NCBI RefSeq assembly: GCF_917563915.1
Contig: NZ_CAKJTI010000009.1
Location: 101,933 to 165,932 of the forward strand
From: Bacillus rhizoplanae
GTDB taxonomy: Bacteria; Bacillota; Bacilli; Bacillales; Bacillaceae_G
Direction: 5' to 3'
Length of the DNA stretch: 64,000 nt
Below are positions 1 through 64,000 of the stretch, piece after piece; position 1 is the stretch's first letter; every line of letters starts with the position of its first letter. Below the pieces are notes generated by a model. The model saw nothing but the letters and a program-made list of their open reading frames with translations, was not told the DNA's origin and searched no databases. The position numbers were made by a program, and so were the translations under genes.

Positions 1-28
1 ACCCCCACTGATGGAAGTTTCACTTTAT
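1..28 (+). repeat. bcr1 element, 3' end only (cut by window edge)
   Basis: The first 28 bases match the right end of the interspersed repeat seen many times in this window: the CCCCCACTGATGG arm followed by AAGTTTCAC and the boundary TTTAT at 24-28. The rest of the copy lies outside the window. Confidence 0.8.
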
Positions 29-108
29 GGATTTTATATGATATTTTAAATATTTCGTTTCAGTATTTTAAAGTAATTTCAGTAGGAGAAATTTTTTTCT
101 TAATTATG

Positions 109-136
109 CAGTTCGTAATGTATTATTTACGAATGC
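109..136 (+). promoter_or_regulatory. Stem-loop in the leader of the XrtG locus
   Basis: TTCGTAA at 112-118 and TTACGAA at 127-133 are perfect inverted repeats around an 8-base loop, and GCA/TGC just outside can extend the stem. It lies about 30 bases before the first gene of the locus. It could be an operator or an mRNA hairpin. There is no T-run, so it is not a terminator. Confidence 0.35.
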
Positions 137-163
137 TGAAAAATGGTTAGAGGAGAAATTGCA

Positions 164-523
164 ATGATTACAAAATATCGTTTACATTTTTATTTGAATG
201 CAAGACATTATGTATCTATCAATGGAAATAAGTCTAATGTACATCCACATACGTGGGAAATTACATTGCTTATTTCACACGATAGAGCTGAAGAGTTAAA
301 TTTTACTCATATTGAAGATGTCATTGGAGGATATTTAAATGAATACCAGGGAACATGCTTAAATGATTCTCCTAGATTTTCAGGGAAAAATTGTACGATG
401 GAGCAAATTGGGAAAATCTTTTTTACAGATTTAACAGAGAATTTAAGGAAAGAGCACGTGCCATTAGAAGAATTAACAATTAGTGAAAATCCAATGCGAC
501 AATATGTTATTCAAAGAGGATAG
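164..523 (+). CDS. 6-pyruvoyl-tetrahydropterin synthase-like protein of the XrtG locus
   Basis: A 119-residue protein of the PTPS/QueD fold. The start at 164 is preferred over ATG 143 because AGGAG at 151-155 sits 8 bases upstream of it. The three zinc-binding histidines of the family are kept: His15 (ARHYV) and the His27-x-His29 pair (VHPHTW). A glutamate near the C-terminus (ISENP) matches the substrate-anchoring Glu. The catalytic Cys that QueD and PTPS carry between the first His and the HxH pair is absent; the stretch reads GNKSN. It is therefore probably not a canonical queuosine or biopterin enzyme. It lies 15 bases upstream of a membrane protein whose family is itself named for PTPS relatedness, so a role tied to the exosortase G system is likely. 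The substrate is unknown. Confidence 0.8.
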   Translation: MITKYRLHFYLNARHYVSINGNKSNVHPHTWEITLLISHDRAEELNFTHIEDVIGGYLNEYQGTCLNDSPRFSGKNCTMEQIGKIFFTDLTENLRKEHVPLEELTISENPMRQYVIQRG

Positions 524-538
524 AGAGAGGAAAGTAGT

Positions 539-2950
539 ATGACAATTGAACGACGAAAACGAGTTTGGCTGTTTCTTTTCCAATTTTTTTTATTAGTAGC
601 ATGCGCTTTACTTATGTCATGGTATGTGAATCGTTTCGGGCGTTATCCGTGGGGTTCGGACACTTATGGACACTTATATAAAGCAAATTTACTATATGAA
701 GAATTTCAAAAAGGAAACTGGTATGTTAATTACAGTGCTGAATGGTATAACGGATTTCAACCATTTCGATTTTGGGCACCTTTATCTTATTATATCTTAG
801 CTGTATTACGAATGTTTACAACGGATATGATTGGAGCTTATCAATTATTTTTTATTTTTCTTTTTATTGTAGGGGGCCTGGGCTGGTTATTGTGGGGAGT
901 GTATACAAAACGGCAATGGCTAGCATTTTTTATTGGTATACTATGGTTCTTTGTTCCAGAAAATCTTCGCATTTTATTTGCAGAAGGAAATGTTCCCTTT
1001 TGTACTATAACATCGATATTACCATTTTTATTTTTAATATTTTACCGTGCAGTACGTGAAAAAAGAATTCACTTATATATAATTCTTTCTATATTAATGG
1101 CAATTATAACACTAATTCATCCGATGTTAACAGCTATGGTTGGTATTTCATTCTTTTTATTTTGTCTTATCGATTCAATTGTAAACAAAGAGATGATTCA
1201 TAAGTTTATTGTTCTAATCTATGCTGCATTAGGGATTTGTTTATCTGGATTTTGGCTATTTCCAGCACTAAATGGCGGTATTATTGGAATGGACCGAGAT
1301 GCTAATTTAGAAGTAATGGCACTACACTCTTATCCATTAACTGTTTCGTTACATCCATTTTTACGTTTTAATGATATCGAAATCTATTATTTTGGATGTT
1401 CATTTGCTTTGCTTGCTTTATTTGGTTTACTCTTTGGATCCAAAAAACAGGTGACAGGATTTTCGGTTGCATTATTAATTATGATAGGCACAACAAAACT
1501 AGCTCTACCACTCTTACAGAATATGCCTCTTGTTCAAGTGTTATGGATGCGCCGCTTTACTGCAATGGCCATGGTGATGATCTTATTTTCTTTTTTATTA
1601 TGGAAAAATCTTCGTAAGTCTCTTATGTGGATGTTTATTTTGTTGTTAGCTGTTGATTCAGGTGCTTCTTTTTATACAGTTGGATTTAACCGAGAGTTTC
1701 CGAAAGGACAAGCTGAAGATTTAGATGTGGCGATTTCGGCAGCATCTCAGCGTATAGCGATGTTAGATAACTCCGAATATGGTTCTTTTCCAAGTTACTA
1801 TTTATCCTATCATGGAAAACAAAATAAGGTAAAAGATCAAGTGTATGGATGGGCATGGCAAGGCGCAACAACGGCACAAAATTTAGTACAAATTAATACA
1901 GCATTAGAACATGAATATTATGATATTTTATTTGATCGTACTCTAGAAACAGGAGCGGATACATTCGTATTGAAGAAGAATTTTGTTAAGCACCCAGAGG
2001 AAATGAAGGAATCGGCCAAACAAGTAGGATATGAATTAATAAAGGAGACCCCTAGTAACTATATTTATAAATATCCTATTGAGGGGAACTTTGGAACGAA
2101 AGTGCAATATGATGGGATTGCAATTGGAAAATATGCGCCCAATATTACTTATATGTTCCCGCAATTGTTAATAGGGGACAAAATGAAAATCGATGACTAC
2201 ACTTTTAGCGAGTTGAAAAATTATAAAGTTGTTTACATTTCAGGATTAGCTTATAAAGATAAAAAAGTAGCGGAACAGTTAGTAAAAAAATTAGCTGATT
2301 ATAATATTAGAGTGGTAATTGACACAGCTGGAATGACAGAGTCATTTCTGAATGTAAATGTGCAACCAATTTCGCTGCAAGGTGAGTATGGTGAATTATA
2401 TTATAAAGATAAAAAAATAGAAACAAAACCGTTTCCTAAAAAATCAAGTGATTGGAGAACGAATGTTATTAGTAATACAAATCATTCAGAGTCAGAGTTA
2501 TATGTTAATAAACAGATTTTGAATTATATTTCTACAAGCAAGAATGACAATTTAATTTTTATGTCATTAAATATTCCTTATTATACGTTTTTAACGAAAA
2601 ATGAAGATACATTGAAAGTTCTTGAGGATATTTTGCAATTAAAGGCTTACACATTACCAAAAAGAGAAGTTGTACCAGTAAGTTTAAAACGGAATCATAA
2701 TGAAGTAATTGTTGATAGTGAACAAGTAAATGTACTTGTACCTGTTGCAGCAATTGATGCTTTCCAAACAATAGAAGGTAAATATGAAAAAATGAATCAA
2801 TTTATGAACGTGAAGACGAAACATGTGGAAGTACATGTTGGGTACCCATATATGATACAAGGTGTTGTTTTATCAGTGAGTGCTTTATGTATAATTTGTA
2901 GTTTATCGTATGGAATTTATAGAAGACAAAGAAGGGAGGGAGAAGCATGA
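539..2950 (+). CDS. PTPS-related polytopic membrane protein of the XrtG locus
   Basis: An 803-residue integral membrane protein. The N-terminus holds a first transmembrane helix (about 9-29), then a loop with WGSDTYGHLYKA, then roughly ten more hydrophobic helices up to about residue 390. A large, probably extracytoplasmic domain follows (about 400-770), and one C-terminal helix ends in a basic tail (YRRQRRE). The early acidic loop and overall architecture resemble GT-C-type glycosyltransferases and YfhO-like proteins, and the family has been annotated as 6-pyruvoyl-tetrahydropterin synthase-related membrane protein. The stop overlaps the next gene by 4 bases (2947-2950), showing translational coupling. 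By inference it makes or transfers a lipid-linked sugar together with the downstream GT2. No activity can be read directly. Confidence 0.75.
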   Translation: MTIERRKRVWLFLFQFFLLVACALLMSWYVNRFGRYPWGSDTYGHLYKANLLYEEFQKGNWYVNYSAEWYNGFQPFRFWAPLSYYILAVLRMFTTDMIGAYQLFFIFLFIVGGLGWLLWGVYTKRQWLAFFIGILWFFVPENLRILFAEGNVPFCTITSILPFLFLIFYRAVREKRIHLYIILSILMAIITLIHPMLTAMVGISFFLFCLIDSIVNKEMIHKFIVLIYAALGICLSGFWLFPALNGGIIGMDRDANLEVMALHSYPLTVSLHPFLRFNDIEIYYFGCSFALLALFGLLFGSKKQVTGFSVALLIMIGTTKLALPLLQNMPLVQVLWMRRFTAMAMVMILFSFLLWKNLRKSLMWMFILLLAVDSGASFYTVGFNREFPKGQAEDLDVAISAASQRIAMLDNSEYGSFPSYYLSYHGKQNKVKDQVYGWAWQGATTAQNLVQINTALEHEYYDILFDRTLETGADTFVLKKNFVKHPEEMKESAKQVGYELIKETPSNYIYKYPIEGNFGTKVQYDGIAIGKYAPNITYMFPQLLIGDKMKIDDYTFSELKNYKVVYISGLAYKDKKVAEQLVKKLADYNIRVVIDTAGMTESFLNVNVQPISLQGEYGELYYKDKKIETKPFPKKSSDWRTNVISNTNHSESELYVNKQILNYISTSKNDNLIFMSLNIPYYTFLTKNEDTLKVLEDILQLKAYTLPKREVVPVSLKRNHNEVIVDSEQVNVLVPVAAIDAFQTIEGKYEKMNQFMNVKTKHVEVHVGYPYMIQGVVLSVSALCIICSLSYGIYRRQRREGEA

Positions 2951-3531
2951 GTTCTATTATAACTGGTATTTTATTAATTGCACTTTGTACTTTCGGTTAT
3001 ATGATGATGCAACGTATTGGATTACGTTTTTTTGCTTTTGTAGTAGGAAGCGTAGGTTTTTTTACAATTTGTATGATGTACTTTCTACCTTATATTGAGA
3101 AATACGCAAACTTTATGAATTCTTATGTGTTAGAGTGGATTTCGAATGTATTTCCAGTATTTGATGTGCATAGTGAACTTGCATTAATAACAATTGAAAC
3201 AGGAAAAGATATTGTAACCATGGTATTGAATTATGAATGCTCTGGTGGTATTGAGTTACTTGTGTTTCTTTCTCTAGTGCTTTTCTTCCCGTTTGGAAAT
3301 ATAAAAACAAAGGTATTATCAACTCTTTTTGGTTTATCATTTCTATTTGTAGCAAATATTTTGCGGTTGTTATTCATTATTGTTATGACAAAGATATTTG
3401 GAGCAGAAGCATACAAGCTTGTTCATATGGTATTTGCTCGTATTCTTTTTTTTGGTTTAACAGTATATCTTTATTATGTATTATTTACACTTGTTCAAAT
3501 CAGATATCAGAAAGTGGGTGAATTAAAGTGA
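2947..3531 (+). CDS. xrtG: Exosortase XrtG
   Basis: A 194-residue membrane protease/transpeptidase of the exosortase family, Gram-positive type G. It has about six hydrophobic helices. The expected catalytic triad is in order: Cys98 in NYECSGG, Arg140 in NILRLL and His160 in KLVHMVF, each at the edge of a helix as in other exosortases and archaeosortases. The family processes proteins carrying a short C-terminal sorting signal (motif, hydrophobic helix, basic tail). A protein with such a tail is encoded 1.4 kb downstream. It overlaps both neighbours by 4 bases, so the locus is one operon. The assignment rests on the triad and the gene neighbourhood. Substrate processing by XrtG has little experimental support that I know of. 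Confidence 0.88.
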   Translation: MSSIITGILLIALCTFGYMMMQRIGLRFFAFVVGSVGFFTICMMYFLPYIEKYANFMNSYVLEWISNVFPVFDVHSELALITIETGKDIVTMVLNYECSGGIELLVFLSLVLFFPFGNIKTKVLSTLFGLSFLFVANILRLLFIIVMTKIFGAEAYKLVHMVFARILFFGLTVYLYYVLFTLVQIRYQKVGELK

Positions 3532-4883
3532 CGATGGATGCTTTTTTACAGGAAGTCTTTTTTTGGACTGTGTGGCTTATTATTCCGTTACTTGTTGATT
3601 TTCTCACTGGCTTTGGAAGTGCTATTGTTGTATTGCATGCTTACTTAAAAAAGAAAGAGATAGAATTAACCTTTTTTCCTTATGTAACCATTCTTGTTCC
3701 TGTATATAATTCTGAGAAAACATTGGGAGATTGTTTGAATTCAATTGTAGCTCAACAATATCCATTGCAAAATATACAAGTTATTTTAATTGATAATGGT
3801 TCGGAAGATAGATCTTTTGAGGTATTTCAACAATTTCAAATAGAGCATCCTGTTTTAAATATTAGATATATAAAATCAAAGCAAGGAAAAGCACAAGCTT
3901 TGAATCAAGGAATATATCTTTCACGAGGAAGATACATTTTAAATGTGGATTCAGACGGTATGCTTGATTCAAGAGCTGTTTATAATACAGTAAGAAAATT
4001 TGAACAAGATATGAGTATTTCAGCAATGACCGGTGTTGTTATGATTAATCCTGAGTTAATTCAAGAAAATAATAAACCCTTATTAAAATTATTACAGCGT
4101 TGTGAGTTGTTTGAGTATGTAGAAGCATTTTTAGTAGGGCGAGGCTACCAATCAAAACGTAATTCTATTTTTACGTTATCAGGAGCGTTTTCAGCATTTC
4201 GAAAAGAGGTATTAACAAAAACACAAATGTATAATATTGAAACGCTTGGCGAAGACACGCATATGACAACACAAATTCGTCTTATGTACAATGGAAAAGT
4301 AGCATTATGCGAAGACGCTTTTTTCTATGTAGATCCAATTGAATCTGCAGACCGTTTGTACATACAAAGGCAACGCTGGCAACGTGGCGGTATAGAAGTT
4401 ACTGCTTTATTTAATAAATTCTTAAGTGAAAAAATACGAGGTAGTTTAGATGTAATTCGCTATACAATGATTAAAGATCATACATTAATTTTTTCAAGAA
4501 TGATTTGGATTTTTGCGCTAGTATACTTAATGTTTTTAGATTATCCATTATATTTAATTGTAACTGCAAATATTATTCTTTATTTTTCTTATGTAGCAAA
4601 TTCGTTGTTGTTTTATGTCGTTTCAAAATTGTATTTGAAGCCACAACCACATGTAAAGAAATATATGCGTAAGCATATATATACAATATTTTTACTTCCA
4701 TTTTATCGTATGTTTATCTTTTTTTGCCGCCTTGCTGGAACGATTAATGCAAAAGAAAAGAAAGCAAGCTGGGATGTGCGTGCATTAAGTGAAGAAATGC
4801 AGATGATTCGTGAGAAAATGAAGAAACAGTTTTCCTTCTATTTTAAATTGAAGAAATGGATTAATGGCAGCAGTAATAAATGA
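3528..4883 (+). CDS. Family 2 glycosyltransferase of the exosortase G system
   Basis: A 451-residue membrane-anchored GT2. The GTG start at 3528 follows GGGTG by 7 bases and overlaps xrtG by 4 bases; ATG 3534 is an alternative. One N-terminal helix (about 10-36) precedes the GT-A domain with VTILVPVYNSE (nucleotide-binding start), the metal-binding DSD in LNVDSDGML, the acid region GEDTHMT, and the QRQRW motif typical of processive GT2 enzymes such as hyaluronan and poly-GlcNAc synthases. At least two C-terminal helices (about 325-375 and 390-410) follow. Together with the upstream membrane protein it probably builds a glycan associated with the exosortase substrate. The sugar is not predictable. 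Confidence 0.85.
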   Translation: MTMDAFLQEVFFWTVWLIIPLLVDFLTGFGSAIVVLHAYLKKKEIELTFFPYVTILVPVYNSEKTLGDCLNSIVAQQYPLQNIQVILIDNGSEDRSFEVFQQFQIEHPVLNIRYIKSKQGKAQALNQGIYLSRGRYILNVDSDGMLDSRAVYNTVRKFEQDMSISAMTGVVMINPELIQENNKPLLKLLQRCELFEYVEAFLVGRGYQSKRNSIFTLSGAFSAFRKEVLTKTQMYNIETLGEDTHMTTQIRLMYNGKVALCEDAFFYVDPIESADRLYIQRQRWQRGGIEVTALFNKFLSEKIRGSLDVIRYTMIKDHTLIFSRMIWIFALVYLMFLDYPLYLIVTANIILYFSYVANSLLFYVVSKLYLKPQPHVKKYMRKHIYTIFLLPFYRMFIFFCRLAGTINAKEKKASWDVRALSEEMQMIREKMKKQFSFYFKLKKWINGSSNK

Positions 4884-4922
4884 TTTTATATGAGCATTAT
4901 TCATTAATGGAGGAGATCTACT

Positions 4923-5657
4923 ATGAAATCTAGAAAACTACTTGCGTCACTTTTTGTCGGTATAAGTTTATTAAATATCGCACAACTACAAGTATTCGCA
5001 GAAACTAAGAAACCTCCTATTACAATTGACGGGAATTTTTCTGATTGGAATAATATGCCGTATGTTTCGGATACAAAAGGTGATGTGCCAAATGGAATGA
5101 ATAATGAAGATATTACGGGTGTTAAATATTATTCTGATGGTGAATATTTATATTTGTATGTAGAAAGACAATCGGCAGGACATTCTAACCAAGATGGCTG
5201 GACATTTCACGTGATTTTTCCAGATGCGAAACAAGGCGGGAGAAGTAACTCGGAATCCATTGAGGTAAATGGTAAATGTCAAATGATTCAATATCATCAT
5301 TCAATTGTAAATCTTATTAGTGGAAAAGGAAATCAATATTCTATAAGTGTAGACTCAGGAAAATACCAAGAACAAACCTTTTCTGTAAGTAGTGATAAGA
5401 AGGAACTAGAATTCCGAGTTCCCTTAAAAGAATTTGGATTAGATAAGCAGAAGGAGATCCGTTTTGCATTAAAGTCAAATATTAGTGGAGAAGTGTGTCC
5501 TGCTAAAAATACAATTGACTGGGTTCCAGACAGAGATGGCTGGATTACCATTGACAATGGTCCAACATTATGGCAATTCTCTGCAATCGTAGGATTTGGA
5601 ATTGTAGGATTTGCAGCATATCGCATTCTTCGTTTTCAAAAGCGAAATAAAAACTAG
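4923..5657 (+). CDS. Secreted protein with Firmicu-CTERM-type sorting tail, probable XrtG substrate
   Basis: A 244-residue protein with a signal peptide (KSRKLLASLFVG...VFA, cleaved near residue 26). The body begins PPITIDGNFSDWNNM, the pattern of the CBM9/DOMON-like beta-sandwich seen in secreted sugar-binding proteins. The C-terminus (about 212-244) is a short GPTLWQFS motif, one hydrophobic helix and the basic tail RFQKRNKN, the three-part layout of a sorting signal, here like Firmicu-CTERM. It is the last gene of the locus, 39 bases after the glycosyltransferase, and has its own ribosome site (GGAGGA). It is the only visible target in the window, so XrtG may be dedicated to it. Ligand unknown. 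Confidence 0.8.
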   Translation: MKSRKLLASLFVGISLLNIAQLQVFAETKKPPITIDGNFSDWNNMPYVSDTKGDVPNGMNNEDITGVKYYSDGEYLYLYVERQSAGHSNQDGWTFHVIFPDAKQGGRSNSESIEVNGKCQMIQYHHSIVNLISGKGNQYSISVDSGKYQEQTFSVSSDKKELEFRVPLKEFGLDKQKEIRFALKSNISGEVCPAKNTIDWVPDRDGWITIDNGPTLWQFSAIVGFGIVGFAAYRILRFQKRNKN

Positions 5658-5680
5658 TCTAATAAACGACTAGTTTTTAT
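5651..5680 (+). terminator. Rho-independent terminator of the XrtG operon
   Basis: AAACTAGTC (5651-5659) pairs perfectly with GACTAGTTT (5668-5676), followed by TTAT and more T. Confidence 0.85.
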
Positions 5681-5799
5681 TTTATACATCAGATGAATAG
5701 ATTACCAGATTTTAAAAAATAATTTCCAATTTTCCGGTGGGAAAATGTAAATATTTTGGTATTATTATTTTATAACGTTATATTTGATTATCTCGTTAA

Positions 5800-5828
5800 T
5801 TGTAAGTAAGAATAAAACGTGTTATGAT
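5800..5828 (+). promoter_or_regulatory. Predicted sigma-A promoter for the cyclic-di-GMP gene
   Basis: TTGTAA (5800-5805), a 17-base spacer and TATGAT (5823-5828). It would give a leader of about 210 nucleotides before the start codon at 6047. Confidence 0.5.
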
Positions 5829-5929
5829 ATTTGTATTTAAAAGTGGTAATTAGAGGTATTTATAAAGTGAAATTCTTGTCAGTGAGTTCTCCATTAAATG
5901 TTAGCTGAATGACTGGAATTTTTGCAAAC

Positions 5930-5980
5930 GCAATCATTATCTCTATATCCTTTAAAATATAGAAATGATGATTGCTTTTC
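5930..5980 (+). promoter_or_regulatory. Terminator-like stem-loop inside the leader of the GGDEF-EAL gene
   Basis: GCAATCATTATCTCTATAT (5930-5948) can pair with the arm ending at 5975 (ATATAGAAATGATGATTGC) with two mismatches, followed by TTTTCGTT. It sits 70 bases before the start codon, downstream of the predicted promoter, where an attenuator would be expected. The rest of 5658-6046 holds no gene. No conserved cyclic-di-GMP riboswitch core was recognised. Confidence 0.45.
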
Positions 5981-6046
5981 GTTAATTATAAAAAAGGAAA
6001 ACGTATTGTCTTGTTATTGAAAGAGAGAAACAAGGAGAGGTAGGAC

Positions 6047-7759
6047 ATGATAGAGCAGCAAGGTCTAGTGTTACATGATTCATCACTCCAAGGAGCTATG
6101 AAAGCATTGCAAGATATAAAATTTGCTCTAGATGAATCATCAATTGTTGCTATTACTGACCGGGATGGTTATATTACATATGTAAATAATAAGTTTTGTA
6201 AAATTTCGAAATATACAAGAGAAGAACTAATTGGACAGAGTCATCGCATTTTAAATTCTGGATATCATCCAAAGCCTTTTTTTAAGCAACTATGGAAACG
6301 TATTTTAAGTGGGAAAGTTTGGCGTGGAGAAATTTGTAATAAGGCAAAAGATGGGTCCTATTATTGGGTAAACACTACCATTGTTCCTTTTCTAGATGAT
6401 AGCGGGGAACCATATCAATTTGTTTCCATTCGAAACGAGGTAACAGGACGCAAAGAGATAGAGCAACGGTTAAGGGTGAGTGAAAAACGTTATCGTAAAT
6501 TAGCATATCATGATGTGTTAACAGGTTTGCCAAATCGTTTACAATTAATGGCATTAGCAAATAAGCGCGTAGAAGAAAAAACACCATTTAGTCTCATTTA
6601 TTTTGATTTAGATCGTTTTAAATTGGTAAATGATACATTAGGACACGCGATAGGGGATTTATTACTAGAAGAAGTGGCATCACGCCTCTACTATGTATTA
6701 AGTGATATGGAAGTGCTTTCAAGGTTTGGCGGGGATGAATTTGTCTTATTAACGGAGAAGAATACATTAAAAGATTTACAACAGTTAGCAGGTTCGATTC
6801 TTTCTCGTTTTCAGGAACCGTTCATATTAGATGGAAATGAAGCGTATGTTTCTGCTAGCTTGGGAGTATGTTCATATCCAAAAGATGGTGAAGATATAGA
6901 GTCTTTATTAAAAAATGCAGATTTATCTATGTATAGTGCGAAAGAGCAAGGGAGAAACTCCGTTTGTTATTTTACAAATGATTTACGAGCAAAAACGCAT
7001 CGAAAAATGGAAGTCGAACTTGTATTGCAAAAGGCCATTCATGACGAAGAATTAAAAGTAGTGATGCAGCCAATTATTGATTTACAAACAAAGCAATACT
7101 CGGGGGTAGAGGCATTGCTGCGTTGTTATACGGAAGAAGGTCCGATTTCTCCTTCTGAATTTATTCCAATTGCAGAAGAATGTGGATTGATTTCACAATT
7201 AGGAGATTGGGTGTTAGAACGATCATGTAGAATATTTAAAACATTACCGGAATATACAGAAGGTTTGCGATTATCTGTAAATATATCTATTCAACAAATT
7301 ATGCAAAATCGTTTTATACCTGTTTTGCGTAGTATATTAGCACGTACTTCATTTTCACCAAATCGATTAATTTTAGAGATTACTGAGAGTGTTGCGGTAA
7401 GGCACTTTGAGTATATTATTGCTGCCCTTCAAGAATTAAGAAATATGGGAATTTTAATTGCACTAGATGATTTTGGAACAGGGTATTCATCGTTATATTA
7501 TTTAAAACAGTTACCACTTGATATTGTAAAGATTGATCGCAATTTTATTCAAGAATTTCATCATATTCAGGCACAACCTGAAAGAACAATTGTAAAATCG
7601 GTTATTGACATTGCACATAGTTTAAATATGAAGGTTGTTGCAGAAGGGGTAGAAACTGTTGAACAAGAAACGTTACTACAATCAATGGGATGTGACTATG
7701 TACAAGGATTTTATTATGCGAAACCGTTAACAGTATCAGAATTAAAAAATAAATTTTAA
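6047..7759 (+). CDS. PAS-GGDEF-EAL cyclic-di-GMP turnover protein
   Basis: A 570-residue cytosolic signalling protein. A PAS domain (about 25-140, with NNKFCKISKY and a PAC-like tail ending VTGRKEIEQ) is followed by a GGDEF domain (about 150-320) with an intact RFGGDEF near residue 228 and by an EAL domain (about 335-565) with EALLR near residue 354 and the DDFGTGYSS loop. Both catalytic signatures are intact, so it could make and degrade cyclic-di-GMP. The RxxD inhibitory site expected five residues before GGDEF is absent (SDME there). There is no transmembrane segment, so the PAS domain probably senses a cytosolic or redox signal. It is a single-gene unit with its own promoter and terminator. 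Which activity dominates cannot be read from sequence. Confidence 0.92.
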   Translation: MIEQQGLVLHDSSLQGAMKALQDIKFALDESSIVAITDRDGYITYVNNKFCKISKYTREELIGQSHRILNSGYHPKPFFKQLWKRILSGKVWRGEICNKAKDGSYYWVNTTIVPFLDDSGEPYQFVSIRNEVTGRKEIEQRLRVSEKRYRKLAYHDVLTGLPNRLQLMALANKRVEEKTPFSLIYFDLDRFKLVNDTLGHAIGDLLLEEVASRLYYVLSDMEVLSRFGGDEFVLLTEKNTLKDLQQLAGSILSRFQEPFILDGNEAYVSASLGVCSYPKDGEDIESLLKNADLSMYSAKEQGRNSVCYFTNDLRAKTHRKMEVELVLQKAIHDEELKVVMQPIIDLQTKQYSGVEALLRCYTEEGPISPSEFIPIAEECGLISQLGDWVLERSCRIFKTLPEYTEGLRLSVNISIQQIMQNRFIPVLRSILARTSFSPNRLILEITESVAVRHFEYIIAALQELRNMGILIALDDFGTGYSSLYYLKQLPLDIVKIDRNFIQEFHHIQAQPERTIVKSVIDIAHSLNMKVVAEGVETVEQETLLQSMGCDYVQGFYYAKPLTVSELKNKF

Positions 7760-7762
7760 TCG

Positions 7763-7796
7763 AAAAACACTAGCTCTTTAGGGAGCTAGTGTTTTT
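7763..7796. terminator. Bidirectional terminator between convergent genes
   Basis: AAAAACACTAGCTC (7763-7776) and GAGCTAGTGTTTTT (7783-7796) form a perfect stem with A- and T-runs on both sides. It serves the GGDEF-EAL gene on the plus strand and the APC permease on the minus strand. Confidence 0.9.
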
Positions 7797-7800
7797 GAGT

Positions 7801-9225
7801 TTAACTAATTTTTGTATCAAGTGTTTCTATGTTCTTTTCAGTAGTATTTTTCATGATAAATGGATAAAGAACTAATCCAATTACGAATAATCCTATTCCT
7901 AGTAAGAACGTTTTTATATCAGCTGTCCCTGTTTTGATAACCCAAATTGAATATATAAGAGCAAGTACTGTAATTACTCCGTCAACTTTGCGAGAGCCTT
8001 GCATGACGTTGTATGTTTCACCAGTAATAATGAGTTTTAATTGATACAATGTTGAAACAAGGTACGGAATTAAATAGGCAAGTGTAGCGACAACAATTGC
8101 AAAGTTATACGCCTCTGATACTGACCCTGAAATAGTAGAGAATAAGAATATTTGTGTCATGATATTTGTTAATAATAATGAGTTCGTTGGGCTTCCTTTT
8201 TTATTTGTTTTTCCAAAGAATGCTGGGAATAATCCGCTTTTTGCTGCTTGATATGGAACTTCTGCACTTACAACGATCCAACCGACTGTAGAGCCGAATA
8301 GAGAAACAAGTGCTAGAAATGCCATAATGTATGCACCTTTATTACCAATAGCCATGTTTAATGCATCAACCAATGGTTTTTGTGATTCTTTTAGCACATC
8401 TTGTGGAAGAGCACCCATTGTTAATAATGTAATTGCTACGTAAATAAGAAGAGCAATTACTAATCCGAAAATCGTTGCTTTTTTTACATCGCGTTGTGAT
8501 TTCGCACGGTTTGAAAGCATAACGGCTGACTCAATACCAATAAACGCCCAAAGTGTTGAGATGGCAGCAGCATTGACTTGTCCGCCTAATGGGATAGACT
8601 TTCCAGCTTCATTCATAAAAGTTTGACTATCGCCGAAATTAGCTGCATTAAAAATGAATAATGTAATGATAATAAACATTGTAAACCCAATAATTTTTGC
8701 GACAGTTGCCAGTAAATTCATATTACCAGCATGGTCAATATTTTGGGAAAGAATATATTGAATGCCCCATAGCATAATACTACATACAGCAAATGTTAAG
8801 GCTTTTCCAAGTTCTAATGAAAAACCATTTGTTGTGAATAAAACTTGTTTACTTTGCATAACTGGGAAAAACGTAGATAAATATCCTGCAAATGAAATGA
8901 TGACAGAAGCTGTTGCAGCCCAGTTTGCAGCCCAGTAACCCCAAGCCATACTATAACCAGCAACTTGCCCAGCTTTTGGCGACTTAAACATTGCTTGGGC
9001 ATAGCTTTGCGGACCAGCTTTTAAATTTGGTTTGCGCATTGCTAAGTTTCCAAATACTAGTGCAATCATAAATACCCCAAGCCCGGTAATTGCCCATGCG
9101 AGCGTCGAACCCATTGATCCTGATACTTGAGCTAAATTTGCTGGAAGCATAAACACGCCGCCCCCAACCATATTTCCAACAACGAACGCTGTTAAAATCC
9201 ATAAACCCCATTTTTTTGTTTCCAT
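7801..9225 (-). CDS. APC-family amino acid permease/antiporter behind a His-rich leader attenuator
   Basis: A 474-residue polytopic protein of about 12 helices. The N-terminal signature GNMVGGGVFMLPANLAQ and its overall composition place it in the basic amino acid/polyamine antiporter group (ArcD, agmatine and histidine/histamine antiporters). A ribosome site (AAGGAG) lies upstream of the ATG on the minus strand. What makes it unusual is the 235-base leader. It encodes a short peptide with three consecutive histidine codons, followed by alternative hairpins and a terminator. That context suggests histidine, or an amino acid or amine derived from it, as the controlled substrate. The permease sequence alone cannot confirm substrate or direction of transport. 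No decarboxylase or deiminase gene is adjacent. Confidence 0.85.
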   Translation of the reverse strand: METKKWGLWILTAFVVGNMVGGGVFMLPANLAQVSGSMGSTLAWAITGLGVFMIALVFGNLAMRKPNLKAGPQSYAQAMFKSPKAGQVAGYSMAWGYWAANWAATASVIISFAGYLSTFFPVMQSKQVLFTTNGFSLELGKALTFAVCSIMLWGIQYILSQNIDHAGNMNLLATVAKIIGFTMFIIITLFIFNAANFGDSQTFMNEAGKSIPLGGQVNAAAISTLWAFIGIESAVMLSNRAKSQRDVKKATIFGLVIALLIYVAITLLTMGALPQDVLKESQKPLVDALNMAIGNKGAYIMAFLALVSLFGSTVGWIVVSAEVPYQAAKSGLFPAFFGKTNKKGSPTNSLLLTNIMTQIFLFSTISGSVSEAYNFAIVVATLAYLIPYLVSTLYQLKLIITGETYNVMQGSRKVDGVITVLALIYSIWVIKTGTADIKTFLLGIGLFVIGLVLYPFIMKNTTEKNIETLDTKIS

Positions 9226-9291
9226 GATTGTGTAACTCCTTTTTGTAGTAGTTTTTTTGTTTTATTATTTTTTGTACCTAGTGTTTTTTGG

Positions 9292-9336
9292 AAATAAAAA
9301 AGAGCCATGTAGATGAAAAATACCTACATGGCTCTT
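9292..9336 (-). terminator. Attenuator terminator in the leader of the APC permease gene
   Basis: Read on the minus strand, AAGAGCCATGTAG (complement of 9324-9336) pairs with CTACATGGCTCTT (complement of 9300-9312) over 13 bases around an 11-base loop, followed by a T-rich run. It lies between the leader peptide and the permease start, so it acts before the gene rather than after one. Confidence 0.85.
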
Positions 9337-9340
9337 GATC

Positions 9341-9406
9341 CAACGTAGGTACAACGGGAATAACCCTTGTACCTACGCGTTTTTTTTCCGCTAGGTTCAA
9401 GGGTTT
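9341..9406 (-). promoter_or_regulatory. Alternative antiterminator hairpins of the leader
   Basis: On the minus strand, segment 1 (complement of 9391-9406) can pair with segment 2 (complement of 9362-9379). Segment 2 can instead pair perfectly over 11 bases with segment 3 (complement of 9344-9354). Segment 3 also matches GTAGGTA in the 5' arm and loop of the terminator. Segment 1 begins immediately after the leader stop codon. These exclusive pairings are the layout of translation-controlled attenuation. Confidence 0.7.
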
Positions 9407-9461
9407 ACGTATGATGATGTTGTTTTTGTGCAAATGTAACTACAGTTGTATAAGTAAGCAT
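9405..9461 (-). CDS. Leader peptide with three consecutive histidines
   Basis: An 18-residue ORF, MLTYTTVVTFAQKQHHHT, reading from 9461 to the stop at 9405-9407 on the minus strand. A strong ribosome site (GGAGAAAGGGAG) precedes the ATG. The run of three CAU codons just before the stop resembles the his operon leader peptides of enteric bacteria. It lies directly before the alternative hairpins and terminator that precede the APC permease. Length, codon run and position all fit a ribosome-stalling sensor of charged histidinyl-tRNA. Its translation is inferred. Confidence 0.72.
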   Translation of the reverse strand: MLTYTTVVTFAQKQHHHT

Positions 9462-9503
9462 AGTTCTTTGCTCCCTTTCTCCTCTGATTTTGAAGTAAGT
9501 ATA

Positions 9504-9932
9504 CTACATGTTTTTTAGGAATGGAAGAGAAATGTATATATTTTTTATAAAAATTCGTATTGATGATTAAATATTTATAGTGATTTTGCTTTTATTTTGA
9601 AAACAAACAGATTTAGGAACCGATTTTCAAGATACTGTAATACAAAGAAAACAAGAGGATGACAAGGTTTTATTCAAAATGATGAGCTAATATGAACAAA
9701 TCTTAGTAATGTTTTCATAAATAGAATCGCTTCTTTTAATATTTTACAAACCTGATTTGAAGGAGCTTTTAAAAATAAGCTAAGATATCACAAAGTTGTA
9801 TGCGCTAGATGTTCATAAAATGAACAAAGAAGATGGAAAGTATGCTTTTGCATTTATTTCTCTTTTTACAGGGAATATTAAGGCTGTTACTGAGCGTTTG
9901 TAATATTCTTTGATGAACATGGAGGAAAGTAA
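9504..9932. other. Gene-free interval before the di-heme cytochrome gene
   Basis: AT-rich, with no credible complete gene. A short open stretch on the plus strand at about 9786-9902 (containing LYALDVHKMNKEDGKYAF, no good start, ending at TAA) may be a gene remnant, but I do not recognise it. On the minus strand TATACT (complement of 9498-9503) is a possible -10 for the permease leader; a -35 match is poor. Confidence 0.3.
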
Positions 9933-11891
9933 ATGGAAAATAGGAAGTCGGCTAGATCTCTTGTTGGGGGGATAATGTTTGTATGTGTTGTCCTTTTTAA
10001 CTTTTCAAAATCAACATATGCTTATATTCCTTCTGAAAATCAAATTGTAAAGAGCAAACCAAATCATTATGGAACTGAGGGAAATCAACCAGCATATGAT
10101 ATTTGGGGACAAACGATTTCGCAAAAAAAGGCGAATGAGTTGTTAAAAACGAAAGAAGGCAAAGCTTTATTATCACCACAAAACGGAGCAGTGAAAATTG
10201 ACAGAGAGTTATTAAAATTGGGGAGAGAGTCTTTTTATGAAGAAACATTTGGAAATGAAGTGTTTCTTACAGACATAATGGGTATTTTAAACGGTGCGTT
10301 AACTTTGGAAAATATTAAAAAAGCAATTTACGACTTGCATGGAAAAGGGACAACAAATTTACGTGTCGAACTGGCGAAAACTGTGAAAATAGGAGATAAA
10401 ACGTTTGAAAAAGGAACAAAGGTTGATACTGGTTTAGATGTTTCAAGAGGTTCTAATGAAGTGTTAGGGATGCCTATTATTAAGTCTGAAGGAAGAGAGA
10501 AGATAGGAGTAAGCTGTGCTGCATGCCACGCAACGGTAACAAGAGATACAAAAAAAGTTATTGAAGGTGCTGCAAATAATGATTTTAATGGCGGTCTCAT
10601 TTTAGCACTAGGGACAAATTCAGCAGCTTATTTTTCTCGTGCAGAAATTAAGTCGTTACAAGACTATATAAAAGATTTAGGGCGAACAGTAGTAACCTCT
10701 GATGGAAAAAAAGCTCCGCTTCCTGATCCAGGGATGATAGAGGAGACTGTAGATCGTACTTTATTAAAATGGCCAAGAGGAAACTTTGATGCGAGTAGTG
10801 ATTTGGTGAATAATCCAACACAAATTCCAGATTCTTTTACATTTGGAGATCATCCTTATGGGTGGAATGGGTTTGCACAAGCTGGTCCGTTTAAAGGACT
10901 AAGTGTAATTAATAGTGCTGTAAATATTCAAGGATCAGATTTAACGACATTAGCACATGCTAGTCCATTCCTTTTCAAAATCGACAAGGAAGTTTATTTA
11001 GGAACAATGTTACAAAATGCAGCGAATCTAAAATATCGATATGATCCTAAAAGTGGAAAGAAACCATCTGAGTTTTTTGCTTCAGTAGACCCTACTCCAG
11101 GAGTTCCAGGAGTAAATGAGTTAATTGCGCTTCCGACATTTCCAAGGCCTTCTTTAATCTCTCCTAATGGTTTATTATCAAGTTCTCCTGGCTATCGAGT
11201 CATGGAGCAAAATAATGGAATGTCTGCATTACAAAATACATTTGTTTCCCCTAAACCACCATTATCTGTTGATGATAAGACGATGAAAAAAGGGAAGAAC
11301 GTTTTTGCACGTGCAGGCTGTATTACTTGTCATGCGGGACAAACCTACACAAATAATCGAATTATTCCAGTTAACGAAATTAAGACAGAGCCATCAAGGG
11401 CAAAATCATTTGAAGCAATAGGTAAAAACTTAGCAGAGCCTATTATTTATTCACCGGATACATCTGTACCTGTACCAAAAGGAGCAAAATTGTTAAAAGT
11501 TCCAGCCTATTCATTAGATAAAGAGAAGATTAACTTAGCATATATGTTAAATAGTTCACCTGGTGGTTACAAAGTTCCAAGCTTGTTAGGGCTTTATTGG
11601 GGAGCGCCGTATTTACATGATGGAGGTGTTGCGGTTGGCCAAAACGTGGAGAGTGAACTAGGTATGACAGGAACCGTATCAAAAGGAATTGAGCCTAATC
11701 CGTTTAACAGCTTACGAGCATTAATTGACCAAAACTTGAGAAGAAAAGTAATCGAGGCAAACAAAAATTCAAAGGATTTACAAGACGCACATATTACGGG
11801 GGAAGGACATGAATATTGGGTAGATTCTTCTACAGGTTTTTCAAAGCAAGAGCAAGATGCGTTAATCAACTATTTACTCACATTAGAATAA
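9933..11891 (+). CDS. Secreted di-heme cytochrome c (peroxidase/RoxA-like family)
   Basis: A 652-residue exported protein. An N-terminal signal sequence (hydrophobic stretch about 11-30, ending YAYIP) directs it outside. Two c-type haem sites are present: CAACH near residue 195 and CITCH near residue 463. A C-terminal PSLLGLYWGAPYLHDGG motif (about 548-570) is typical of di-heme cytochrome c peroxidases and RoxA/LatA-type rubber oxygenases. The spacing of 268 residues and total length fit the large RoxA-like group better than classic CcpA peroxidases of about 330 residues. The ribosome site GGAGG precedes ATG 9933. No c-type biogenesis or partner gene is adjacent, and it is a monocistronic unit followed by a bcr1 copy. 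Substrate unknown: peroxide, a small organic molecule or an electron-transfer role are all possible. Confidence 0.82.
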   Translation: MENRKSARSLVGGIMFVCVVLFNFSKSTYAYIPSENQIVKSKPNHYGTEGNQPAYDIWGQTISQKKANELLKTKEGKALLSPQNGAVKIDRELLKLGRESFYEETFGNEVFLTDIMGILNGALTLENIKKAIYDLHGKGTTNLRVELAKTVKIGDKTFEKGTKVDTGLDVSRGSNEVLGMPIIKSEGREKIGVSCAACHATVTRDTKKVIEGAANNDFNGGLILALGTNSAAYFSRAEIKSLQDYIKDLGRTVVTSDGKKAPLPDPGMIEETVDRTLLKWPRGNFDASSDLVNNPTQIPDSFTFGDHPYGWNGFAQAGPFKGLSVINSAVNIQGSDLTTLAHASPFLFKIDKEVYLGTMLQNAANLKYRYDPKSGKKPSEFFASVDPTPGVPGVNELIALPTFPRPSLISPNGLLSSSPGYRVMEQNNGMSALQNTFVSPKPPLSVDDKTMKKGKNVFARAGCITCHAGQTYTNNRIIPVNEIKTEPSRAKSFEAIGKNLAEPIIYSPDTSVPVPKGAKLLKVPAYSLDKEKINLAYMLNSSPGGYKVPSLLGLYWGAPYLHDGGVAVGQNVESELGMTGTVSKGIEPNPFNSLRALIDQNLRRKVIEANKNSKDLQDAHITGEGHEYWVDSSTGFSKQEQDALINYLLTLE

Positions 11892-11941
11892 CTTAGAAGT
11901 ATACTGTAGCGAACAAGCACTGAAAGATAAACAATCTATTT

Positions 11942-12100
11942 TTTATTCCGCTATTCGCGGGCAGGAAGATCCCCCACCTTAAGATTTAGAGAGAAGCGAA
12001 GAAGATAGGTGGAGGATAACTGTCCGTAAAAGCCCGATTGGTTCAACTAACCATCAGTGGGGGATGAAGAAAACCCCCACTGATGGAAGTTTCACTTTAT
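11942..12100 (+). repeat. bcr1 element, full length
   Basis: A 159-base copy bounded by TTTAT at 11942-11946 and 12096-12100. It holds the whole pattern: CGCGGGCAG near the left end, CCCCCACC/GGTGG arms, CCCGATTGGTTCAACTAACC, and the 13-base hairpin arms CCATCAGTGGGGG and CCCCCACTGATGG. The repeated TTTAT is the expected target duplication of bcr1. Confidence 0.88.
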
Positions 12101-12144
12101 TGTAAACAAAAGGATGATATAAAAAGGAAAGATGTGGTAATCTT

Positions 12145-12378
12145 ATGGGGAGGATTTTTTTTAGGAGTGGGAGCTTGCCGTATGTCGTACATATTTTAAG
12201 TATTTTTATGATTTTTGTAGGAGGAATCAGTTTATATCGCTCTCTTAAATATAAAGGGTATGGAGCGTATTTTAAAGTGAAAAAATTGAAAATTCCATTA
12301 TGGATTATTACGTTAGGGGTTTCACTATTTGTTATGAGCATGGGTATTTATGCGCTAATATTAGAGGGAACATGGTAG
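12145..12378 (+). CDS. Small two-helix membrane protein, function unknown
   Basis: A 77-residue ORF with two clear hydrophobic segments (about 12-32 and 50-70) separated by a basic stretch (LKYKGYGAYFKVKKLK), so probably a double-spanning membrane protein with a cytoplasmic basic loop. The ATG at 12145 has a purine-rich AAAGGAAAG 17-25 bases upstream, farther than ideal. It lies between two bcr1 copies in opposite orientation (11942-12100 and 12432-12538). I do not recognise a family. The codon use is ordinary for the window. It could be a native small gene isolated by repeat insertions. Confidence 0.5.
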   Translation: MGRIFFRSGSLPYVVHILSIFMIFVGGISLYRSLKYKGYGAYFKVKKLKIPLWIITLGVSLFVMSMGIYALILEGTW

Positions 12379-12431
12379 TAATATAAAGATGGAATATACG
12401 ATTGTATAAGCTTTAATCTAAGTGAATTATA

Positions 12432-12538
12432 ATAAAGTGAAACTTCCATCAGTTGGGGGACTTCATCCCCCAACTATCTTCTTTGCTTCCCCATGAATCT
12501 TGAGGTGAGAGTCTTACTGCCCGTTAATACAGGATAAA
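12432..12538 (-). repeat. bcr1 element, internally deleted copy on the minus strand
   Basis: A 107-base copy bounded by ATAAA (complement of TTTAT) at 12432-12436 and 12534-12538. The GAAACTTCCATC end and the CTTACTGCCCGTTAATAC end are present; the segment with TTAGTTGAACCAATCGGG is missing. It is inverted relative to the copy at 11942. Confidence 0.82.
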
Positions 12539-12583
12539 TTTGTTTACTTATATAGTCATATTTTCTCTATTAATAGGATTGAA

Positions 12584-12615
12584 AAGGAGTAGAATATTCT
12601 ACTCCTTATATTTTT
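12584..12615 (+). terminator. Palindromic terminator-like hairpin
   Basis: AAGGAGTAGAAT (12584-12595) and ATTCTACTCCTT (12596-12607) form a perfect 24-base palindrome followed by ATATTTTT. It lies 200 bases after the small ORF and may end its transcript. The remaining sequence of 12379-12743 contains a bcr1 copy and nothing else recognised. Confidence 0.45.
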
Positions 12616-12743
12616 ACAGTTGTTCATGTATTGGTGTATAACATACATTCGAGCGAGGATTGCGAACACTTTGTTACATTTCATAGCAGTGATTTTAAGA
12701 TTCATAACGAATTAGTAGAGAGGATAGAACAAGGAGGGGTTAT

Positions 12744-13718
12744 ATGGAGTTAGCAGTTGAACAAGTATTTACAAAGGAAATTTTACAAGAAGGGGCAAAA
12801 CGGTTTGGTGTAACTGTTATGGAAGAACCACTAGGAGATTTTGAAAATTATATCTTTCGTGCAGAGGGAAAGGGAAGTACACCGTATGTTTTGCGTTTGA
12901 CACACTCATCTCATCGTACATATAAGCAAATTGAAGCGGAATTAGACTTTCTAGCATACCTTGGGAAAAACGGTGCAAAAGTAGCGGCACCGCATTGGTC
13001 ACAGAACAATATATTTGTAGAAAGCTTACAAGCGACAGATGGAACATTTTTTTATGTTTCTCTTTTTGATTATGCAAAAGGAGAGAGGGCGAAAGATAAC
13101 GATCCCGATATTTGGAATGATACGCTCTTTTATGCATGGGGGAAAGCAATTGGTCAGTTACATAGACTTACAATGCATTATCCAAAAACAGAGAATCGTG
13201 TTACGTGGATGGATGATGAAATTACAATTATTGATATGTTAAAGGAAAATCATGAACTGCAGCAAATCGCCTATGAAATTATAGAAGAAATTAAGAATTT
13301 ACCTTCTACAAATTGTACATTTGGATTAATTCACGGAGATATTCATCATGGAAATTTCCACTATGAAAATGAAGAGCTAACAATTTTTGATTTTGATGAT
13401 GCAACGTATAATTATTTTGTACATGACCTTGCAATAGTTTTATATTACTCTGTCTTACAAAAAGATTGGCCGGAAGAGAAGAAAACGATTTTTGCACGTC
13501 ATCAGTTGCAAGTATTACGAGAAGGATATGAGACAGAGCATCAGCTTGATGATTCCGCATATAGTGCCTTACCGCTTTTCATGCGTCTTCGAGATGTTGC
13601 TTTATATGGAACAATTATGAAAAAGTTTAACGGTAAGAAAATGCCAGAGCATTTTCAAACATTAACAAGAGCTATTCATCAGAGAGTTCTTGCAAGAAAA
13701 GCAATTATTGAATGTTAA
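12744..13718 (+). CDS. Aminoglycoside-phosphotransferase-like kinase
   Basis: A 324-residue protein of the APH/choline kinase/homoserine kinase fold. The catalytic loop is HGDIHHGNFHYEN (about 198-210), with the base Asp and the metal-binding Asn, followed 15 residues later by the metal-binding IFDFDDATY. An N-lobe with FENYIFRAEG and YVLRLTHS corresponds to the nucleotide-binding region. The ribosome site AAGGAGGGG is strong. It stands alone with its own terminator. The substrate is unknown: this subfamily in bacilli is generally annotated only as phosphotransferase, and it should not be read as an antibiotic resistance enzyme. Confidence 0.82.
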   Translation: MELAVEQVFTKEILQEGAKRFGVTVMEEPLGDFENYIFRAEGKGSTPYVLRLTHSSHRTYKQIEAELDFLAYLGKNGAKVAAPHWSQNNIFVESLQATDGTFFYVSLFDYAKGERAKDNDPDIWNDTLFYAWGKAIGQLHRLTMHYPKTENRVTWMDDEITIIDMLKENHELQQIAYEIIEEIKNLPSTNCTFGLIHGDIHHGNFHYENEELTIFDFDDATYNYFVHDLAIVLYYSVLQKDWPEEKKTIFARHQLQVLREGYETEHQLDDSAYSALPLFMRLRDVALYGTIMKKFNGKKMPEHFQTLTRAIHQRVLARKAIIEC

Positions 13719-13720
13719 GA

Positions 13721-13780
13721 AAAAGAAGAAACTGACCTAAAACACCCTCTAGTGGAGTCATGGTCAGTTTCTTCTTTTTT
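13721..13780 (+). terminator. Terminator of the APH-like gene
   Basis: A 17-base perfect stem, AAAAGAAGAAACTGACC (13721-13737) with GGTCAGTTTCTTCTTTT (13762-13778), with a T-run. Confidence 0.9.
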
Positions 13781-13889
13781 AGGCTAGTTTGAGTATGTAG
13801 ATTATATTAGATGATTGATGCTCTGTTTTTTACTAATAAGTACTTTTTGTGTTTTTATACAAAAATGTGTTTATTTTCTCAAAATAATA

Positions 13890-13919
13890 TTGAATTGCAT
13901 AAGGTGTATATTTTATAAT
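13890..13919 (+). promoter_or_regulatory. Predicted sigma-A promoter of the AgcS symporter
   Basis: TTGAAT (13890-13895), an 18-base spacer and a perfect TATAAT (13914-13919), 44 bases before the GTG start. Confidence 0.6.
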
Positions 13920-13962
13920 TTTTATATATTCTGAAAATTCTAAACTAAAAGGAGGAGGATTT

Positions 13963-15423
13963 GTGGAAACCTTTGTTAATTGGTTAAATGGTATTGTATG
14001 GAGTCCTGCACTTGTTTATTTATGCTTAGGAGTAGGTTTATATTTTTCAGTTCGAACGAGATTTCTACAAGTTAGACATGTGGGTGAGATGATAAGACTT
14101 ACATTTCAAGGAGAGAAATCCGAAGCTGGTGTTTCTTCGTTTCAGGCGCTAGCACTTTCTTTATCAGGCCGTGTTGGGACAGGAAATATTGCTGGAGTGG
14201 CCACAGCAATCGCTTTTGGAGGACCAGGAGCAGTCTTTTGGATGTGGCTTGTAGCCTTTTTGGGAGCTGGTTCTGCTTATGTAGAATCAACACTTGCACA
14301 AATTTACAAGACGAAGTACAAAGGGCAATTCCGAGGTGGTCCAGCATATTACATAGAAAAAGGATTAGGAATTAAATGGTATGCGATTGTTTTCGTCATG
14401 GCGACAATTCTTGCAACAGGGATGTTGCTTCCTGGTGTACAAGCGAACAGTATTGCGGTAAGTTTGGAAACAGCGTTTGGTATTAATACATCCGTATCAG
14501 GGGCAATATTAGTTGTTGTACTAGGTCTTATCATTTTTGGTGGTGTAAAACGTATTGTTAACGTAGCGCAAGTTGTTGTGCCGTTTATGGCAGCTGGTTA
14601 TATTCTTGTTGCTTGTTTAATTGTTTTCATGAATATTGATAAGTTGCCAGATGCTTTCATGCTTATTCTGAAAAGTGCATTTGCGTTAGAATCTGCATTT
14701 GGAGGGATTATCGGTTTAGCAATTTCATGGGGCGTAAAACGCGGGATTTATTCAAATGAGGCTGGACAAGGAACAGGAGCGCATGCAGCTGCTGCAGCGG
14801 AAGTATCTCATCCGGCAAAACAAGGACTTGTACAAGCATTTTCTGTTTACATTGACACATTATTTGTGTGCTCTGCAACAGCATTCATGATGATTATTAC
14901 AGGGATGTATAATGTGTTTGATGCAAGTGGAAAAGGGTTTCTTGTTAATAACTTGAACGGTGCGGAACCGGGACCTGGTTATACGCAATCTGCTGTTGAA
15001 TCTGTATTCCCTGGTTTTGGAAATGCTTTTGTTGCTATTTCTCTTTTTTTCTTTGCTTTCACAACCATTATGGCATACTACTACATTGCAGAAACGAATA
15101 TTGCCTATTTAAATCGCGAAAAAGATCGTCCTTGGATGACACTTGTGTTGAAGTTTATATTCTTAGCAACTGTATTCTATGGCTGTGTGAAAACAGCGGC
15201 AACAGCGTGGGCGCTTGGGGATATCGGTGTTGGTATTATGGCCTGGGTAAATATTATCGCAATTCTATTCTTGCAAAAACCGGCGCTTGTAGCATTGAAA
15301 GACTATGAGAAGCAGAAGAAGGAAGGGAAAGATCCTGTATTTGATCCTCAAGAACTTGGTATTAAAAATGCTGATTTTTGGGAGCATGAATATGGAAAAG
15401 ATAAACAAGAAGAGGTTTCGTAA
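13963..15423 (+). CDS. Sodium:alanine/glycine symporter, AgcS family
   Basis: A 486-residue membrane carrier of about 11 helices. The GTG start at 13963 is fixed by a very strong ribosome site, GGAGGAGG, at 13951-13958. Family signatures include LSGRVGTGNIAGVATAIAFGGPGAVFWMW (about 66-94, the sodium and substrate binding region) and IYSNEAGQGTGAHAAA (about 262-277). It imports D/L-alanine or glycine with sodium. It stands as a single unit between its own promoter and terminator. The glutamine transporter operon follows on the same strand. Close paralogues (AlsT/GlnT) carry glutamine, so that substrate cannot be excluded. Confidence 0.9.
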   Translation: METFVNWLNGIVWSPALVYLCLGVGLYFSVRTRFLQVRHVGEMIRLTFQGEKSEAGVSSFQALALSLSGRVGTGNIAGVATAIAFGGPGAVFWMWLVAFLGAGSAYVESTLAQIYKTKYKGQFRGGPAYYIEKGLGIKWYAIVFVMATILATGMLLPGVQANSIAVSLETAFGINTSVSGAILVVVLGLIIFGGVKRIVNVAQVVVPFMAAGYILVACLIVFMNIDKLPDAFMLILKSAFALESAFGGIIGLAISWGVKRGIYSNEAGQGTGAHAAAAAEVSHPAKQGLVQAFSVYIDTLFVCSATAFMMIITGMYNVFDASGKGFLVNNLNGAEPGPGYTQSAVESVFPGFGNAFVAISLFFFAFTTIMAYYYIAETNIAYLNREKDRPWMTLVLKFIFLATVFYGCVKTAATAWALGDIGVGIMAWVNIIAILFLQKPALVALKDYEKQKKEGKDPVFDPQELGIKNADFWEHEYGKDKQEEVS

Positions 15424-15437
15424 AAAGATAAAAGTGA

Positions 15438-15473
15438 AAGAAGCAAAGAGAGCAATCTCTTTGCTTCTTTTTT
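15438..15473 (+). terminator. Terminator of the AgcS gene
   Basis: GAAGCAAAGAG (15440-15450) pairs with CTCTTTGCTTC (15457-15467), followed by TTTTTT. Confidence 0.9.
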
Positions 15474-15563
15474 ATATCTAAAAGATTACTAGTTATTTTT
15501 TTATGTGTCTTCGAATATAAAAAACTGTATAGGCTTTTTTGAGTTGTAAAGGAGGGGAGTAGA

Positions 15564-16292
15564 TTGATTGTTTTTCGCGATGTTAACAAATATTACGACA
15601 GCTTTCAGGTTTTAAAAAATATTAATTTGCAAATTGAAAAAGGGGAAGTCGTCGTGGTCGTTGGTCCATCGGGATCAGGAAAAAGCACGTTGCTGCGCTG
15701 CATGAATCAACTAGAGATGATTACGAATGGTGAATTGTTTGTGAATGGTGTAAACGTGCATGAGATAAAGAAAGATATAAATCAACTAAGACGAAGCATC
15801 GGCATGGTATTTCAACATTTTTATTTATATCCCCATAAAACGGTGCTTCAAAATATTACACTTGCCCCGATAAAAGTACTCAAAAAGCCGAAAGAAGAAG
15901 CAGAAAAAATTGCTATGTTTTACTTAGAAAAAGTGGGGATTACTGATAAAGTAAATGCCTATCCGCACCAACTATCAGGCGGACAGCAACAGCGCGTTGC
16001 CATTGCAAGGGGGCTAGCAATGAGGCCGGAGATCATGCTGTTTGATGAACCAACTTCTGCACTTGATCCCGAAATGATTGGCGAGGTACTCGACGTTATG
16101 AAAACATTAGCAAAAGAAGGAATGACGATGGTTGTTGTTACACATGAGATGGGGTTTGCTCGTGAGGTAGCTGATCGTATTTTATTTATGGACAAGGGTC
16201 AAATTGTGGAAGAAGCAGCACCTGTTGATTTCTTTGCAAATCCAAAGCAAGAACGAGCACGATTATTTTTAAGTCGTGTGCTTAATCATTAA
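15564..16292 (+). CDS. glnQ: Polar amino acid (glutamine-type) ABC transporter ATPase
   Basis: A 242-residue ABC ATPase. It starts at TTG 15564 behind GGAGGGG; no in-frame ATG precedes the conserved VFRDVNKYY. Walker A is GPSGSGKST (about 34-42), the Q-loop is [10 protein letters not shown], the signature is LSGGQQQR (about 138-145), Walker B is IMLFDEP, and the switch His is in VTHEMGF. It is the closest match to the GlnQ/HisP polar amino acid group. The gene order is ATPase, binding protein, permease, permease, as in glnQHMP of Bacillus. It powers uptake through the two permeases encoded downstream. Confidence 0.93.
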
Positions 16293-16304
16293 GGGGGGAA
16301 TTCG

Positions 16305-17135
16305 ATGATTAAAATGAAAAAGTGGTTTACACTTATCGCTTTTGTGTGTTTATTTACATTGATTGTAGGTGGGTGCGGAAATAAGAAAGAGGAAACGAAA
16401 GAAACTGTAAAAAATGAGAAAGAAACTGTTATTGATCAAATTAAAGAACGCGGAAAATTAGTTGTCGGTGTGAAGTATGATACGAATCTATTTGGATTAA
16501 AGAATCCGTCAACGGGCAAGGTAGAAGGATTTGATATTGATGTTGCGAAAGCACTTGCTAAAAAAATTCTAGGTGATGAGAATAAGTTAGAATTAAAAGA
16601 AGTTACTTCTAAAACGCGCATCCCGATGTTGAAAAACGGCGATATTGACGCAATTATTGCGACAATGACAATTACCGAGGAACGCAAAAAAGAAGTTGAT
16701 TTCTCAGATGTGTATTTTAAAGCAGGACAATCTTTACTTGTGAAAAAGGGAAGTAAAATTAAGGATATAGCTGACGTGAAAAAAGGTGTAAAAGTGTTAG
16801 CTGTAAAGGGCTCTACTTCCACGAACAATATTCGTGCAAAAGCACCGGAAGCGACTGTACTTGAATTTGAAAACTATAGTGAAGCGTTTACGGCATTAAA
16901 GGCAGGACAAGGCGATGTTTTAACAACAGATAATGCCATTTTATATGGTATGGAAAAGCAAGATGCAAACTATGAAGTTGTTGGAAAAATCTTCACTGAC
17001 GAACCGTATGGCATTGCGGTGAGAAAAGGAGAAACGGAGCTTACGAAAGTAATTAATGAGCTATTAAAAGAGATGAAAGCAAATGGAGAGTACGATAAGT
17101 TGTATGAAAAGTGGATTGGGAAGAAGCCTGAGTAA
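16305..17135 (+). CDS. glnH: Glutamine-type ABC transporter binding lipoprotein
   Basis: A 276-residue family 3 solute-binding protein. A signal peptide with lipobox VGGC places the lipid-modified Cys at residue 24, so it is tethered outside the membrane. The body starts RGKLVVGVKYDTNLFGLKNP and carries the family signature GFDIDVAKALAKKILG (about 74-89). It lies 12 bases after glnQ with GGGGGG as ribosome site. A strong hairpin follows it before the permease genes, which would favour higher levels of binding protein. Glutamine or glutamate is the likely ligand by operon type. Binding residues do not settle the choice here. Confidence 0.9.
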   Translation: MIKMKKWFTLIAFVCLFTLIVGGCGNKKEETKETVKNEKETVIDQIKERGKLVVGVKYDTNLFGLKNPSTGKVEGFDIDVAKALAKKILGDENKLELKEVTSKTRIPMLKNGDIDAIIATMTITEERKKEVDFSDVYFKAGQSLLVKKGSKIKDIADVKKGVKVLAVKGSTSTNNIRAKAPEATVLEFENYSEAFTALKAGQGDVLTTDNAILYGMEKQDANYEVVGKIFTDEPYGIAVRKGETELTKVINELLKEMKANGEYDKLYEKWIGKKPE

Positions 17136-17152
17136 AACTACAAAATATATGA

Positions 17153-17190
17153 TAACAAGAGGATGAGAAATAATCATCCTCTTGTTATGA
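17153..17190 (+). promoter_or_regulatory. Intercistronic hairpin between glnH and the permease genes
   Basis: AACAAGAGGATGA and TCATCCTCTTGTT form a perfect 13-base stem. No T-run follows, so it looks like an mRNA-stabilising or processing hairpin rather than a terminator. Confidence 0.55.
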
Positions 17191-17208
17191 AGAAAGAGGG
17201 GAGAGCTT

Positions 17209-17865
17209 GTGCCCGATTTTTCTATTCTCTCAAATAATCTAGATTTGTATTTAGAGGGATTCCGATATACATTGATGTCTAGTATTGTTGCATTAATTGG
17301 TAGTTTTATTCTTGGTATCATAATCGCAGTGATGCGAATTGCGCCAATTCGGGTTCTAAATTGGGTGGGTACAGCATATGTAGAGTTTATTCGGAATATC
17401 CCTTTAGTTCTAATTGCATTTGCTTTTTATTTTGCTTTTCCGGTAATTGGCGTTACAGTAAGTGGCTTTGTTGCTGGTACAACTGCACTTACTATATATA
17501 CAGCGGCTTTCATTACAGAGGCAATTCGTGCAGGAATTTTATCAGTTCCGAAAGGGCAGATGGAAGCAGCCCGTTCTTCTGGTTTAACGTACGGGCAAGC
17601 GATGTATCATATCATTTTACCGCAAGCGATAAAAATTGTGATTCCGCCGCTAGGTAATCAATTCCTAAATTTAGTGAAAAACTCTTCTATACTAGGCATT
17701 ATCGCTGGGGCGGATTTAATGTACCAAGGTGATTTAATCTCTACAAGAACATTTGTCACATTTGATGTATATATATTTGTTGGTATGTTTTATTTACTTT
17801 TAACTGTTCCGCTTAGCATGGGTGTTCGATATTTGGAGAAACACTTGGCGAAAGGAGCTGTGTAA
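17209..17865 (+). CDS. glnM: Glutamine-type ABC transporter permease 1
   Basis: A 218-residue inner-membrane permease of the HisMQ type with about five helices. It starts at GTG 17209 after GAGGGGAG. The EAA loop that docks the ATPase reads SGLTYGQAMYHIILPQAIKIVIPPLGNQF (about 124-152). The following permease begins at the next base after its stop, so the two are translationally coupled and probably form a heterodimer. Confidence 0.9.
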   Translation: MPDFSILSNNLDLYLEGFRYTLMSSIVALIGSFILGIIIAVMRIAPIRVLNWVGTAYVEFIRNIPLVLIAFAFYFAFPVIGVTVSGFVAGTTALTIYTAAFITEAIRAGILSVPKGQMEAARSSGLTYGQAMYHIILPQAIKIVIPPLGNQFLNLVKNSSILGIIAGADLMYQGDLISTRTFVTFDVYIFVGMFYLLLTVPLSMGVRYLEKHLAKGAV

Positions 17866-18510
17866 ATGGATTTTCGGGGTGCCTATATAGGAGATCATGT
17901 TATTTTTTTACTAAAAGGACTACTTGTTACGTTAGAAATCGCTCTTATAGCAATCTTCCTTAGTTTTATAATTGGTAGTGTAATTGGTACGTTACGATAT
18001 GCGAAAATACCGGTTGTCTCAGCAATACTTGCTTGTATTGTTGAAATCATTCGTAATTTACCGCTGTTATTAATTATTTTCTTTACATATTTTGCGCTCC
18101 CAGAAGCTGGCTTGAAATTAGAGATTACAACAGCGGCCATTGTGGCTTTGACGATATTTGAAGCAGCGATGATATCAGAGATTGTTCGCAGTGGTTTATT
18201 ATCAATTGAGAAAGGACAAATTGAAGCAGCGCGCGCTTCTGGACTATCGTATGTACAAACGCTTCAGCATATTATTTTACCGCAAGCACTGCGACGTATG
18301 GTGCCGCCGATTGTCAGTCAATTTATATCCCTTTTAAAAGATACATCGTTGGCGGTCGTAATTTCATTGCCAGAATTAATGCATAATGCTCAAATTATTA
18401 ATGGTCAAAATGTAAACTATATGATTCCAATTTTTATTCTCGTCGCATGTATGTATTTCATTGTAAATTATAGCTTGTCTCTTTTTTCAAGACGTTTAGA
18501 GAGCAGATAA
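17866..18510 (+). CDS. glnP: Glutamine-type ABC transporter permease 2
   Basis: A 214-residue paralogue of the preceding permease, with the EAA loop SGLSYVQTLQHIILPQALRRMVPP (about 125-148). The ATG at 17866 abuts the stop of the upstream gene with no spacer. It is the last gene of the transporter operon; its stop codon lies inside the 5' arm of the terminator stem. Confidence 0.9.
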   Translation: MDFRGAYIGDHVIFLLKGLLVTLEIALIAIFLSFIIGSVIGTLRYAKIPVVSAILACIVEIIRNLPLLLIIFFTYFALPEAGLKLEITTAAIVALTIFEAAMISEIVRSGLLSIEKGQIEAARASGLSYVQTLQHIILPQALRRMVPPIVSQFISLLKDTSLAVVISLPELMHNAQIINGQNVNYMIPIFILVACMYFIVNYSLSLFSRRLESR

Positions 18511-18546
18511 CTCTTGCATATTATTTTATGCAAGAGTTATTTTTTT
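18507..18546 (+). terminator. Terminator of the glutamine transporter operon
   Basis: ATAACTCTTGCAT (18507-18519) pairs perfectly with ATGCAAGAGTTAT (18528-18540), followed by TTTTTT. Confidence 0.92.
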
Positions 18547-18572
18547 AGAAAAGTTTTAATTTTATATAGAAA

Positions 18573-18602
18573 TTGTAAACGCTTTATTGTATATTTTATA
18601 TT
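18573..18602 (+). promoter_or_regulatory. Promoter with overlapping cre-like site before the MmuP-like permease
   Basis: TTGTAA (18573-18578) and TATATT about 18 bases later form a weak promoter. TGTAAACGCTTTAT (18574-18587) matches the catabolite-response element consensus TGWAANCGNTNWCA at all but the last two positions and overlaps the -35. CcpA repression is therefore plausible. Confidence 0.45.
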
Positions 18603-18646
18603 ATCAGAAATTTTAAAATACAGAGGGCGTTTAGGGGAGGAAGAAG

Positions 18647-20074
18647 ATGAATCAAACAACGAATGAGCAATTACAGCGTACAATGAAAAGTAGACATTTA
18701 TTTATGATTGCACTCGGAGGAGTAATCGGGACAGGTTTCTTTCTCGGATCAGGATATACAATTAATCAAGCAGGACCAGGAGGAGCAATTCTTTCTTACC
18801 TAGTCGGTGGGCTTATTATGTATTTAACGATGCTTTGCCTTGGTGAACTAACAGTTGCAATGCCTGTTTCTGGATCATTCCAAAAGTATGCAACGAAATT
18901 TATCGGACCTGGAACAGGATTTATGATTGGCTGGTTGTATTGGCTTGGCTGGGCTGTGACGGTTGGTTTAGAGTTAACGTCAATTGGTTTAATGATGAAA
19001 AGATGGTTTCCAGATGTTAATACTTGGGTATGGTGCCTTGTGTTCGGTAGTCTTTTATTCATAACAAATGCAGTATCAGCAAAAAGTTATGCAGAATTAG
19101 AATTTTGGTTTTCAAGTATTAAAGTAGTTACCATTATTGCATTTATTCTTCTTGGGGGAAGTGCAATACTTGGATTTTTACCATACGATGGAAAAGAAGC
19201 AGCGCCGCTTTTTTCTAATTTTGTACATGATGGTGGGTTATTTCCAAATGGACTTGGAGCTGTGTTACTGACAATGATTACTGTAAACTTCTCTTTCCAA
19301 GGAACAGAGTTAATTGGGATTGCAGCAGGTGAAAGTAAGGAACCGGAAAAAACAATCCCGCGTGCAATTCGTAATACAGTATGGCGTATTATGTTATTCT
19401 TTATTTTAACAATGACGATTTTAGTAGGATTGATTCCTTGGAAAGAAGCAGGAGTTATTGAAAGCCCGTTTGTTGTTGTATTTGATAAAATCGGTATTCC
19501 ATATGCAGCGGATATTATGAACTTTGTTATTATTACTGCTCTATTATCTGTAGCAAACTCTGGGTTATATGCAGCAACACGTATTTTATGGTCGCTATCA
19601 AATGAAGGTATGGCACCAACTTCTTTTAAGAAGTTAAATAAAAGAGGTGTTCCTATTACTGCATTAGTTGTGACGATAGCTGTTGCGGCACTATCCTTAT
19701 TAACAAGTGTATTCGCAGAGAGTACAGTATACATGTATTTACTATCTGTTGCAGGTTTATCAGCGGTAGCGAGTTGGATTATTATCGCATTTTCACAAAT
19801 TCGATTTAGACAACAATATTTGAAGAATGGTGGCAAGCTGGAAGAATTAAAATATAAGACACCATTATATCCGATTGTTCCAATTGCAGCGCTTATTTTA
19901 AATAGCATTGTTGTTATTAGTTTAGCTTTTATCCCAGAACAGCGCATGGCATTATATTGCGGCATCCCATTTATCATTTTTTGCTACGTGTATTATTATC
20001 TAAATAAGAAACGAAAGCAAACGGTGCAAGTAGAAATGGGGAATACATATGAAACTAACAGTCAAGCGCAATGA
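18647..20074 (+). CDS. AAT-family amino acid permease, S-methylmethionine permease-like
   Basis: A 475-residue, 12-helix carrier. Its start [22 protein letters not shown] and the later [23 protein letters not shown] (about 221-243) and [12 protein letters not shown]-like segments closely follow E. coli MmuP and related AAT permeases. The second copy in this window (40477-41883) is a paralogue. The ribosome site GGGGAGG is strong. The 3' end overlaps the OsmC gene by 26 bases, so the two are probably co-transcribed. A cre-like sequence overlaps its promoter. Substrate is uncertain: S-methylmethionine, threonine or another neutral or aromatic amino acid. Confidence 0.85.
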
Positions 20075-20426
20075 AATAACAACTGATCTTCCATATGGTG
20101 AATTGCAAATTGGAAAAGAAAATGGGTATACACCATTAGAACTTCTTATTGCTTCGATTGCAGGATGCAGTTCGATTGTGTTTCGAACGATTTTAGAAAA
20201 AAAGCGTATTACGTATAATGAGTTTACAATTGAAGCTGAAATTGTAAGAAGTGAAGTTTTGTCAAAACCAGTGGAGAGTATTCATTTGCACTATAAAATA
20301 AAGGCGGAGGGAATCACGCAAGAGCAGTTAGAAAAGGCGTTAGAGCTTGCTGTGAAGAATTGTACGATCGTTCAATCCGTGAAGGATAGTATCCAAGTTA
20401 TTGAAACAATTGAATTGATTTTATAA
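20049..20426 (+). CDS. OsmC/Ohr-family protein
   Basis: A 125-residue protein with the two cysteines of the OsmC/Ohr fold: Cys40 in IASIAGCSS and Cys105 in AVKNCTIV. The family reduces organic hydroperoxides with these residues at a dimer interface. The YhfA-like branch to which this short form belongs has no proven activity. The start lies inside the preceding permease gene (26-base overlap). Why a permease and an OsmC protein would be coupled is not evident. Confidence 0.82.
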
Positions 20427-20433
20427 AAAAGTG

Positions 20434-20480
20434 AAAACTACCATTGCTATGTTTGTGTAAATAGTAATGGTAGTTTTTTT
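20434..20480 (+). terminator. Terminator of the permease-OsmC unit
   Basis: AAAACTACCATTGCTA (20434-20449) pairs with TAGTAATGGTAGTTTT (20462-20477) with one G-T type mismatch, then T. Confidence 0.88.
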
Positions 20481-20597
20481 GTGAGGAAATTATCCTTTAT
20501 AGTTGTATAAATTTATATTGATTTTCCGCCTTTAAAGTCTTCATAAAGTTATGAACATTTTCAAGAAACGAAATGATTGACATTATTAATTGCGCAG

Positions 20598-20626
20598 TTT
20601 AATATTTAAAGATGTTAAATATTTTA
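20598..20626 (+). promoter_or_regulatory. Palindromic AT-rich operator candidate of the MarR regulator
   Basis: TTTAATATTTAAA (20598-20610) is a perfect palindrome, and TTAAATATTTTA (20615-20626) repeats its core 17 bases later, just upstream of the marR-like start. This is where a MarR repressor would bind to control itself and the exporter gene behind it. Confidence 0.45.
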
Positions 20627-20650
20627 GGGGTTAAATAAGAGGTGGAACAT

Positions 20651-21109
20651 ATGCAAAATGATATAACTCATATTGATAAAATTCAGGCTCTTACATTTTC
20701 TATTGGAAAGAAAATGCAAACGGAGTTATTAGAGCAATTGCAATCATCTGGACTAACACCACCGCAATTTTATATTTTAAAAATCTTAAATCATTACGGT
20801 ACAGCAAGAGCGACAGAATTAGCGAAAAAAATGTATGTGAAACCAAGTGCAATCACAGTGATGATCGATCGTTTAATCGATCACGAATTGGTTTTACGCT
20901 ATCATGATAAAAATGATCGCCGCGTTGTCGTAATTGAGTTAACGGCGAAGGGGAAAGATGTATTAGAAGAGGCAATGACTGCTCGGAATCAACATATTGC
21001 AAAATACTTTTCACAATTAGAAGTACAAGAGAGAGAAGACTTACTTCGGTTGTTTGAAAAACTAGAAGCAATTATTTGCCAAACATCAGAGAAAAAAGAG
21101 AAAAAATAA
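20651..21109 (+). CDS. MarR-family transcriptional regulator
   Basis: A 152-residue winged-helix regulator. The ATG at 20651 is chosen because AGAGGTGG (20637-20644) overlaps the upstream GTG. The DNA-binding region reads ATELAKKMYVKPSAITVMIDRLIDHELV, and the wing contains DKNDRRVVVIELTAKG. It is 19 bases upstream of a DHA2 exporter, and the pair is a common regulator/efflux arrangement. It probably represses the exporter and is released by the exported compound. Confidence 0.88.
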   Translation: MQNDITHIDKIQALTFSIGKKMQTELLEQLQSSGLTPPQFYILKILNHYGTARATELAKKMYVKPSAITVMIDRLIDHELVLRYHDKNDRRVVVIELTAKGKDVLEEAMTARNQHIAKYFSQLEVQEREDLLRLFEKLEAIICQTSEKKEKK

Positions 21110-21128
21110 AGAGAGTCGAGGAGATTAT

Positions 21129-22769
21129 ATGGAACAACAAGCAAATCAAAATAGAACATTGTTGTTAATTGGTTTAGTTATCGCAATGTTATTTGCTGCA
21201 TTAGACGGAACAATCGTCGGTACAGCAATGCCGCGTATTGTCGGTGAACTTGGCGGATTAAGTTTAATGACATGGTTAACAACAGCATATATGTTAACAT
21301 CAACAACGGTTGTACCGATCGCTGGTAAATTAGCAGATTTATTAGGTCGCCGCAATGTATATATGACAGGATTAATCATCTTCATGGTTGGTTCTGCACT
21401 TTGTGGTATGGCAAATGGTATGACAGAATTAATTATTTTCCGTGGTATTCAAGGGCTAGGCGGCGGTATTATGATGCCGATGGCTATGATTATCATTGGG
21501 GATATGTTTACAGGGAAAGAACGTGCGAAATGGCAAGGGATTTTTGGAGCGCTTTATGGTCTTGCTTCTGTCATTGGTCCACAAATTGGTGGTTGGATTG
21601 TTGATTCAATGAGCTGGAGATGGGTGTTCTATATTAACTTACCAGTTGGGATTTTAGCGACAATCTTTATTGCACTGGGCTTAAAAGGTAAGAAACAAAC
21701 TGGTCCAATTCAAATTGACGTCGCGGGTATTTTTACTATGATTCTCGGTGTTGTAAGCTTATTATTAGCATTAACATTTGGCGGAAAAGACTACCCTTGG
21801 GGTTCTTGGCAAGTTATTGGGTTATTTGCGCTTGCAGTTATTGGTCTTGTAAGCTTTGTTATTGTTGAGACAAAAGCGAAAGAACCGATTTTACCTATCC
21901 ATTTCTTTAAAAATCGTACATTTACACTATTAAATGCAATTGGTTTCTTTATGAGTGTTGGAATGTTTGGAGCCATTACGTTTGTACCATTCTTTATGCA
22001 AGGAATTGTAGGTGTAAGTGCTGCTGAATCGGGAACAATTATGACACCAATGATGATCACGATGATCGTTACGAGTATTATTGGTGGTCAGCTTGTATTA
22101 AAGGTGGGGGTAAAACCACAAATTATCACTGGAATGCTCATTATGGCCGGTGGATTCGGGCTTTTAACTACAATGGATATGCATACAAGTAAGCTCGTCG
22201 CATCGTCATATATGATGGTTATTGGTTTAGGAATGGGTCTTGTAATGCCAACCTTAACATTAGCATTACAAGAAAGCTTCCCGAAAAAAGATCTTGGAGT
22301 TGTGACTTCATCAAGTCAATTCTTCCGTCAAATCGGTGGTACATTTGGGATTACTATTCTAGGTTCTATTATGAATAACACATCTGGTACAGTATTAACA
22401 GATAAGTTAGTGCCTGTGCTAAATACGTTCCCACCACAAGCAGGGGAAATAGCGGCGAAGTTTAAGGACATGATTCACACAAATCCACAAGGGCTATATT
22501 CAATGTTATTTAGTCCAGAATCATTGAAACAAATGCCAGAAGCAATCGCAAATAGCATTGTACCTGTATTGAAGACATCATTATTAGATTCTCTTCAACA
22601 TGTATTTATGACTGGATTAGTGTTTATTGTAGTCGGTGCCGTATTTACACTTTTCTTGAAGAAAATTAAGCTTTCTGGTCGTAAAAAGGGAACAGAAGAA
22701 CAAAATAGTGAAACAGAAGAACAAAAGAATGAAACAGAAGAGAAAGATGCAAGTGTATCTTATTCATAA
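21129..22769 (+). CDS. DHA2-family (EmrB/QacA-like) MFS drug exporter
   Basis: A 546-residue, 14-helix proton antiporter. Motif A is GKLADLLGRRNVYM (about 66-79), motif C-type sequence GPQIGGWIVDSMSWRWVFYINLPVG (about 153-177) is characteristic of the family, and the first helix carries LDGTIVGTAMPRI. The charged C-terminal tail contains repeats of EEQNSETEEQKNETEEK. It follows the MarR gene in one operon. Substrates cannot be predicted. Confidence 0.9.
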   Translation: MEQQANQNRTLLLIGLVIAMLFAALDGTIVGTAMPRIVGELGGLSLMTWLTTAYMLTSTTVVPIAGKLADLLGRRNVYMTGLIIFMVGSALCGMANGMTELIIFRGIQGLGGGIMMPMAMIIIGDMFTGKERAKWQGIFGALYGLASVIGPQIGGWIVDSMSWRWVFYINLPVGILATIFIALGLKGKKQTGPIQIDVAGIFTMILGVVSLLLALTFGGKDYPWGSWQVIGLFALAVIGLVSFVIVETKAKEPILPIHFFKNRTFTLLNAIGFFMSVGMFGAITFVPFFMQGIVGVSAAESGTIMTPMMITMIVTSIIGGQLVLKVGVKPQIITGMLIMAGGFGLLTTMDMHTSKLVASSYMMVIGLGMGLVMPTLTLALQESFPKKDLGVVTSSSQFFRQIGGTFGITILGSIMNNTSGTVLTDKLVPVLNTFPPQAGEIAAKFKDMIHTNPQGLYSMLFSPESLKQMPEAIANSIVPVLKTSLLDSLQHVFMTGLVFIVVGAVFTLFLKKIKLSGRKKGTEEQNSETEEQKNETEEKDASVSYS

Positions 22770-22775
22770 TAAGGA

Positions 22776-22806
22776 AGAGCATCGCCTATAATGGCGATGC
22801 TCTTTG
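22776..22806 (+). terminator. Terminator of the MarR-exporter operon
   Basis: AGAGCATCGCC (22776-22786) pairs with GGCGATGCTCT (22793-22803), then TTTG. Confidence 0.82.
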
Positions 22807-22849
22807 TATTTTTACATAGATTTAATCGCGTTTTTTTACTTATAAACAA

Positions 22850-22897
22850 TTGACGGATTTTACTGAATAAGTTATATTATTTGTGTAAACGGTTACA
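22850..22897 (+). promoter_or_regulatory. rbsR promoter with perfect cre/LacI-type operator
   Basis: TTGACG (22850-22855), a 17-base spacer and TATATT (22873-22878) form a good sigma-A promoter. TGTAAACGGTTACA (22884-22897) matches the cre consensus at every position and lies at the start of the transcript. LacI-family repressors such as RbsR bind near-identical sequences, so it could serve CcpA, RbsR or both. Confidence 0.75.
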
Positions 22898-22917
22898 TAT
22901 GATAGAGAGGGAAAAGA

Positions 22918-23889
22918 ATGAGTACGATAAAAGACGTCGCCAAATTAGCAGAGGTATCCGTTGCTACTGTTTCTAGAGTATTAAATAAGAATGGCTATGT
23001 GCATGAAGATACGCTCAAAAAAGTAAAGCGGGCAATTGAGTTATTAGATTATAAGCCAAGTACGGTGGCACGTTCTCTATATAATAAGAGTTCTCGTCTA
23101 ATCGGATTAGTTGTCCCAAACATCGTAAATCCATTCTTTCCAGAGGTAGCCCGGGCAGTAGAAGACGTAGCTCATAAACAAGGATATACGGTTGTGCTAT
23201 GTAATTCTGATGAAAGTTTAGAAAAAGAAAAACAATACATTGATGTGCTTATACAAAATAATGTCGATGGCTTTATTGTCGCAACAAATCCGCAAAATAG
23301 TAGTAATTACATGAATTTACAAGTACCGGTTATAGCGATTGATCGTATGCTTCATGAACGTATTCCAACAGTATATGCCGATAACTATGCTGGAAGTAAA
23401 CAAGCGACAGAGCTTTTATTAGCAAAAGGATGTCAAGCGATTGCGCATATTCGTGGACCGCGAAATCTCAGTACTGCAAATGAGCGTTTTCAAGGATTTA
23501 TCGATGCTGTCACGAAACAAAATGTTTCTTACGTTATTGCAGAAAGTGAATTTCATCCTATGAAAAGTGAACATGTTGCTTCTGAACTGCTCGAGAAGCA
23601 TCCGCATATTGATGGTATTGTAGCAGGAAATGATTTGATTGCTCTAGGTACAGTAAAGGCAGCATTGCAAAAGGGAATATCTATTCCAAATGAATTACAA
23701 ATTATCGGATTTGATGGAATTTCTTTAGCTGAAATGATGTATCCAGCTATCACAACCGTCGCACAGCCTATTTATGAGATGGGTAAAATTGCAACGCAGT
23801 TATTAATTGAGAAAATAGAAGGGCGTCAATTAAAGGAAGAGCATCATCGTTTAGCAATTACAATTATAGAGCGAAATACAACGAAGTAA
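22918..23889 (+). CDS. rbsR: LacI-family ribose operon repressor
   Basis: A 323-residue repressor. The helix-turn-helix MSTIKDVAKLAEVSVATVSRVLN is at the N-terminus, the hinge follows (about 45-60), and the rest is a periplasmic-binding-like sensor domain (LIGLVVPNIVNPFFPEVARAVED; GFDGISLAEMMYPAITTVAQP). It lies 13 bases upstream of ribokinase, the usual rbsRK arrangement. An operator-like palindrome overlaps the transcription start, consistent with autoregulation. The ribose transporter genes it would normally control are degraded. Confidence 0.9.
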   Translation: MSTIKDVAKLAEVSVATVSRVLNKNGYVHEDTLKKVKRAIELLDYKPSTVARSLYNKSSRLIGLVVPNIVNPFFPEVARAVEDVAHKQGYTVVLCNSDESLEKEKQYIDVLIQNNVDGFIVATNPQNSSNYMNLQVPVIAIDRMLHERIPTVYADNYAGSKQATELLLAKGCQAIAHIRGPRNLSTANERFQGFIDAVTKQNVSYVIAESEFHPMKSEHVASELLEKHPHIDGIVAGNDLIALGTVKAALQKGISIPNELQIIGFDGISLAEMMYPAITTVAQPIYEMGKIATQLLIEKIEGRQLKEEHHRLAITIIERNTTK

Positions 23890-23902
23890 GGAGAGAAAAA
23901 GA

Positions 23903-24802
23903 TTGGCGAATATTGCGGTAATCGGCAGTATTTCCGTGGACTTAGTTGCCATTTCAAAAAAACGCCCCAAAGCTGGGGAAACAGTAATTGGGGAAGCATT
24001 TCATACTGTTCCAGGTGGAAAGGGTGCAAACCAAGCTGTAGCTGCAGCACGTTTAGGCGCAAATGTTGCGATGGTTGGAGCGATTGGAAATGATAATTAC
24101 GGAAATTTTGTTCGAAAAAATTTAGAGAATGAATGTATTTTTATTGATTGTGTGGAAACGATTACAAATGAAACAACAGGAATTGCCCATATTGTATTGG
24201 CTGAAGAAGATAATAGTATCATTGTTGTACAAGGTGCAAATCGTCTTGTAAGTGAGCAACTTGTAAATCATGCAAAAGATCTTCTTACGAAAGCGGATAT
24301 GGTTGTTTTGCAGTTAGAAATCCCACTCGAAACAGTAAAGTATGTACTAAAAATTTGTGAAGAACATCAAATTCCAGTAATTTTAAATCCAGCTCCAGCA
24401 CAAATACTGCCAGAGGAATTGTTACAAAAAGCAACGTATATTACACCAAATGAGCATGAATGCCGAATTATTCTAAATGATTTCACGTCACCAATTGAAT
24501 CATTACTTGAAAAATATCCTAATAAATTGTTGATGACAGAAGGCGGAAACGGTGTTCGATTTCATAATGGAACAGAGATTGTTCATGTACCAAGTATTTC
24601 TGTTGAAGTTGTCGATACGACAGGAGCTGGAGATACATTTAGCGGTGCATTAGCAGTTGCAATTGCAGAAGGAGAAGAATTGCAAAAAGCGATTCATTTT
24701 GCAAACATTGCAGCAGGGCTTTCTGTAACAAAATTAGGAGCTCAAGGTGGAATGCCATCACGAAATAAAGTACGAGAAGTGCAGATGATTGTTGGATGGT
24801 GA
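23903..24802 (+). CDS. rbsK: Ribokinase
   Basis: A 299-residue PfkB-family kinase. It starts at TTG 23903 after AAGGAGAG; MANIAVIGSISVDLVA is the expected N-terminus. GGKGANQAVAAARLG (about 38-52) is PfkB signature 1, and DTTGAGDTFSGALA (about 240-253) is signature 2 with the catalytic Asp in the anion-hole motif. It phosphorylates ribose to ribose-5-phosphate. The gene looks intact although the transporter genes behind it are not. Confidence 0.93.
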   Translation: MANIAVIGSISVDLVAISKKRPKAGETVIGEAFHTVPGGKGANQAVAAARLGANVAMVGAIGNDNYGNFVRKNLENECIFIDCVETITNETTGIAHIVLAEEDNSIIVVQGANRLVSEQLVNHAKDLLTKADMVVLQLEIPLETVKYVLKICEEHQIPVILNPAPAQILPEELLQKATYITPNEHECRIILNDFTSPIESLLEKYPNKLLMTEGGNGVRFHNGTEIVHVPSISVEVVDTTGAGDTFSGALAVAIAEGEELQKAIHFANIAAGLSVTKLGAQGGMPSRNKVREVQMIVGW

Positions 24803-24895
24803 AGTATGAATTAACGTTATTATTGCAATATTAAATTTAGTGTATATTGAACTGTCAAATGCATTTAAAATTATGACTTTTAGCATAATTTTAAC

Positions 24896-25437
24896 TTAGA
24901 GGTATTGACTTATCAGTAGGTTCTATTTTAGCATTATTATGTACACTTATTGTTGGTATGAATTCGTTTTTTGTAATAGGAGTGGGATTGCTTGCTGTTC
25001 TTATAATGGGAATTATAAACGGTGTCATCATTGAGAAAGGGGAAGTAGCAACTTTTATCAACAATGATGTTTTTTTAGGAGCTTTACACTTGTTTATATG
25101 GACAGACGTCTGATCACTGGTCTTAGTTATTGCTTTGATATTTCTGTATGAGATATAACGAGGATAACTGCTGTTGTTATACTGTACTTGATTTTAAAGA
25201 AAATCAACGTATTGGTAGACATGAAGAAGCAGAGGTGATAGCAGTGGCGTTAAATGAATAGTAGTTGATGTACAAAATGATGCAGAAAACGTCATTCAAA
25301 AAAGCGTATATGTAACCGGTATCATCTTAACAGATTCCAAAACAGTTGCGTCAGTAGTAAGTGTGAAAAAAGAAAAAGCGAAGAAAAAAAGTAAAAAAAT
25401 TATTTTGGTTGAATTAGACCTTATTAAGCAAAAATAA
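24896..25437 (+). pseudogene. Relics of ribose transporter genes rbsC and rbsB
   Basis: About 24901-25140 reads as RbsC permease: GIDLSVGSILALL, then GIINGVIIEKGEVATFI, then TDG-like and LITGL segments that need a one-base frameshift near 25107; stops interrupt the frame. About 25190-25260 may continue it (GRHEEAEVIAVALNE, then a stop). 25261-25437 reads VVDVQNDAENVIQ and ILTDSKTVASVV, as in the first lobe of RbsB. It then runs directly into KKIILVELDLIKQK, resembling the RbsB C-terminus, so most of RbsB is deleted. rbsD and rbsA are absent. The order rbsR-rbsK-(relics)-transaldolase fits decay of a complete operon. Confidence 0.72.
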
Positions 25438-25470
25438 ACATATACTTGAATTCAGAAAGGAAGAAAAAAC

Positions 25471-26118
25471 ATGAAATTTTTTATTGATACTGCAAACATT
25501 GAAGAAATTAAAGAAGCAAATGCCCTTGGCGTATTAGCAGGTGTAACAACAAATCCATCTCTTGTTGCAAAAGAAGGCGTAGATTTTCATGAACGCATTC
25601 GTGAAATTTGCAGTGTTGTAGAAGGCCCTGTAAGTGCAGAAGTTATTAGCTTAGAAGCAGATAAAATGATTGAAGAAGGAAAAGAATTAGCAAAAATTGC
25701 ACCTAACGTTGTTGTAAAAGTACCGATGACAACAGAAGGTTTAAAAGCAGTAAAAGCATTTGCTGATTTAGGCATTCGTACAAATGTAACATTAGTGTTC
25801 TCAGCTGTACAAGCATTACTTGCTGCACGTGCTGGCGCAACATATGTATCTCCATTCTTAGGTCGCCTAGACGATATCGGTCACAATGGTATGGATCTAA
25901 TTCGTCAAATTGCTGATATTTTCGTAATTCATGACATTAAAACAGAAATTATTGCAGCATCTGTTCGTCACTCTGTTCACGTAACAGACGCGGCATTAAA
26001 TGGTGCGCACATTGCAACAATTCCAGCAAATGTTATTGCTTCATTAGTGAAGCATCCATTAACAGATCAAGGAATTGAAAAGTTTTTAGCGGATTGGGAA
26101 AAAACACAAGGAAAATAA
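25471..26118 (+). CDS. Transaldolase-like / fructose-6-phosphate aldolase family enzyme
   Basis: A 215-residue TIM-barrel enzyme of the short (FSA/TalC) transaldolase group. [17 protein letters not shown] and [13 protein letters not shown] are the family start; the Schiff-base lysine is Lys83 in NVVVKVPMT. The length matches bacterial class 3/4 transaldolases (about 213-220). In bacilli this group usually has transaldolase activity in the pentose phosphate pathway. It lies downstream of the ribose genes, which would fit use of ribose-derived sugar phosphates. It has its own ribosome site (GAAAGGAAG) and terminator and is intact. Confidence 0.9.
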
Positions 26119-26130
26119 TTTCTTATGAAA

Positions 26131-26160
26131 CGGTTCAACTTCTAAGTTGAACCGTTTTTT
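26131..26160 (+). terminator. Terminator of the transaldolase gene
   Basis: CGGTTCAACTT (26131-26141) pairs with AAGTTGAACCG (26144-26154), followed by TTTTTT. Confidence 0.92.
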
Positions 26161-26222
26161 ATCCCGCATTAACGGATAGTAAGACCTCCACCTCAAGATT
26201 GAGAGAGAAACGAAGAAGAATT
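26158..26222 (+). repeat. bcr1 element, 5' part only
   Basis: Starts with TTTAT (26158-26162) and CCCGCATTAACGGATAG, continues through CTCCACCTCAAGATT and CGAAGAAGAA, then departs from the repeat. It begins inside the T-run of the preceding terminator. Confidence 0.75.
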
Positions 26223-26359
26223 GTAGTGTAATATTTCTCCAAATCGATTGCAATTTTAACGGATTTTGTAGGAGAAATGAATATTTCCTAGGGAATTGTC
26301 GAAATATGAATGGTATTTGCGCAGCTTTTCTGCAAATGGGTTGTATCGATATGCTTTTT

Positions 26360-26402
26360 AAAATAAAAAACAATGATGGAGTCTACCCCATCATTGTTTT
26401 TT
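26360..26402 (-). terminator. Terminator of the MFS gene (minus strand)
   Basis: AAAACAATGATGG (26367-26379) and CCATCATTGTTTT (26388-26400) form a perfect stem. On the minus strand the run after it is T-rich. The stem includes the last codons and stop of the MFS gene. Confidence 0.82.
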
Positions 26403-27537
26403 TAAATCTTCCTCTTACATAAATCATCGAAGCAAATGTAAGCAAGAAAGCTGTTCCAATTACAAAACTTACGCTCGGTGATGCTCCGATTGCTCCAACC
26501 ATAAATGATCCGCCAACGACACCGAGTGAAAAGAACGCATAGAATAATCCGAATGCTTTTCCGCGATTATCTTCTGTTGTATTTTCAACAAGTAAAGCAT
26601 TAATAGAAGGAAAGAGAATTGCAAATCCAATTCCATAAATTATCATGACAATAAAGAGCATGCCTTTTGTTGCAAATATACCAAGTAACGATAATGCAAA
26701 TGCCATAACTGCAATACCAATGACCATCATTTTTTGACGGTTAAAGTAATCGTATATACGGTTTGTTGGTAGTAAGAAGAAGAGAATTGCGGTGATTCCA
26801 AAGACACTAAGCATCATTCCCGTTAAGGAAGCTTTAAGTCCTAAAGCTTCTATTTTCATAGGTAACATATATGTGACAATTCCTTGTGAGAACATTAACG
26901 TAAAGGCACCGATGTATGATTGTAATAACGGTTCAGATTTTAATAAACCAACCATATCTTCTTTGTTCATTATTTGTGTCCGTAATGTATTTGTTCTTGT
27001 TATATGATTTGGCAACAAGAAGAGCGAGACGATTGTACCAAGTACCATTAAGATAGAAATTGTAATGAAGACCCAGTGTATACCCACGGTTGCTTTCATA
27101 ATCCCACTGAAAGCAGGACCCACGATAGCTGCTGTTCCAACAGCTGCACCAGATAAAGCCATTGCTTTCCCTTGCTTTGTTGCTTCTGTTTGTTTTGATA
27201 AGAAAGTAAAGGCAGCTGGTATTAAGAAGCCGTCACTAAATCCGTGTAGAAAACGAACGATAATAAGTTGTTCACCGTTTTGGACAACGGTATACAATAA
27301 AACTATGAGACTCGTAATTGCCATGCTAATAGAAAGAACTTTTTTGGCTCCATATTTATCAACAGACGCACCTGCAATAATATTACCGATCATATTTGCA
27401 AATGAGTACATTCCAACGACAAGGCCGATAATAAGAGGGGTTCCTTCAAGACTTTGTGCGTATGTACTCATAATTGGTAATTGTGAAAATGTATCTAGGA
27501 ATGCAATGATAACAATAAAATAAATAAAGTATTTCAA
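26383..27537 (-). CDS. MFS transporter, probable drug/metabolite exporter
   Basis: A 384-residue, 12-helix major facilitator. The TTG at 27537 is chosen as start: AGAGGTG lies 6 bases upstream of it on the minus strand, and the product then begins MKYFIYFIVIIAFLD, directly at the first helix; longer readings begin with a charged stretch unlike the family. Motif A-like GASVDKYGAKKVLS (after helix 2) and the motif C-like AAVGTAAIVGPAFSGIM in helix 5 suggest an exporter of the DHA1 group. It is a single-gene unit with no nearby regulator. Substrate unknown. Confidence 0.82.
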   Translation of the reverse strand: MKYFIYFIVIIAFLDTFSQLPIMSTYAQSLEGTPLIIGLVVGMYSFANMIGNIIAGASVDKYGAKKVLSISMAITSLIVLLYTVVQNGEQLIIVRFLHGFSDGFLIPAAFTFLSKQTEATKQGKAMALSGAAVGTAAIVGPAFSGIMKATVGIHWVFITISILMVLGTIVSLFLLPNHITRTNTLRTQIMNKEDMVGLLKSEPLLQSYIGAFTLMFSQGIVTYMLPMKIEALGLKASLTGMMLSVFGITAILFFLLPTNRIYDYFNRQKMMVIGIAVMAFALSLLGIFATKGMLFIVMIIYGIGFAILFPSINALLVENTTEDNRGKAFGLFYAFFSLGVVGGSFMVGAIGASPSVSFVIGTAFLLTFASMIYVRGRFKKTMMG

Positions 27538-27667
27538 CCTTTTCACCTCTCTTTTGCTATTATGGCATAATGCTATTTTTCTCTGCAATGAAATTGATTT
27601 GTCATGTTTGGAAATTTGTACACTTTGTTAAAGGGATCAAATGTGCTAAAGGTTAAATATAGAGTGT

Positions 27668-27763
27668 TTTATCCCGCATTAACGGACAGTAAGAGCCCCA
27701 CCTAAAGATTGTGGGTGGGGGATAGCTGCCCGTAAAAGCCCACTGATGGAAGTTTCACCTTAT
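27668..27763 (+). repeat. bcr1 element, internally deleted
   Basis: A 96-base copy from TTTAT (27668-27672) to CTTAT (27759-27763; one change from TTTAT). It has CCCGCATTAACGGACAG and GATGGAAGTTTCAC but lacks the GATTGGTTCAACTAACC segment. Confidence 0.82.
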
Positions 27764-27899
27764 ATTTCTTCATCTTCAAACAAAAGTTAATGAGAACACT
27801 AATGGTTTAATTTTTGCAATATTTACACTGTTTTATCAATCCTTTTGCACAAGATTAACATTTCCTCACTATAATTAAACTGAATCATAACAATATATA

Positions 27900-27915
27900 T
27901 ATGTATTAATCTATC
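27900..27915 (+). promoter_or_regulatory. Degenerate PlcR-box-like sequence upstream of plcB
   Basis: TATGTATTAATCTATC agrees with the PlcR consensus TATGNANNNNTNCATA except at positions 13 and 16. It lies about 135 bases before the plcB start, a distance seen for PlcR sites. The match is imperfect, so regulation by PlcR is only a possibility. Confidence 0.3.
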
Positions 27916-28051
27916 TTTTATTTATATTTTTATATTGCATTTAAAAGATATAAAATCATCAAAAGATAGGATATCCATATAATAGATTCACCAAATAACA
28001 TCAGAAGTTCCACTTCATGTAGTGTATAAATATAAAATGGGAGGATTTTGT

Positions 28052-28900
28052 ATGAAAAAGAAAGTATTAGCACTAGCAGCTATGGTTGCTTTAGCTGCAC
28101 CAGTTCAAAGTGTAGTGTTTGCGCAAACAAATAATAGTGAAAGTCCTGTACCGGTTTTAAGATGGTCAGCTGAGGATAAGCATAATGAAGGGGTTAGCAC
28201 TCATTTGTGGATTGTAAATCGTGCAATTGATATCATGTCTCGTAATACAGCGATTGTGAAGCCAAATGAAACTGCTTTATTAAATGAGTGGCGTACTGAC
28301 TTAGAAAATGGTATTTATTCTGCTGATTACGAGAATCCTTATTATGATAATAGTACATATGCTTCTCACTTTTACGATCCGGATACTGGAAAAACATACA
28401 TTCCTTTTGCGAAACAGGCAAAAGAAACCGGTACAAAATATTTTAAGCTTGCTGGTGAAGCATACCAAAAGCAAGATATGAAACAGGCATTCTTCTACTT
28501 AGGATTATCGCTTCATTATTTAGACGATGTAAATCAGCCAATGCATGCAGCAAACTTTACGAATCTTTCTTATCCAATGGGTTTCCATTCTAAATACGAA
28601 AATTTTGTTGATACAATAAAAGATAACTATATAGTTTCAGATAGTAATGGATATTGGAATTGGAAAGGGATAAACCCAGAAGATTGGATTCAAGGAGCAG
28701 CGGTAGCAGCTAAACAAGATTATCCTGGCATTGTGAACAATACGACAAAAGATTGGTTTGTAAAAGCAGCTGTATCTCAAGAATATGCAGATAAATGGCG
28801 GGCGGAAGTGACACCGGTAACAGGAAAGCGCTTAATGGAAGCACAGCGCGTTACAGCCGGTTATATTCATTTGTGGTTTGATACGTATGTAAATCGCTAA
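28052..28900 (+). CDS. plcB: Phosphatidylcholine-preferring phospholipase C
   Basis: A 282-residue secreted zinc enzyme that hydrolyses phosphatidylcholine to diacylglycerol and phosphocholine. The ATG at 28052 follows GGGAGG by 6 bases. A 24-residue signal peptide (ending VVFA) is followed by a short propeptide, and the mature enzyme begins WSAEDKHNEG; this N-terminal Trp is itself a zinc ligand. The zinc ligands visible are the His in VSTHLW, Asp in YASHFYDPD, His in LSLHYLDD and PMHAANF, and Glu in SKYENFVD. It is full length. In the B. cereus group this gene is normally followed by sphingomyelinase, which is missing here. Confidence 0.95.
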   Translation: MKKKVLALAAMVALAAPVQSVVFAQTNNSESPVPVLRWSAEDKHNEGVSTHLWIVNRAIDIMSRNTAIVKPNETALLNEWRTDLENGIYSADYENPYYDNSTYASHFYDPDTGKTYIPFAKQAKETGTKYFKLAGEAYQKQDMKQAFFYLGLSLHYLDDVNQPMHAANFTNLSYPMGFHSKYENFVDTIKDNYIVSDSNGYWNWKGINPEDWIQGAAVAAKQDYPGIVNNTTKDWFVKAAVSQEYADKWRAEVTPVTGKRLMEAQRVTAGYIHLWFDTYVNR

Positions 28901-28909
28901 TTACTTATA

Positions 28910-28950
28910 GAAAGACCAAATACTTACTCTTTAAGTATATGGTCTTTTTT
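28910..28950 (+). terminator. Terminator of plcB
   Basis: AAAGACCA with TACTTA (28911-28926) pairs with TAAGTA and TGGTCTTT (28932-28947), one internal bulge, followed by T. Confidence 0.75.
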
Positions 28951-29004
28951 CATACTAACCTAGACACAGTTATAGCTAGAGGAAGGTGCTTTATAATCGT
29001 TTAG

Positions 29005-29240
29005 TTAATAAGTAGTAAAAGATAACAATAAATTTTGTAATGTATGATGTTGTCGATTGATTTCTTCATGCTCACTTACAACCGTTAATACATTTTCATG
29101 TAATGAAGGGATAACATTTTGATGTTCTTTCTCTTTTTGATGTAATTGCTGTTCTAACTCTTGTACTTGATTCTGTAATTGAGTAATTTCTTTTTCTAGT
29201 GATTTTGTTTTTGTAAATATAATATTCTCCCCAAGATTCT
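29005..29240 (-). pseudogene. C-terminal fragment of a coiled-coil protein
   Basis: On the minus strand an open frame of about 75 codons ends at the stop at 29005-29007, but has no start codon or ribosome site; the frame is closed by a TAG just upstream. It reads KSLEKEITQLQNQVQELEQQ, then LHQKEKEHQNVIPSL, then VVSEHEEINRQHH and ends LLLSFTTY. The heptad pattern is clear. It looks like the tail of a deleted gene and lies where sphingomyelinase would be expected. The parent family is not recognised. Confidence 0.5.
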
Positions 29241-29261
29241 ATGATTTGCTATTTCCTTTGT

Positions 29262-29445
29262 TAATGGATAATAAGATTTTGCTTATAGAAGTTTCATTTT
29301 ATCCCGCATTAACGGGCAGTCAGATCCCCACCTCAAGATGATGAGAATAGGTGAGAGATAACAACAACCCGTAAGAGCCTGATTGGTGAGGGCTTTCCAT
29401 CAGTAGGGATGAAGAACAAACTCACTGCTGAAAGTTTTACTTTAT
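29262..29445 (+). repeat. bcr1 element with a tandem remnant on its left
   Basis: A copy from TTTAT (29298-29302) to TTTAT (29441-29445), diverged in the middle. Just before it, 29262-29302 reads like a second, collapsed copy (TTAATGGATAATAAGA joined to ATAGAAGTTTCATTTTAT), sharing the TTTAT. Confidence 0.78.
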
Positions 29446-29628
29446 ATTAAAATTTAAGCATTATTTTTTGATATATACATATAAAATTTAGAAAATATTT
29501 AACTGTATTTATTATATTTCTTTTGATATCTGTTATTTTTATCCATAAAAAATAAACTGTATTTAATGAGTTTGTAAACAAACTGTAAAACAAATAATGT
29601 ATAACTATAATATGAAGGGAGTCGGATT

Positions 29629-30831
29629 ATGAACTATTTTAAGCGTATCAGTAGCGTTGTATTAGCTGGATTCATTTGTTTTTCTAGTACAGTTGCTGTA
29701 AAAGCTGAGTCAAACGACGATAAACTAAACAACATGCAGCAGCAATTGCAGCAGAATGACAATACTATTCAGCAAAAAGAGCAAGAGAAGCAAGCTGTAA
29801 TGAAAGAAATTGAAGGTATTGAAAAAGAATTAAAGGACTTAAATGATACTATTTCTAAAAATAAAACAGAGCAAGACCAAATTCAGCATAAAATTGATGA
29901 GACAAATAAACAAATTGAACAAAAAAAGAAAGAGATTATTGCGTTAGAAGATAAAGTACTTATGCGTAAAGATATTATGAAAAAACGTATGGTCTCTGTT
30001 CAAGAGAGTTCAAATGTGAGTTTAGTAGTTGAAGTAATTGTGAACTCAAAAAATATTGCAGATCTCTTAGAACGTATGAATGCAGTTTCTACAATTATGG
30101 ATGCAGATAAAGAGATTCTTCGTTTACAAGAACAAGATCTTCAGCAAATCGAAGATGATAAAAAAGCGATTGATGAAAAAGAAAAATCTTTAGAAGTAGA
30201 CAAACAAAAATTAGCAAAAGCACAGAATGAGTTACAAGAGAATTTAAAGAAACGCCAAGAAAACTTGCAGTCTGTGCAAGCAAAATATAATGAAGTTTCA
30301 AGTCAACTTACGCTTGCTGCGCAAGAAAAATCAAAGATTGAAGCAGATATGAAGAGCGTACAAGATACAATTGCCCGCGAGCAAGCGGCAGCAAAAGCAG
30401 CAGCAGAAGCACGTGAAAAAGCAGCTGCAGATGAAAAAGCAGCAGCTGCAGAAGAAGCAAAGGCGAGAGGAACAGTACCAGGATCTAAACCGAATGACAA
30501 TAACGGCCCTAGCAAAGGCGGAAATGAGATGTATGTAGAAGCTACGGCTTACACAAATGATCCAAGTGAAAATGGGAAGCAGCCTGGTGAGCATGTATAT
30601 ACTAAATGGGGAGAATATGATTTAACTGCAAATCCAAATATGAAAGTAATTGCAGTTGATCCATCGGTTATTCCATTGGGCTCACACGTATGGGTTCAAG
30701 GATATGGAAATGCGATTGCCGCTGATACTGGTAGTGCTATCAAAGGACATAAAATCGATGTTTTCATACCGGATAAAGGATTATCTAAATCTTGGGGTAG
30801 AAAACAAGTTCGTGTTGTCATTTTAGATTAA
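29629..30831 (+). CDS. Secreted cell-wall protein with PcsB-like coiled coil and C-terminal 3D domain
   Basis: A 400-residue exported protein. A signal peptide (about 1-26, ending VKAES) is followed by a long coiled coil (about 28-255, QQQLQQNDNTIQQKEQ onwards) like the N-terminal region of PcsB/CwlO, an Ala/Glu-rich linker (about 250-285), and a 3D domain (about 300-400). The 3D domain holds ATAYTND, VIAVDPSVIPLGSHVWV, AADTGSAIKGHKIDVF and ends RVVILD, with the three conserved aspartates that give the fold its name. The domain is found in MltA-like lytic transglycosylases, YocH and Rpf-like proteins. The likely role is peptidoglycan turnover, possibly regulated through the coiled coil. There is no SH3 domain, unlike the EntA-EntC proteins of this group. 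Confidence 0.87.
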   Translation: MNYFKRISSVVLAGFICFSSTVAVKAESNDDKLNNMQQQLQQNDNTIQQKEQEKQAVMKEIEGIEKELKDLNDTISKNKTEQDQIQHKIDETNKQIEQKKKEIIALEDKVLMRKDIMKKRMVSVQESSNVSLVVEVIVNSKNIADLLERMNAVSTIMDADKEILRLQEQDLQQIEDDKKAIDEKEKSLEVDKQKLAKAQNELQENLKKRQENLQSVQAKYNEVSSQLTLAAQEKSKIEADMKSVQDTIAREQAAAKAAAEAREKAAADEKAAAAEEAKARGTVPGSKPNDNNGPSKGGNEMYVEATAYTNDPSENGKQPGEHVYTKWGEYDLTANPNMKVIAVDPSVIPLGSHVWVQGYGNAIAADTGSAIKGHKIDVFIPDKGLSKSWGRKQVRVVILD

Positions 30832-30836
30832 AAAAA

Positions 30837-30871
30837 AACCTACTTTGCAAAAAGCAAAGTAGGTTTTTTTT
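30837..30871 (+). terminator. Terminator of the 3D-domain gene
   Basis: AACCTACTTTGC (30837-30848) pairs with GCAAAGTAGGTT (30854-30865), then T. Confidence 0.92.
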
Positions 30872-30940
30872 ATATTAAATGTTAAGTTGAGTTTGCATTT
30901 TGTAAAGTTTAGCATACAATAATGGTAAGAGGTGGTAAAT

Positions 30941-31159
30941 TTGACCATTTATAATCGAGTAAAAGAGCTACGAGCCCGTTTTAATTTTACACAAAGCGTA
31001 TTGGCTGAAAAAGTGGGTGTAACGAGGCAAACCGTTGCAGCTATTGAAAAAGGAGATTACGTTCCATCATTATTATTAGCGCTCATGATTTGTGATGTGT
31101 TTGGTTTACAAATGGAAGAAGTATTTGTATTACAAAAGGAGGAAGCAGAAAATGAATAG
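30941..31159 (+). CDS. Small XRE-family transcriptional regulator
   Basis: A 72-residue, stand-alone helix-turn-helix protein: MTIYNRVKELRARFNFTQ, then VLAEKVGVTRQTVAAIEKGDYVPS as the DNA-binding unit. The start is TTG 30941, since AAGAGGTGG (30928-30936) is spaced for it and overlaps the GTG at 30932. It overlaps the next gene by 8 bases. Such short XRE plus membrane protein pairs are common in Firmicutes; the membrane partner is often thought to control the regulator. Confidence 0.85.
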   Translation: MTIYNRVKELRARFNFTQSVLAEKVGVTRQTVAAIEKGDYVPSLLLALMICDVFGLQMEEVFVLQKEEAENE

Positions 31160-31625
31160 AATTGGTCTTTCTTATGTAATAAATATATTTATTCTTGCTA
31201 TAGCTGGTTGGACATTTGTTGAGTATTTTCATGTCATTACGGATCTTGCAAACATCGTACGTACTGAAAAGCAAACGTGGACTGTTACGATGAATATAAT
31301 GCCAATTACATTGCTATTGATTGTAGGGATAGGGGTATTCATTGGTTACAAAGTACAAAAAAAGAAATATAAGAAATTATCATTTTGGACATTTCCGTTA
31401 CTATTTCCAAGTGAAGATGAGAGAGAGGAAATATTGACCGCGAAAGCGTGCCGTACTACATTTCTTTCGCTATGGTTTATTATGCCTTTTGCAGCTGTAT
31501 CCTTAATTGTTTACCCTCTATTAAATGTAGACATCCCAGAATACCCGCTGTATGTATTATTTGTCACTTTATTAATTCAAATGACAGTATTTCATATTTC
31601 TTTATATCGTAATAAGATTGTGTAA
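31152..31625 (+). CDS. Four-helix membrane protein paired with the XRE regulator
   Basis: A 157-residue protein with hydrophobic segments at about 5-25, 48-68, 100-118 and 125-150. The start ATG 31152 follows GGAGG by about 11 bases and overlaps the regulator gene by 8 bases, so the two are translationally coupled. I do not recognise a named family with certainty. The arrangement suggests it either tethers the regulator or is its main target. Confidence 0.7.
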   Translation: MNRIGLSYVINIFILAIAGWTFVEYFHVITDLANIVRTEKQTWTVTMNIMPITLLLIVGIGVFIGYKVQKKKYKKLSFWTFPLLFPSEDEREEILTAKACRTTFLSLWFIMPFAAVSLIVYPLLNVDIPEYPLYVLFVTLLIQMTVFHISLYRNKIV

Positions 31626-31650
31626 AAGATGTGCTTTAGCACATCTTTTA
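31624..31650 (+). terminator. Terminator of the XRE-membrane protein pair
   Basis: AAAAGATGTGC (31624-31634) and GCACATCTTTT (31639-31649) form a perfect stem with a four-base loop. The hairpin begins at the stop codon. Confidence 0.88.
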
Positions 31651-31992
31651 CATATACTTAAAACGTGGTAGATTCTTCAGCATTTTTACAAAAATGTAAT
31701 AAATTCTACAGGAGAGGATTTACAAATTCTTTTTATGATAGAAAATATTGAGACTAGAGAATGTTGCGATAGGGATGAGACAAGGAAGTCTAATAAATAA
31801 GAAGATGCAGTATTCTGGTTTAATATGATGCCTCCGGTGTTTTCTGTGGACAGTCCCCACTGATGGAAGTTTCACTTTATTTCGCATTAGGAAGTGCTGC
31901 TCACTTTGTCTTCCGTATGTTACTTGTATATCTAGCATTCTTATTTTATGATTTTATATAAGGGGAATTTTGTGAGAGAAAGGAATTGGGGC
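31650..31992. other. Interval with possible gene remnants and a bcr1 3' end
   Basis: No intact gene. After the bcr1 end at 31880 a short open frame reads ALGSAAHFVFRMLLVYLAF up to a stop at 31958-31960, which looks like the tail of a membrane protein, but it has no start. Upstream of the repeat only short frames are seen. Confidence 0.35.
31850..31880 (+). repeat. bcr1 element, 3' end only
   Basis: CAGTCCCCACTGATGG followed by AAGTTTCACTTTAT (ends 31880) matches the right end of the repeat. The left part is not recognisable. Confidence 0.7.
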
Positions 31993-32625
31993 ATGAATAA
32001 AAAAAGGATTTATAGTATATTAGCACTTCTATTATTTGTGGTAGGTGGTATTTTAATTGCAAAACCTTTTTATGACGGTTATAAAGCTGGGAAAATGCAA
32101 GAAGAAAACCTACAAACTATTAAGAAAATGAAGTACGAAAAGCAAGAAATAAAATTTGCTGATGCTTCTAATATAAAACAACCGGACTTAGCGGATGTGG
32201 CAAATGCTTCATTAGATGAGAAGCAAGTTATCGGACGCATGGCTATTCCAACCATTGGATTAGAGCTACCAATTCTAAATTCTTCGACAGAGAAAAATTT
32301 ATTATCAGGTGCAGCAACGGTAAAAGAGAAACAAGAGATGGGAAGAGGGAATTACGCATTAGCAGGACATAATATGTCAAAAAAAGGTGTATTATTTAGC
32401 GATATTTCGAACTTAAAAAAGAACGATAAAGTATATTTATATGATAGTGAAAATGAGTATGAGTATGCGGTAAAACAGATAACAGAAGTAACGCCGGATA
32501 AATGGGAAGTTGTTGAAGATCACGGAAAAGATGAAGTGACGCTTATTACGTGTGCATCTGTGCTTGATAATTCAAAACGATATATAGTGTCTGGAGATTT
32601 CGTACAGATGAAAAAAAATAAATAG
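31993..32625 (+). CDS. srtA: Class A sortase
   Basis: A 210-residue membrane-anchored transpeptidase that links LPXTG-type proteins to peptidoglycan. An N-terminal helix (about 5-24) is the anchor. The catalytic residues are His126 (LAGHNM), Cys187 (TLITCAS, the TLxTC signature) and Arg196 (SKRYIV). The ATG at 31993 follows AAAGGA by 9 bases; the upstream in-frame starts lack a site. It stands alone, with a very strong terminator. No LPXTG substrate gene is adjacent, as expected for a housekeeping sortase. Confidence 0.93.
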   Translation: MNKKRIYSILALLLFVVGGILIAKPFYDGYKAGKMQEENLQTIKKMKYEKQEIKFADASNIKQPDLADVANASLDEKQVIGRMAIPTIGLELPILNSSTEKNLLSGAATVKEKQEMGRGNYALAGHNMSKKGVLFSDISNLKKNDKVYLYDSENEYEYAVKQITEVTPDKWEVVEDHGKDEVTLITCASVLDNSKRYIVSGDFVQMKKNK

Positions 32626-32670
32626 TTAAAAGAAAGTCCACTTTCAACGAAAGTGGACTTTCTTTTAACT
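32624..32670 (+). terminator. Terminator of srtA
   Basis: A perfect 22-base inverted repeat (32624-32645 with 32649-32670) around a three-base loop, beginning in the stop codon. Confidence 0.9.
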
Positions 32671-32768
32671 AATAATTGGGAAGTAAAAGAATATTATAGT
32701 GTATATTACAAAATTTATTTATGTTTGTATAATAAATGTATTATATATAAATTTAGGGAGGATACAGT

Positions 32769-33791
32769 ATGATTAAAAAAGGAAAGTCATTTATCTTAGC
32801 AGCAGGTATTGCAGTATTAGTAGCACCGATTTCAGCTTATGCACATCCAGGGAATACAGATGCCAATGGTGGACATACGTGTCGTACAAACTGTGAGAAG
32901 TGGGGATTACAATATGGAGAATATCACTACCATAATAAGAAGGAACCATCTTCTAATAGCGGTACAACACAACAAGCACCTAGTCAAGATAATAGTGCTA
33001 TAGAAGCACAAAAGCAAGCTGAGGCAAATCGTAAGGCTGAAGAAGAAAAACAGCGTGTGGCAGAAGAACAACGAAAAGCTGAAGAAGCAAAGCAGAAAGC
33101 GGAGATGGAAAAGGGACAAGTTGAAGGGAAAACAGCTGGAGAAAAAGATTTTCAAGAAGGGAAGAATAATGTAGCAGAGTATTTGAATGGAAAATCAGAC
33201 TACTATAAGCAAGCATTTACTGAGGCTTACACAGCGACATGGTCATTATTAGAACAAAAAAAGGTGCAATTTGAAAAAGGGAAAGAGCAAGGATTAGCTC
33301 AAGAAACAATGGACGATAGTCAAGTTTCCTCAGAATTTAAAGCAAACTTTGCGGAAGGCTTTCAGGCGGGGAATAAAGAGAGGACCGAAAAAATTAAGAA
33401 AGAGCAATTTGAGTTAGGGGAGAAGGCTGGAAAAGAGTTAGCAGAAAAGAAGCCTATAAATATGGATAAAGCAGACTATGTGAAAGCATATGAAGAAGGG
33501 TATGAAAAAGGTTACAAATCTGTGAAAGAGAAGGTAGAAAAAGAAGGGTACACAACTGCATTTGAAAGCTATGATTTAAAAGTTCCATCGAAGTATAAAA
33601 AGAATGAATTGTTAAAGAAATGGTTTGAAGAAGGATTTAAATCGAATAAGAAGGCAGCCGAAATTCGTGAAGCAGGATATGAAAATGGCACAAGTTGGAC
33701 TTCATTCTTCTATAAGCGCTTTGTACCAAGTGATTACAAAGAATATAAAGAGTTATATAAGCAAGCGATAGAAAAAGGAGAAAATAAATAA
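32769..33791 (+). CDS. Secreted YHYH-domain protein with repetitive charged region
   Basis: A 340-residue exported protein. A signal peptide ends SAYAHPG (about residue 26). The YHYH domain follows at once: HPGNTDANGGHTC, RTNCEKWGLQYGEYHYH (about 26-57), with two Cys and the His-rich end that suggest a small metal- or disulphide-stabilised fold. A Glu/Lys/Gln coiled coil (about 75-125) comes next. Residues 120-340 repeat a loose pattern of aromatic-x-x-Gly: FAEGFQAGNKE, QFELGEKAGKE, AYEEGYEKGYK, WFEEGFKSNKK, REAGYENGTS. The function is not known. It has no lipobox or LPXTG signal, so it may be released or bound by its repeats. Confidence 0.78.
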   Translation: MIKKGKSFILAAGIAVLVAPISAYAHPGNTDANGGHTCRTNCEKWGLQYGEYHYHNKKEPSSNSGTTQQAPSQDNSAIEAQKQAEANRKAEEEKQRVAEEQRKAEEAKQKAEMEKGQVEGKTAGEKDFQEGKNNVAEYLNGKSDYYKQAFTEAYTATWSLLEQKKVQFEKGKEQGLAQETMDDSQVSSEFKANFAEGFQAGNKERTEKIKKEQFELGEKAGKELAEKKPINMDKADYVKAYEEGYEKGYKSVKEKVEKEGYTTAFESYDLKVPSKYKKNELLKKWFEEGFKSNKKAAEIREAGYENGTSWTSFFYKRFVPSDYKEYKELYKQAIEKGENK

Positions 33792-33825
33792 AAAAGATGA
33801 GGGGTTGCACCCTCATCTTTTTTAT
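33789..33825. terminator. Bidirectional terminator between the YHYH gene and the POT gene
   Basis: AAAAAAGATGAGGG pairs with CCCTCATCTTTTTT (33791-33823) around GTTGCA, with A- and T-runs on both sides. Confidence 0.9.
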
Positions 33826-35207
33826 TCCATCATTTTTACTAATTTCTTTGAAATTAATAGCAATATACATCCTAAGAAAATAGCGGTAGCTCCAATAACA
33901 GCAAATACTTCTGAATAACCTAATGAAGTTGTAAAATTCGCTAACTGTCCACCTAAAATATTAGCGACACCTGTACTTGCGAACCAAACACCCATTAATA
34001 AAGATGCGAGTTTGACAGGAGCGAGTGCACTTACCATTGATAGTCCGACTGGAGATAAGAACAATTCACCTAACGTATGGAATAAGTAAGTAAAGACAAT
34101 AAAGAGCAGATTCGCTTTTTCGGTAATGTCTTGTTCATTACTTCCTGTTTTTAATGTAGCGACAAGAAGAATCATATAACCAATTCCAAGTAAAATCATC
34201 CCGAGACCCATTTTTGTTGGGATTTTCAAATCACCGCGTTTTGTAGAAGCAAGCTTTGTCCAAAGTACGGAAACAACTGGTGCTAATAAAATAATAAATA
34301 GTGGGTTTACAGATTGAAACCAAGATGTTGGAATTTCCCAACCGAATATAGTGCGATCTACAAAGCTATTTGTATATAACGTTAAAGAACTACCAGCCTG
34401 TTCAAATCCAGCCCAGAAGAAAACAACGAAACACGTTATAATGATAATAACAGCTGTATGCTGTTTTTCTTTTTTTGTTAATGGTGTATTTCCAGCTGTT
34501 TTGTTGCCTGTTTCTGCTTGTAAAGCTGCTGTCGGTTTTTTACCAATGTCACCAAGAAAACGATTTGATAATGTTGTAAATAAAATTTGTCCGACAACCA
34601 TCCCGATGGAAGCAGCTAAAAATCCATATCGGAAACCATAATGAATAACGCCATCTACTGTTGTTTTAAACAAATCTTCTGATAAATATCCGCAAACGAG
34701 TGGAGCAAGGAATGAACCTACATTGATTCCCATGTAGAAAATCGTAAAGGCACCATCACGGCGCGAATCATTTTCTGGATATAAATCTCCGACAAGAGTA
34801 GAAATATTTGGTTTAAAGAAACCGTTCCCGATAATAATGAGCGCTAACCCGAGGTATAGTCCTAATTGGCTTTGCAGGGCAAATAACGTAAGGTTACCAA
34901 GTGCAATTGTTATACCACCGAGTGTAATAGCTAATCGTCTACCAAGATAACGATCTGTTAAGAATCCACCAATCAATGGGGTGAAATAACAAGCTCCTGT
35001 ATAAAAACCGTAAATAGTAAGTGCCCAGCTTTTACTAAAACCAAGTCCACCGTTTATTAAGGCTGTTGTTAAATATAATGTTAATAATCCTCGTAATCCG
35101 TAATAACTAAATCGTTCCCACATTTCTGTGAAGAAGAGTAAGTATAAACCTGGAGGATGTTTCTTTTTTTGCTGTTGTTTCTCATCAAGGTGTATGGCAG
35201 CTTCCAT
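33822..35207 (-). CDS. POT-family di/tripeptide:proton symporter
   Basis: A 461-residue, 14-helix member of the proton-dependent oligopeptide transporter family. The N-terminal FTEMWERFSYYGLRGLLTLY carries the ExxER proton-coupling motif and the peptide-binding Tyr; GGFLTDRYLGRR and FYMGINVGSFLAPLVCGYLSE are the two POT signatures. The ribosome site on the minus strand is AGGAGGAA. It imports di- and tripeptides (DtpT-like). The promoter upstream contains a long AT-rich palindrome between the -35 and -10, so the gene is probably repressed by an unidentified regulator. Confidence 0.92.
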   Translation of the reverse strand: MEAAIHLDEKQQQKKKHPPGLYLLFFTEMWERFSYYGLRGLLTLYLTTALINGGLGFSKSWALTIYGFYTGACYFTPLIGGFLTDRYLGRRLAITLGGITIALGNLTLFALQSQLGLYLGLALIIIGNGFFKPNISTLVGDLYPENDSRRDGAFTIFYMGINVGSFLAPLVCGYLSEDLFKTTVDGVIHYGFRYGFLAASIGMVVGQILFTTLSNRFLGDIGKKPTAALQAETGNKTAGNTPLTKKEKQHTAVIIIITCFVVFFWAGFEQAGSSLTLYTNSFVDRTIFGWEIPTSWFQSVNPLFIILLAPVVSVLWTKLASTKRGDLKIPTKMGLGMILLGIGYMILLVATLKTGSNEQDITEKANLLFIVFTYLFHTLGELFLSPVGLSMVSALAPVKLASLLMGVWFASTGVANILGGQLANFTTSLGYSEVFAVIGATAIFLGCILLLISKKLVKMME

Positions 35208-35240
35208 ATATAATTCCTCCTGACATGAATAAAAATAAAG

Positions 35241-35291
35241 TTAATAGTTTTATCTATTTAATAGTTTACATTGTTAACTATTAAAAGTCAA
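35241..35291 (-). promoter_or_regulatory. Promoter and palindromic operator of the POT gene
   Basis: On the minus strand TTGACT (complement of 35286-35291), a 17-base spacer and TAAACT (complement of 35263-35268). TTAATAGTT (35258-35266) and AACTATTAA (35276-35284) are inverted repeats covering the spacer, and a third half-site TTAATAGTT lies at 35241-35249. Confidence 0.55.
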
Positions 35292-35357
35292 TAAAGGTAG
35301 ATTTTTCGTAAGAAATTGGAAATGAAAAATAACAACCAAGAAAAAGTGTTCATGTAT

Positions 35358-35396
35358 AAAGAAGCCCCCTTTTCATAAGAGAAGGGGGCTTCTTTT
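35358..35396. terminator. Orphan bidirectional terminator
   Basis: AAAGAAGCCCCCTT (35358-35371) pairs with AAGGGGGCTTCTTT (35382-35395), with A and T runs. No gene ends here now. It sits upstream of POT, 150 bases beyond its promoter, and touches a bcr1 copy. It may be the leftover of a deleted gene. Confidence 0.65.
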
Positions 35397-35525
35397 ATCC
35401 TGCATTAACGGGCAGTAAGACCCCTTCAAGATTCAGAGAAAAGGGTGGGGGTCTTACTGCCCGATTGGTTCAACTAACCATCAGTGGGGGATGAAAAACG
35501 CCCACTGATAGAAGTTTCTCTTTAT
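35394..35525 (+). repeat. bcr1 element
   Basis: Bounded by TTTAT at 35394-35398 and 35521-35525. Left end CTGCATTAACGGGCAG, middle with GATTGGTTCAACTAACC, right end GATAGAAGTTTCTC. The arms are shortened. Confidence 0.85.
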
Positions 35526-35621
35526 TAGTCTAGCTAATTTTAGAAGGGGAAAAAGATGAAAATTATAAAAAATTTATAAATTTAAGGTAAATTTTTCAAA
35601 AAAATATTTTTCAGGTCCATA

Positions 35622-35654
35622 GAAAAACTCCCTTCCTAATATGAGGAAGGGAGT
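35622..35654 (-). terminator. Terminator of the ProY-like permease (minus strand)
   Basis: ACTCCCTTCC (35627-35636) pairs with GGAAGGGAGT (35645-35654), and the minus strand continues into T. Confidence 0.85.
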
Positions 35655-35658
35655 AGCT

Positions 35659-37056
35659 TTATCCAATTCTTGAAGAAGATTTTTGAGTTTTATCTATTAC
35701 ATGAAATCCTTTCATATAATAAACAGCAACTAAAGCGATAATCCAAATCGGTCCAACGATTAATGCGATACGTGTATCAGTAGAATATGCCATAACTCCT
35801 AATACTAAAACAAGGAAAGCGAGTGTAATATAAGAGCTAAGTGGATACAGTGGCAATTTGTACGTTAATTTATTTTGTGCTTCCTGTGATAATCCTTTAC
35901 GGAAGCGTAGCTGCGCAACTAAAATGACGCCCCAAGTCCAAATTGCTCCGAATGTTGAAATACTAGTTAGCCACGTAAATACTTTCGCAGGAACAAGGTA
36001 GTTTAAAACAACGCCTATTAATAATACGAAAGCTGTTGCTAAAATTCCTTTACTTGGAATGCCGTTTTTATTTAAATGACCAAACTTCTCTGGTGCCTGT
36101 TTTTGTTGTGCTAATGTAAATAGCATACGGCCTGTACTAAAGAGACCACCATTACAAGAAGAAAGGGCAGCTGTTAATACAACAAAGTTAATAATTCCTG
36201 CTGCTTTTGCGATGCCGATTTGTTCAAACGTTAGTACAAATGGACTTCCTTTTTCGCCAAACTCATTCCACGGATAAATCGCCATCATAACGAATAGAGC
36301 CCCTACATAGAAAATTAAAATGCGCCAAAAAACGTTATCGATTGCTTTAGATAATGTTTTTTTCGGATTTTCTGCTTCTCCAGCTGTTACACCGATTAAC
36401 TCTACTCCTAAGTAAGCAAATAGTACCATTTGTAGAGAAAGAAGAAGACCAGAGAAACCATTTGGGAACCAACCACCGTGTGACCAAAGATTTGAAATTC
36501 CAGTCGCTACGCCGCCATTTCCAAAACCAAATAAAATAATACCAGTACCAATCACAATCATACAGATGATTGTGACAATTTTAACTAGAGCAAACCAAAA
36601 TTCAAGTTCTCCATACACTTTAACAGATAAAAAGTTTAATGCACTCATTAATACGAGAGCAATCAACGCCCAAATCCAACGTGGAATGTCAGGGAACCAA
36701 TATTCCATATAAATACCTGCGGCTGTAATTTCAGCCATACAAGTAACAACCCATAAAAACCAATAGTTCCAGCCTGTTATATAACCTGCTAATGGGCCTA
36801 AATAGTCATGTGCATATTTACTAAACGAACCGGCAACAGGTTGTTCAATTGCCATTTCTCCAAGCGCACGCATAATGAAAAAGATAGCAAGACCTGCAAT
36901 GATATAACCAAATAAAATGGATGGTCCTGCTAGTTTAATAGCAGAAGCTGATCCTAAAAATAATCCAACTCCAATAGCAGATCCAAGGGACATAAGTGTA
37001 ATATGTCGTTGTTTTAATCCGCGGTTTAAAGTTTCTGCTTTGTCTGTGTGCTTCAT
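35659..37056 (-). CDS. AAT-family amino acid permease, proline/histidine permease-like
   Basis: A 465-residue, 12-helix carrier. LNRGLKQRHITLMSLGSAIGVGLFLGSA, ALGEMAIEQPVAGSFSKYAHDYLGPLAGYITGW and VMMAIYPWNEFGEKGSPFVLTFEQIGI closely follow ProY of enterics and the Bacillus histidine permease HutM. It imports a neutral or cationic amino acid with protons. It stands alone with terminator 35622-35654. A cre-like sequence lies 32 bases upstream of its start, so glucose repression is likely. Confidence 0.87.
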   Translation of the reverse strand: MKHTDKAETLNRGLKQRHITLMSLGSAIGVGLFLGSASAIKLAGPSILFGYIIAGLAIFFIMRALGEMAIEQPVAGSFSKYAHDYLGPLAGYITGWNYWFLWVVTCMAEITAAGIYMEYWFPDIPRWIWALIALVLMSALNFLSVKVYGELEFWFALVKIVTIICMIVIGTGIILFGFGNGGVATGISNLWSHGGWFPNGFSGLLLSLQMVLFAYLGVELIGVTAGEAENPKKTLSKAIDNVFWRILIFYVGALFVMMAIYPWNEFGEKGSPFVLTFEQIGIAKAAGIINFVVLTAALSSCNGGLFSTGRMLFTLAQQKQAPEKFGHLNKNGIPSKGILATAFVLLIGVVLNYLVPAKVFTWLTSISTFGAIWTWGVILVAQLRFRKGLSQEAQNKLTYKLPLYPLSSYITLAFLVLVLGVMAYSTDTRIALIVGPIWIIALVAVYYMKGFHVIDKTQKSSSRIG

Positions 37057-37087
37057 AGTAAGCCCCCTTTATTATAAGAAAAAATAT

Positions 37088-37101
37088 TGTATTCGCTTAC
37101 A
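37088..37101 (-). promoter_or_regulatory. cre-like site upstream of the ProY-like permease
   Basis: TGTATTCGCTTACA agrees with TGWAANCGNTNWCA at all but one position. It lies upstream of the minus-strand start at 37056, where CcpA could block transcription. Confidence 0.5.
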
Positions 37102-37280
37102 AAGTGTCTAACTATTTAAAATTATAAAACATTTATTCCTGTTATGCTACAAAAAAAGACAATATTTTCTGTACTATATCTGCAGTTTGTATACTTAATT
37201 TTAAAATTCAAACTATTATTGAGTGTATTGACTCTCCTTTTTATTGATTGGTAAGATTAAGTGTTATATTTTCTCACATG

Positions 37281-37400
37281 ATAAAGTGAAACTTCCATTG
37301 GTGGGGGATTTTACTGCCCGTTAATGCGGGATAAAGTGAAACTTTCATTTGTTGAATTAATTGAATTTTAACGGGGAATAATTCTCCATCTATCTTCTTT
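37281..37400 (-). repeat. Tandem, decayed bcr1 copies on the minus strand
   Basis: A 55-base collapsed copy runs from ATAAA (37281-37285) through GAAACTTCCATTGG, TTTACTGCCCG and TTAATGCGGG to ATAAA (37331-37335). The second ATAAA immediately starts another end (GTGAAACTTTCAT) that decays over the next 65 bases. The interval 37057-37485 holds these, the cre-like site and no gene; no purine riboswitch was recognised before the purine permease. Confidence 0.72.
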
Positions 37401-37485
37401 AGGGGAAGCCTATTGTCTGTTAGCAAAAGCTAATTTGAGAAGATATTTATGATAACAATTTCATTACATAGGAAGGATAACCGGT

Positions 37486-38778
37486 ATGTTTCAATTAAAG
37501 AAATACAATACTTCTGTAAAGCAGGAGATTTTAGCTGGTATTACGACGTTTTTCACATTTGCGTACATTCTTGTCATCAATCCGAAGATTTTGTCTGATG
37601 CAGGAGTGCCGTTCGATCAAGCCTTTACGGCAACAATTATTGCCACAATTATTGGAACATTATGTATGGCATTTTTAGCAAATTACCCAATCGTGATTGC
37701 ACCGGCAATGGGAATGAATGCCTACTTCGCGTACTCTGTTGTTCAAAACGCAGAAGGCATTACATACGTTATTGCATTTTCAGCTGTATTTTTGACAGGT
37801 ATTATTTTTCTTTTACTTTCATTTACATCGTTTCGTCAAAAACTAATTGAGTCGATTCCGGATAGTTTAAAGCATGCGATTGCGGCAGGAATAGGTTTGT
37901 TCATTGCATTTATAGGGCTTCGTTTATCAGGTATTATCGTAGATCATCCTACAAACTTAGTTACCATTGGAAATTTTCATTCTCCCTCTGTTGTGCTAAC
38001 GTTAATTGGTTTAGTTTTAGCTGCAGTATTAATGGTATTAAACGTAAATGGTGCACTGTTTATTAGTATGATTGTAACGGGAATCATTGCCTTTTTTACA
38101 GGACAATTGAAGTTTAGCGATAAACTTGTAGCAGTTCCGCATTTACCAGAAGGAATGATTACATATAATCCGATTCACGCTGTGACGGATGTAATGGAAT
38201 ACGGATTATATGGTATTGTATTTTCATTTTTGCTTGTATTGTTATTTGATACAACAGGAGCATTGCTTGGGTTAATTAAGCAGACTGGTTTAAAGACAGA
38301 TAATGCAGAAGGACGTTTTGGAAAAGCATTTATTGCAGATGCAATTGGAGGAACAGTAGGGGCAATGTTTGGAACAAGTCCAACAGCAGCTACAATCGAA
38401 TCTTCTGCTGGTATTGCAGCAGGAGGAAAGACAGGATTAACAGGTATAGTCGTTGTTGGATTAACAATTATTACAGCTTTCTTTAGTCCTGTAATTGCAT
38501 CATTATCAAGTGTAGCGGCAATTACAGCACCTTCTCTTATTATTGTTGGTAGCCTAATGGCGCAAAATGTTCGAGAAGTAAATTGGAATGACTTTGAAGA
38601 CGCGCTTCCAGCATTCTTTATCTTCGTTGGTATTCCGCTCACATCAAGTATTGCGAACGGTATAGCACTTGGCTTCTTAATTTATCCGATTTTAAAAATT
38701 GTAAAAGGAAAAGGAAAGGAAGTACATCCATTTCTTTATTTCTTTGCTATATTATTTGGTTGTCATTTGTTTTTATAA
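37486..38778 (+). CDS. Purine (guanine/hypoxanthine or adenine) permease, AzgA-like NCS2
   Basis: A 430-residue carrier of about 12-14 helices. The family signatures are EILAGITTFFTFAYILVINPKIL near the N-terminus, ANYPIVIAPAMGMNAYFAYSVV (about 65-86), DTTGALLGLIKQTG (about 255-268) and GTSPTAATIESSAGIAAGGKTGLTG (about 298-322). It is closest to PbuG/PbuO (AzgA) type permeases rather than uracil or xanthine carriers. The ribosome site is AGGAAGGAT. It is monocistronic. Unlike pbuG of B. subtilis, no guanine riboswitch is visible upstream; that space holds decayed bcr1 copies. Confidence 0.9.
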   Translation: MFQLKKYNTSVKQEILAGITTFFTFAYILVINPKILSDAGVPFDQAFTATIIATIIGTLCMAFLANYPIVIAPAMGMNAYFAYSVVQNAEGITYVIAFSAVFLTGIIFLLLSFTSFRQKLIESIPDSLKHAIAAGIGLFIAFIGLRLSGIIVDHPTNLVTIGNFHSPSVVLTLIGLVLAAVLMVLNVNGALFISMIVTGIIAFFTGQLKFSDKLVAVPHLPEGMITYNPIHAVTDVMEYGLYGIVFSFLLVLLFDTTGALLGLIKQTGLKTDNAEGRFGKAFIADAIGGTVGAMFGTSPTAATIESSAGIAAGGKTGLTGIVVVGLTIITAFFSPVIASLSSVAAITAPSLIIVGSLMAQNVREVNWNDFEDALPAFFIFVGIPLTSSIANGIALGFLIYPILKIVKGKGKEVHPFLYFFAILFGCHLFL

Positions 38779-38784
38779 TAAATT

Positions 38785-38823
38785 ACAAAAAAGAGCTTCT
38801 CGTATGAGACGCTCTTTTTTGTA
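38785..38823. terminator. Bidirectional terminator between the purine permease and GNAT genes
   Basis: ACAAAAAAGAGC (38785-38796) pairs with GCTCTTTTTTGT (38811-38822); inner CTC/GAG extends the stem. Confidence 0.88.
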
Positions 38824-38837
38824 CATAGTAAAATAGA

Positions 38838-39275
38838 TTATAAGATTTTGTACATTAATTTGTGTAATCCAATTGGCGGAATATCGAATATTTCACCATA
38901 TTTTTGAAATCCTAATCGTGTATAATAATTTGCAACGGTGATTCGGGCATTACACCATAGAAGCTGTGCACGGCGCTCTGTTAATATTGCTTCAGCACTG
39001 TGAATTAAAGTACTTCCAGCATGCTGTTTGCGGAAATTTTGTCTTGTGGCCATTCCTCTTAAGCGATAATGAATGCCTTCTCCTAAAGAAGGATGTGTTT
39101 CATAAGAAAAGGAAGCAATACTAATAAGCATATTGTTCATAAATGCTCCGAGGTGAAAGGTATTTTCTTCATTATCAGAAGTATATTTACAGTCTTCTAA
39201 ACTTTGATTAGGCCGTAAAATTTCGTGGCGAAGTGCATATGTTTGAGAGCAATCAATTCGCTTTATTTCGACCAT
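38838..39275 (-). CDS. GNAT-family N-acetyltransferase
   Basis: A 145-residue acetyltransferase. The acetyl-CoA binding motif A is in YRLRGMATRQNFRKQHAGSTLIHSAEAIL (about 70-98, with R/Q-x-x-x-G/A pattern QNFRKQHAG), followed by WCNARITVANYYTRLGFQKYGEIF (about 107-130), the typical motif B end. The N-terminal ALRHEILRPNQSLEDC is shared by a group of GNATs of unknown substrate. Monocistronic on the minus strand. Substrate unknown. Confidence 0.83.
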   Translation of the reverse strand: MVEIKRIDCSQTYALRHEILRPNQSLEDCKYTSDNEENTFHLGAFMNNMLISIASFSYETHPSLGEGIHYRLRGMATRQNFRKQHAGSTLIHSAEAILTERRAQLLWCNARITVANYYTRLGFQKYGEIFDIPPIGLHKLMYKIL

Positions 39276-39291
39276 ACACAGACCTCTCTTC

Positions 39292-39442
39292 TTATGTCAT
39301 ATTAACGGACAGGAACAGCCCTTATTTATCGGTTTTATCCCGCATTTACGGGCAGTAAGACCCCCATCTCAAGATTCAGAGAAAATCGAAGAAGTTAGGT
39401 GGGGGATGAAGCCCCCATCTACTGATGGAAGTTTCCCTTTAT
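39292..39442 (+). repeat. bcr1 element with a truncated copy on its left
   Basis: The main copy runs from TTTAT (39334-39338) to TTTAT (39438-39442), with CCCGCATTTACGGGCAG and GATGGAAGTTTCCC but without the GATTGGTTCAACTAACC part. At 39292-39328 ATATTAACGGACAGG and TTTAT form the beginning of a second, truncated copy. The right end lies two bases from the stop codon of the minus-strand C39 gene. Confidence 0.8.
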
Positions 39443-39444
39443 TT

Positions 39445-40188
39445 TTATAGAATAGTAATTGCTTGTTTCCCCATTTGTTCCCATGCTTTTTCAAATTGAG
39501 CACGAGGAATACCTTTACGCGGTTTGTTTGCCAATGGATCATTTACATATACAAAATTTTGATCATAACCAACAACAACAGCGCTATGTTCATAATATGT
39601 AATCTTTACTTCTCCAGCATTTGTATCCCAAGTTTCAAAGCTTCCCTTATCTAGCGGCTGAAAAGTTGTATTAACAATAACCCATACCGGTGAACCAGCA
39701 CTAAGCACTTTATATATATCTTCTATCTCTCTTCCTGTTAAATCAATTGTTTTATCTGGAACATACTTTTGTGCTAATTGAAAAATCGGCTGATGGTATA
39801 CACCGTAACCTGGCTCAGACTTTGTATAAATATTTCCTACAAATCCTTCATGAGGATTTCCTCGCAAACCATTCGCCTCAAACGGTACACGTTCAATTTC
39901 ATCCGCAAGCTTCATTTTGTCAACTTGAATTCCTTTATATTGCAGTAACATTGCTAAACTTGTCACTTCACAACCTCTTTCTAATTCAGGAAGTTGCTTT
40001 ATAAATGGCACATTTTCAATCATCACTTGATCCTTCATTTCATATGAAAAGTCTATGCGGAGCTCTTCAGTTTTTTGAAAAATTTTATTTTTCCCTGTTT
40101 CAATTACTCCCATAACATCCTTACTGCATGCCGCACTAACAATAACTCCAATTCCTAAAACACATATGTATTTGACCATCCTAAACAT
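39445..40188 (-). CDS. C39-like papain-fold lipoprotein
   Basis: A 247-residue predicted lipoprotein: N-terminal hydrophobic segment and lipobox SAAC, with Cys21 the lipid site. The C39-like domain (about 58-240) holds the presumed catalytic Cys73 in ERGCEVTSLAMLLQY, His201 in YYEHSAVVVGYD and Asp217 in YVNDPLANK, in the order of papain-fold cysteine peptidases of the Peptidase_C39_2 group. It is anchored outside the membrane. These proteins are widespread in the B. cereus group, and their substrates are not known. The stop codon is two bases from a bcr1 copy, and no other terminator is seen. Confidence 0.83.
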   Translation of the reverse strand: MFRMVKYICVLGIGVIVSAACSKDVMGVIETGKNKIFQKTEELRIDFSYEMKDQVMIENVPFIKQLPELERGCEVTSLAMLLQYKGIQVDKMKLADEIERVPFEANGLRGNPHEGFVGNIYTKSEPGYGVYHQPIFQLAQKYVPDKTIDLTGREIEDIYKVLSAGSPVWVIVNTTFQPLDKGSFETWDTNAGEVKITYYEHSAVVVGYDQNFVYVNDPLANKPRKGIPRAQFEKAWEQMGKQAITIL

Positions 40189-40391
40189 ATATCTAACTCC
40201 ATTACATAATTATTTTCTTACATTTTCCAAAATAATACTCTCTTTATTGTACCGTTGTTTTCACTAGTTTACTAGAATGATTATATGAATCGTTATTTCA
40301 GTATACCGTCATAAAATTCCCATTTTTTAAAATAAAAAGATTTTTTAATATACAATTTCAGAATATTTTGTTAGAATATAACATGCTTAAC

Positions 40392-40431
40392 CTAGTGAAA
40401 CTTCTTCATTAAGGATAAGCAAATTCACTAG
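40392..40431 (+). promoter_or_regulatory. Inverted repeat upstream of the second MmuP-like permease
   Basis: CTAGTGAA (40392-40399) and TTCACTAG (40424-40431) are perfect inverted repeats 24 bases apart, 45 bases before the start codon. It could be an operator pair or a leader stem. No SAM riboswitch core is present. Confidence 0.35.
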
Positions 40432-40476
40432 CGGATTTAATTGTGATTCTACTAAAAAATATGAGGTGAGGGGTAT

Positions 40477-41883
40477 ATGATACAAAAAGAGAATCAGCAA
40501 AATGAACTAAAACGTACGATGCAAAGTAGACACCTCTTTATGATTGCTCTAGGAGGAGTTATCGGAACAGGGTTATTTATGGGATCAGGACAAATTGTTC
40601 ACAACGCTGGACCTGGCGGAGCTATTCTTGCCTATTTAGTTGGCGGGTTTGTTATGTATTTAACAATGCTTTGTCTCGGAGAGCTAACAGTTGCGATGCC
40701 TGAAGCTGGCTCTTTCCAAAGCTACGCTAGCCGATTTATTTCACCAGGTTTTGGATTTGTCGTGGGATGGATGTATTGGCTAAACTGGGCTGTTACCGTT
40801 GGAGTTGAACTAACGACTGTCAGCATTTTAATGAAACGTTGGTTTCCAGATGTTTCATCTTGGATATGGTGTGTTGTATTTGCTGCCGTGCTCTTTATTG
40901 TAAACGCTTCATCTGCACGTGCATACGCTGAAACTGAATTTTGGTTTGCGAGTGTTAAAGTGATAACGATTATTGTTTTTATTTTACTTGGCGGTGCCGT
41001 CATGCTTGGGCTATTAGACTTTAATGGTAAGCCCGCGCCAATGTTCCATAACTTCACAGAAAATGGCGGATTATTTCCAAACGGACTTCCAGCTGTTCTT
41101 CTTACGATGATTACCGTTAACTTTGCGTTCCAAGGAACAGAGTTAATCGGTATTGCCTCAGCTGAAAGTAAGCAACCGGAAAAAACAGTACCACGTGCTA
41201 TAAAAAATACAATTTGGCGTACACTTTTCTTTTTCGTCCTTTCAATTACTGTGGTCGTTGGATTACTACCATGGCAAGAAGCAAATCTTGTGGAAAGTCC
41301 TTTCGTACTCGTTTTTGACACAGTTGGAATTCCGTATGCAGCAGACATTATGAACTTTGTTATTATTACAGCTGTATTATCGGTAGCAAATTCTGGTTTA
41401 TATGCAAACTCTCGTATGCTTTGGGCGATGTCAAAACAAGGAATGGCAAGTCCTGCCTTTTCAAAATTAACGAAAAAAGGAGTACCGCTCAACGCGTTAA
41501 TTTTCAGCCTTATATTTGCTAGCCTTTCTCTTTTAACAAGTGTATTCGCTGCTGATACCGTCTTTTTAGTATTAACATCTATTGCAGCGATGGCAGCTGT
41601 CGTTGTTTGGATGTCTATTGCTGCATCTCAATTTTTCTTTAGAAGAGACTTTATAAAAAATGGTGGGGATATACGAGAATTAAAATACCGCGCTCCACTT
41701 TATCCACTCGTTCCTATTTTGGCGTTCTCTTTAAACTTTGTTACATTCATAAGCTTAGCGTTTATTCCAGATCAACGTATTGCTTTATATTGTGGAATTC
41801 CATTCATGATTATTTGTTACATTTTTTATCGTGTAAAATTTAAAAAAATTGTCACATTTGAACAACAAAAAAATGTTTCATAA
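40477..41883 (+). CDS. AAT-family amino acid permease, S-methylmethionine permease-like (second copy)
   Basis: A 468-residue paralogue of the permease at 18647-20074. Shared segments include [61 protein letters not shown] and [20 protein letters not shown], again close to MmuP. The ATG follows GAGGTGAGGGG. It is monocistronic. The two copies differ mostly in the last third and in their upstream regions: this one has no cre-like site. They may carry different substrates or work under different conditions. Confidence 0.85.
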   Translation: MIQKENQQNELKRTMQSRHLFMIALGGVIGTGLFMGSGQIVHNAGPGGAILAYLVGGFVMYLTMLCLGELTVAMPEAGSFQSYASRFISPGFGFVVGWMYWLNWAVTVGVELTTVSILMKRWFPDVSSWIWCVVFAAVLFIVNASSARAYAETEFWFASVKVITIIVFILLGGAVMLGLLDFNGKPAPMFHNFTENGGLFPNGLPAVLLTMITVNFAFQGTELIGIASAESKQPEKTVPRAIKNTIWRTLFFFVLSITVVVGLLPWQEANLVESPFVLVFDTVGIPYAADIMNFVIITAVLSVANSGLYANSRMLWAMSKQGMASPAFSKLTKKGVPLNALIFSLIFASLSLLTSVFAADTVFLVLTSIAAMAAVVVWMSIAASQFFFRRDFIKNGGDIRELKYRAPLYPLVPILAFSLNFVTFISLAFIPDQRIALYCGIPFMIICYIFYRVKFKKIVTFEQQKNVS

Positions 41884-41910
41884 GTAATAAAATAAATATA
41901 TAAAATATTC

Positions 41911-41945
41911 GGCTATTTCAACTTATTATGAGATAGCTTTTTTCT
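41911..41945 (+). terminator. Terminator of the second MmuP-like permease
   Basis: GGCTATTTC (41911-41919) pairs with GAGATAGCT (41930-41938) with G-T pairs, followed by TTTTTT. Confidence 0.75.
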
Positions 41946-42101
41946 ATTTATTGGATATTCTGGTATAACTTTATTTATCTTAAAATTTTAAAAATCGAGA
42001 TATGGCATTAAAAATAGTTTACAATATTAGCAAGTTACAAAAGTTTTTCATCGTAAAAACTGTGTATTTGTGTCTATTTTTTAACAATATCTTAAAAACT
42101 A

Positions 42102-42130
42102 TTGCCATCTATAAATTAATAGGTTTATAT
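42102..42130 (+). promoter_or_regulatory. Predicted promoter of the qox operon
   Basis: TTGCCA (42102-42107), a 17-base spacer and TTATAT (42125-42130), 48 bases before the GTG of qoxA. Confidence 0.5.
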
Positions 42131-42178
42131 TGTTTTATTGGCATAGTTTCAATCCAAGGAGAAAGGAGATTTTCAATC

Positions 42179-43051
42179 GTGCAACTGAAAAAAAAGTTTT
42201 GGAAGTTGGCTTCACTTCTTCCACTATCACTACTCTTGTTCCTCGGTGGATGCGACAAAATCGCTGTATTAAATCCACAAGGACCTGTTGCAAAAACACA
42301 GTATGATTTAATTGTTTGGTCAATGATACTGATGTCTGTAATTATTCTAGTCGTATTCGTCTTGTTTACAGTTATTTTAATTCGTTACCGTGAAAAACCA
42401 GATAATATGGACTATGAGCCACCTGATATACACGGTAATACTCTTTTAGAAATTATCTGGACTATTTTCCCTGTTATCATCGTGATTGCATTATCAATTC
42501 CAACGGTAAAAGCAACATATGCATCGGAAAAGCCTCCAGCACAATCAAAAGATATAAAACCTGTTGAAATTTACGTTACATCTGCAAACTGGAAATGGTT
42601 ATTCAGTTATCCTGAGGAAGGAATTGAAACCGTTAACTATTTAAATGTACCAGCAGGTGTACCAATTCAATTTAAATTAACTTCTGTCGGTCCAATGAAT
42701 GCTTTCTGGATTCCAGAACTTGGTGGTATGAAGTATACAATGGATAATATGGTCATGGATTTATACCTACAAGCTGATAAACCAGGTTCTTATACTGGAC
42801 GTAGTGCAAACTTCTCTGGTGAAGGATTTACTGACATGGAGTTTGAACTTGAAGCTAAAACAAAAGAAGACTACAACAAGTGGGTAAAAGAAGTACAAGA
42901 AACTGCCCCTAAATTATCAGAAAACAAGTATAAAGAAATTATTGAACCAGGTGTAGTAGGGCGTATGACGTTCTCTAGCGATCATTTAAAATATGTAGAT
43001 CCAAAATCACTTGAATATTGTGATTACAACTACTACAAAAACAAAAAGTAA
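42179..43051 (+). CDS. qoxA: Cytochrome aa3 quinol oxidase subunit II
   Basis: A 290-residue membrane lipoprotein. GTG 42179 is the start: GAAAGGAG lies 8-9 bases upstream and the product begins with a signal sequence ending LFLGGC (Cys25 lipid site). Two helices (about 45-68 and 90-110) anchor a cupredoxin-like domain (about 125-250; NWKWLFSYPEEGIETVN). The CuA ligand set C-x3-C is absent (MDNMVMD and AFWIPELGGMKYTM stand in its place), so it accepts electrons from quinol, not cytochrome c. It is the first gene of qoxABCD. Confidence 0.93.
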   Translation: MQLKKKFWKLASLLPLSLLLFLGGCDKIAVLNPQGPVAKTQYDLIVWSMILMSVIILVVFVLFTVILIRYREKPDNMDYEPPDIHGNTLLEIIWTIFPVIIVIALSIPTVKATYASEKPPAQSKDIKPVEIYVTSANWKWLFSYPEEGIETVNYLNVPAGVPIQFKLTSVGPMNAFWIPELGGMKYTMDNMVMDLYLQADKPGSYTGRSANFSGEGFTDMEFELEAKTKEDYNKWVKEVQETAPKLSENKYKEIIEPGVVGRMTFSSDHLKYVDPKSLEYCDYNYYKNKK

Positions 43052-43084
43052 CAACGACTATTCCAACAGATTGGAGTGAATACA

Positions 43085-45019
43085 GTGAAGCTTGATGAAT
43101 TTTTTGTCACAGGCGATCCGATTATCTACGGAGCGGACGTATCTATTGTTCTTGTGACATTAGCAATCCTTTTCATACTAACAAAGTACAAAAAATGGAG
43201 ATGGCTTTGGGATGAGTGGTTAACTTCTGTTGACCATAAGAAAATTGGGACTATGTATATTCTTTCAGCGATTTTAATGCTGTTCCGTGGTGGTATGGAC
43301 GGCTTAATGATCCGTGCCCAATTAACGTTTCCTGACACAACTTATTTAAATGCTGAACACTATAACGGCATCTTTACAACGCACGGCACTGTAATGATTC
43401 TCTTCATGGCAATGCCATTTGTTATGGGATTAATGAACATTGTTGTACCTCTTCAAATTGGGGCGCGTGATGTTGCATATCCTTTCTTAAACTCATTAAG
43501 TTTTTGGTTATTCTTTGTAGGTGCTATGTTATTTAACATCTCCTTCGTTGTCGGTGGTTCTCCAGACGCTGGATGGACATCGTACTTCCCAATGGCTGGT
43601 AAAGAGTTTAGCCAAGGCGTAGGAAACAACTATTATTCAATTGCATTGCAGATTGCGGGTCTCGGTACGCTGATGACAGGGATTAACTTCCTTGTTACGA
43701 TCTTGAAAATGCGTGCACCAGGCATGAAGTTAATGAAAATGCCAATGTTTACATGGTCTATTTTAATCACATGTGTAATCATTATCTTTGCTTTCCCAGT
43801 ATTAACAGTTGCTCTTGCATTAATGACATTTGACCGTCTATTTGATGCTCACTTCTTTACGATGGCGAGCGGTGGTATGCCAATGCTTTGGGCGAACTTA
43901 TTCTGGGTATGGGGTCACCCTGAAGTATATATCGTTATTTTACCGGCATTCGGTATTTTCTCTGAAATCATAAGTACATTCTCGCGTAAACGTCTATTCG
44001 GATATAGCGCGATGGTTTACTCAATGGTTGCTATCTCAGTTTTAAGTGGTCTTGTATGGCTCCATCACTTCTTTACAATGGGCGCAGGACCATCGGTTAA
44101 CTCATTCTTCTCGATTTCAACAATGGCGATTTCGATTCCAACCGGTGTTAAAATCTTTAACTGGTTGTTTACAATGTATAAAGGTCGTATTCGTTTTACA
44201 GTTCCAATGCTTTGGTCATTGGCGTTTATTCCAAACTTCGTAATCGGTGGAGTTACGGGTGTTATGCTTGCGATGGCAGCAGCTGACTATCAGTACCATA
44301 ACAGCTACTTCCTAGTTGCTCACTTCCACTACGTATTAATCGCAGGTACAGTATTTGCGATGCTTGCTGGATTTACATTCTGGTATCCAAAAATCACAGG
44401 TCATATGCTAAACGAACGCCTTGGTAAATGGACATTCTGGATCTTTATGAGCGGATTTAACATCTGTTTCTTCCCAATGTACTTCCTAGGTTTAGACGGT
44501 ATGACACGTCGTATGTACACATACTCTGCAAACCTTGGATGGGGTGGATTAAACATGATCGCATCTGTTGGTGCAGTAATGATGGGTATTGGCTTTATCT
44601 TATTATGCTACAACGTAGTTTACAGCATTCGTCATGGCGAGCGTGATTTAACTGGAGATCCTTGGGATGGCCGTACACTTGAATGGGCAACACAGTCTCC
44701 TGTACAACATTACAACTTTGCAGTAGTACCAGAAATTAAGCAAAGCGATATATTCTGGGAAATGAAGAAAAACGGTGAGTCTATTACACCAAAACCTGAA
44801 GACTTGAAACCAATTCATATGCCAAGCAATTCAGGTGTTCCAATTATTATGTCTTGTTTTATTGGTCTTGCAGGTTTTGCATTAGTATTTAGCTGGTTCG
44901 GGTTAGCAATTGTTGGTGGTATTGGTATGTTAGCTTGTATGATCTGGCGTTCGTTTGATTACGACAACGGATATTACATTAGCGTAGATGAAATTAAAAA
45001 GACAGAACATGTTGCATGA
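43085..45019 (+). CDS. qoxB: Cytochrome aa3 quinol oxidase subunit I
   Basis: A 644-residue, 14-15 helix haem-copper oxidase subunit that reduces oxygen to water and pumps protons. The start is GTG 43085, giving [24 protein letters not shown] is 8 bases upstream. Haem ligand His is in THGTVMILF. The CuB site is WGHPEVYI (His plus the cross-linked Tyr) and LHHFFTMG (two His), and the haem-binding AHFHYVL lies at about residue 420. It is 33 bases downstream of qoxA. Confidence 0.95.
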
Positions 45020-45032
45020 GAGGTGAAACGAA

Positions 45033-45635
45033 ATGGCGGCTTTAGATAAAAGCTTACCTCTAGAATATCAAACTGAACAAAGCAGATTGAATATTTTAGG
45101 GTTTTGGATTTTCCTTGGGGCTGAAATCGTGCTATTTGCAACGCTTTTCGCCTCTTACCTAGTATTAGCTGGTAGTACCGCAGGTGGTCCAACACCAGCA
45201 CAACTTTTCGAAGTAAAGCCTGTTATGATTGAAACACTTTTACTTTTAACAAGTAGTTTCACATGCGGGATCGCAATTCATGAAATGCGTAAAGAAAACA
45301 AAAATGGTATGCTCCTATGGTTTATCATTACATTACTGTTAGGCGCTGGCTTCCTTTACATGGAGATTGAAGAATTTGCACTGTACGCAAGCCACGGTGC
45401 TACACTACAAACAAGCGGATTCTTATCTGGGTTCTTCGTTCTTCTTGGAACGCATGGTGCCCACGTAACGGGTGGTATCATTTGGGCAACTTGTGTTATT
45501 ATCCAAATTTTAAAACGAGGACTGACACCAGTTACAGCTCGTAAAGTATTTATTATCAGCTTATACTGGCATTTCCTTGATGTTGTTTGGATCTTCATTT
45601 ACACACTAGTTTACTTGAACGGGATGGTGGCGTAA
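45033..45635 (+). CDS. qoxC: Cytochrome aa3 quinol oxidase subunit III
   Basis: A 200-residue, five-helix subunit of the oxidase. LGFWIFLGAEIVLFATLFASYLVL (about 23-46) and GTHGAHVTGGIIW (about 132-144) are family signatures, and the end HFLDVVWIFIYTLVYL matches subunit III. It stabilises the core and sustains proton pumping. It lies 13 bases after qoxB. Confidence 0.93.
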   Translation: MAALDKSLPLEYQTEQSRLNILGFWIFLGAEIVLFATLFASYLVLAGSTAGGPTPAQLFEVKPVMIETLLLLTSSFTCGIAIHEMRKENKNGMLLWFIITLLLGAGFLYMEIEEFALYASHGATLQTSGFLSGFFVLLGTHGAHVTGGIIWATCVIIQILKRGLTPVTARKVFIISLYWHFLDVVWIFIYTLVYLNGMVA

Positions 45636-45637
45636 TA

Positions 45638-45949
45638 ATGGGACAAAACAATACACAAGCAAATCGACACGCTCATAGCGGATTTCCATGGTCACACGTT
45701 TTCGGATTTGTTTTATCACTTGCATTAACGTTCCTTGCTTTATATGTAGCGTTATATACAAGTTTGCCATTTGCAACAATCTTAACGAGCATTCTTATAA
45801 TGGCAGTGGCACAAGCCGCATTACAATTAGTTATGTTTATGCACATGACAGAAGGAGAAGGCACAATACAAACACTCACAATCGTATTCCACTTCTTCAT
45901 CGCTGCAGTAACGGTTGTTGGTACGGTTTGGATTTTCTTCTCTATGTAA
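45638..45949 (+). CDS. qoxD: Cytochrome aa3 quinol oxidase subunit IV
   Basis: A 103-residue, three-helix subunit. The ATG 45638 lies two bases after the qoxC stop, and AGCGGATTTCCATGG-type N-terminal residues HAHSGFPWSHVFGFVLSLALT match the family. LQLVMFMHM in helix 2 is the typical subunit IV motif. The upstream in-frame codons belong to qoxC and give no better start. Confidence 0.92.
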   Translation: MGQNNTQANRHAHSGFPWSHVFGFVLSLALTFLALYVALYTSLPFATILTSILIMAVAQAALQLVMFMHMTEGEGTIQTLTIVFHFFIAAVTVVGTVWIFFSM

Positions 45950-45961
45950 CACGTATTTTCA

Positions 45962-45998
45962 AAAGTCTGTTGGGGCAATGCCTCAGCAGGCTTTTTTA
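45962..45998 (+). terminator. Terminator of the qox operon
   Basis: AAAGTCTGTTGGGGC pairs with GCCTCAGCAGGCTTT (45979-45993) with two mismatches, followed by T. Confidence 0.75.
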
Positions 45999-46274
45999 TA
46001 TCCCTTAAATACTTATATACATATAATGGTTTAGCACTGCGTCTTCTACTCCCCTTACATAATGTACTCATTATTCAAAATCATTAATATCTCATGGTAC
46101 TACGAAACTATAGCATGGAGATCCCCCCCCATAATGAAATTTTCACCTTATTCTTTATAGAAAGAGATTAATTCATTAAAGCTTAATTGTGCAATAAGCT
46201 CGCAATATTCCTTAAGTTACATTTTTTGTATGGTAAAATATTACTATCATATGTTGCTAAGGAAGTGTTAAGAC

Positions 46275-46499
46275 ATGTCAATATCAACTTTAGCTCTTTT
46301 ATTACTCGGGGAAGTACTTATCGCAATTATACTGATTGGCCTCAGCATTGAAATTTGGAGTTATGGATGGAAAAAAACAAACGGAGTAAAGTATTCTTGC
46401 ATGTTGCTTTCTCTTATTATTGGAACCAGTAGCATATTGGGGCTTTGTATAGCACCAGCCTATTTTTTCATACAACTTACAGATAAGGTAAAATTTTAA
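46275..46499 (+). CDS. Small two-helix membrane protein, function unknown
   Basis: A 74-residue ORF with two hydrophobic segments (about 5-27 and 42-68) and a short basic loop (YGWKKTNGVK). AAGGAAGTG about 10 bases upstream is an acceptable ribosome site. No family is recognised. It stands alone between the qox operon and a truncated bcr1 copy. Confidence 0.5.
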   Translation: MSISTLALLLLGEVLIAIILIGLSIEIWSYGWKKTNGVKYSCMLLSLIIGTSSILGLCIAPAYFFIQLTDKVKF

Positions 46500-46517
46500 C
46501 TTTATGGTTATTGATTA

Positions 46518-46626
46518 TTAGTTGAACCAATCGGGTTTTTACGGGCAGTAAGATCCCCCACCTAACTTCTTCGATTTTCTCTGAATCTTGAGGTGGGGGT
46601 CTTACTATCCGTTAATGCGGGATAAA
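46518..46626 (-). repeat. bcr1 element, minus strand, lacking one end
   Basis: TTAGTTGAACCAATCGGG starts the recognisable part, then TACGGGCAG, the CCCCCACC and GGTGGGGG arms, CCGTTAATGCGGG and ATAAA at 46622-46626. The end with the GATGGAAGTTTCAC hairpin is missing. A decayed fragment of that end may lie at 46121-46151. Confidence 0.78.
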
Positions 46627-46771
46627 AAAGCTATCAAATCCGATAGCCTTTTTATTTTTTTAATTCATAAATCAATAACATTTAATAGTAATAATTATCA
46701 GAATAATGTTTGTTTTATTGGCTGTACACGCTATAATAACAGGTAATTTAGTGGAGAAAGGATGATTGTAT

Positions 46772-47947
46772 ATGGATATTATACAAGAAGCATCTATTTC
46801 GAAAGAGCAGCTTATTCAATGGAGAAGACATTTTCATATGTATCCTGAGCTTTCTTATCATGAAGAAAAAACGTCTCAAATGGTTTACGATATACTACAA
46901 ACATTTCCTCATCTAGAAGTTTCACGTCCAACGCAGTATAGTGTGATGGCAAAATTGGTTGGTAGACAGCCAGGAAGAACAATTGCGCTTCGTGCTGATA
47001 TGGACGCACTACCTATTGAAGAAGAGAATAAGTTTGATTTTGTTTCTAGATATCAAGGAGTGATGCATGCGTGTGGACATGATGGACATATTGCGATGTT
47101 ACTTGGCACAGCATACACACTTTCACAAAAGCGGGATCAAATTCAAGGTGAAATTCGTTTTTTGTTTCAACATGCTGAGGAGAACTTTCCGGGCGGTGCA
47201 CAGGAAATGGTTGACGCTGGTGTTATGGAAGGGGTCGATTACATTATTGGTGCACACCTTTGGGCACCACTGGAAGTTGGGAAAATTGGTGTTGTATATG
47301 GTCCAGCAATGGCTGCTCCTGATGCGTTTTCGATTACGATTGTGGGAAAAGGCGGACATGCTGGTATTCCGCATGAAACGGTTGATAGTATTGCAATTGG
47401 CACACAATTTGTTTCTCAATTACAACAAATTGTCTCTAGGCTTACTAATCCGTTAGACTCATTAGTGTTATCTGTAACACAGTTTCATGCAGGGACAACT
47501 CATAATGTAATTCCTGACAGTGCGACAATTGGAGGAACAGTAAGAAGTTTACGGGATGAACTTCGGAAGCAAACAGCAGAGCGAATTGAGAGAATTGTAA
47601 AATGTATTACAGAGGCATACGGGGCATCCTATACATTTACATATGAATATGGATATCGCCCAGTTGTAAATGAAGAGAATGTAACAAGGCATGTAGAAAA
47701 TACGGCATTGCAACTTTTAGGAAGGGAACAAGTTGTTCATTTACAGCCGACGATGGCTGGAGAAGACTTTTCCGCATTCTTGCAAAAAGCCCCAGGTACG
47801 TTTTTCTTTATTGGAGCCGGAAATCAAGAGAAAGGAATTAGATATCCACATCATCATCCGCTTTTTACAATTGACGAGGATGCCTTGCCAATCGGTGTAG
47901 AAATGTTTGTTTCATCCGTTTTGAACTTTATGAGAAAAGAGAAATAA
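46772..47947 (+). CDS. M20-family amidohydrolase (N-acyl-L-amino acid amidohydrolase-like)
   Basis: A 391-residue metallopeptidase-family hydrolase. The ATG at 46772 follows GAGAAAGGAT by 8 bases. Metal-binding residues are visible in order: RADMDALPIEEE, MHACGHDGHIAMLLG (with Cys and His ligands, about 98-112), FQHAEENFPGGAQEMVDAGV (Glu pair), and HHHPLFTIDEDAL at the end. The dimerisation domain lies between about 185 and 300. The family cleaves N-acyl amino acids, hippurate or indole-amino acid conjugates. The substrate is not known. Monocistronic. Confidence 0.88.
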   Translation: MDIIQEASISKEQLIQWRRHFHMYPELSYHEEKTSQMVYDILQTFPHLEVSRPTQYSVMAKLVGRQPGRTIALRADMDALPIEEENKFDFVSRYQGVMHACGHDGHIAMLLGTAYTLSQKRDQIQGEIRFLFQHAEENFPGGAQEMVDAGVMEGVDYIIGAHLWAPLEVGKIGVVYGPAMAAPDAFSITIVGKGGHAGIPHETVDSIAIGTQFVSQLQQIVSRLTNPLDSLVLSVTQFHAGTTHNVIPDSATIGGTVRSLRDELRKQTAERIERIVKCITEAYGASYTFTYEYGYRPVVNEENVTRHVENTALQLLGREQVVHLQPTMAGEDFSAFLQKAPGTFFFIGAGNQEKGIRYPHHHPLFTIDEDALPIGVEMFVSSVLNFMRKEK

Positions 47948-47962
47948 AATAGTGTTTCACTC

Positions 47963-47996
47963 GAGTTATCCTGTTACAAAAGGATAACTCTTTTTG
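47963..47996 (+). terminator. Terminator of the M20 hydrolase gene
   Basis: GAGTTATCCT (47963-47972) pairs with AGGATAACTC (47981-47990), followed by TTTTTG. Confidence 0.9.
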
Positions 47997-48054
47997 TATA
48001 TATTTGTTTGAAGTGGAGAAATATAACTACAACATTTTGAAAAAAGAAAGTTAG

Positions 48055-49533
48055 ATGATAAAGATGATTCAGTTAGATGCTAACTTATCGAAAATTACCA
48101 ATGCAATTCGAGAAAAGTTAGATTCACCTAATGACTTAACTGTGCGTGAATTTTCTCTTTCAGGAACAAGCGATCGATGTGCAGTTATATTTTTATGCGG
48201 ACTAAGCAATAAAGACATGATTCATCGTTTTATTATTCGACCATTGCAGTATGAAGATATTCCTAAACAAGCTCCAATTATTCAAACATTAATCGATCGA
48301 TTTTTGTCAGTTGGAGAAGTGAGTATCGCAAAGACATTTCCGGATGTTATGAATGCACTATTAGCAGGCGATACAATTGTGCTACTGGATGGTATTCCTT
48401 CTGCAATGATTGTAAATTTCCGTGAATGGGAGAAACGAAGTCTTGATTCACCGACGACAGAGACAATTATTCGAGGGCCTAATTTAGGATTTATTGAAGA
48501 TGTGAATGTAAACAAAATGTTAATTCGGCGTCACATCCGTGACCCGCAATTACGTTTTCATTCCTATATTATGGGGAAACGTTCACAGAAGGAAGTAACA
48601 TTAGCTTATATTGAAGATATTATTAATCCTTATATTGTAAAAGAATTAAACCGGAGACTGCAGTCTATTGAAACAGATATTATTTTTGAAACAGGAACGA
48701 TTGAACAACTCATACAAGATAATAGATTGTCTCCTTTCCCTCAATTTTTAAATACAGAAAGACCAGATAACGTCGCAGCTTCACTTGCGAAAGGGAAAGC
48801 AGCTATTTTAGTAGACGGTTCTCCATTTGTACTTATTGCTCCAATGGTAATGATTGATATATTTCAATCGCCGGAAGATCACTATGAACGTTGGATGATT
48901 GGAACGTTGTTAAGAGGGCTTCGAATGTTAGCGGGAACGATTGCGATTTTATTACCGGCTATGTATGTAGCTCTTGTTTCTTATCATCAAGGGCTTATCC
49001 CCTCTAATCTTGCATATTCAATTGCTGGAGCGAGAGAAGGTGTTCCGTTTCCAGCATATATTGAGACGCTCATAATGGCTTTTACAATGGAACTGATTCG
49101 TGAAGCTGGAATTCGTCTACCTAAGCCGATGGGTCCAACGATTGGTATTGTAGGAGGCCTTGTTATTGGAGAAGCTGCTGTAAGTGCCGGCATTGTAAAT
49201 CCGTTTCTTGTAATTATTATTGCAGTTACAGCAGTAGCTACATTTTCATTGCCAGTATATAGCATAACAATTACCTTTCGTATTTTGTTGTTTGCGTTTA
49301 TTTTAGTTGCTACGGTCTTTGGTTTGTATGGAATTATTTTAGGATTAATTGCCTTAGCAATTCACATCGTAAATTTAACGAGTGTTGGAGTGCCATATTC
49401 TGCACCGATTGCACCTGCTTTTTATAAAGATTGGAAAGAAGATGTTGTACGTTTGCCTAAAGCAATGTTGAAAGAAAGACCGGAGTACTTACAACCAAAG
49501 GATAAAACATTGCGTTCAAAGGAGAGGGGATGA
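48055..49533 (+). CDS. GerA-type spore germinant receptor subunit A
   Basis: A 492-residue protein of the GerA/GerKA/SpoVAF family. A soluble N-terminal half (about 1-285) is followed by five or so helices (about 295-435) and a cytoplasmic tail. Characteristic are PTTETIIRGPNLGFIEDVNVNKMLIRRHIRDPQL (about 138-171), LAYIEDIINPYIVKELNRRL and PMGPTIGIVGGLVIGEAAVSAGIVNP. It forms the germinant-gated channel in the spore inner membrane with subunits B and C. Order A-B-C plus a small fourth ORF suggests one operon. By position in the B. cereus group it may be gerL, but this is not certain. Confidence 0.9.
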   Translation: MIKMIQLDANLSKITNAIREKLDSPNDLTVREFSLSGTSDRCAVIFLCGLSNKDMIHRFIIRPLQYEDIPKQAPIIQTLIDRFLSVGEVSIAKTFPDVMNALLAGDTIVLLDGIPSAMIVNFREWEKRSLDSPTTETIIRGPNLGFIEDVNVNKMLIRRHIRDPQLRFHSYIMGKRSQKEVTLAYIEDIINPYIVKELNRRLQSIETDIIFETGTIEQLIQDNRLSPFPQFLNTERPDNVAASLAKGKAAILVDGSPFVLIAPMVMIDIFQSPEDHYERWMIGTLLRGLRMLAGTIAILLPAMYVALVSYHQGLIPSNLAYSIAGAREGVPFPAYIETLIMAFTMELIREAGIRLPKPMGPTIGIVGGLVIGEAAVSAGIVNPFLVIIIAVTAVATFSLPVYSITITFRILLFAFILVATVFGLYGIILGLIALAIHIVNLTSVGVPYSAPIAPAFYKDWKEDVVRLPKAMLKERPEYLQPKDKTLRSKERG

Positions 49534-49534
49534 A

Positions 49535-50653
49535 GTGAAGCCATTTGAGTATGGAGATGAAGAAGTTGGTACTCGTGAACTCACGTTTGCTATATCTTCT
49601 ACTATTATTGGTACAGGTGCACTTGCCATGCCGCGTGTTATGGCGACTCATGCGCTTTTTGCGGATGGATGGATTCTATTACTCCTAAGTGGATTAATAT
49701 GTACTTGTTTTGCGTGGCTTATCTTGAAGGTTGCCATTTTATTTCCGAAACAAAATTTTGTTCAATATACGAGCGTGTATTTAACGAAGCCGATTACTTA
49801 TATTATCTGTTTTGTTTTAATACTAACATTTACAGGAATTACGGCTCATGAAGCGCGAACAATTTCTATTATTTCTCAAACATATTTATTTAGTGATACA
49901 CCTGTTCAGCTTTTGTCTTTTTTTTATTTGCTTGTTGTTGTTTATGGCGTTTGTGGATCTAGGGCAGGATTATTAAGACTTACTGTTCTGTTTTTACCTA
50001 TTGTTTTTATTGCTATTATTTTGTTATCGCTGTTAAATGTTAATTTAATGGAATTTGAAAATTTATCTCCATTTTTTCAAACTAAAATTAGTAAATATAT
50101 GGGTGGGATTAGAGAGTCTGCCTTTACATTTATTGGATTTGAGGTAGGTTTTTTCTATGCTGCTATACTCAAATCAACTAAAAACGCCCCTATGGCAGCG
50201 GCAAAAGGGGTTATGATTACTGTTTTATCCTATATGTTAATTTATATTACTTGTATAAGTGTATTTACTTATTTAACAACTAGCACTTTAACATATCCAA
50301 CGATTGAACTTGGGAAAGAAATTGAAATAGGGGGAGGTTTTCTAGAGAGATTTGATGCAATCTTTTTTATAACATGGATTATTACCGTTTTTAATACAAC
50401 TGCATTGTATTATGATGTGGCTATTTTTTTATTTTGTGCAATGTTTCCTGCAATAAAAAAGCATACGTTTATTTTTATTAGTGCGCCTATCATTTATGTT
50501 GTAAATAATATTCCAGGTAATTTGGATGTGATAAGTAAGTATGGTACATATTTAGCTTGGATTGACATGTCTGTTATGTTTGTTGTCCCTCTTCTCATTT
50601 TTACTTTCTATAAAATAAAAGGAGGGGGGAATAAAAATGAACCTTCTTCTTAA
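49535..50653 (+). CDS. GerB-type spore germinant receptor subunit B
   Basis: A 372-residue, 10-helix APC-superfamily protein that binds germinant. GTG 49535 starts after AAGGAGAGGGG, one base past the stop of subunit [26 protein letters not shown] is the family N-terminus, containing the helix 1 break that forms the ligand site. It ends 17 bases inside subunit C. The ligand cannot be read from sequence. Confidence 0.9.
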
Positions 50654-51824
50654 AATAATGAGTTGTCTGTTTTTGATTTTACTTATAAGTGGCTGCTCCG
50701 AACGGCAGGAAATTGAAGAAAGAGGGTTTGTTGTTGGTGTTGCATTAGACAAGGCAACGAATAAGGGAGAAAAAAGTGAAACGACAACTACCAGTTATTC
50801 CCCCCTTATAAAAGGAACGTATCAAATTGTGTTGCCTAGTTCTTTAACGCAGCAGGGAAGTAAACCGTCAAGTGGAGGAAATTACATTAATATTAATGCA
50901 ACGGCTGATAGTGTATTTGCTCAAATTCGGGTTATCTCTAAGAAAATAAGTCGATCCTTATTCTTTCCTCATATAGAAGTGCTTATTTTTTCTGAGGACT
51001 TATTGAAAAAACCTTTCGTTTTAGAAGATACATTAGATGTATTTTTTCGTGATCATGAGATGCGAAGGAATATTCGGATCTTTATTTCAAAAGGAAGAGC
51101 GGAAGAAATTTTAAAGCAGAGTGCAAAACCAGAAAATTTACCCTCTAAATACGTAAGTATGATATCAAATCATGCGCAGAAAAATGCCCAAATGTTAGAA
51201 GCAGTTCGAATTGGTGATTTACAAGAGAAAATGTCTGCTGATCGAAGTTTTGTTCTTCCTATCTTAGGACTAACTCGGCAGGGAATTAAAATGGAAGGAG
51301 CAGCTGTATTTCGTGGAAAAGATACTAAATTTGTAGGCAGTCTAAATGGGATGGAAACATTAGGACTAAATTATATTGTTGGAAAAAAAGTAGGGGGATT
51401 TTTTAAAATAAAAAAAGGAAATCAGCTTATTGTATTTGAAATTCGTGAGATGCGTAGAAAAATCCACACATTCTTAACAAATCCTACAAAGCCTAAATTT
51501 GTAATTGATGTATATTTAGACGGAACATTAGCAGAAGTGTATTTAAGGAAAGATACTAAGGCGATGAGTTCTGAAGAAATCAGTAAATACCTTGCAAGTG
51601 AAATGGAAAAACAGATACAAAAAACAATTAAAGTTGTCCAAAAAGATTTAAAAGTAGATGTATTTGGATTAGGGGAATATTATAAGCGTCAAAATTATAA
51701 GCAATGGATAAAAATTAAAAAAAATTGGGACCAAGGTCAAAATTACTTTAGTACGAGTAACGTTATTGTTCGTGTGCATCCGAGTATTGAACATACAGGA
51801 TCTGTGTTACCAGTAAGAAGGTGA
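50637..51824 (+). CDS. GerC-type spore germinant receptor subunit C (lipoprotein)
   Basis: A 395-residue lipoprotein with lipobox ISGC (Cys20), the first residues of the mature protein being [18 protein letters not shown], typical of GerC. The three-domain GerAC fold covers the rest ([46 protein letters not shown]). It overlaps gene B by 17 bases, which indicates coupling. The A-B-C order is that of gerA, unlike gerK of B. subtilis. Confidence 0.9.
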
Positions 51825-51840
51825 GTAAAGGAGCGGCATA

Positions 51841-51981
51841 ATGTTTACAACTTTAGGGATTATATGTACGATTTTAATGGCAACTCTCCCCTATACTGCT
51901 TATTTCATTCATAAAAAAATACAAGAATATGGTGCACAGCCTTGGCAAAAACAAATGCAGCAAAAAAAGAAACCCGAATAA
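51841..51981 (+). CDS. 46-residue membrane ORF ending the ger operon
   Basis: MFTTLGIICTILMATLPYT starts a 46-residue protein with one hydrophobic helix (about 4-24) and a basic, Gln-rich tail ending QQKKKPE. A good ribosome site, AAGGAGCG, lies 7 bases before the ATG, and the start is 16 bases after the subunit C stop. The operon terminator starts inside its last codons. Position and site make it a credible gene. It may be a small accessory (D-type) subunit of the receptor; that is inference. Confidence 0.65.
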   Translation: MFTTLGIICTILMATLPYTAYFIHKKIQEYGAQPWQKQMQQKKKPE

Positions 51982-52000
51982 TACGTTGGGTTTCTTTTTT
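51963..52000. terminator. Terminator of the ger operon
   Basis: AAAAAAGAAACCC (51963-51975) pairs with GGGTTTCTTTTTT (51988-52000), with T-run. It is symmetric and may also stop the feo transcript arriving on the minus strand. Confidence 0.9.
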
Positions 52001-52107
52001 ATCCCGTATTAACGGACAGTAAGACCCTCGCCTCAAGATTCAGAGAAAAACGAAGGAGATAGGTGGGGGATGAAGAAAATCCCCACTGATGGTTAGTTTC
52101 ACTTTAT
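51998..52107 (+). repeat. bcr1 element at the 3' end of the feo operon
   Basis: Bounded by TTTAT at 51998-52002 and 52103-52107. CCCGTATTAACGGACAG and GATGGTTAGTTTCAC are the ends; the GATTGGTTCAACTAACC part is absent. Its right boundary supplies the first base of the stop triplet (TTA at 52107-52109) of the minus-strand FeoB membrane gene. Confidence 0.85.
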
Positions 52108-53507
52108 TATACAAGTCCTAACCAATGTACCAATTGTGCCGTAAGGAATGTAACAACAATGGCAATTACAGTAGGGATGGCAAATGAAAGAAATGTCCAT
52201 TTTGCACTTTTTGTTTCTTTATATATATTAACTAGTGTTGTTCCGCATGGGAAATGAAGAAGGGAGAACAACATCATGTTTAATGCAGTTAGCCAAGTCC
52301 AACCGTGTTCAAGAAACAGTTGTTTAATTTGTGTTAAGTTGTCTAACTCTGTTAATGAACCTGTTGATAAATAAGCCATTAATAAAATTGGAACAACAAT
52401 TTCGTTTGCAGGTAAGCCGAGAATAAATGCTGCTAAAATGTATCCGTCAAGGCCAAGTAATTTTGCAAACGGATCTAAAAAATTTACGATATACATAAGA
52501 AGACTTGTGTCTCCAATAAATACATTTGCTAATACCCATGTTAATACTGCAGCGGGTGCGGCAACGATAACGGCACGTTTCAGAACGTATATTGATTTAT
52601 CGAGCGTTGCGCGCACGATTGTATCCCAAATTTTAGGTTTTCTATAAGGTGGTAATTCTAACGTATAGTGAGTTGGAACACCTTTTAAAGCTGTTTTTGA
52701 GAGTGCCCATGACACGGTTAAAGTTACGATAATGCCAATTACAACCATACCGACAACAACTCCGGCTGTTACAAGGGTCTGCATACCACCTGTATATCCA
52801 GCGGCCATAAATAAAGATGCTAATAAAATAAGCGTTGGCCATCGACCGTTACAAGGAACAAAGTTATTTGTTAAGATTGCGAGCATACGTTCACGAGGTG
52901 ATTCAATAATACGTGTTGACATAATTGCAGCTGCGTTACATCCAAATCCCATTGCCATTGTTAAAGATTGCTTCCCATGTGCCCCGGCACGTTTAAAGAG
53001 ACGGTCCATGTTAAAAGCAACGCGCGGTAAGTAACCGTAGTTTTCTAATAAAGCAAACATTGGGAAGAAAATAGCCATCGGTGGCAACATAACACTAATA
53101 ACAGCTCCTGTTCCGCGGAATAAACCGAGAATAAGGATGCCATGTAACCATTCCGGGGCATGCATCGCTTGGAACCAAGCAGTTAAATAACCTTCTGCCC
53201 ATCCAAAAAATTCAGCAATCATATCAGAAGGAACGTTAGCTCCGGCAATTGTAAGATAAAAAATAACAGATAAAATAGCGAGCATAATAGGGAAACCGAA
53301 TATAGGAGAAGTAAAGATTCTATCAAGCTTCTCTGAGCGATATAATTTATTTTTATCTGTATATTGAACAGAGTCTTTACAAATATTAGCTGAAGCACGG
53401 TAGATATCACCGACAATTTCATCGCGAATGTCTTCTTTAACAAGTGTTTGCGCACGCTGCACGATATAATCTAATGGAAGAGCTTTACTGGTTGAATGAG
53501 ATTCCAT
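52107..53507 (-). CDS. FeoB membrane permease domain encoded as a separate protein
   Basis: A 466-residue membrane protein equal to the C-terminal part of FeoB. It starts with a cytoplasmic segment (about 1-65), then has the Gate/nucleoside-recognition domains with FRGTGAVISVMLPPMAIFFPMFALLENYGYLPRVAF (about 130-165) and MGFGCNAAAIMSTR (about 185-198), and the paired conserved Cys in NNFVPCNGRWP and FPCGTTLVNIYKETKS. The GTPase domain is encoded by the upstream gene, with a 23-base overlap. The two together make a ferrous iron transporter. No frameshift is needed to read both, and each has its own start. Confidence 0.9.
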   Translation of the reverse strand: MESHSTSKALPLDYIVQRAQTLVKEDIRDEIVGDIYRASANICKDSVQYTDKNKLYRSEKLDRIFTSPIFGFPIMLAILSVIFYLTIAGANVPSDMIAEFFGWAEGYLTAWFQAMHAPEWLHGILILGLFRGTGAVISVMLPPMAIFFPMFALLENYGYLPRVAFNMDRLFKRAGAHGKQSLTMAMGFGCNAAAIMSTRIIESPRERMLAILTNNFVPCNGRWPTLILLASLFMAAGYTGGMQTLVTAGVVVGMVVIGIIVTLTVSWALSKTALKGVPTHYTLELPPYRKPKIWDTIVRATLDKSIYVLKRAVIVAAPAAVLTWVLANVFIGDTSLLMYIVNFLDPFAKLLGLDGYILAAFILGLPANEIVVPILLMAYLSTGSLTELDNLTQIKQLFLEHGWTWLTALNMMLFSLLHFPCGTTLVNIYKETKSAKWTFLSFAIPTVIAIVVTFLTAQLVHWLGLV

Positions 53508-54207
53508 TGATTACAACCTCCCTTACAAGTGGTTCTTCATGATGTTTTTGAAGAGATTCTAAGAAGTTCTTGTCTCCATCTAGAATGCGAAGTGCAATCC
53601 AACGTGCAGGATAGGAATCTCCAAAAACTTTATATATTTGTGGTTCGAGTTCTTGAATCATCTGTTCTATTTTTTCGTTATAAGTAATTTGAAAAGGAGT
53701 AGAAATTAATTTTTTATTAGCTACTTTTTCAATTATATTTAACAACTGACCGAGTCCAATTTTGTTACGCGCAGAAATTTTTACAACAGGAACTCCAAGC
53801 GATTTTGCTAATTTTTTCTCATCGATTATAATTCCTTTCTTTTCTGCTTCGTCAATCAAGTTAACACAAATGACAACTTCTTTTGTCATTTCCATAACTT
53901 GCAAGGCTAAGTTCAAGTTTCTTTCCATTGCAGTAGCATCCACAACAACAACTGTTACATCTGGTTTTTCAAAGATAATGTAATCACGTGCAACTTCTTC
54001 ATCGGCAGAGTTTGAGTATAAGGAATATGTTCCTGGTAAATCGATTACGGTGTAGAGGCTTCCGTTATGTTCATATTCGCCTTCAGCTTTTAATACTGTT
54101 TTCCCTGTCCAGTTTCCAGTATGTTGTTTCAATCCAGTTAACGTATTAAATAACGTACTTTTTCCGGTGTTCGGATTTCCTGCTAATGCAATACGATGCT
54201 TATTCAT
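53485..54207 (-). CDS. FeoB GTPase domain encoded as a separate protein
   Basis: A 240-residue cytosolic protein equal to NFeoB. G1 is GNPNTGKSTLFN (about 10-21), the Switch I Thr is in HTGNWTGKTV, G3 is DLPGTYSL (about 58-65), G4 is NLID (about 119-122) and G5 SARNKIGLG. A helical GDI-like region follows (about 165-235). It overlaps feoA by 4 bases upstream and the membrane gene by 23 bases downstream. Length shows that the split falls between the GDI domain and the first transmembrane helix. Confidence 0.9.
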   Translation of the reverse strand: MNKHRIALAGNPNTGKSTLFNTLTGLKQHTGNWTGKTVLKAEGEYEHNGSLYTVIDLPGTYSLYSNSADEEVARDYIIFEKPDVTVVVVDATAMERNLNLALQVMEMTKEVVICVNLIDEAEKKGIIIDEKKLAKSLGVPVVKISARNKIGLGQLLNIIEKVANKKLISTPFQITYNEKIEQMIQELEPQIYKVFGDSYPARWIALRILDGDKNFLESLQKHHEEPLVREVVINGISFNQ

Positions 54208-54461
54208 TTTGGATCATCTCCTATCAATGTCCCTGTTATTCGTGAACTTTCTTCATTTCGAAGGGCGATTATCGTATTACTTACTTGATATGCAATGGGA
54301 TCACCAAGCGGACTTTTTTGTAACACTTTAATCGTTGCACCAGGAATAAATCCTAAATCAAGCAGGCGGCGTTTCATGGTTCCTTCTAATTGAACTTTTT
54401 CAATTTGTACAAGTTGACCTGTTTTAAAAGTAGAGAGTGGTTGGGTTTTAACCGATACCAT
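54204..54461 (-). CDS. feoA: FeoA, SH3-like accessory protein of ferrous iron uptake
   Basis: An 85-residue protein with the FeoA SH3-like fold: VQIEKVQLEGTMKRRLLDLGFIPGATIKVLQKSPLGDPIAYQV covers most of the family motif. It probably modulates the FeoB GTPase. First gene of the operon; its stop overlaps the next start by 4 bases. The ribosome site GAGGTAA precedes the ATG on the minus strand. Confidence 0.92.
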   Translation of the reverse strand: MVSVKTQPLSTFKTGQLVQIEKVQLEGTMKRRLLDLGFIPGATIKVLQKSPLGDPIAYQVSNTIIALRNEESSRITGTLIGDDPK

Positions 54462-54497
54462 AAGAGTTACCTCACTTCTATTTTTTTAGTACGAGTT

Positions 54498-54563
54498 CAA
54501 AATGTTTCCTTAGGGAAACATTTTGTTAATACCATACTAGGTTATATTGAGCGCTGTTGTCAA
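54498..54563 (-). promoter_or_regulatory. feo promoter and metalloregulator operator candidate
   Basis: On the minus strand TTGACA (complement of 54558-54563), an 18-base spacer and TAGTAT (complement of 54534-54539). Just downstream, CAAAATGTTTCC (54498-54509) and GGAAACATTTTG (54514-54525) are perfect inverted repeats of 12 bases. Their place at the start of the transcript fits repression by an iron or manganese regulator (Fur, DtxR/MntR type). The sequence does not match the classic Fur box. Confidence 0.6.
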
Positions 54564-54725
54564 TTCTTACTTTAAAAATATTCAGGTATTTTTTGAATTG
54601 TTCCATTTTATATAGCTAACTTGCATGTTATTCCATTTTTTGTTGTGGATGTTGGTGTTTTAACAAGGGGAAGTGGAGCTTTTGGAAAAAACATCTTAAC
54701 AAAAGTGTAAAAGTGAGGATAAGAA

Positions 54726-54762
54726 TTTACAATCAATTTACATTCTTAAAATTAAATTTACA
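54726..54762 (+). promoter_or_regulatory. PhoP-box-like repeats upstream of pst
   Basis: TTTACA occurs at 54726-54731, 54737-54742 and 54757-54762. The first two are 11 bases apart, the exact spacing of PhoP direct repeats (TTHACA) in Bacillus. They precede the phosphate transporter genes, so induction under phosphate limitation is likely. The rest of the 54564-54970 interval holds no gene. Confidence 0.65.
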
Positions 54763-54970
54763 ATACGTTCTGTTTCTTAAGATTTTTTGCTTGTTTTATG
54801 TTAAAAACAATGAATATATAAGGATTTTTCTATGAATCCCCTGTCTTTACTTAAAATTAAAAAACGCTTAACACTGACATAATATTATTATCCTACAATG
54901 AATTTGTACTACGAGATATGCACATAATAATGTAGAAATGAAAAGTGATAATCAAATGGGGGTACAAGAC

Positions 54971-55870
54971 ATGGTTATGAAAAAAGGCTTTAAATTTTCG
55001 TTAGCAGCATTAGTGGTTGCGGGTGCTTTAGTAGGTTGTGGGAAATCAGACACCACAAAGACGGAAACAGCTAAAGGTGGTAACGAAGCAAAGCAAGAAT
55101 TATCCGGTACAATTACAGCGGCTGGTTCTACGGCACTGCAACCACTTGCAGAAGAAGCTGCTAAAGAATTTATGGGAGAAAATTCAAAAGTATCAATTAC
55201 AGTTCAAGGTGGCGGTAGTGGAACGGGAATTAACCAAGTAGCTTCTGGCGCTGTTCAAGTTGGTAACTCTGATGTTCCTGCTGCAGATAAAATAAAAGAA
55301 GCAGATAAAGCAAAAGAATTAGTTGATAACAAAGTTGCAGGTATCGGATTTGCGTTAGTTGTAAATAAAGATGTAAATGTTGATAACTTAACATTAAAAC
55401 AAGTACAAGATATTTTCTCTGGTAAAGTTACAAACTGGAAAGAAGTTGGCGGAAAAGACGAAAAGATTAATGTAATTAATCGTCCAGCAGCTTCTGGTAC
55501 ACGTGCTACATTTGAAAAAACAGTTATGAAAGACGCGAAAATTAACGATGCTACAGGTACAACACAAGATTCAAACGGTGCAGTAGAGCAAGCGATCAAC
55601 TCTACACCAGGATCTATTAGTTATTTAGCTAACTCTTACATGGTTGGTGACAAAAAAGGTACTTTAAAAACAATGAAAATTGATGGTGTAGAACCAACAA
55701 CTGAAAATATTTCTTCTGGTAAATATCCGTTTTGGTCTTATGAATACATGATCACAAAAGGTGAAGCAAAAGACGCAACAAAAGGTTACATTGATTATGT
55801 AAAAGGTAAAGACTTCGAGAAGAAAGTAGAAGAAATGGGTTACATCCCAATGTCTAAATTAAAACAATAA
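54971..55870 (+). CDS. pstS: Phosphate ABC transporter binding lipoprotein
   Basis: A 299-residue binding protein. ATG 54971 is preferred, with the GGGGG at 54958-54962 as ribosome site; the first codons then lead straight into the signal peptide. The lipobox is LVGC (Cys23). Phosphate-binding signatures are GTITAAGSTALQPLAEEAAKEF, VQGGGSGTGINQVASG and NRPAASGTRATFEK. It captures orthophosphate at the cell surface. A hairpin separates it from pstC. Confidence 0.92.
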   Translation: MVMKKGFKFSLAALVVAGALVGCGKSDTTKTETAKGGNEAKQELSGTITAAGSTALQPLAEEAAKEFMGENSKVSITVQGGGSGTGINQVASGAVQVGNSDVPAADKIKEADKAKELVDNKVAGIGFALVVNKDVNVDNLTLKQVQDIFSGKVTNWKEVGGKDEKINVINRPAASGTRATFEKTVMKDAKINDATGTTQDSNGAVEQAINSTPGSISYLANSYMVGDKKGTLKTMKIDGVEPTTENISSGKYPFWSYEYMITKGEAKDATKGYIDYVKGKDFEKKVEEMGYIPMSKLKQ

Positions 55871-55878
55871 TATAAAAC

Positions 55879-55901
55879 GGGCTGGCTATTTAGCCAGTCT
55901 T
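55879..55901 (+). promoter_or_regulatory. Intercistronic hairpin between pstS and pstC
   Basis: GGCTGGCTA (55880-55888) pairs with TAGCCAGTC (55891-55899). Only a weak T stretch follows (TTGTTC), so it may partly terminate or stabilise, giving more pstS than pstC. Confidence 0.5.
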
Positions 55902-55936
55902 GTTCATTTCAATATAGGAAGTAAGGTTGTGGTCTT

Positions 55937-56824
55937 GTGATGAAGGGGAAAAAACAAATTAACTACGTAAAAAGTGAATATATTGGAAGAACACTTGTGA
56001 CGCTTTGTGGGTTATTAATTGTTGCTGTTACATTAGCTATTATCGCATTCATTTGTGCAAAAGGAATTCAATCATTTACGCAAAGCAATATCTCAATTTC
56101 AGAAATATTCACATCAACAAAATGGGCTCCGAATGATGGAAGTTTTGGAGCTGTTATTTTCATAGTTGGATCTACTGCTGTATCTCTCGGTGCAGTAATT
56201 ATTAGTGCGCCGATTGCAATTGCACTAGCAGTGTTTATGAATTTAATTTCACCAAAGTTTGGAAACAAAGTACTAAAGCCGGTTTTAGAATTATTAGTAG
56301 GGATTCCGTCTGTTGTATATGGTTTACTAGGGGTTACCATTTTAATTCCGCTTTTACGTGATTCTTTTGGTGGTGTAGGATTTAGTTTAATTGCAGGTAT
56401 TGTTGTATTAAGTATTATGATTTTGCCAACGATTGCAAGTATTGCTTCCGATGCAATTCGTGCAGTTCCTTTTGAATATTTAGAAGCCTCTTATGGTTTA
56501 GGATCGACGAAATGGCAAGCGATTAGCCGCGTCATTGTTCCGGCGGCGAAACAGGGTATTTTAACAGGGGTTGTTCTTGGATTAGCTCGTGCTTTTGGTG
56601 AAGCATTAGCAGTTCAGATGGTAATTGGTAATACAATAAAATTACCAGAAGGACTATATAGCCCAACTTCAACTTTAACAGGTATTTTGACAATGGATAT
56701 GACAAATACGTTAAATGGGACAGCTTGGAATAATGCGCTATGGACATTAGCGATGATATTACTTCTTATTTCTTTCTTATTTATCTTAGTAATTCGAGCG
56801 ATTGGCCAAAGAGGTGAAAGATAA
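55937..56824 (+). CDS. pstC: Phosphate ABC transporter permease
   Basis: A 295-residue, six-helix permease. GTG 55937 is immediately followed by ATG 55940, either of which could be used. The EAA loop region reads GSTKWQAISRVIVPAAKQGILTGVVLGLARAFGEALAVQMVIGN (about 188-232), and LELLVGIPSVVYGLLGV is a PstC signature. It forms the channel with PstA. It is separated from pstA by two bases. Confidence 0.92.
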   Translation: MMKGKKQINYVKSEYIGRTLVTLCGLLIVAVTLAIIAFICAKGIQSFTQSNISISEIFTSTKWAPNDGSFGAVIFIVGSTAVSLGAVIISAPIAIALAVFMNLISPKFGNKVLKPVLELLVGIPSVVYGLLGVTILIPLLRDSFGGVGFSLIAGIVVLSIMILPTIASIASDAIRAVPFEYLEASYGLGSTKWQAISRVIVPAAKQGILTGVVLGLARAFGEALAVQMVIGNTIKLPEGLYSPTSTLTGILTMDMTNTLNGTAWNNALWTLAMILLLISFLFILVIRAIGQRGER

Positions 56825-56826
56825 CG

Positions 56827-57747
56827 ATGAATGCTAGAACAGTTAATAGTATATGGACAGGGATTTTATATGCGGTTGCAGTGCTTGTAGTCGCTTTACT
56901 CGGTTTTCTTGTATACGAAATCTTACGACAAGGTTGGGGATTTTGGGATCCAAATTTTTTATTTGGAGAACCAAGTAATACAACAGCAGGAGGAGGGATT
57001 GGTCCTCAATTATTTAATTCCTTCTATATGCTTGTCATTACATTAATTATTTCAATTCCTTTAGGTCTTGGTGCGGGAATTTATCTTGCGGAATATGCAA
57101 AGCAAGGTCGATTTTTAAATTTTGTTCGTCTATGTATCGAAACAATGGCATCTTTACCTTCTATTGTAGTTGGTTTATTTGGATTACTTGTGTTTGTTAC
57201 GATGGCAGGTTGGGGTTATACTGCCATGGGCGGGGCGTTAGCTTTAACGATTTTAAATTTGCCAAGTTTAACGCGCGTTTGTGAAAATGCAATTACAGAA
57301 ATTCCATCTAATGTGAAAGAAGCAAGTCTTGGATTAGGTGCAACAAAGTGGCAAACAATTGTTAGAATTATTCTTCCATCTGCATTACCACAAATTATTA
57401 CAGGTGTTATTTTAGCGGCTGGACGTATTTTTGGTGAAGCGGCAGCACTAATTTATACAGCTGGATTAACGTCACCAATTTTAAATGCAGCAGCAGATCT
57501 TTCAAGTCCTGCTAATCCGTTGAACCCATTTCGACCAGCAGAAACATTAGCGGTGCATATTTGGAAGTTAAATTCTGAGGGAATTGTTCCTGATGCGAAG
57601 CTAATTGCAGCAAAATCAGCAGCAGTATTAATTATTATGGTATTACTATTTAATATTCTTGCTCGCTTTATAGCATCTGTACTGCATAAACGCTTTACTG
57701 GTACGAAAAAATCTCGAAAAAGTAGTAAAGTAAAAACAGTGGCATAA
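56827..57747 (+). CDS. pstA: Phosphate ABC transporter permease
   Basis: A 306-residue, six-helix permease. PLGLGAGIYLAEYAKQG, CIETMASLPSIVVGLFGLLVFV and the EAA loop GATKWQTIVRIILPSALPQIITGVILAAGRIFGEAAALIYTAG (about 177-219) are family signatures. It is the last gene of the operon: a strong terminator follows and no pstB ATPase gene is present, so the ATPase must come from another locus. Confidence 0.92.
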   Translation: MNARTVNSIWTGILYAVAVLVVALLGFLVYEILRQGWGFWDPNFLFGEPSNTTAGGGIGPQLFNSFYMLVITLIISIPLGLGAGIYLAEYAKQGRFLNFVRLCIETMASLPSIVVGLFGLLVFVTMAGWGYTAMGGALALTILNLPSLTRVCENAITEIPSNVKEASLGLGATKWQTIVRIILPSALPQIITGVILAAGRIFGEAAALIYTAGLTSPILNAAADLSSPANPLNPFRPAETLAVHIWKLNSEGIVPDAKLIAAKSAAVLIIMVLLFNILARFIASVLHKRFTGTKKSRKSSKVKTVA

Positions 57748-57772
57748 CTTCTTGTACCCGATATAGAATAAA

Positions 57773-57826
57773 GAGGGTGTCCTAAAAGTTCGATAAAATC
57801 GACCTTTTGAGGATGCTCTTTTTTTT
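57773..57826 (+). terminator. Terminator of pstSCA
   Basis: A long imperfect stem: GAG..TCCTAAAAG..CGAT (57773-57794) with ATCGACCTTTTGAGGATGCTC (57798-57818), followed by eight T. Confidence 0.85.
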
Positions 57827-57901
57827 GGGTTTATATAATGAAGATATAGAGAGTGGAAAAAAGTAACCATGTTATCAAGACCTAATTTATTAATTGGATT
57901 G

Positions 57902-57976
57902 ATCAAAAAAAATTGATTTAATTGTTGTATTGAACAAAAAGTCTCGCGTATAATAAAAACATCAAAAAAAATTGAT
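57902..57976 (+). promoter_or_regulatory. ars promoter flanked by two identical ArsR operator candidates
   Basis: TTGTAT (57925-57930), an 18-base spacer and TATAAT (57949-57954) form the promoter. The palindromic ATCAAAAAAAATTGAT occurs at 57902-57917 and again, identical, at 57961-57976. One copy lies upstream of the -35 and one at the start of the transcript. Confidence 0.75.
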
Positions 57977-57993
57977 GAACGAGGTTGGATGAT

Positions 57994-58299
57994 ATGAATA
58001 AACAATTTGAACAATATGAGAAGAAATTTAAAGCCCTTGCAGATCAAAAAAGATTAGAAATTATGTATGAACTTTGTCAAAGGGGAAGAACTTGTGTATG
58101 TGATTTAACAGAAGTATTTGGGATGACACAATCTAAATTATCTTATCACTTGAAAATTTTATTAGATGCAGATTTAATAATCAAAGAAACGCAAGGTACT
58201 TGGAGTTATTACGATTTAAATGATATTGAAGTAAATAATCTATTATCAGAAGAACTTTGTTGTATATTTAGAAAAACAGGAAAAGGAACTTGTTGCTAA
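57994..58299 (+). CDS. arsR: ArsR-family arsenic-responsive repressor
   Basis: A 101-residue winged-helix repressor. ATG 57994 is chosen because GAGG (57981-57984) is spaced for it. The DNA-recognition helix is in TQSKLSYHLKILLDA. The metal-binding Cys are visible: Cys28, Cys34 and Cys36 (ELC..RTCVCDL), the type 1 ArsR site, plus C-terminal Cys pairs (ELCC, GTCC). It should release the ars promoter when arsenite binds. It is the first gene of arsR-arsI-acr3-arsC, the same order as in the skin element of B. subtilis. Confidence 0.92.
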   Translation: MNKQFEQYEKKFKALADQKRLEIMYELCQRGRTCVCDLTEVFGMTQSKLSYHLKILLDADLIIKETQGTWSYYDLNDIEVNNLLSEELCCIFRKTGKGTCC

Positions 58300-58315
58300 T
58301 TTTTTTAAACTATAC

Positions 58316-58331
58316 ATCAATTTTTTTTGAT
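58316..58331 (+). promoter_or_regulatory. Third copy of the ArsR operator candidate
   Basis: ATCAATTTTTTTTGAT is the exact reverse complement of the sites at 57902 and 57961. It lies between arsR and arsI, so ArsR may also bind inside the operon. Confidence 0.6.
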
Positions 58332-58361
58332 TAATATTATGTAAAATCAAAGGAGGAATTT

Positions 58362-58766
58362 ATGATGAAATACGTACATGTTGGGATTAATGTTACAAAT
58401 CTAGAAAAATCTATTGAATTCTATGAAAAAGTATTTGGAGTAAAACCAGTGAAAGTAAAGAATGATTATGCAAAATTCTTATTGGAAACTCCAGGATTAA
58501 ATTTCACCTTAAATGTAATAGATAATGTGAATGGAAATCAAGTTAATCACTTTGGATTCCAATTAGAAAATGAAGAAGAAATAAAGGGTCATAAGGACCG
58601 TTTAGAAAAAGAAGGTTTTTTCGCACGGGACGAGATAAATACAACATGTTGCTATGCCGTACAAGATAAGTTTTGGATAACTGACCCAGACGGTAATGAA
58701 TGGGAATTCTTCTATACAAAGGCGGATAGCGACGTTCATAAGATAGAACCTACATCTTGCTGTTAA
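58362..58766 (+). CDS. arsI: ArsI/CadI-family C-As lyase
   Basis: A 134-residue vicinal oxygen chelate protein. It follows AGGAGGAA closely. HVGINVTNLEKSIEFYEKVFG is the start of the fold; metal ligand candidates are His6 (YVHVG), His63 (NHFGF) and Glu115 (NEWEFF). The vicinal Cys pair Cys96-Cys97 in INTTCCYAV is the arsenic-binding site that identifies ArsI. ArsI enzymes use Fe(II) and oxygen to remove methyl or aryl groups from trivalent organoarsenicals. The C-terminus carries a further Cys pair. Confidence 0.88.
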   Translation: MMKYVHVGINVTNLEKSIEFYEKVFGVKPVKVKNDYAKFLLETPGLNFTLNVIDNVNGNQVNHFGFQLENEEEIKGHKDRLEKEGFFARDEINTTCCYAVQDKFWITDPDGNEWEFFYTKADSDVHKIEPTSCC

Positions 58767-58783
58767 TCTGAAAGGAGAACTTT

Positions 58784-59824
58784 ATGAAGCGATTATCATT
58801 TTTAGATCGATACTTAACCATTTGGATTTTTCTTGCTATGGCTATAGGAATCGGTATAGGAATACTATTTCCACAAATCACAAGTAGCTTAAATAAATTA
58901 CAAGTGGGTACAACATCTATTCCACTTGCAATAGGTTTAATTTTGATGATGTATCCTCCTTTAGCAAAGGTTCGTTATGAAGAGATGGGGAGAGTTTTTA
59001 AAGATGTAAAAGTATTAGTTTTATCACTTGTTCAAAACTGGATTGTTGGTCCTGTTCTGATGTTTGTTTTAGCGGTAATATTTTTACCAGATAAGCCAGA
59101 ATATATGGTGGGCTTAATTATGATTGGTTTAGCCCGTTGTATCGCTATGGTCATTGTTTGGAATGACCTGGCAAAAGGTGATACAGAGTATGCAGCAGGA
59201 TTAGTTGCTTTTAACTCTGTTTTTCAAATGTTATTTTTCTCAGTGTATGCGTATGTATTTGTAACAGTAATTCCAGAATGGTTGGGAATTGAAGGTGCTA
59301 TTGTAGATATTACAATGGGTGAGGTTGCAAAATCAGTATTTATTTACTTAGGAATTCCATTCATCAGTGGGATATTAACGCGCTTAATCTTTATAAAAAC
59401 AAAAGGACGTATTTGGTATGAAAAAGTATTCATTCCAAAGATTAGCCCGATTACATTAATCGCATTATTATTTACAATCATTGTGATGTTCTCATTAAAA
59501 GGAGAGGTCATTGTTAGTGTACCACTTGATGTTGTACGTATTGCGATTCCGTTACTTATTTATTTTGTATTAATGTTCTTTGTTTCTTTCTTTATGGGCA
59601 AAAAAATTGGGGCAAGTTACGGAGTAACAACTACATTAGCATTTACAGCTGGAAGTAACAACTTTGAATTAGCAATTGCTGTAGCTGTAGGTGTATTTGG
59701 AATTCAGTCCGGCGCAGCATTTGCAGCAGTTATCGGGCCTTTAGTCGAAGTTCCCGTTATGATTGCTCTTGTAAATGTAGCATTGTGGTTTCAACGTAAA
59801 TACTTTCAAACACAACCCCAATAA
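58784..59824 (+). CDS. acr3: Arsenite efflux permease Acr3
   Basis: A 346-residue, ten-helix permease of the bile acid/arsenite/riboflavin transporter superfamily. The conserved arsenite-binding Cys is in [19 protein letters not shown] (about 125-143) and the second essential residue, a Glu, in [14 protein letters not shown] (about 300-313). It exports arsenite using the proton gradient. It lies 17 bases after arsI. Confidence 0.93.
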
Positions 59825-59850
59825 CTATTCATAAAAAAGGTGGAATTCAT

Positions 59851-60255
59851 ATGAAAAACAAAAAAACAATTTACTTCTTATGTACAGGAAACTCTTGCCG
59901 TAGTCAGATGGCTGAAGCTTGGGGTAAAAAATATTTAGGTGACAAATGGACTGTACTCTCTGCCGGTATTGAGGCACATGGAGTAAATCCTAATGCAGTT
60001 AAGGCGATGAAAGAAGTAGGCATCGATATTACTGACCAAACATCTGATATCATTGATCAAGAAATTTTAGATAAAGCTGATCTTGTTGTAACTCTTTGTG
60101 GTCATGCGAATGATGTGTGTCCAACTACACCTTCACATGTAAAACGAGTTCATTGGGGATTTGACGATCCAGCAGGAAAAGAATGGTCTGAGTTTCAACG
60201 AGTGCGTAATGAAATTGGAGAGCGCATTCAACAATTTGCAGCAAAAGGAGAATAA
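59851..60255 (+). CDS. arsC: Thioredoxin-linked arsenate reductase
   Basis: A 134-residue enzyme of the low-molecular-weight phosphatase fold. The P-loop is C11-TGNS-C16-RS, and the redox cascade continues at Cys83 and Cys90 ([10 protein letters not shown]); the catalytic Asp lies in FDDPAGK. This is the pI258/B. subtilis type, which reduces arsenate to arsenite for Acr3. Last gene of the ars operon. Confidence 0.95.
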
Positions 60256-60266
60256 TTATTTCAATA

Positions 60267-60325
60267 AGAGGTACCGTCAACACTTTGAGCATCTGCTCTA
60301 GTTTGTTGACAGTATCTCTCTCTTT
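60267..60325 (+). terminator. Probable terminator of the ars operon
   Basis: AGAGGTACCGTCAACA pairs with TGTTGACAGTATCTCT with two mismatches around a partly paired loop, followed by a C/T-rich run that is weaker than a normal T-tract. Confidence 0.55.
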
Positions 60326-60389
60326 TCTTAAAACAGTTTAAGCACTTGTAATAAAGCTGTATCCAGAAGTCTGAATGAGGCTGTTGTAT

Positions 60390-60536
60390 TTTATTCCGCA
60401 TTAACGGCCCCACCTTAAGGTTCGGAGAGAAACGAAGGAGATAGGTGGGGGGTAACTGTCCGTAAAAGTCCGATTGGTTCAACTAACCATCAGTGGGGGA
60501 TGAAGAAAACCCCCACTGATGGAAGTTTCACTTTAT
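60390..60536 (+). repeat. bcr1 element overlapping the stop codon of the RND gene
   Basis: Bounded by TTTAT at 60390-60394 and 60532-60536. It contains GCATTAACGG, GATTGGTTCAACTAACC and the 13-base hairpin arms. The TTA inside its right TTTAT (60533-60535) is the stop codon of the minus-strand RND gene. Confidence 0.87.
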
Positions 60537-63500
60537 GAGTTTGGCATATCCGTATAAGATTCATGTTGTTTTTTGCGATGCTTCTTGCTGCCAATTCGAT
60601 CTAGTAATTCGTACATAACAGGTACAACAACCAGTGTTAGTAATGTAGAAACTAATAAACCGCCAATTACTACAACAGCTAAGCTTTTTGATACCATGCT
60701 TCCAGCTTGTGTATCACCGAATAGTAGAGGAAGCATTGCAAAGATTGTTGTAATAGCTGTCATGATAATTGGGCGTAATCTGGTTGAACCAGCTTCTAAT
60801 AGTGCTTCTCTTGTTGGCATTCCTTTTTCGCGATTTTGTTGTACACGTTCTATTAATACAATTGCATTTGTCACGACGATTCCGATTAGCATTAAGGCAC
60901 CGATAAGAGAGTTTAAATCGACGGGTGTTCGTGAAATAATTAAACCTAAAATACCGCCAACAGCAGCTAATGGAAGAGAGAATAAAATTGCAAACGGTGC
61001 ACGTGCTTGCCCAAAAGTAATAACCATAATTAAGTAAACGACACCAATTGCAATTCCCATAACTTTAAATAGATCAGTGAAACTTTCTTGCATTGATTCT
61101 GTTGCTCCGGCAATGTTAACTTTCGCTCCATCAGGTAATTTTAAATTTGTAATAGCTGTATTTACTTCTTTACTAACTTTACTTAAATCTTCACCTTTTG
61201 CTTCTGCTGTAACTTGAATTGTTTCTTTTCCATCCTTATGGAATATTTCTGTTTGTATTTGTTTTTCAGAAATGGTTGCAACATCCTTTAATGCGATCAA
61301 ACCAGTAATTGGAGACAAAATATTTGAGTCTAAAATCGCATCTTTATTATGGATGTCAGTTTTTTGGTGTTCTAGTACAATAGTTGTCTTTTCATTATCG
61401 AGTGAAATTTGGCCAATTGGTGATTTTTTCATTAAAAATGCAACTTGTTGTGCGATGACTTCAGGGGTTAACCCTGCTTTTTCTGCTTTTGTTTGATCGA
61501 CGTTGATGCCCCATTCTTTTTTCTCTTCTTCTATATTTGTTTTTACTTTTGAAAGACTATCTAAGCTTTTCAATTTTGTGGTAACAAGATTGGAAGCTTT
61601 CTTTAAATCGTCACTATTGTTGGCTGTAATGTTAAATTGTAAAGCGTTCCCACCACCGAAATTTGAAAAACTAACTTTTATATAATCAAATGTTGCTGGT
61701 TGAAATTGATTCTGTTCTTTTTTTAGTTTGTTAATGTATGTGTCAAGGTCAATTCCTTTTTTAAATCCTACATATATACTTGCAAGATTGTTTTTCGTCG
61801 TTTGACCCCACTGCGCATCTTCTGAAGCAGATCCCATTCGTAATGTAACGTCTTGTACCTGTGTATCTGCAAGTAATTTCTTTTCAAATTCGAAAGCTTG
61901 TTGTTTCCCTTTTTCTAAATCGTAATTAGCGGGGAATGTCATATTGATAGAAAGCATTGTGTTATCGTCAGATTTAATATTTGTTTTTGGAAGTACAATG
62001 TAAGCTGCAATTGAACCGACAAATAATAAGAAAGAAGTAAGTAAAATGATAAATTTATGTGATAACGACCATTTTAAAATAGCTGTATAGCGTTTGGGTG
62101 TTTTTGGCTCTTCATGTCGCGTTTTCTTTAAAAGTAGAAAAGCCATGAGTGGCACAACTGTTAAAGCAACTAATAGAGAGGAAAGAATTGAATATACAAC
62201 TGCTAATACCATAGGTAACATAAATTCACCGATTGCACCTGATACAAGGCCGATTGGTAAAAAGACAGCAACCGTCGTTAAAGTAGAAGAAGTAATGGCA
62301 ACAGCAACTTCTTTCGTAGCATCAATAATGATATCCTTTGAAAAAGAATCTTTTTGTAAACGGCGGAAAATATTTTCAATTACAACGATGCTATCATCAA
62401 CAAGACGTCCAACAGCAACTGCTAATCCTCCTAATGTTAAAGTATTTAAAGTAATATGAGATTGCTCAAGTAAAAAGAGTGTAAGGAGTATGGATAAAGG
62501 GATACTGACAATAGCGATTAAAGTAGTACGAATGTTACGCAAGAAAATTAAAATGATGAATGTAGCAGCGACAGCACCAAGAACAACTTCTTTAGCCATG
62601 CTTGTAACAGCATTTTCGACTTGTTCGTGCGTTGACATAAGTGTTTTTATAGTGAAAGTGTCTTTATATTGCTTGCTTATATCATGAACCTTTTTCTCGA
62701 CTTCTTTTCCAATTGTAACTGCATTTTTGCTCGGTTCTTTCATAATGACTAATGCGGCACCATCTTCTCCGTTAATATGAGAAATTGCATCATGATGTTG
62801 TTTTAGTTCAATTTGTGCAATATCACGTAACTTTACTTCTGGTGTTAGTGTAATGTTTTGTATATCTTCGACGCTTTTCACTTCTCCAATTACGCGAAGT
62901 AAATGATTTTCATTATTTATAGATATTTGTCCGGCAGGTATAGAAACCTCTTTTCCTTGAAGGGCAGATACAATTTGTGATGTTATGATGTTTTTATCTT
63001 TCATTTTAATGGGATCTAATATAATAGATAATTCAGCTGTTGATTTCCCGTAAAACATAACATTGGAAACACCATCGATATTTTCAAGTTGCGGGATAAT
63101 TTCTTTTTCAATTTGTTTTTCATCGGCTTTTGTAAAACCATTTTTCTTTTGAACTGTAATTTGTGCGAGTGGAATCATAGAAGTGTTTAGTTGGCTGACA
63201 ACAGGTTTCATTGCGTCTTTTGGAAGTAGTATTCCGTTTGTGAGTTTTTCAACTTCACGTGTTGCATCTTTCATGTTTGCTTCTGAGGTGTACGTAATAT
63301 CAATCCGTGATAATCCTTCACTTGTTGACGATGTAATGGTATCGACGTGTGAAAGGTTTCGAAATTGTTTCTCGAGAGGTTCTGTTACTTCTTTTGTCAT
63401 TGTTTCAGCATCTAGTCCCTCGGATAAAGTGGTGATTGTTATTACTGGATTATCGATACTTGGTAAAAACTCCATCGGTAACTTAGAGCCGGAATAAATA

Positions 63501-63577
63501 CCTAATACAGAGATGAGGAAAACCATGATGATAATAGCGGCCCTATTTTTTAATGAAAATTTCGTCAATCTTTCCAT
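60533..63577 (-). CDS. RND-family efflux transporter (HAE1/SwrC-like)
   Basis: A 1014-residue, 12-helix pump with two large extracytoplasmic loops. The ATG at 63577 is chosen because ATGGAGGAA precedes it on the minus strand, and MERLTKFSLKNRAAIIIM is the usual start; upstream in-frame codons lack a site. Helix 4 carries GGLAVAVGRLVDDSIVVIENIFRRL (about 390-415) with the paired aspartates of the proton relay, and helix 10-11 has GIVVTNAIVLIERVQQNREKG. It belongs to the Gram-positive AcrB-like group of SwrC/YerP. No adaptor gene is adjacent. Substrates may include lipopeptides or fatty acids, not proven. Confidence 0.9.
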   Translation of the reverse strand: MERLTKFSLKNRAAIIIMVFLISVLGIYSGSKLPMEFLPSIDNPVITITTLSEGLDAETMTKEVTEPLEKQFRNLSHVDTITSSTSEGLSRIDITYTSEANMKDATREVEKLTNGILLPKDAMKPVVSQLNTSMIPLAQITVQKKNGFTKADEKQIEKEIIPQLENIDGVSNVMFYGKSTAELSIILDPIKMKDKNIITSQIVSALQGKEVSIPAGQISINNENHLLRVIGEVKSVEDIQNITLTPEVKLRDIAQIELKQHHDAISHINGEDGAALVIMKEPSKNAVTIGKEVEKKVHDISKQYKDTFTIKTLMSTHEQVENAVTSMAKEVVLGAVAATFIILIFLRNIRTTLIAIVSIPLSILLTLFLLEQSHITLNTLTLGGLAVAVGRLVDDSIVVIENIFRRLQKDSFSKDIIIDATKEVAVAITSSTLTTVAVFLPIGLVSGAIGEFMLPMVLAVVYSILSSLLVALTVVPLMAFLLLKKTRHEEPKTPKRYTAILKWSLSHKFIILLTSFLLFVGSIAAYIVLPKTNIKSDDNTMLSINMTFPANYDLEKGKQQAFEFEKKLLADTQVQDVTLRMGSASEDAQWGQTTKNNLASIYVGFKKGIDLDTYINKLKKEQNQFQPATFDYIKVSFSNFGGGNALQFNITANNSDDLKKASNLVTTKLKSLDSLSKVKTNIEEEKKEWGINVDQTKAEKAGLTPEVIAQQVAFLMKKSPIGQISLDNEKTTIVLEHQKTDIHNKDAILDSNILSPITGLIALKDVATISEKQIQTEIFHKDGKETIQVTAEAKGEDLSKVSKEVNTAITNLKLPDGAKVNIAGATESMQESFTDLFKVMGIAIGVVYLIMVITFGQARAPFAILFSLPLAAVGGILGLIISRTPVDLNSLIGALMLIGIVVTNAIVLIERVQQNREKGMPTREALLEAGSTRLRPIIMTAITTIFAMLPLLFGDTQAGSMVSKSLAVVVIGGLLVSTLLTLVVVPVMYELLDRIGSKKHRKKQHESYTDMPNS

Positions 63578-63765
63578 AAATAAATTCCTCCATGATAGGG
63601 TTTGATGGTTTACTGTTTTACTATATAACAAATGATAGGGAAGTAGAGTTAAGGATATGTAAAAAATTTCTAAAAAAATTCTTAAGTAAGGGATTCACTT
63701 TGTGGTTTGTTAACGAGTTAACAGTAGGTATACAAAAAACTTTATATATTTTTTTAAAAAAGTGC

Positions 63766-63794
63766 TTGCACTTTAAAAATACAGATGATATATT
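63766..63794 (+). promoter_or_regulatory. rrn promoter P1
   Basis: TTGCAC (63766-63771), a 17-base spacer and TATATT (63789-63794), preceded by an A/T-rich stretch that could act as an UP element. Confidence 0.75.
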
Positions 63795-63848
63795 AATAAA
63801 CGTCGCTGCTGCACTACAGCAGAAAGCGAAGAAGAAAAATAAAAAATG

Positions 63849-63877
63849 TTGACATCGAATAACTGAGATGTTAACAT
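63849..63877 (+). promoter_or_regulatory. rrn promoter P2
   Basis: TTGACA (63849-63854), a 17-base spacer and TAACAT (63872-63877). The leader after it contains TTCTTTGAAAACTGAAC, the boxA-like sequence typical of Bacillus rRNA leaders. Confidence 0.78.
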
Positions 63878-63975
63878 AAGAAAGTCGCTAATTAAGCGGC
63901 GGACAAGTTCTTTGAAAACTGAACGAAACAAACAACGTGAAACGTCAATTTTTATTTATGATGCTAGACAAACAC

Positions 63976-64000
63976 TTTATTGGAGAGTTTGATCCTGGCT
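63976..64000 (+). rRNA. rrs: 16S rRNA, first 25 bases only
   Basis: TTTATTGGAGAGTTTGATCC followed by TGGCT is the 5' end of Bacillus 16S rRNA and includes the universal 27F site. The gene continues past the window. Confidence 0.95.

What the first reader, a model, noticed from the sequence alone, without database searches (positions are those of the whole stretch)
7801..9503. Histidine leader-peptide attenuator in front of an APC permease
Seen on the minus strand: an 18-residue ORF with a strong ribosome site and three consecutive His codons before the stop, then three segments with mutually exclusive pairings, then a 13-base terminator stem with a T-run, then the permease. A ribosome stalled on the His codons would leave segment 1, which starts just after the stop codon, free to pair with segment 2, freeing segment 3 to invade the terminator. 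A ribosome reaching the stop would cover segment 1 and favour 2:3 plus termination. Translation-controlled his-type attenuation is classical in enterics; Bacillus more often uses T-box RNAs, so this layout is unusual and suggests that the permease imports histidine.
Basis: partly seen in the sequence, partly recalled or inferred. Interest (0 to 1): 0.82.

Follow-up and report, generated by a model that had tools for sequence, protein, structure and literature searches.

The report
Histidine-sensing RNA switch before permease
A short RNA leader with three histidine codons very probably lets a Bacillus-type bacterium switch on an amino-acid importer when histidine runs short; it belongs to an already glimpsed family of such switches, and many related bacteria seem to control the same importer with a histidine repressor protein instead.

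Summary
Confirmed. On the minus strand an 18-codon ORF (9461-9405, ending HHHT) precedes five pairing segments, an intrinsic terminator (9336-9300) and an APC permease (9225-7801). Best reading: leader-peptide attenuation. A ribosome waiting on His codons leaves segment 1 free, so 1:2 and 3:T5' form (read-through); a ribosome at the stop codon covers segment 1, so 2:3 and the terminator form. Ectobacillus panaciterrae and Bacillus sp. 165 have the same element before orthologous permeases. A model built from it found 19 His-leader copies in 16 of 397 genomes, before hisZ-, hisS-, hisD-, yuiF-like and other genes; closer looks added 4 genomes. All four helices covary. The first His codon lies 14-15 nt before helix 1:2 in 15 of 20 copies. 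In 44 of 47 close permease orthologs a HisR-like box lies upstream; the two attenuator-bearing ones lack it. HisR is missing from 17 of 20 attenuator genomes. Histidine is thus the likely signal and probable cargo. Precedent: His leaders before hisZ and hisS* in bacilli (2010) and B. cereus-group his operons (2022). The permease target and the HisR swap are additions. Predicted default without a ribosome is read-through, unlike E. coli his. Nothing has been measured.

The parts
9471..9478 (-). Ribosome-binding site of the leader ORF (AAAGGGAG)
   Evidence: Sequence; AAAGGGAG identical in window, L019 and L048
9405..9461 (-). Leader peptide ORF MLTYTTVVTFAQKQHHHT*
   Evidence: L019, L048, L117, L120 leaders also end in HHHT*
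9411..9419 (-). Three consecutive His codons CAT CAT CAT (control codons)
   Evidence: two or three adjacent His codons in the 20 members analysed, which were chosen for having a His leader
9389..9403 (-). Segment 1; pairs with segment 2; its 5' part is covered by a ribosome at the stop codon
   Evidence: 1:2 helix: 84.1% of cells paired, 9 of 14 pairs with changes on both sides; spacing
9364..9379 (-). Segment 2; pairs with 1 (read-through) or 3 (termination)
9344..9358 (-). Segment 3; pairs with 2 (termination) or, by TACCTAC 9351-9345, with the terminator 5' arm (read-through)
   Evidence: 2:3 92.6% and 3:T5' 97.1% of cells paired
9321..9336 (-). Terminator 5' arm (T5'); loop-proximal GTAGGTA 9327-9321 is the antiterminator partner of segment 3
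9300..9314 (-). Terminator 3' arm (T3')
9296..9301 (-). T-run of the intrinsic terminator
7801..9225 (-). APC-superfamily permease, 474 aa, basic amino acid/polyamine antiporter type; predicted histidine importer or exchanger
   Evidence: Pfam PF13520 1.6e-46; NCBIfam TIGR00905 350.5 bits, below its 409-bit cut-off, and no listed NCBIfam model reached its cut-off; best PDB relatives are AdiC

Best explanation
A translation-sensing transcription attenuator that raises permease transcription when charged tRNA-His is scarce. Segments 1-2-3-T5'-T3' can pair as 1:2 + 3:T5' (read-through) or 2:3 + T5':T3' (termination). With an empty A site on a His codon the ribosome's leading edge lies at or just short of segment 1, so 1:2 forms, segment 3 is released, and it holds T5' while RNA polymerase passes the T-run. 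With enough histidine the ribosome runs on to the stop codon, covers the 5' part of segment 1, 2:3 forms and the terminator closes. The number of segments is odd, so an untranslated leader is predicted to read through. Shown here by computation: the parts, their conservation, covariation, spacing and masked folding. Inferred: ribosome stalling, termination in the cell, and histidine as the transported substrate.
For: Same leader and attenuator before orthologous permeases in L019 and L048. Model R1 gave 30 matches in 27 of 397 genomes; 19 matches in 16 genomes carry a His-run leader: before hisZ-like (9), hisS-like (2), hisD (1), yuiF-like (2), the permease (2), an alpha/beta hydrolase (1) and an unknown ORF (2). 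Four of the 19 were in the model itself; 15 were new. Four further genomes (G007, G010, G015, G019) have a hisZ-type His leader that the stricter search missed. All four alternative helices covary on 11 sequences, slid versions far lower. Masked folding: window P(3:T5') 0.99 at His1, 0.07 at stop, 0 of 200 shuffles; 14 of 20 members have at most 10 of 200 shuffles as switchable. His1-to-helix distance 14-15 nt in 15 of 20 although the stop codon shifts by 8 nt between types. HisR-like box before 44 of 47 close orthologs against 19 of 1167 control windows; the 3 without are L019, L048 and L040; the window has none. HisR gene absent above cut-off from 17 of 20 attenuator genomes, present in 13 of 13 other genomes searched that carry the permease and in 10 of 10 further genomes of the order. 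No Rfam family matches the window.
Against: No expression or transport data. At equilibrium the window terminator wins once about 10 nt of T3' are exposed even in the stalled state, so the switch must be kinetic. Six of 20 members (L117, L120, L139, L140, L141, L162) show a masked-fold difference that shuffles often match (24 to 99 of 200). Three attenuator genomes (G228, G068, G010) keep HisR and one HisR-less genome (G005) shows no attenuator; most HisR-less genomes belong to one family (18 of its 19), so the link may be shared ancestry. The box pattern with up to 2 mismatches is no commoner genome-wide than its reversed control (38 against 38 matches in 15 genomes); only its position recurs. 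No sigma-70-type promoter was found by the consensus scan. B. subtilis polymerase is reported to outrun ribosomes (review PMC10953045, passages), which would weaken a ribosome-timed attenuator. The permease family is best known for arginine, ornithine, lysine and agmatine (and recall).
Confidence: 0.84

Rival explanations
1. The conserved RNA is a ligand-binding riboswitch or binds a protein, and the His-rich ORF is incidental.
For: Segments 1-3 are almost identical in sequence in window, L019 and L048, and the untranslated RNA has a definite predicted fold.
Against: In the wider family the sequence changes while pairings are kept. The distance from the His run to helix 1:2 is fixed in 15 of 20. 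No Rfam match.
Confidence: 0.04
2. The leader works as the classical enteric type: an untranslated leader terminates (superattenuation) and the stalled ribosome itself masks segment 1.
For: This is the reported behaviour of Listeria Rli60 start-codon and ribosome-site mutants (PMC5864092, passages) and of E. coli attenuators in general (recalled).
Against: With a recalled footprint of 12 nt beyond the first A-site base, a His1-stalled ribosome ends at or just short of segment 1, and the unmasked window transcript is predicted to hold T5' (0.99 by the looser measure).
Confidence: 0.06
3. The signal is a metal or a general translation slowdown: the HHH peptide binds metal, or any stalled ribosome triggers read-through.
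For: The leaders of L005 and L007 are very His-rich with a Cys (HHHRYHHHSC, HHHQNHHHSC), which could bind metal.
Against: Genes behind most copies are histidine biosynthesis, histidyl-tRNA synthetase-like and yuiF-like transport genes; leader residues other than His vary; permease orthologs carry HisR-like boxes.
Confidence: 0.03
4. The terminator is constitutive and the permease has its own promoter downstream of it; the similarity is a conserved but idle relic.
For: The G004/G006 copies stand before an unknown ORF rather than a known histidine gene.
Against: Four overlapping helices are maintained by covariation, which an idle relic would not keep.
Confidence: 0.03

Closest known systems
Histidine leader peptides of bacilli before hisZ and hisS* (Naville and Gautheret 2010, PMC2965389; passages, section 10)
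   Same: Short ORF with a run of His codons and a predicted terminator in bacilli; hisZ-like and hisS-like copies are found by the model built from this element.
   Different: The words 'amino acid permease' do not occur in its main text; pairing logic and polarity are not given in the parts read.
his-operon RNA attenuators of six B. cereus-group species (Ashniev et al. 2022, PMC9413887; passages, outline, section 6)
   Same: Leader with three to five His codons, terminator and antiterminator, in lineages lacking HisR.
   Different: The table rows seen list only the his operon as attenuator target in the B. cereus group, and Table 2 lists his operon, yuiF and hisR as HisR targets in Bacillales; this permease is in neither. 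Additional file 6 was not readable here.
E. coli/Salmonella his leader (Rfam RF00514)
   Same: His codons in a leader peptide decide between terminator and antiterminator.
   Different: No RF00514 match at the gathering score; odd number of segments, so the predicted default is read-through rather than termination (comparison from recall).
Listeria Rli60 ilv attenuator (PMC5864092, passages) and S. aureus ilv leader (PMC5794164, passages)
   Same: Ribosome-mediated attenuation with experimental support in Firmicutes.
   Different: Branched-chain amino acids. Rli60 start-codon mutants lower expression, the opposite of the prediction here; in S. aureus a Leu-to-stop change in the leader arose in a suppressor and was predicted to relieve repression, which fits the polarity here.
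Lysine riboswitch (RF00168) before paralogous permeases
   Same: RNA control of a permease of the same family.
   Different: Found before 5 of 9 relatives of 52-58% identity (5 of 6, 0 of 3); none in the window or in the 10 close orthologs scanned.

Membership tests
Bacillaceae His leader-peptide attenuators (hisZ / hisS* class) | Short ORF with ribosome site and a run of His codons near its stop | tested here: met
Bacillaceae His leader-peptide attenuators (hisZ / hisS* class) | Intrinsic terminator between leader ORF and gene | tested here: met
Bacillaceae His leader-peptide attenuators (hisZ / hisS* class) | Mutually exclusive antiterminator and terminator pairings, kept by covariation | tested here: met
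   single-sequence test
Bacillaceae His leader-peptide attenuators (hisZ / hisS* class) | Recognisable relation to hisZ and hisS* leaders | tested here: met
   Model R1: hisS-like 89.6 and 73.4 bits; hisZ-like only 32.8-37.9 bits, within the range of rejected hits (29.4-43.1 bits), so that part rests on leader and gene
Bacillaceae His leader-peptide attenuators (hisZ / hisS* class) | Read-through responds to histidyl-tRNA charging | not testable with these tools
   Needs reporter or RNA measurements
Enteric histidine operon leader (RF00514) | Match to the Rfam covariance model | tested here: not met
   No match at gathering score in the window
T-box leader (RF00230) | Match to the Rfam model; T-box motif upstream of the gene | tested here: not met
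   No match in the window; no T-box-like motif in the 600 nt upstream of any of 52 fetched relatives
HisR regulon | HisR-like operator (cacTTTAnnnnnnTAAAgtg) upstream of the gene | tested here: not met
   Best score upstream of the window permease 15 of 22, against 18 or more in 44 of 47 close orthologs
Histidine-histamine antiporters (NF040512, TIGR04298) | NCBIfam cut-off | tested here: not met
   209.4 of 725 and 180.3 of 750 bits

The most novel reading that the evidence does not exclude
This is a five-segment, 'fail-on' attenuator class: because the number of pairing segments is odd, the leader reads through unless a ribosome reaches the stop codon in time. That parity would suit bacteria whose RNA polymerase outruns the ribosome, where the classical even-segment design would stay shut, and it spread as the regulon-wide substitute for the lost repressor HisR across biosynthesis, tRNA charging and import.
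Probability: 0.35. Interest if true: 0.72.

Novelty: new member of a known kind. Interest (0 to 1): 0.5.

Why it matters
It gives a probable substrate and control for a permease found across Bacillaceae, and suggests that one gene is under two unrelated histidine controls, a repressor in most relatives and an RNA attenuator where the repressor is gone. It also offers a natural test of how ribosome-timed attenuation can work in Bacillus, where transcription and translation are reported to be uncoupled: the predicted effect of removing the leader start codon (more read-through) is opposite to that of the textbook design.

Tried and rejected
T-box, lysine or other riboswitch: no Rfam match in the window, no T-box motif in 52 relatives. 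HisR operator in the window: not found. Copies of the leader on plasmids: none; the exact core in viral contigs: none. Permease on plasmids: one 51% relative only. Of 18 HHHT-stop matches in 21 genomes only 4 carry the attenuator; the other 14 were set aside by reading them. Eleven of 30 model hits were rejected for lack of a His leader; two of these lie at TPP riboswitches.

Rows left out of counts. Alignment A4 holds 11 of the 20 members (10 distinct); the nine hisZ-type copies were left out because I judged by eye that their middle part would not align. The four extra copies are in neither the folding nor the spacing counts. L020 and L049 were dropped from the permease tree (no open frame of 400 aa from the aligned start). 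L051 and L052 (24-25% identity) were left out of the box counts.

Results that do not fit neatly. The his operon of Ectobacillus (L097) has no HHH leader and no HisR-like box. Among 14 hisZ-like loci (L097-L110) 6 have a box scoring 18 or more. L040 (Priestia) has HisR but no clear box.

Full report
WHAT IS THERE. The minus strand holds, in order: a ribosome site (9478-9471), an 18-codon ORF MLTYTTVVTFAQKQHHHT with TAA (9461-9405), segment 1 (9403-9389), segment 2 (9379-9364), segment 3 (9358-9344), an intrinsic terminator with 15 pairs (9336-9300) and a T-run, then a 474-aa APC permease (9225-7801). The region folds far better than shuffles (z -7.4). The ORF is one of 3 among 1698 short ORFs in the window that contain HHH, and the only ATG-started one of the 3. 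No Rfam family matches the window.

RELATIVES WITH THE SAME GENE. A scan of genome contigs gave 52 loci. Two of them, L048 (Ectobacillus panaciterrae) and L019 (Bacillus sp. 165), have the same leader and attenuator before an ortholog of 78% and 74% identity; their leader peptides are MFNVTLFAQLHHHT and MFNTTMFVQLHHHT. Segments 2 and 3 and the terminator 5' arm are identical in all three. On the permease tree L048 is the nearest row to the window and L019 about the fourth nearest, with weak support for the grouping.

RELATIVES WITH OTHER GENES. A pattern search for HHHT-stop codons in 21 genomes found 18 matches against 2 for the reversed pattern; only 4 of the 18 carry the attenuator. A covariance model from five sequences searched against 397 genomes of the order, with strict filters, gave 30 matches in 27 genomes. 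Nineteen matches in 16 genomes carry a short ORF with a His run in the right place; four of these 19 were in the model by construction. They precede the permease (G001, G002), the unknown ORF (G004, G006), hisS-like genes (G228, G020), hisD (G068), a yuiF-like Na+/H+ antiporter-family permease (G006, G004), an alpha/beta hydrolase (G001) and hisZ-like genes (nine genomes). Annotation was by profile for one hisZ-like protein (TIGR00443, below cut-off), both hisS-like proteins (one a fragment below cut-off), hisD (above cut-off), one yuiF-like protein (Pfam; the name is recalled) and the hydrolase; the other hisZ-like and yuiF-like proteins were judged by likeness of the translations. In L139 and L164 the gene begins 595 and 441 nt after the terminator. 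Eleven matches lacked such an ORF and were rejected. The 10 non-hisZ copies scored 57 bits or more; the hisZ-type copies (32.8-37.9 bits) overlap the rejected ones (29.4-43.1 bits).

COVARIATION. On alignment A4 (11 sequences, 10 distinct) the four helices were counted separately. 1:2: 84.1% of cells paired, 9 of 14 pairs with a change on both sides. 2:3: 92.6%, 4 of 14. 3:T5': 97.1%, 2 of 7. T5':T3': 97.1%, 4 of 14. Slid versions reach at most 56.3% paired. Cells paired and the covariation score exceed all 500 shuffles for every helix. The number of pairs with a double change is reached by 0, 11, 247 and 24 of 500 shuffles for the four helices in this order, and the number of further pair types by 0, 228, 466 and 476, so those two measures support 1:2 best and 3:T5' least. 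The structure was written from the window sequence and the rows are related, both of which favour it somewhat. Example: GUAGGUA becomes GCAGG or GUGGGUA in segment 2 and in the terminator 5' arm together, with matching changes in segment 3.

RIBOSOME MASKING. Transcripts ending before T3' were folded after removing the nucleotides a ribosome would cover (leading edge 12 nt beyond the first A-site base, a recalled value). For the window P(3:T5') is 0.99 with His1 in the A site and 0.07 with the stop codon in the A site; none of 200 shuffles of the middle region switches as much. Fourteen of 20 members have at most 10 of 200 shuffles as good; L117, L120, L139, L140, L141 and L162 have 24 to 99. 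A footprint 3 nt longer lowers the at-stop value for L117, L120, L141 and L162 but not for L139 and L140, by the looser measure. As T3' emerges the terminator overtakes: in the window, with 8 nt exposed, the stalled state is still 0.96 antiterminator while the at-stop state is 0.87 terminator; with 10 nt both are terminator. The decision must therefore be kinetic. That about 8 nt of T3' would be outside the polymerase at the end of the T-run is an estimate from recalled footprints.

SPACING. The first His codon begins 14-15 nt before helix 1:2 in 15 of 20 members and 7-10 nt in five (L117, L120, L139, L140, L141, where the predicted helix extends further 5'). Between the permease and hisZ types the stop codon moves by 8 nt relative to helix 1:2 while the His distance stays within one nucleotide. 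Nine of the 15 are closely alike hisZ leaders, so the count is not 15 independent events. This is what a ruler set by the stalled ribosome would give.

POLARITY. Without a ribosome the window transcript holds T5' upstream (0.99). So the predicted default is read-through, opposite to E. coli his (recalled) and to Listeria Rli60, whose start-codon and ribosome-site mutants lower expression (PMC5864092, passages). In S. aureus a Leu-to-stop change in the ilv leader arose in a suppressor and was predicted to relieve repression (PMC5794164, passages). A review reports that B. subtilis polymerase escapes its ribosome and that uncoupling may be common in Firmicutes (PMC10953045, passages). That a fail-on design would suit such bacteria is my inference.

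HISTIDINE AS SIGNAL AND LIKELY CARGO. PMC9413887 gives the HisR operator consensus cacTTTAnnnnnnTAAAgtg (section 6). With a simple score of mine a box of 18 or more of 22 lies upstream of 44 of 47 close orthologs, against 19 of 1167 control windows of equal length and 13 of 571 windows of matched A+T. Many of the 47 are close kin (Peribacillus), so these are not 44 independent events. The three without it are L019, L048 and L040 (Priestia). The window has none. Taken genome-wide, the pattern CACTTTACCAAACTAAA with up to 2 mismatches is no commoner than its reversed control (38 against 38 in 15 genomes), so single boxes prove little and the recurrence before this gene carries the argument. HisR (PF01371) is absent from the genomes of L019 and L048 and present in the 13 others searched (L001's genome is not held). 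Over all genomes tested it is absent above cut-off from 17 of 20 attenuator genomes, present in G228, G068 and G010, absent without an attenuator seen in G005, and present in 10 of 10 other genomes of the order. Eighteen of the 19 genomes of the G001 family lack it, so shared ancestry may explain much of the link. Relatives of 52-58% identity have a lysine riboswitch in 5 of 9 cases. The permease falls in the basic amino acid/polyamine antiporter family without meeting any NCBIfam cut-off, so histidine transport is inferred from regulation only.

NOVELTY. His leaders in bacilli were reported before hisZ and hisS* in 2010 (PMC2965389, section 10) and before his operons in six B. cereus-group species in 2022 (PMC9413887). 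Searches of the held open papers listed no paper that I could see reports this permease as a target; I read passages of few of the listed papers, and subscription papers and supplements were not searched. I therefore file it as a new member of a known kind.

LIMITS. No B. cereus-group genome other than possibly the window was at hand, so the leader could not be followed within that group. No expression data were available. E-values from the model are rough.

Noticed in passing
L005:4789-4926 and L007:4776-4916: These permease orthologs carry both a HisR-like box and a different, very His-rich leader (HHHRYHHHSC, HHHQNHHHSC) with no evident terminator before the permease; mechanism unexplained, perhaps control of translation.
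   Followed up: partly
L001-L042 and L046-L050, except L019, L040, L048: upstream of the permease: HisR-like operator before 44 of 47 close orthologs; this permease is not among the HisR targets listed for Bacillales in PMC9413887 Table 2.
   Followed up: yes
L117 and L120, downstream of the attenuator: Unknown 149-aa ORF behind a well-conserved His attenuator in two genomes whose best permease match is only 52% identical; no Pfam match.
   Followed up: partly
L162:1501-1623: Second His attenuator in the Ectobacillus genome, before an alpha/beta hydrolase gene with no known histidine role.
   Followed up: no
L057, L059, L060, L061, L062 upstream of the paralogous permease: Lysine riboswitches before paralogs of 52-58% identity: sister permeases seem split between lysine and histidine control.
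   Followed up: partly
L175, near position 1500 on the minus strand: A second, weaker model match in genome G015 with a leader-like ORF ending HDHHPLRG.
   Followed up: no
L121, L122, L125, L126, L127, L128, L132 near position 1500: A short conserved stretch with three His codons, Thr and stop recurs in seven genomes of one family without the attenuator; nature unknown.
   Followed up: no
L020:4293-4866: Group II intron matches just upstream of the permease in Weizmannia acidilactici.
   Followed up: no
window 9933-11891 (+): Divergent neighbour of the attenuator: a 652-aa protein with two CxxCH haem motifs.
   Followed up: no
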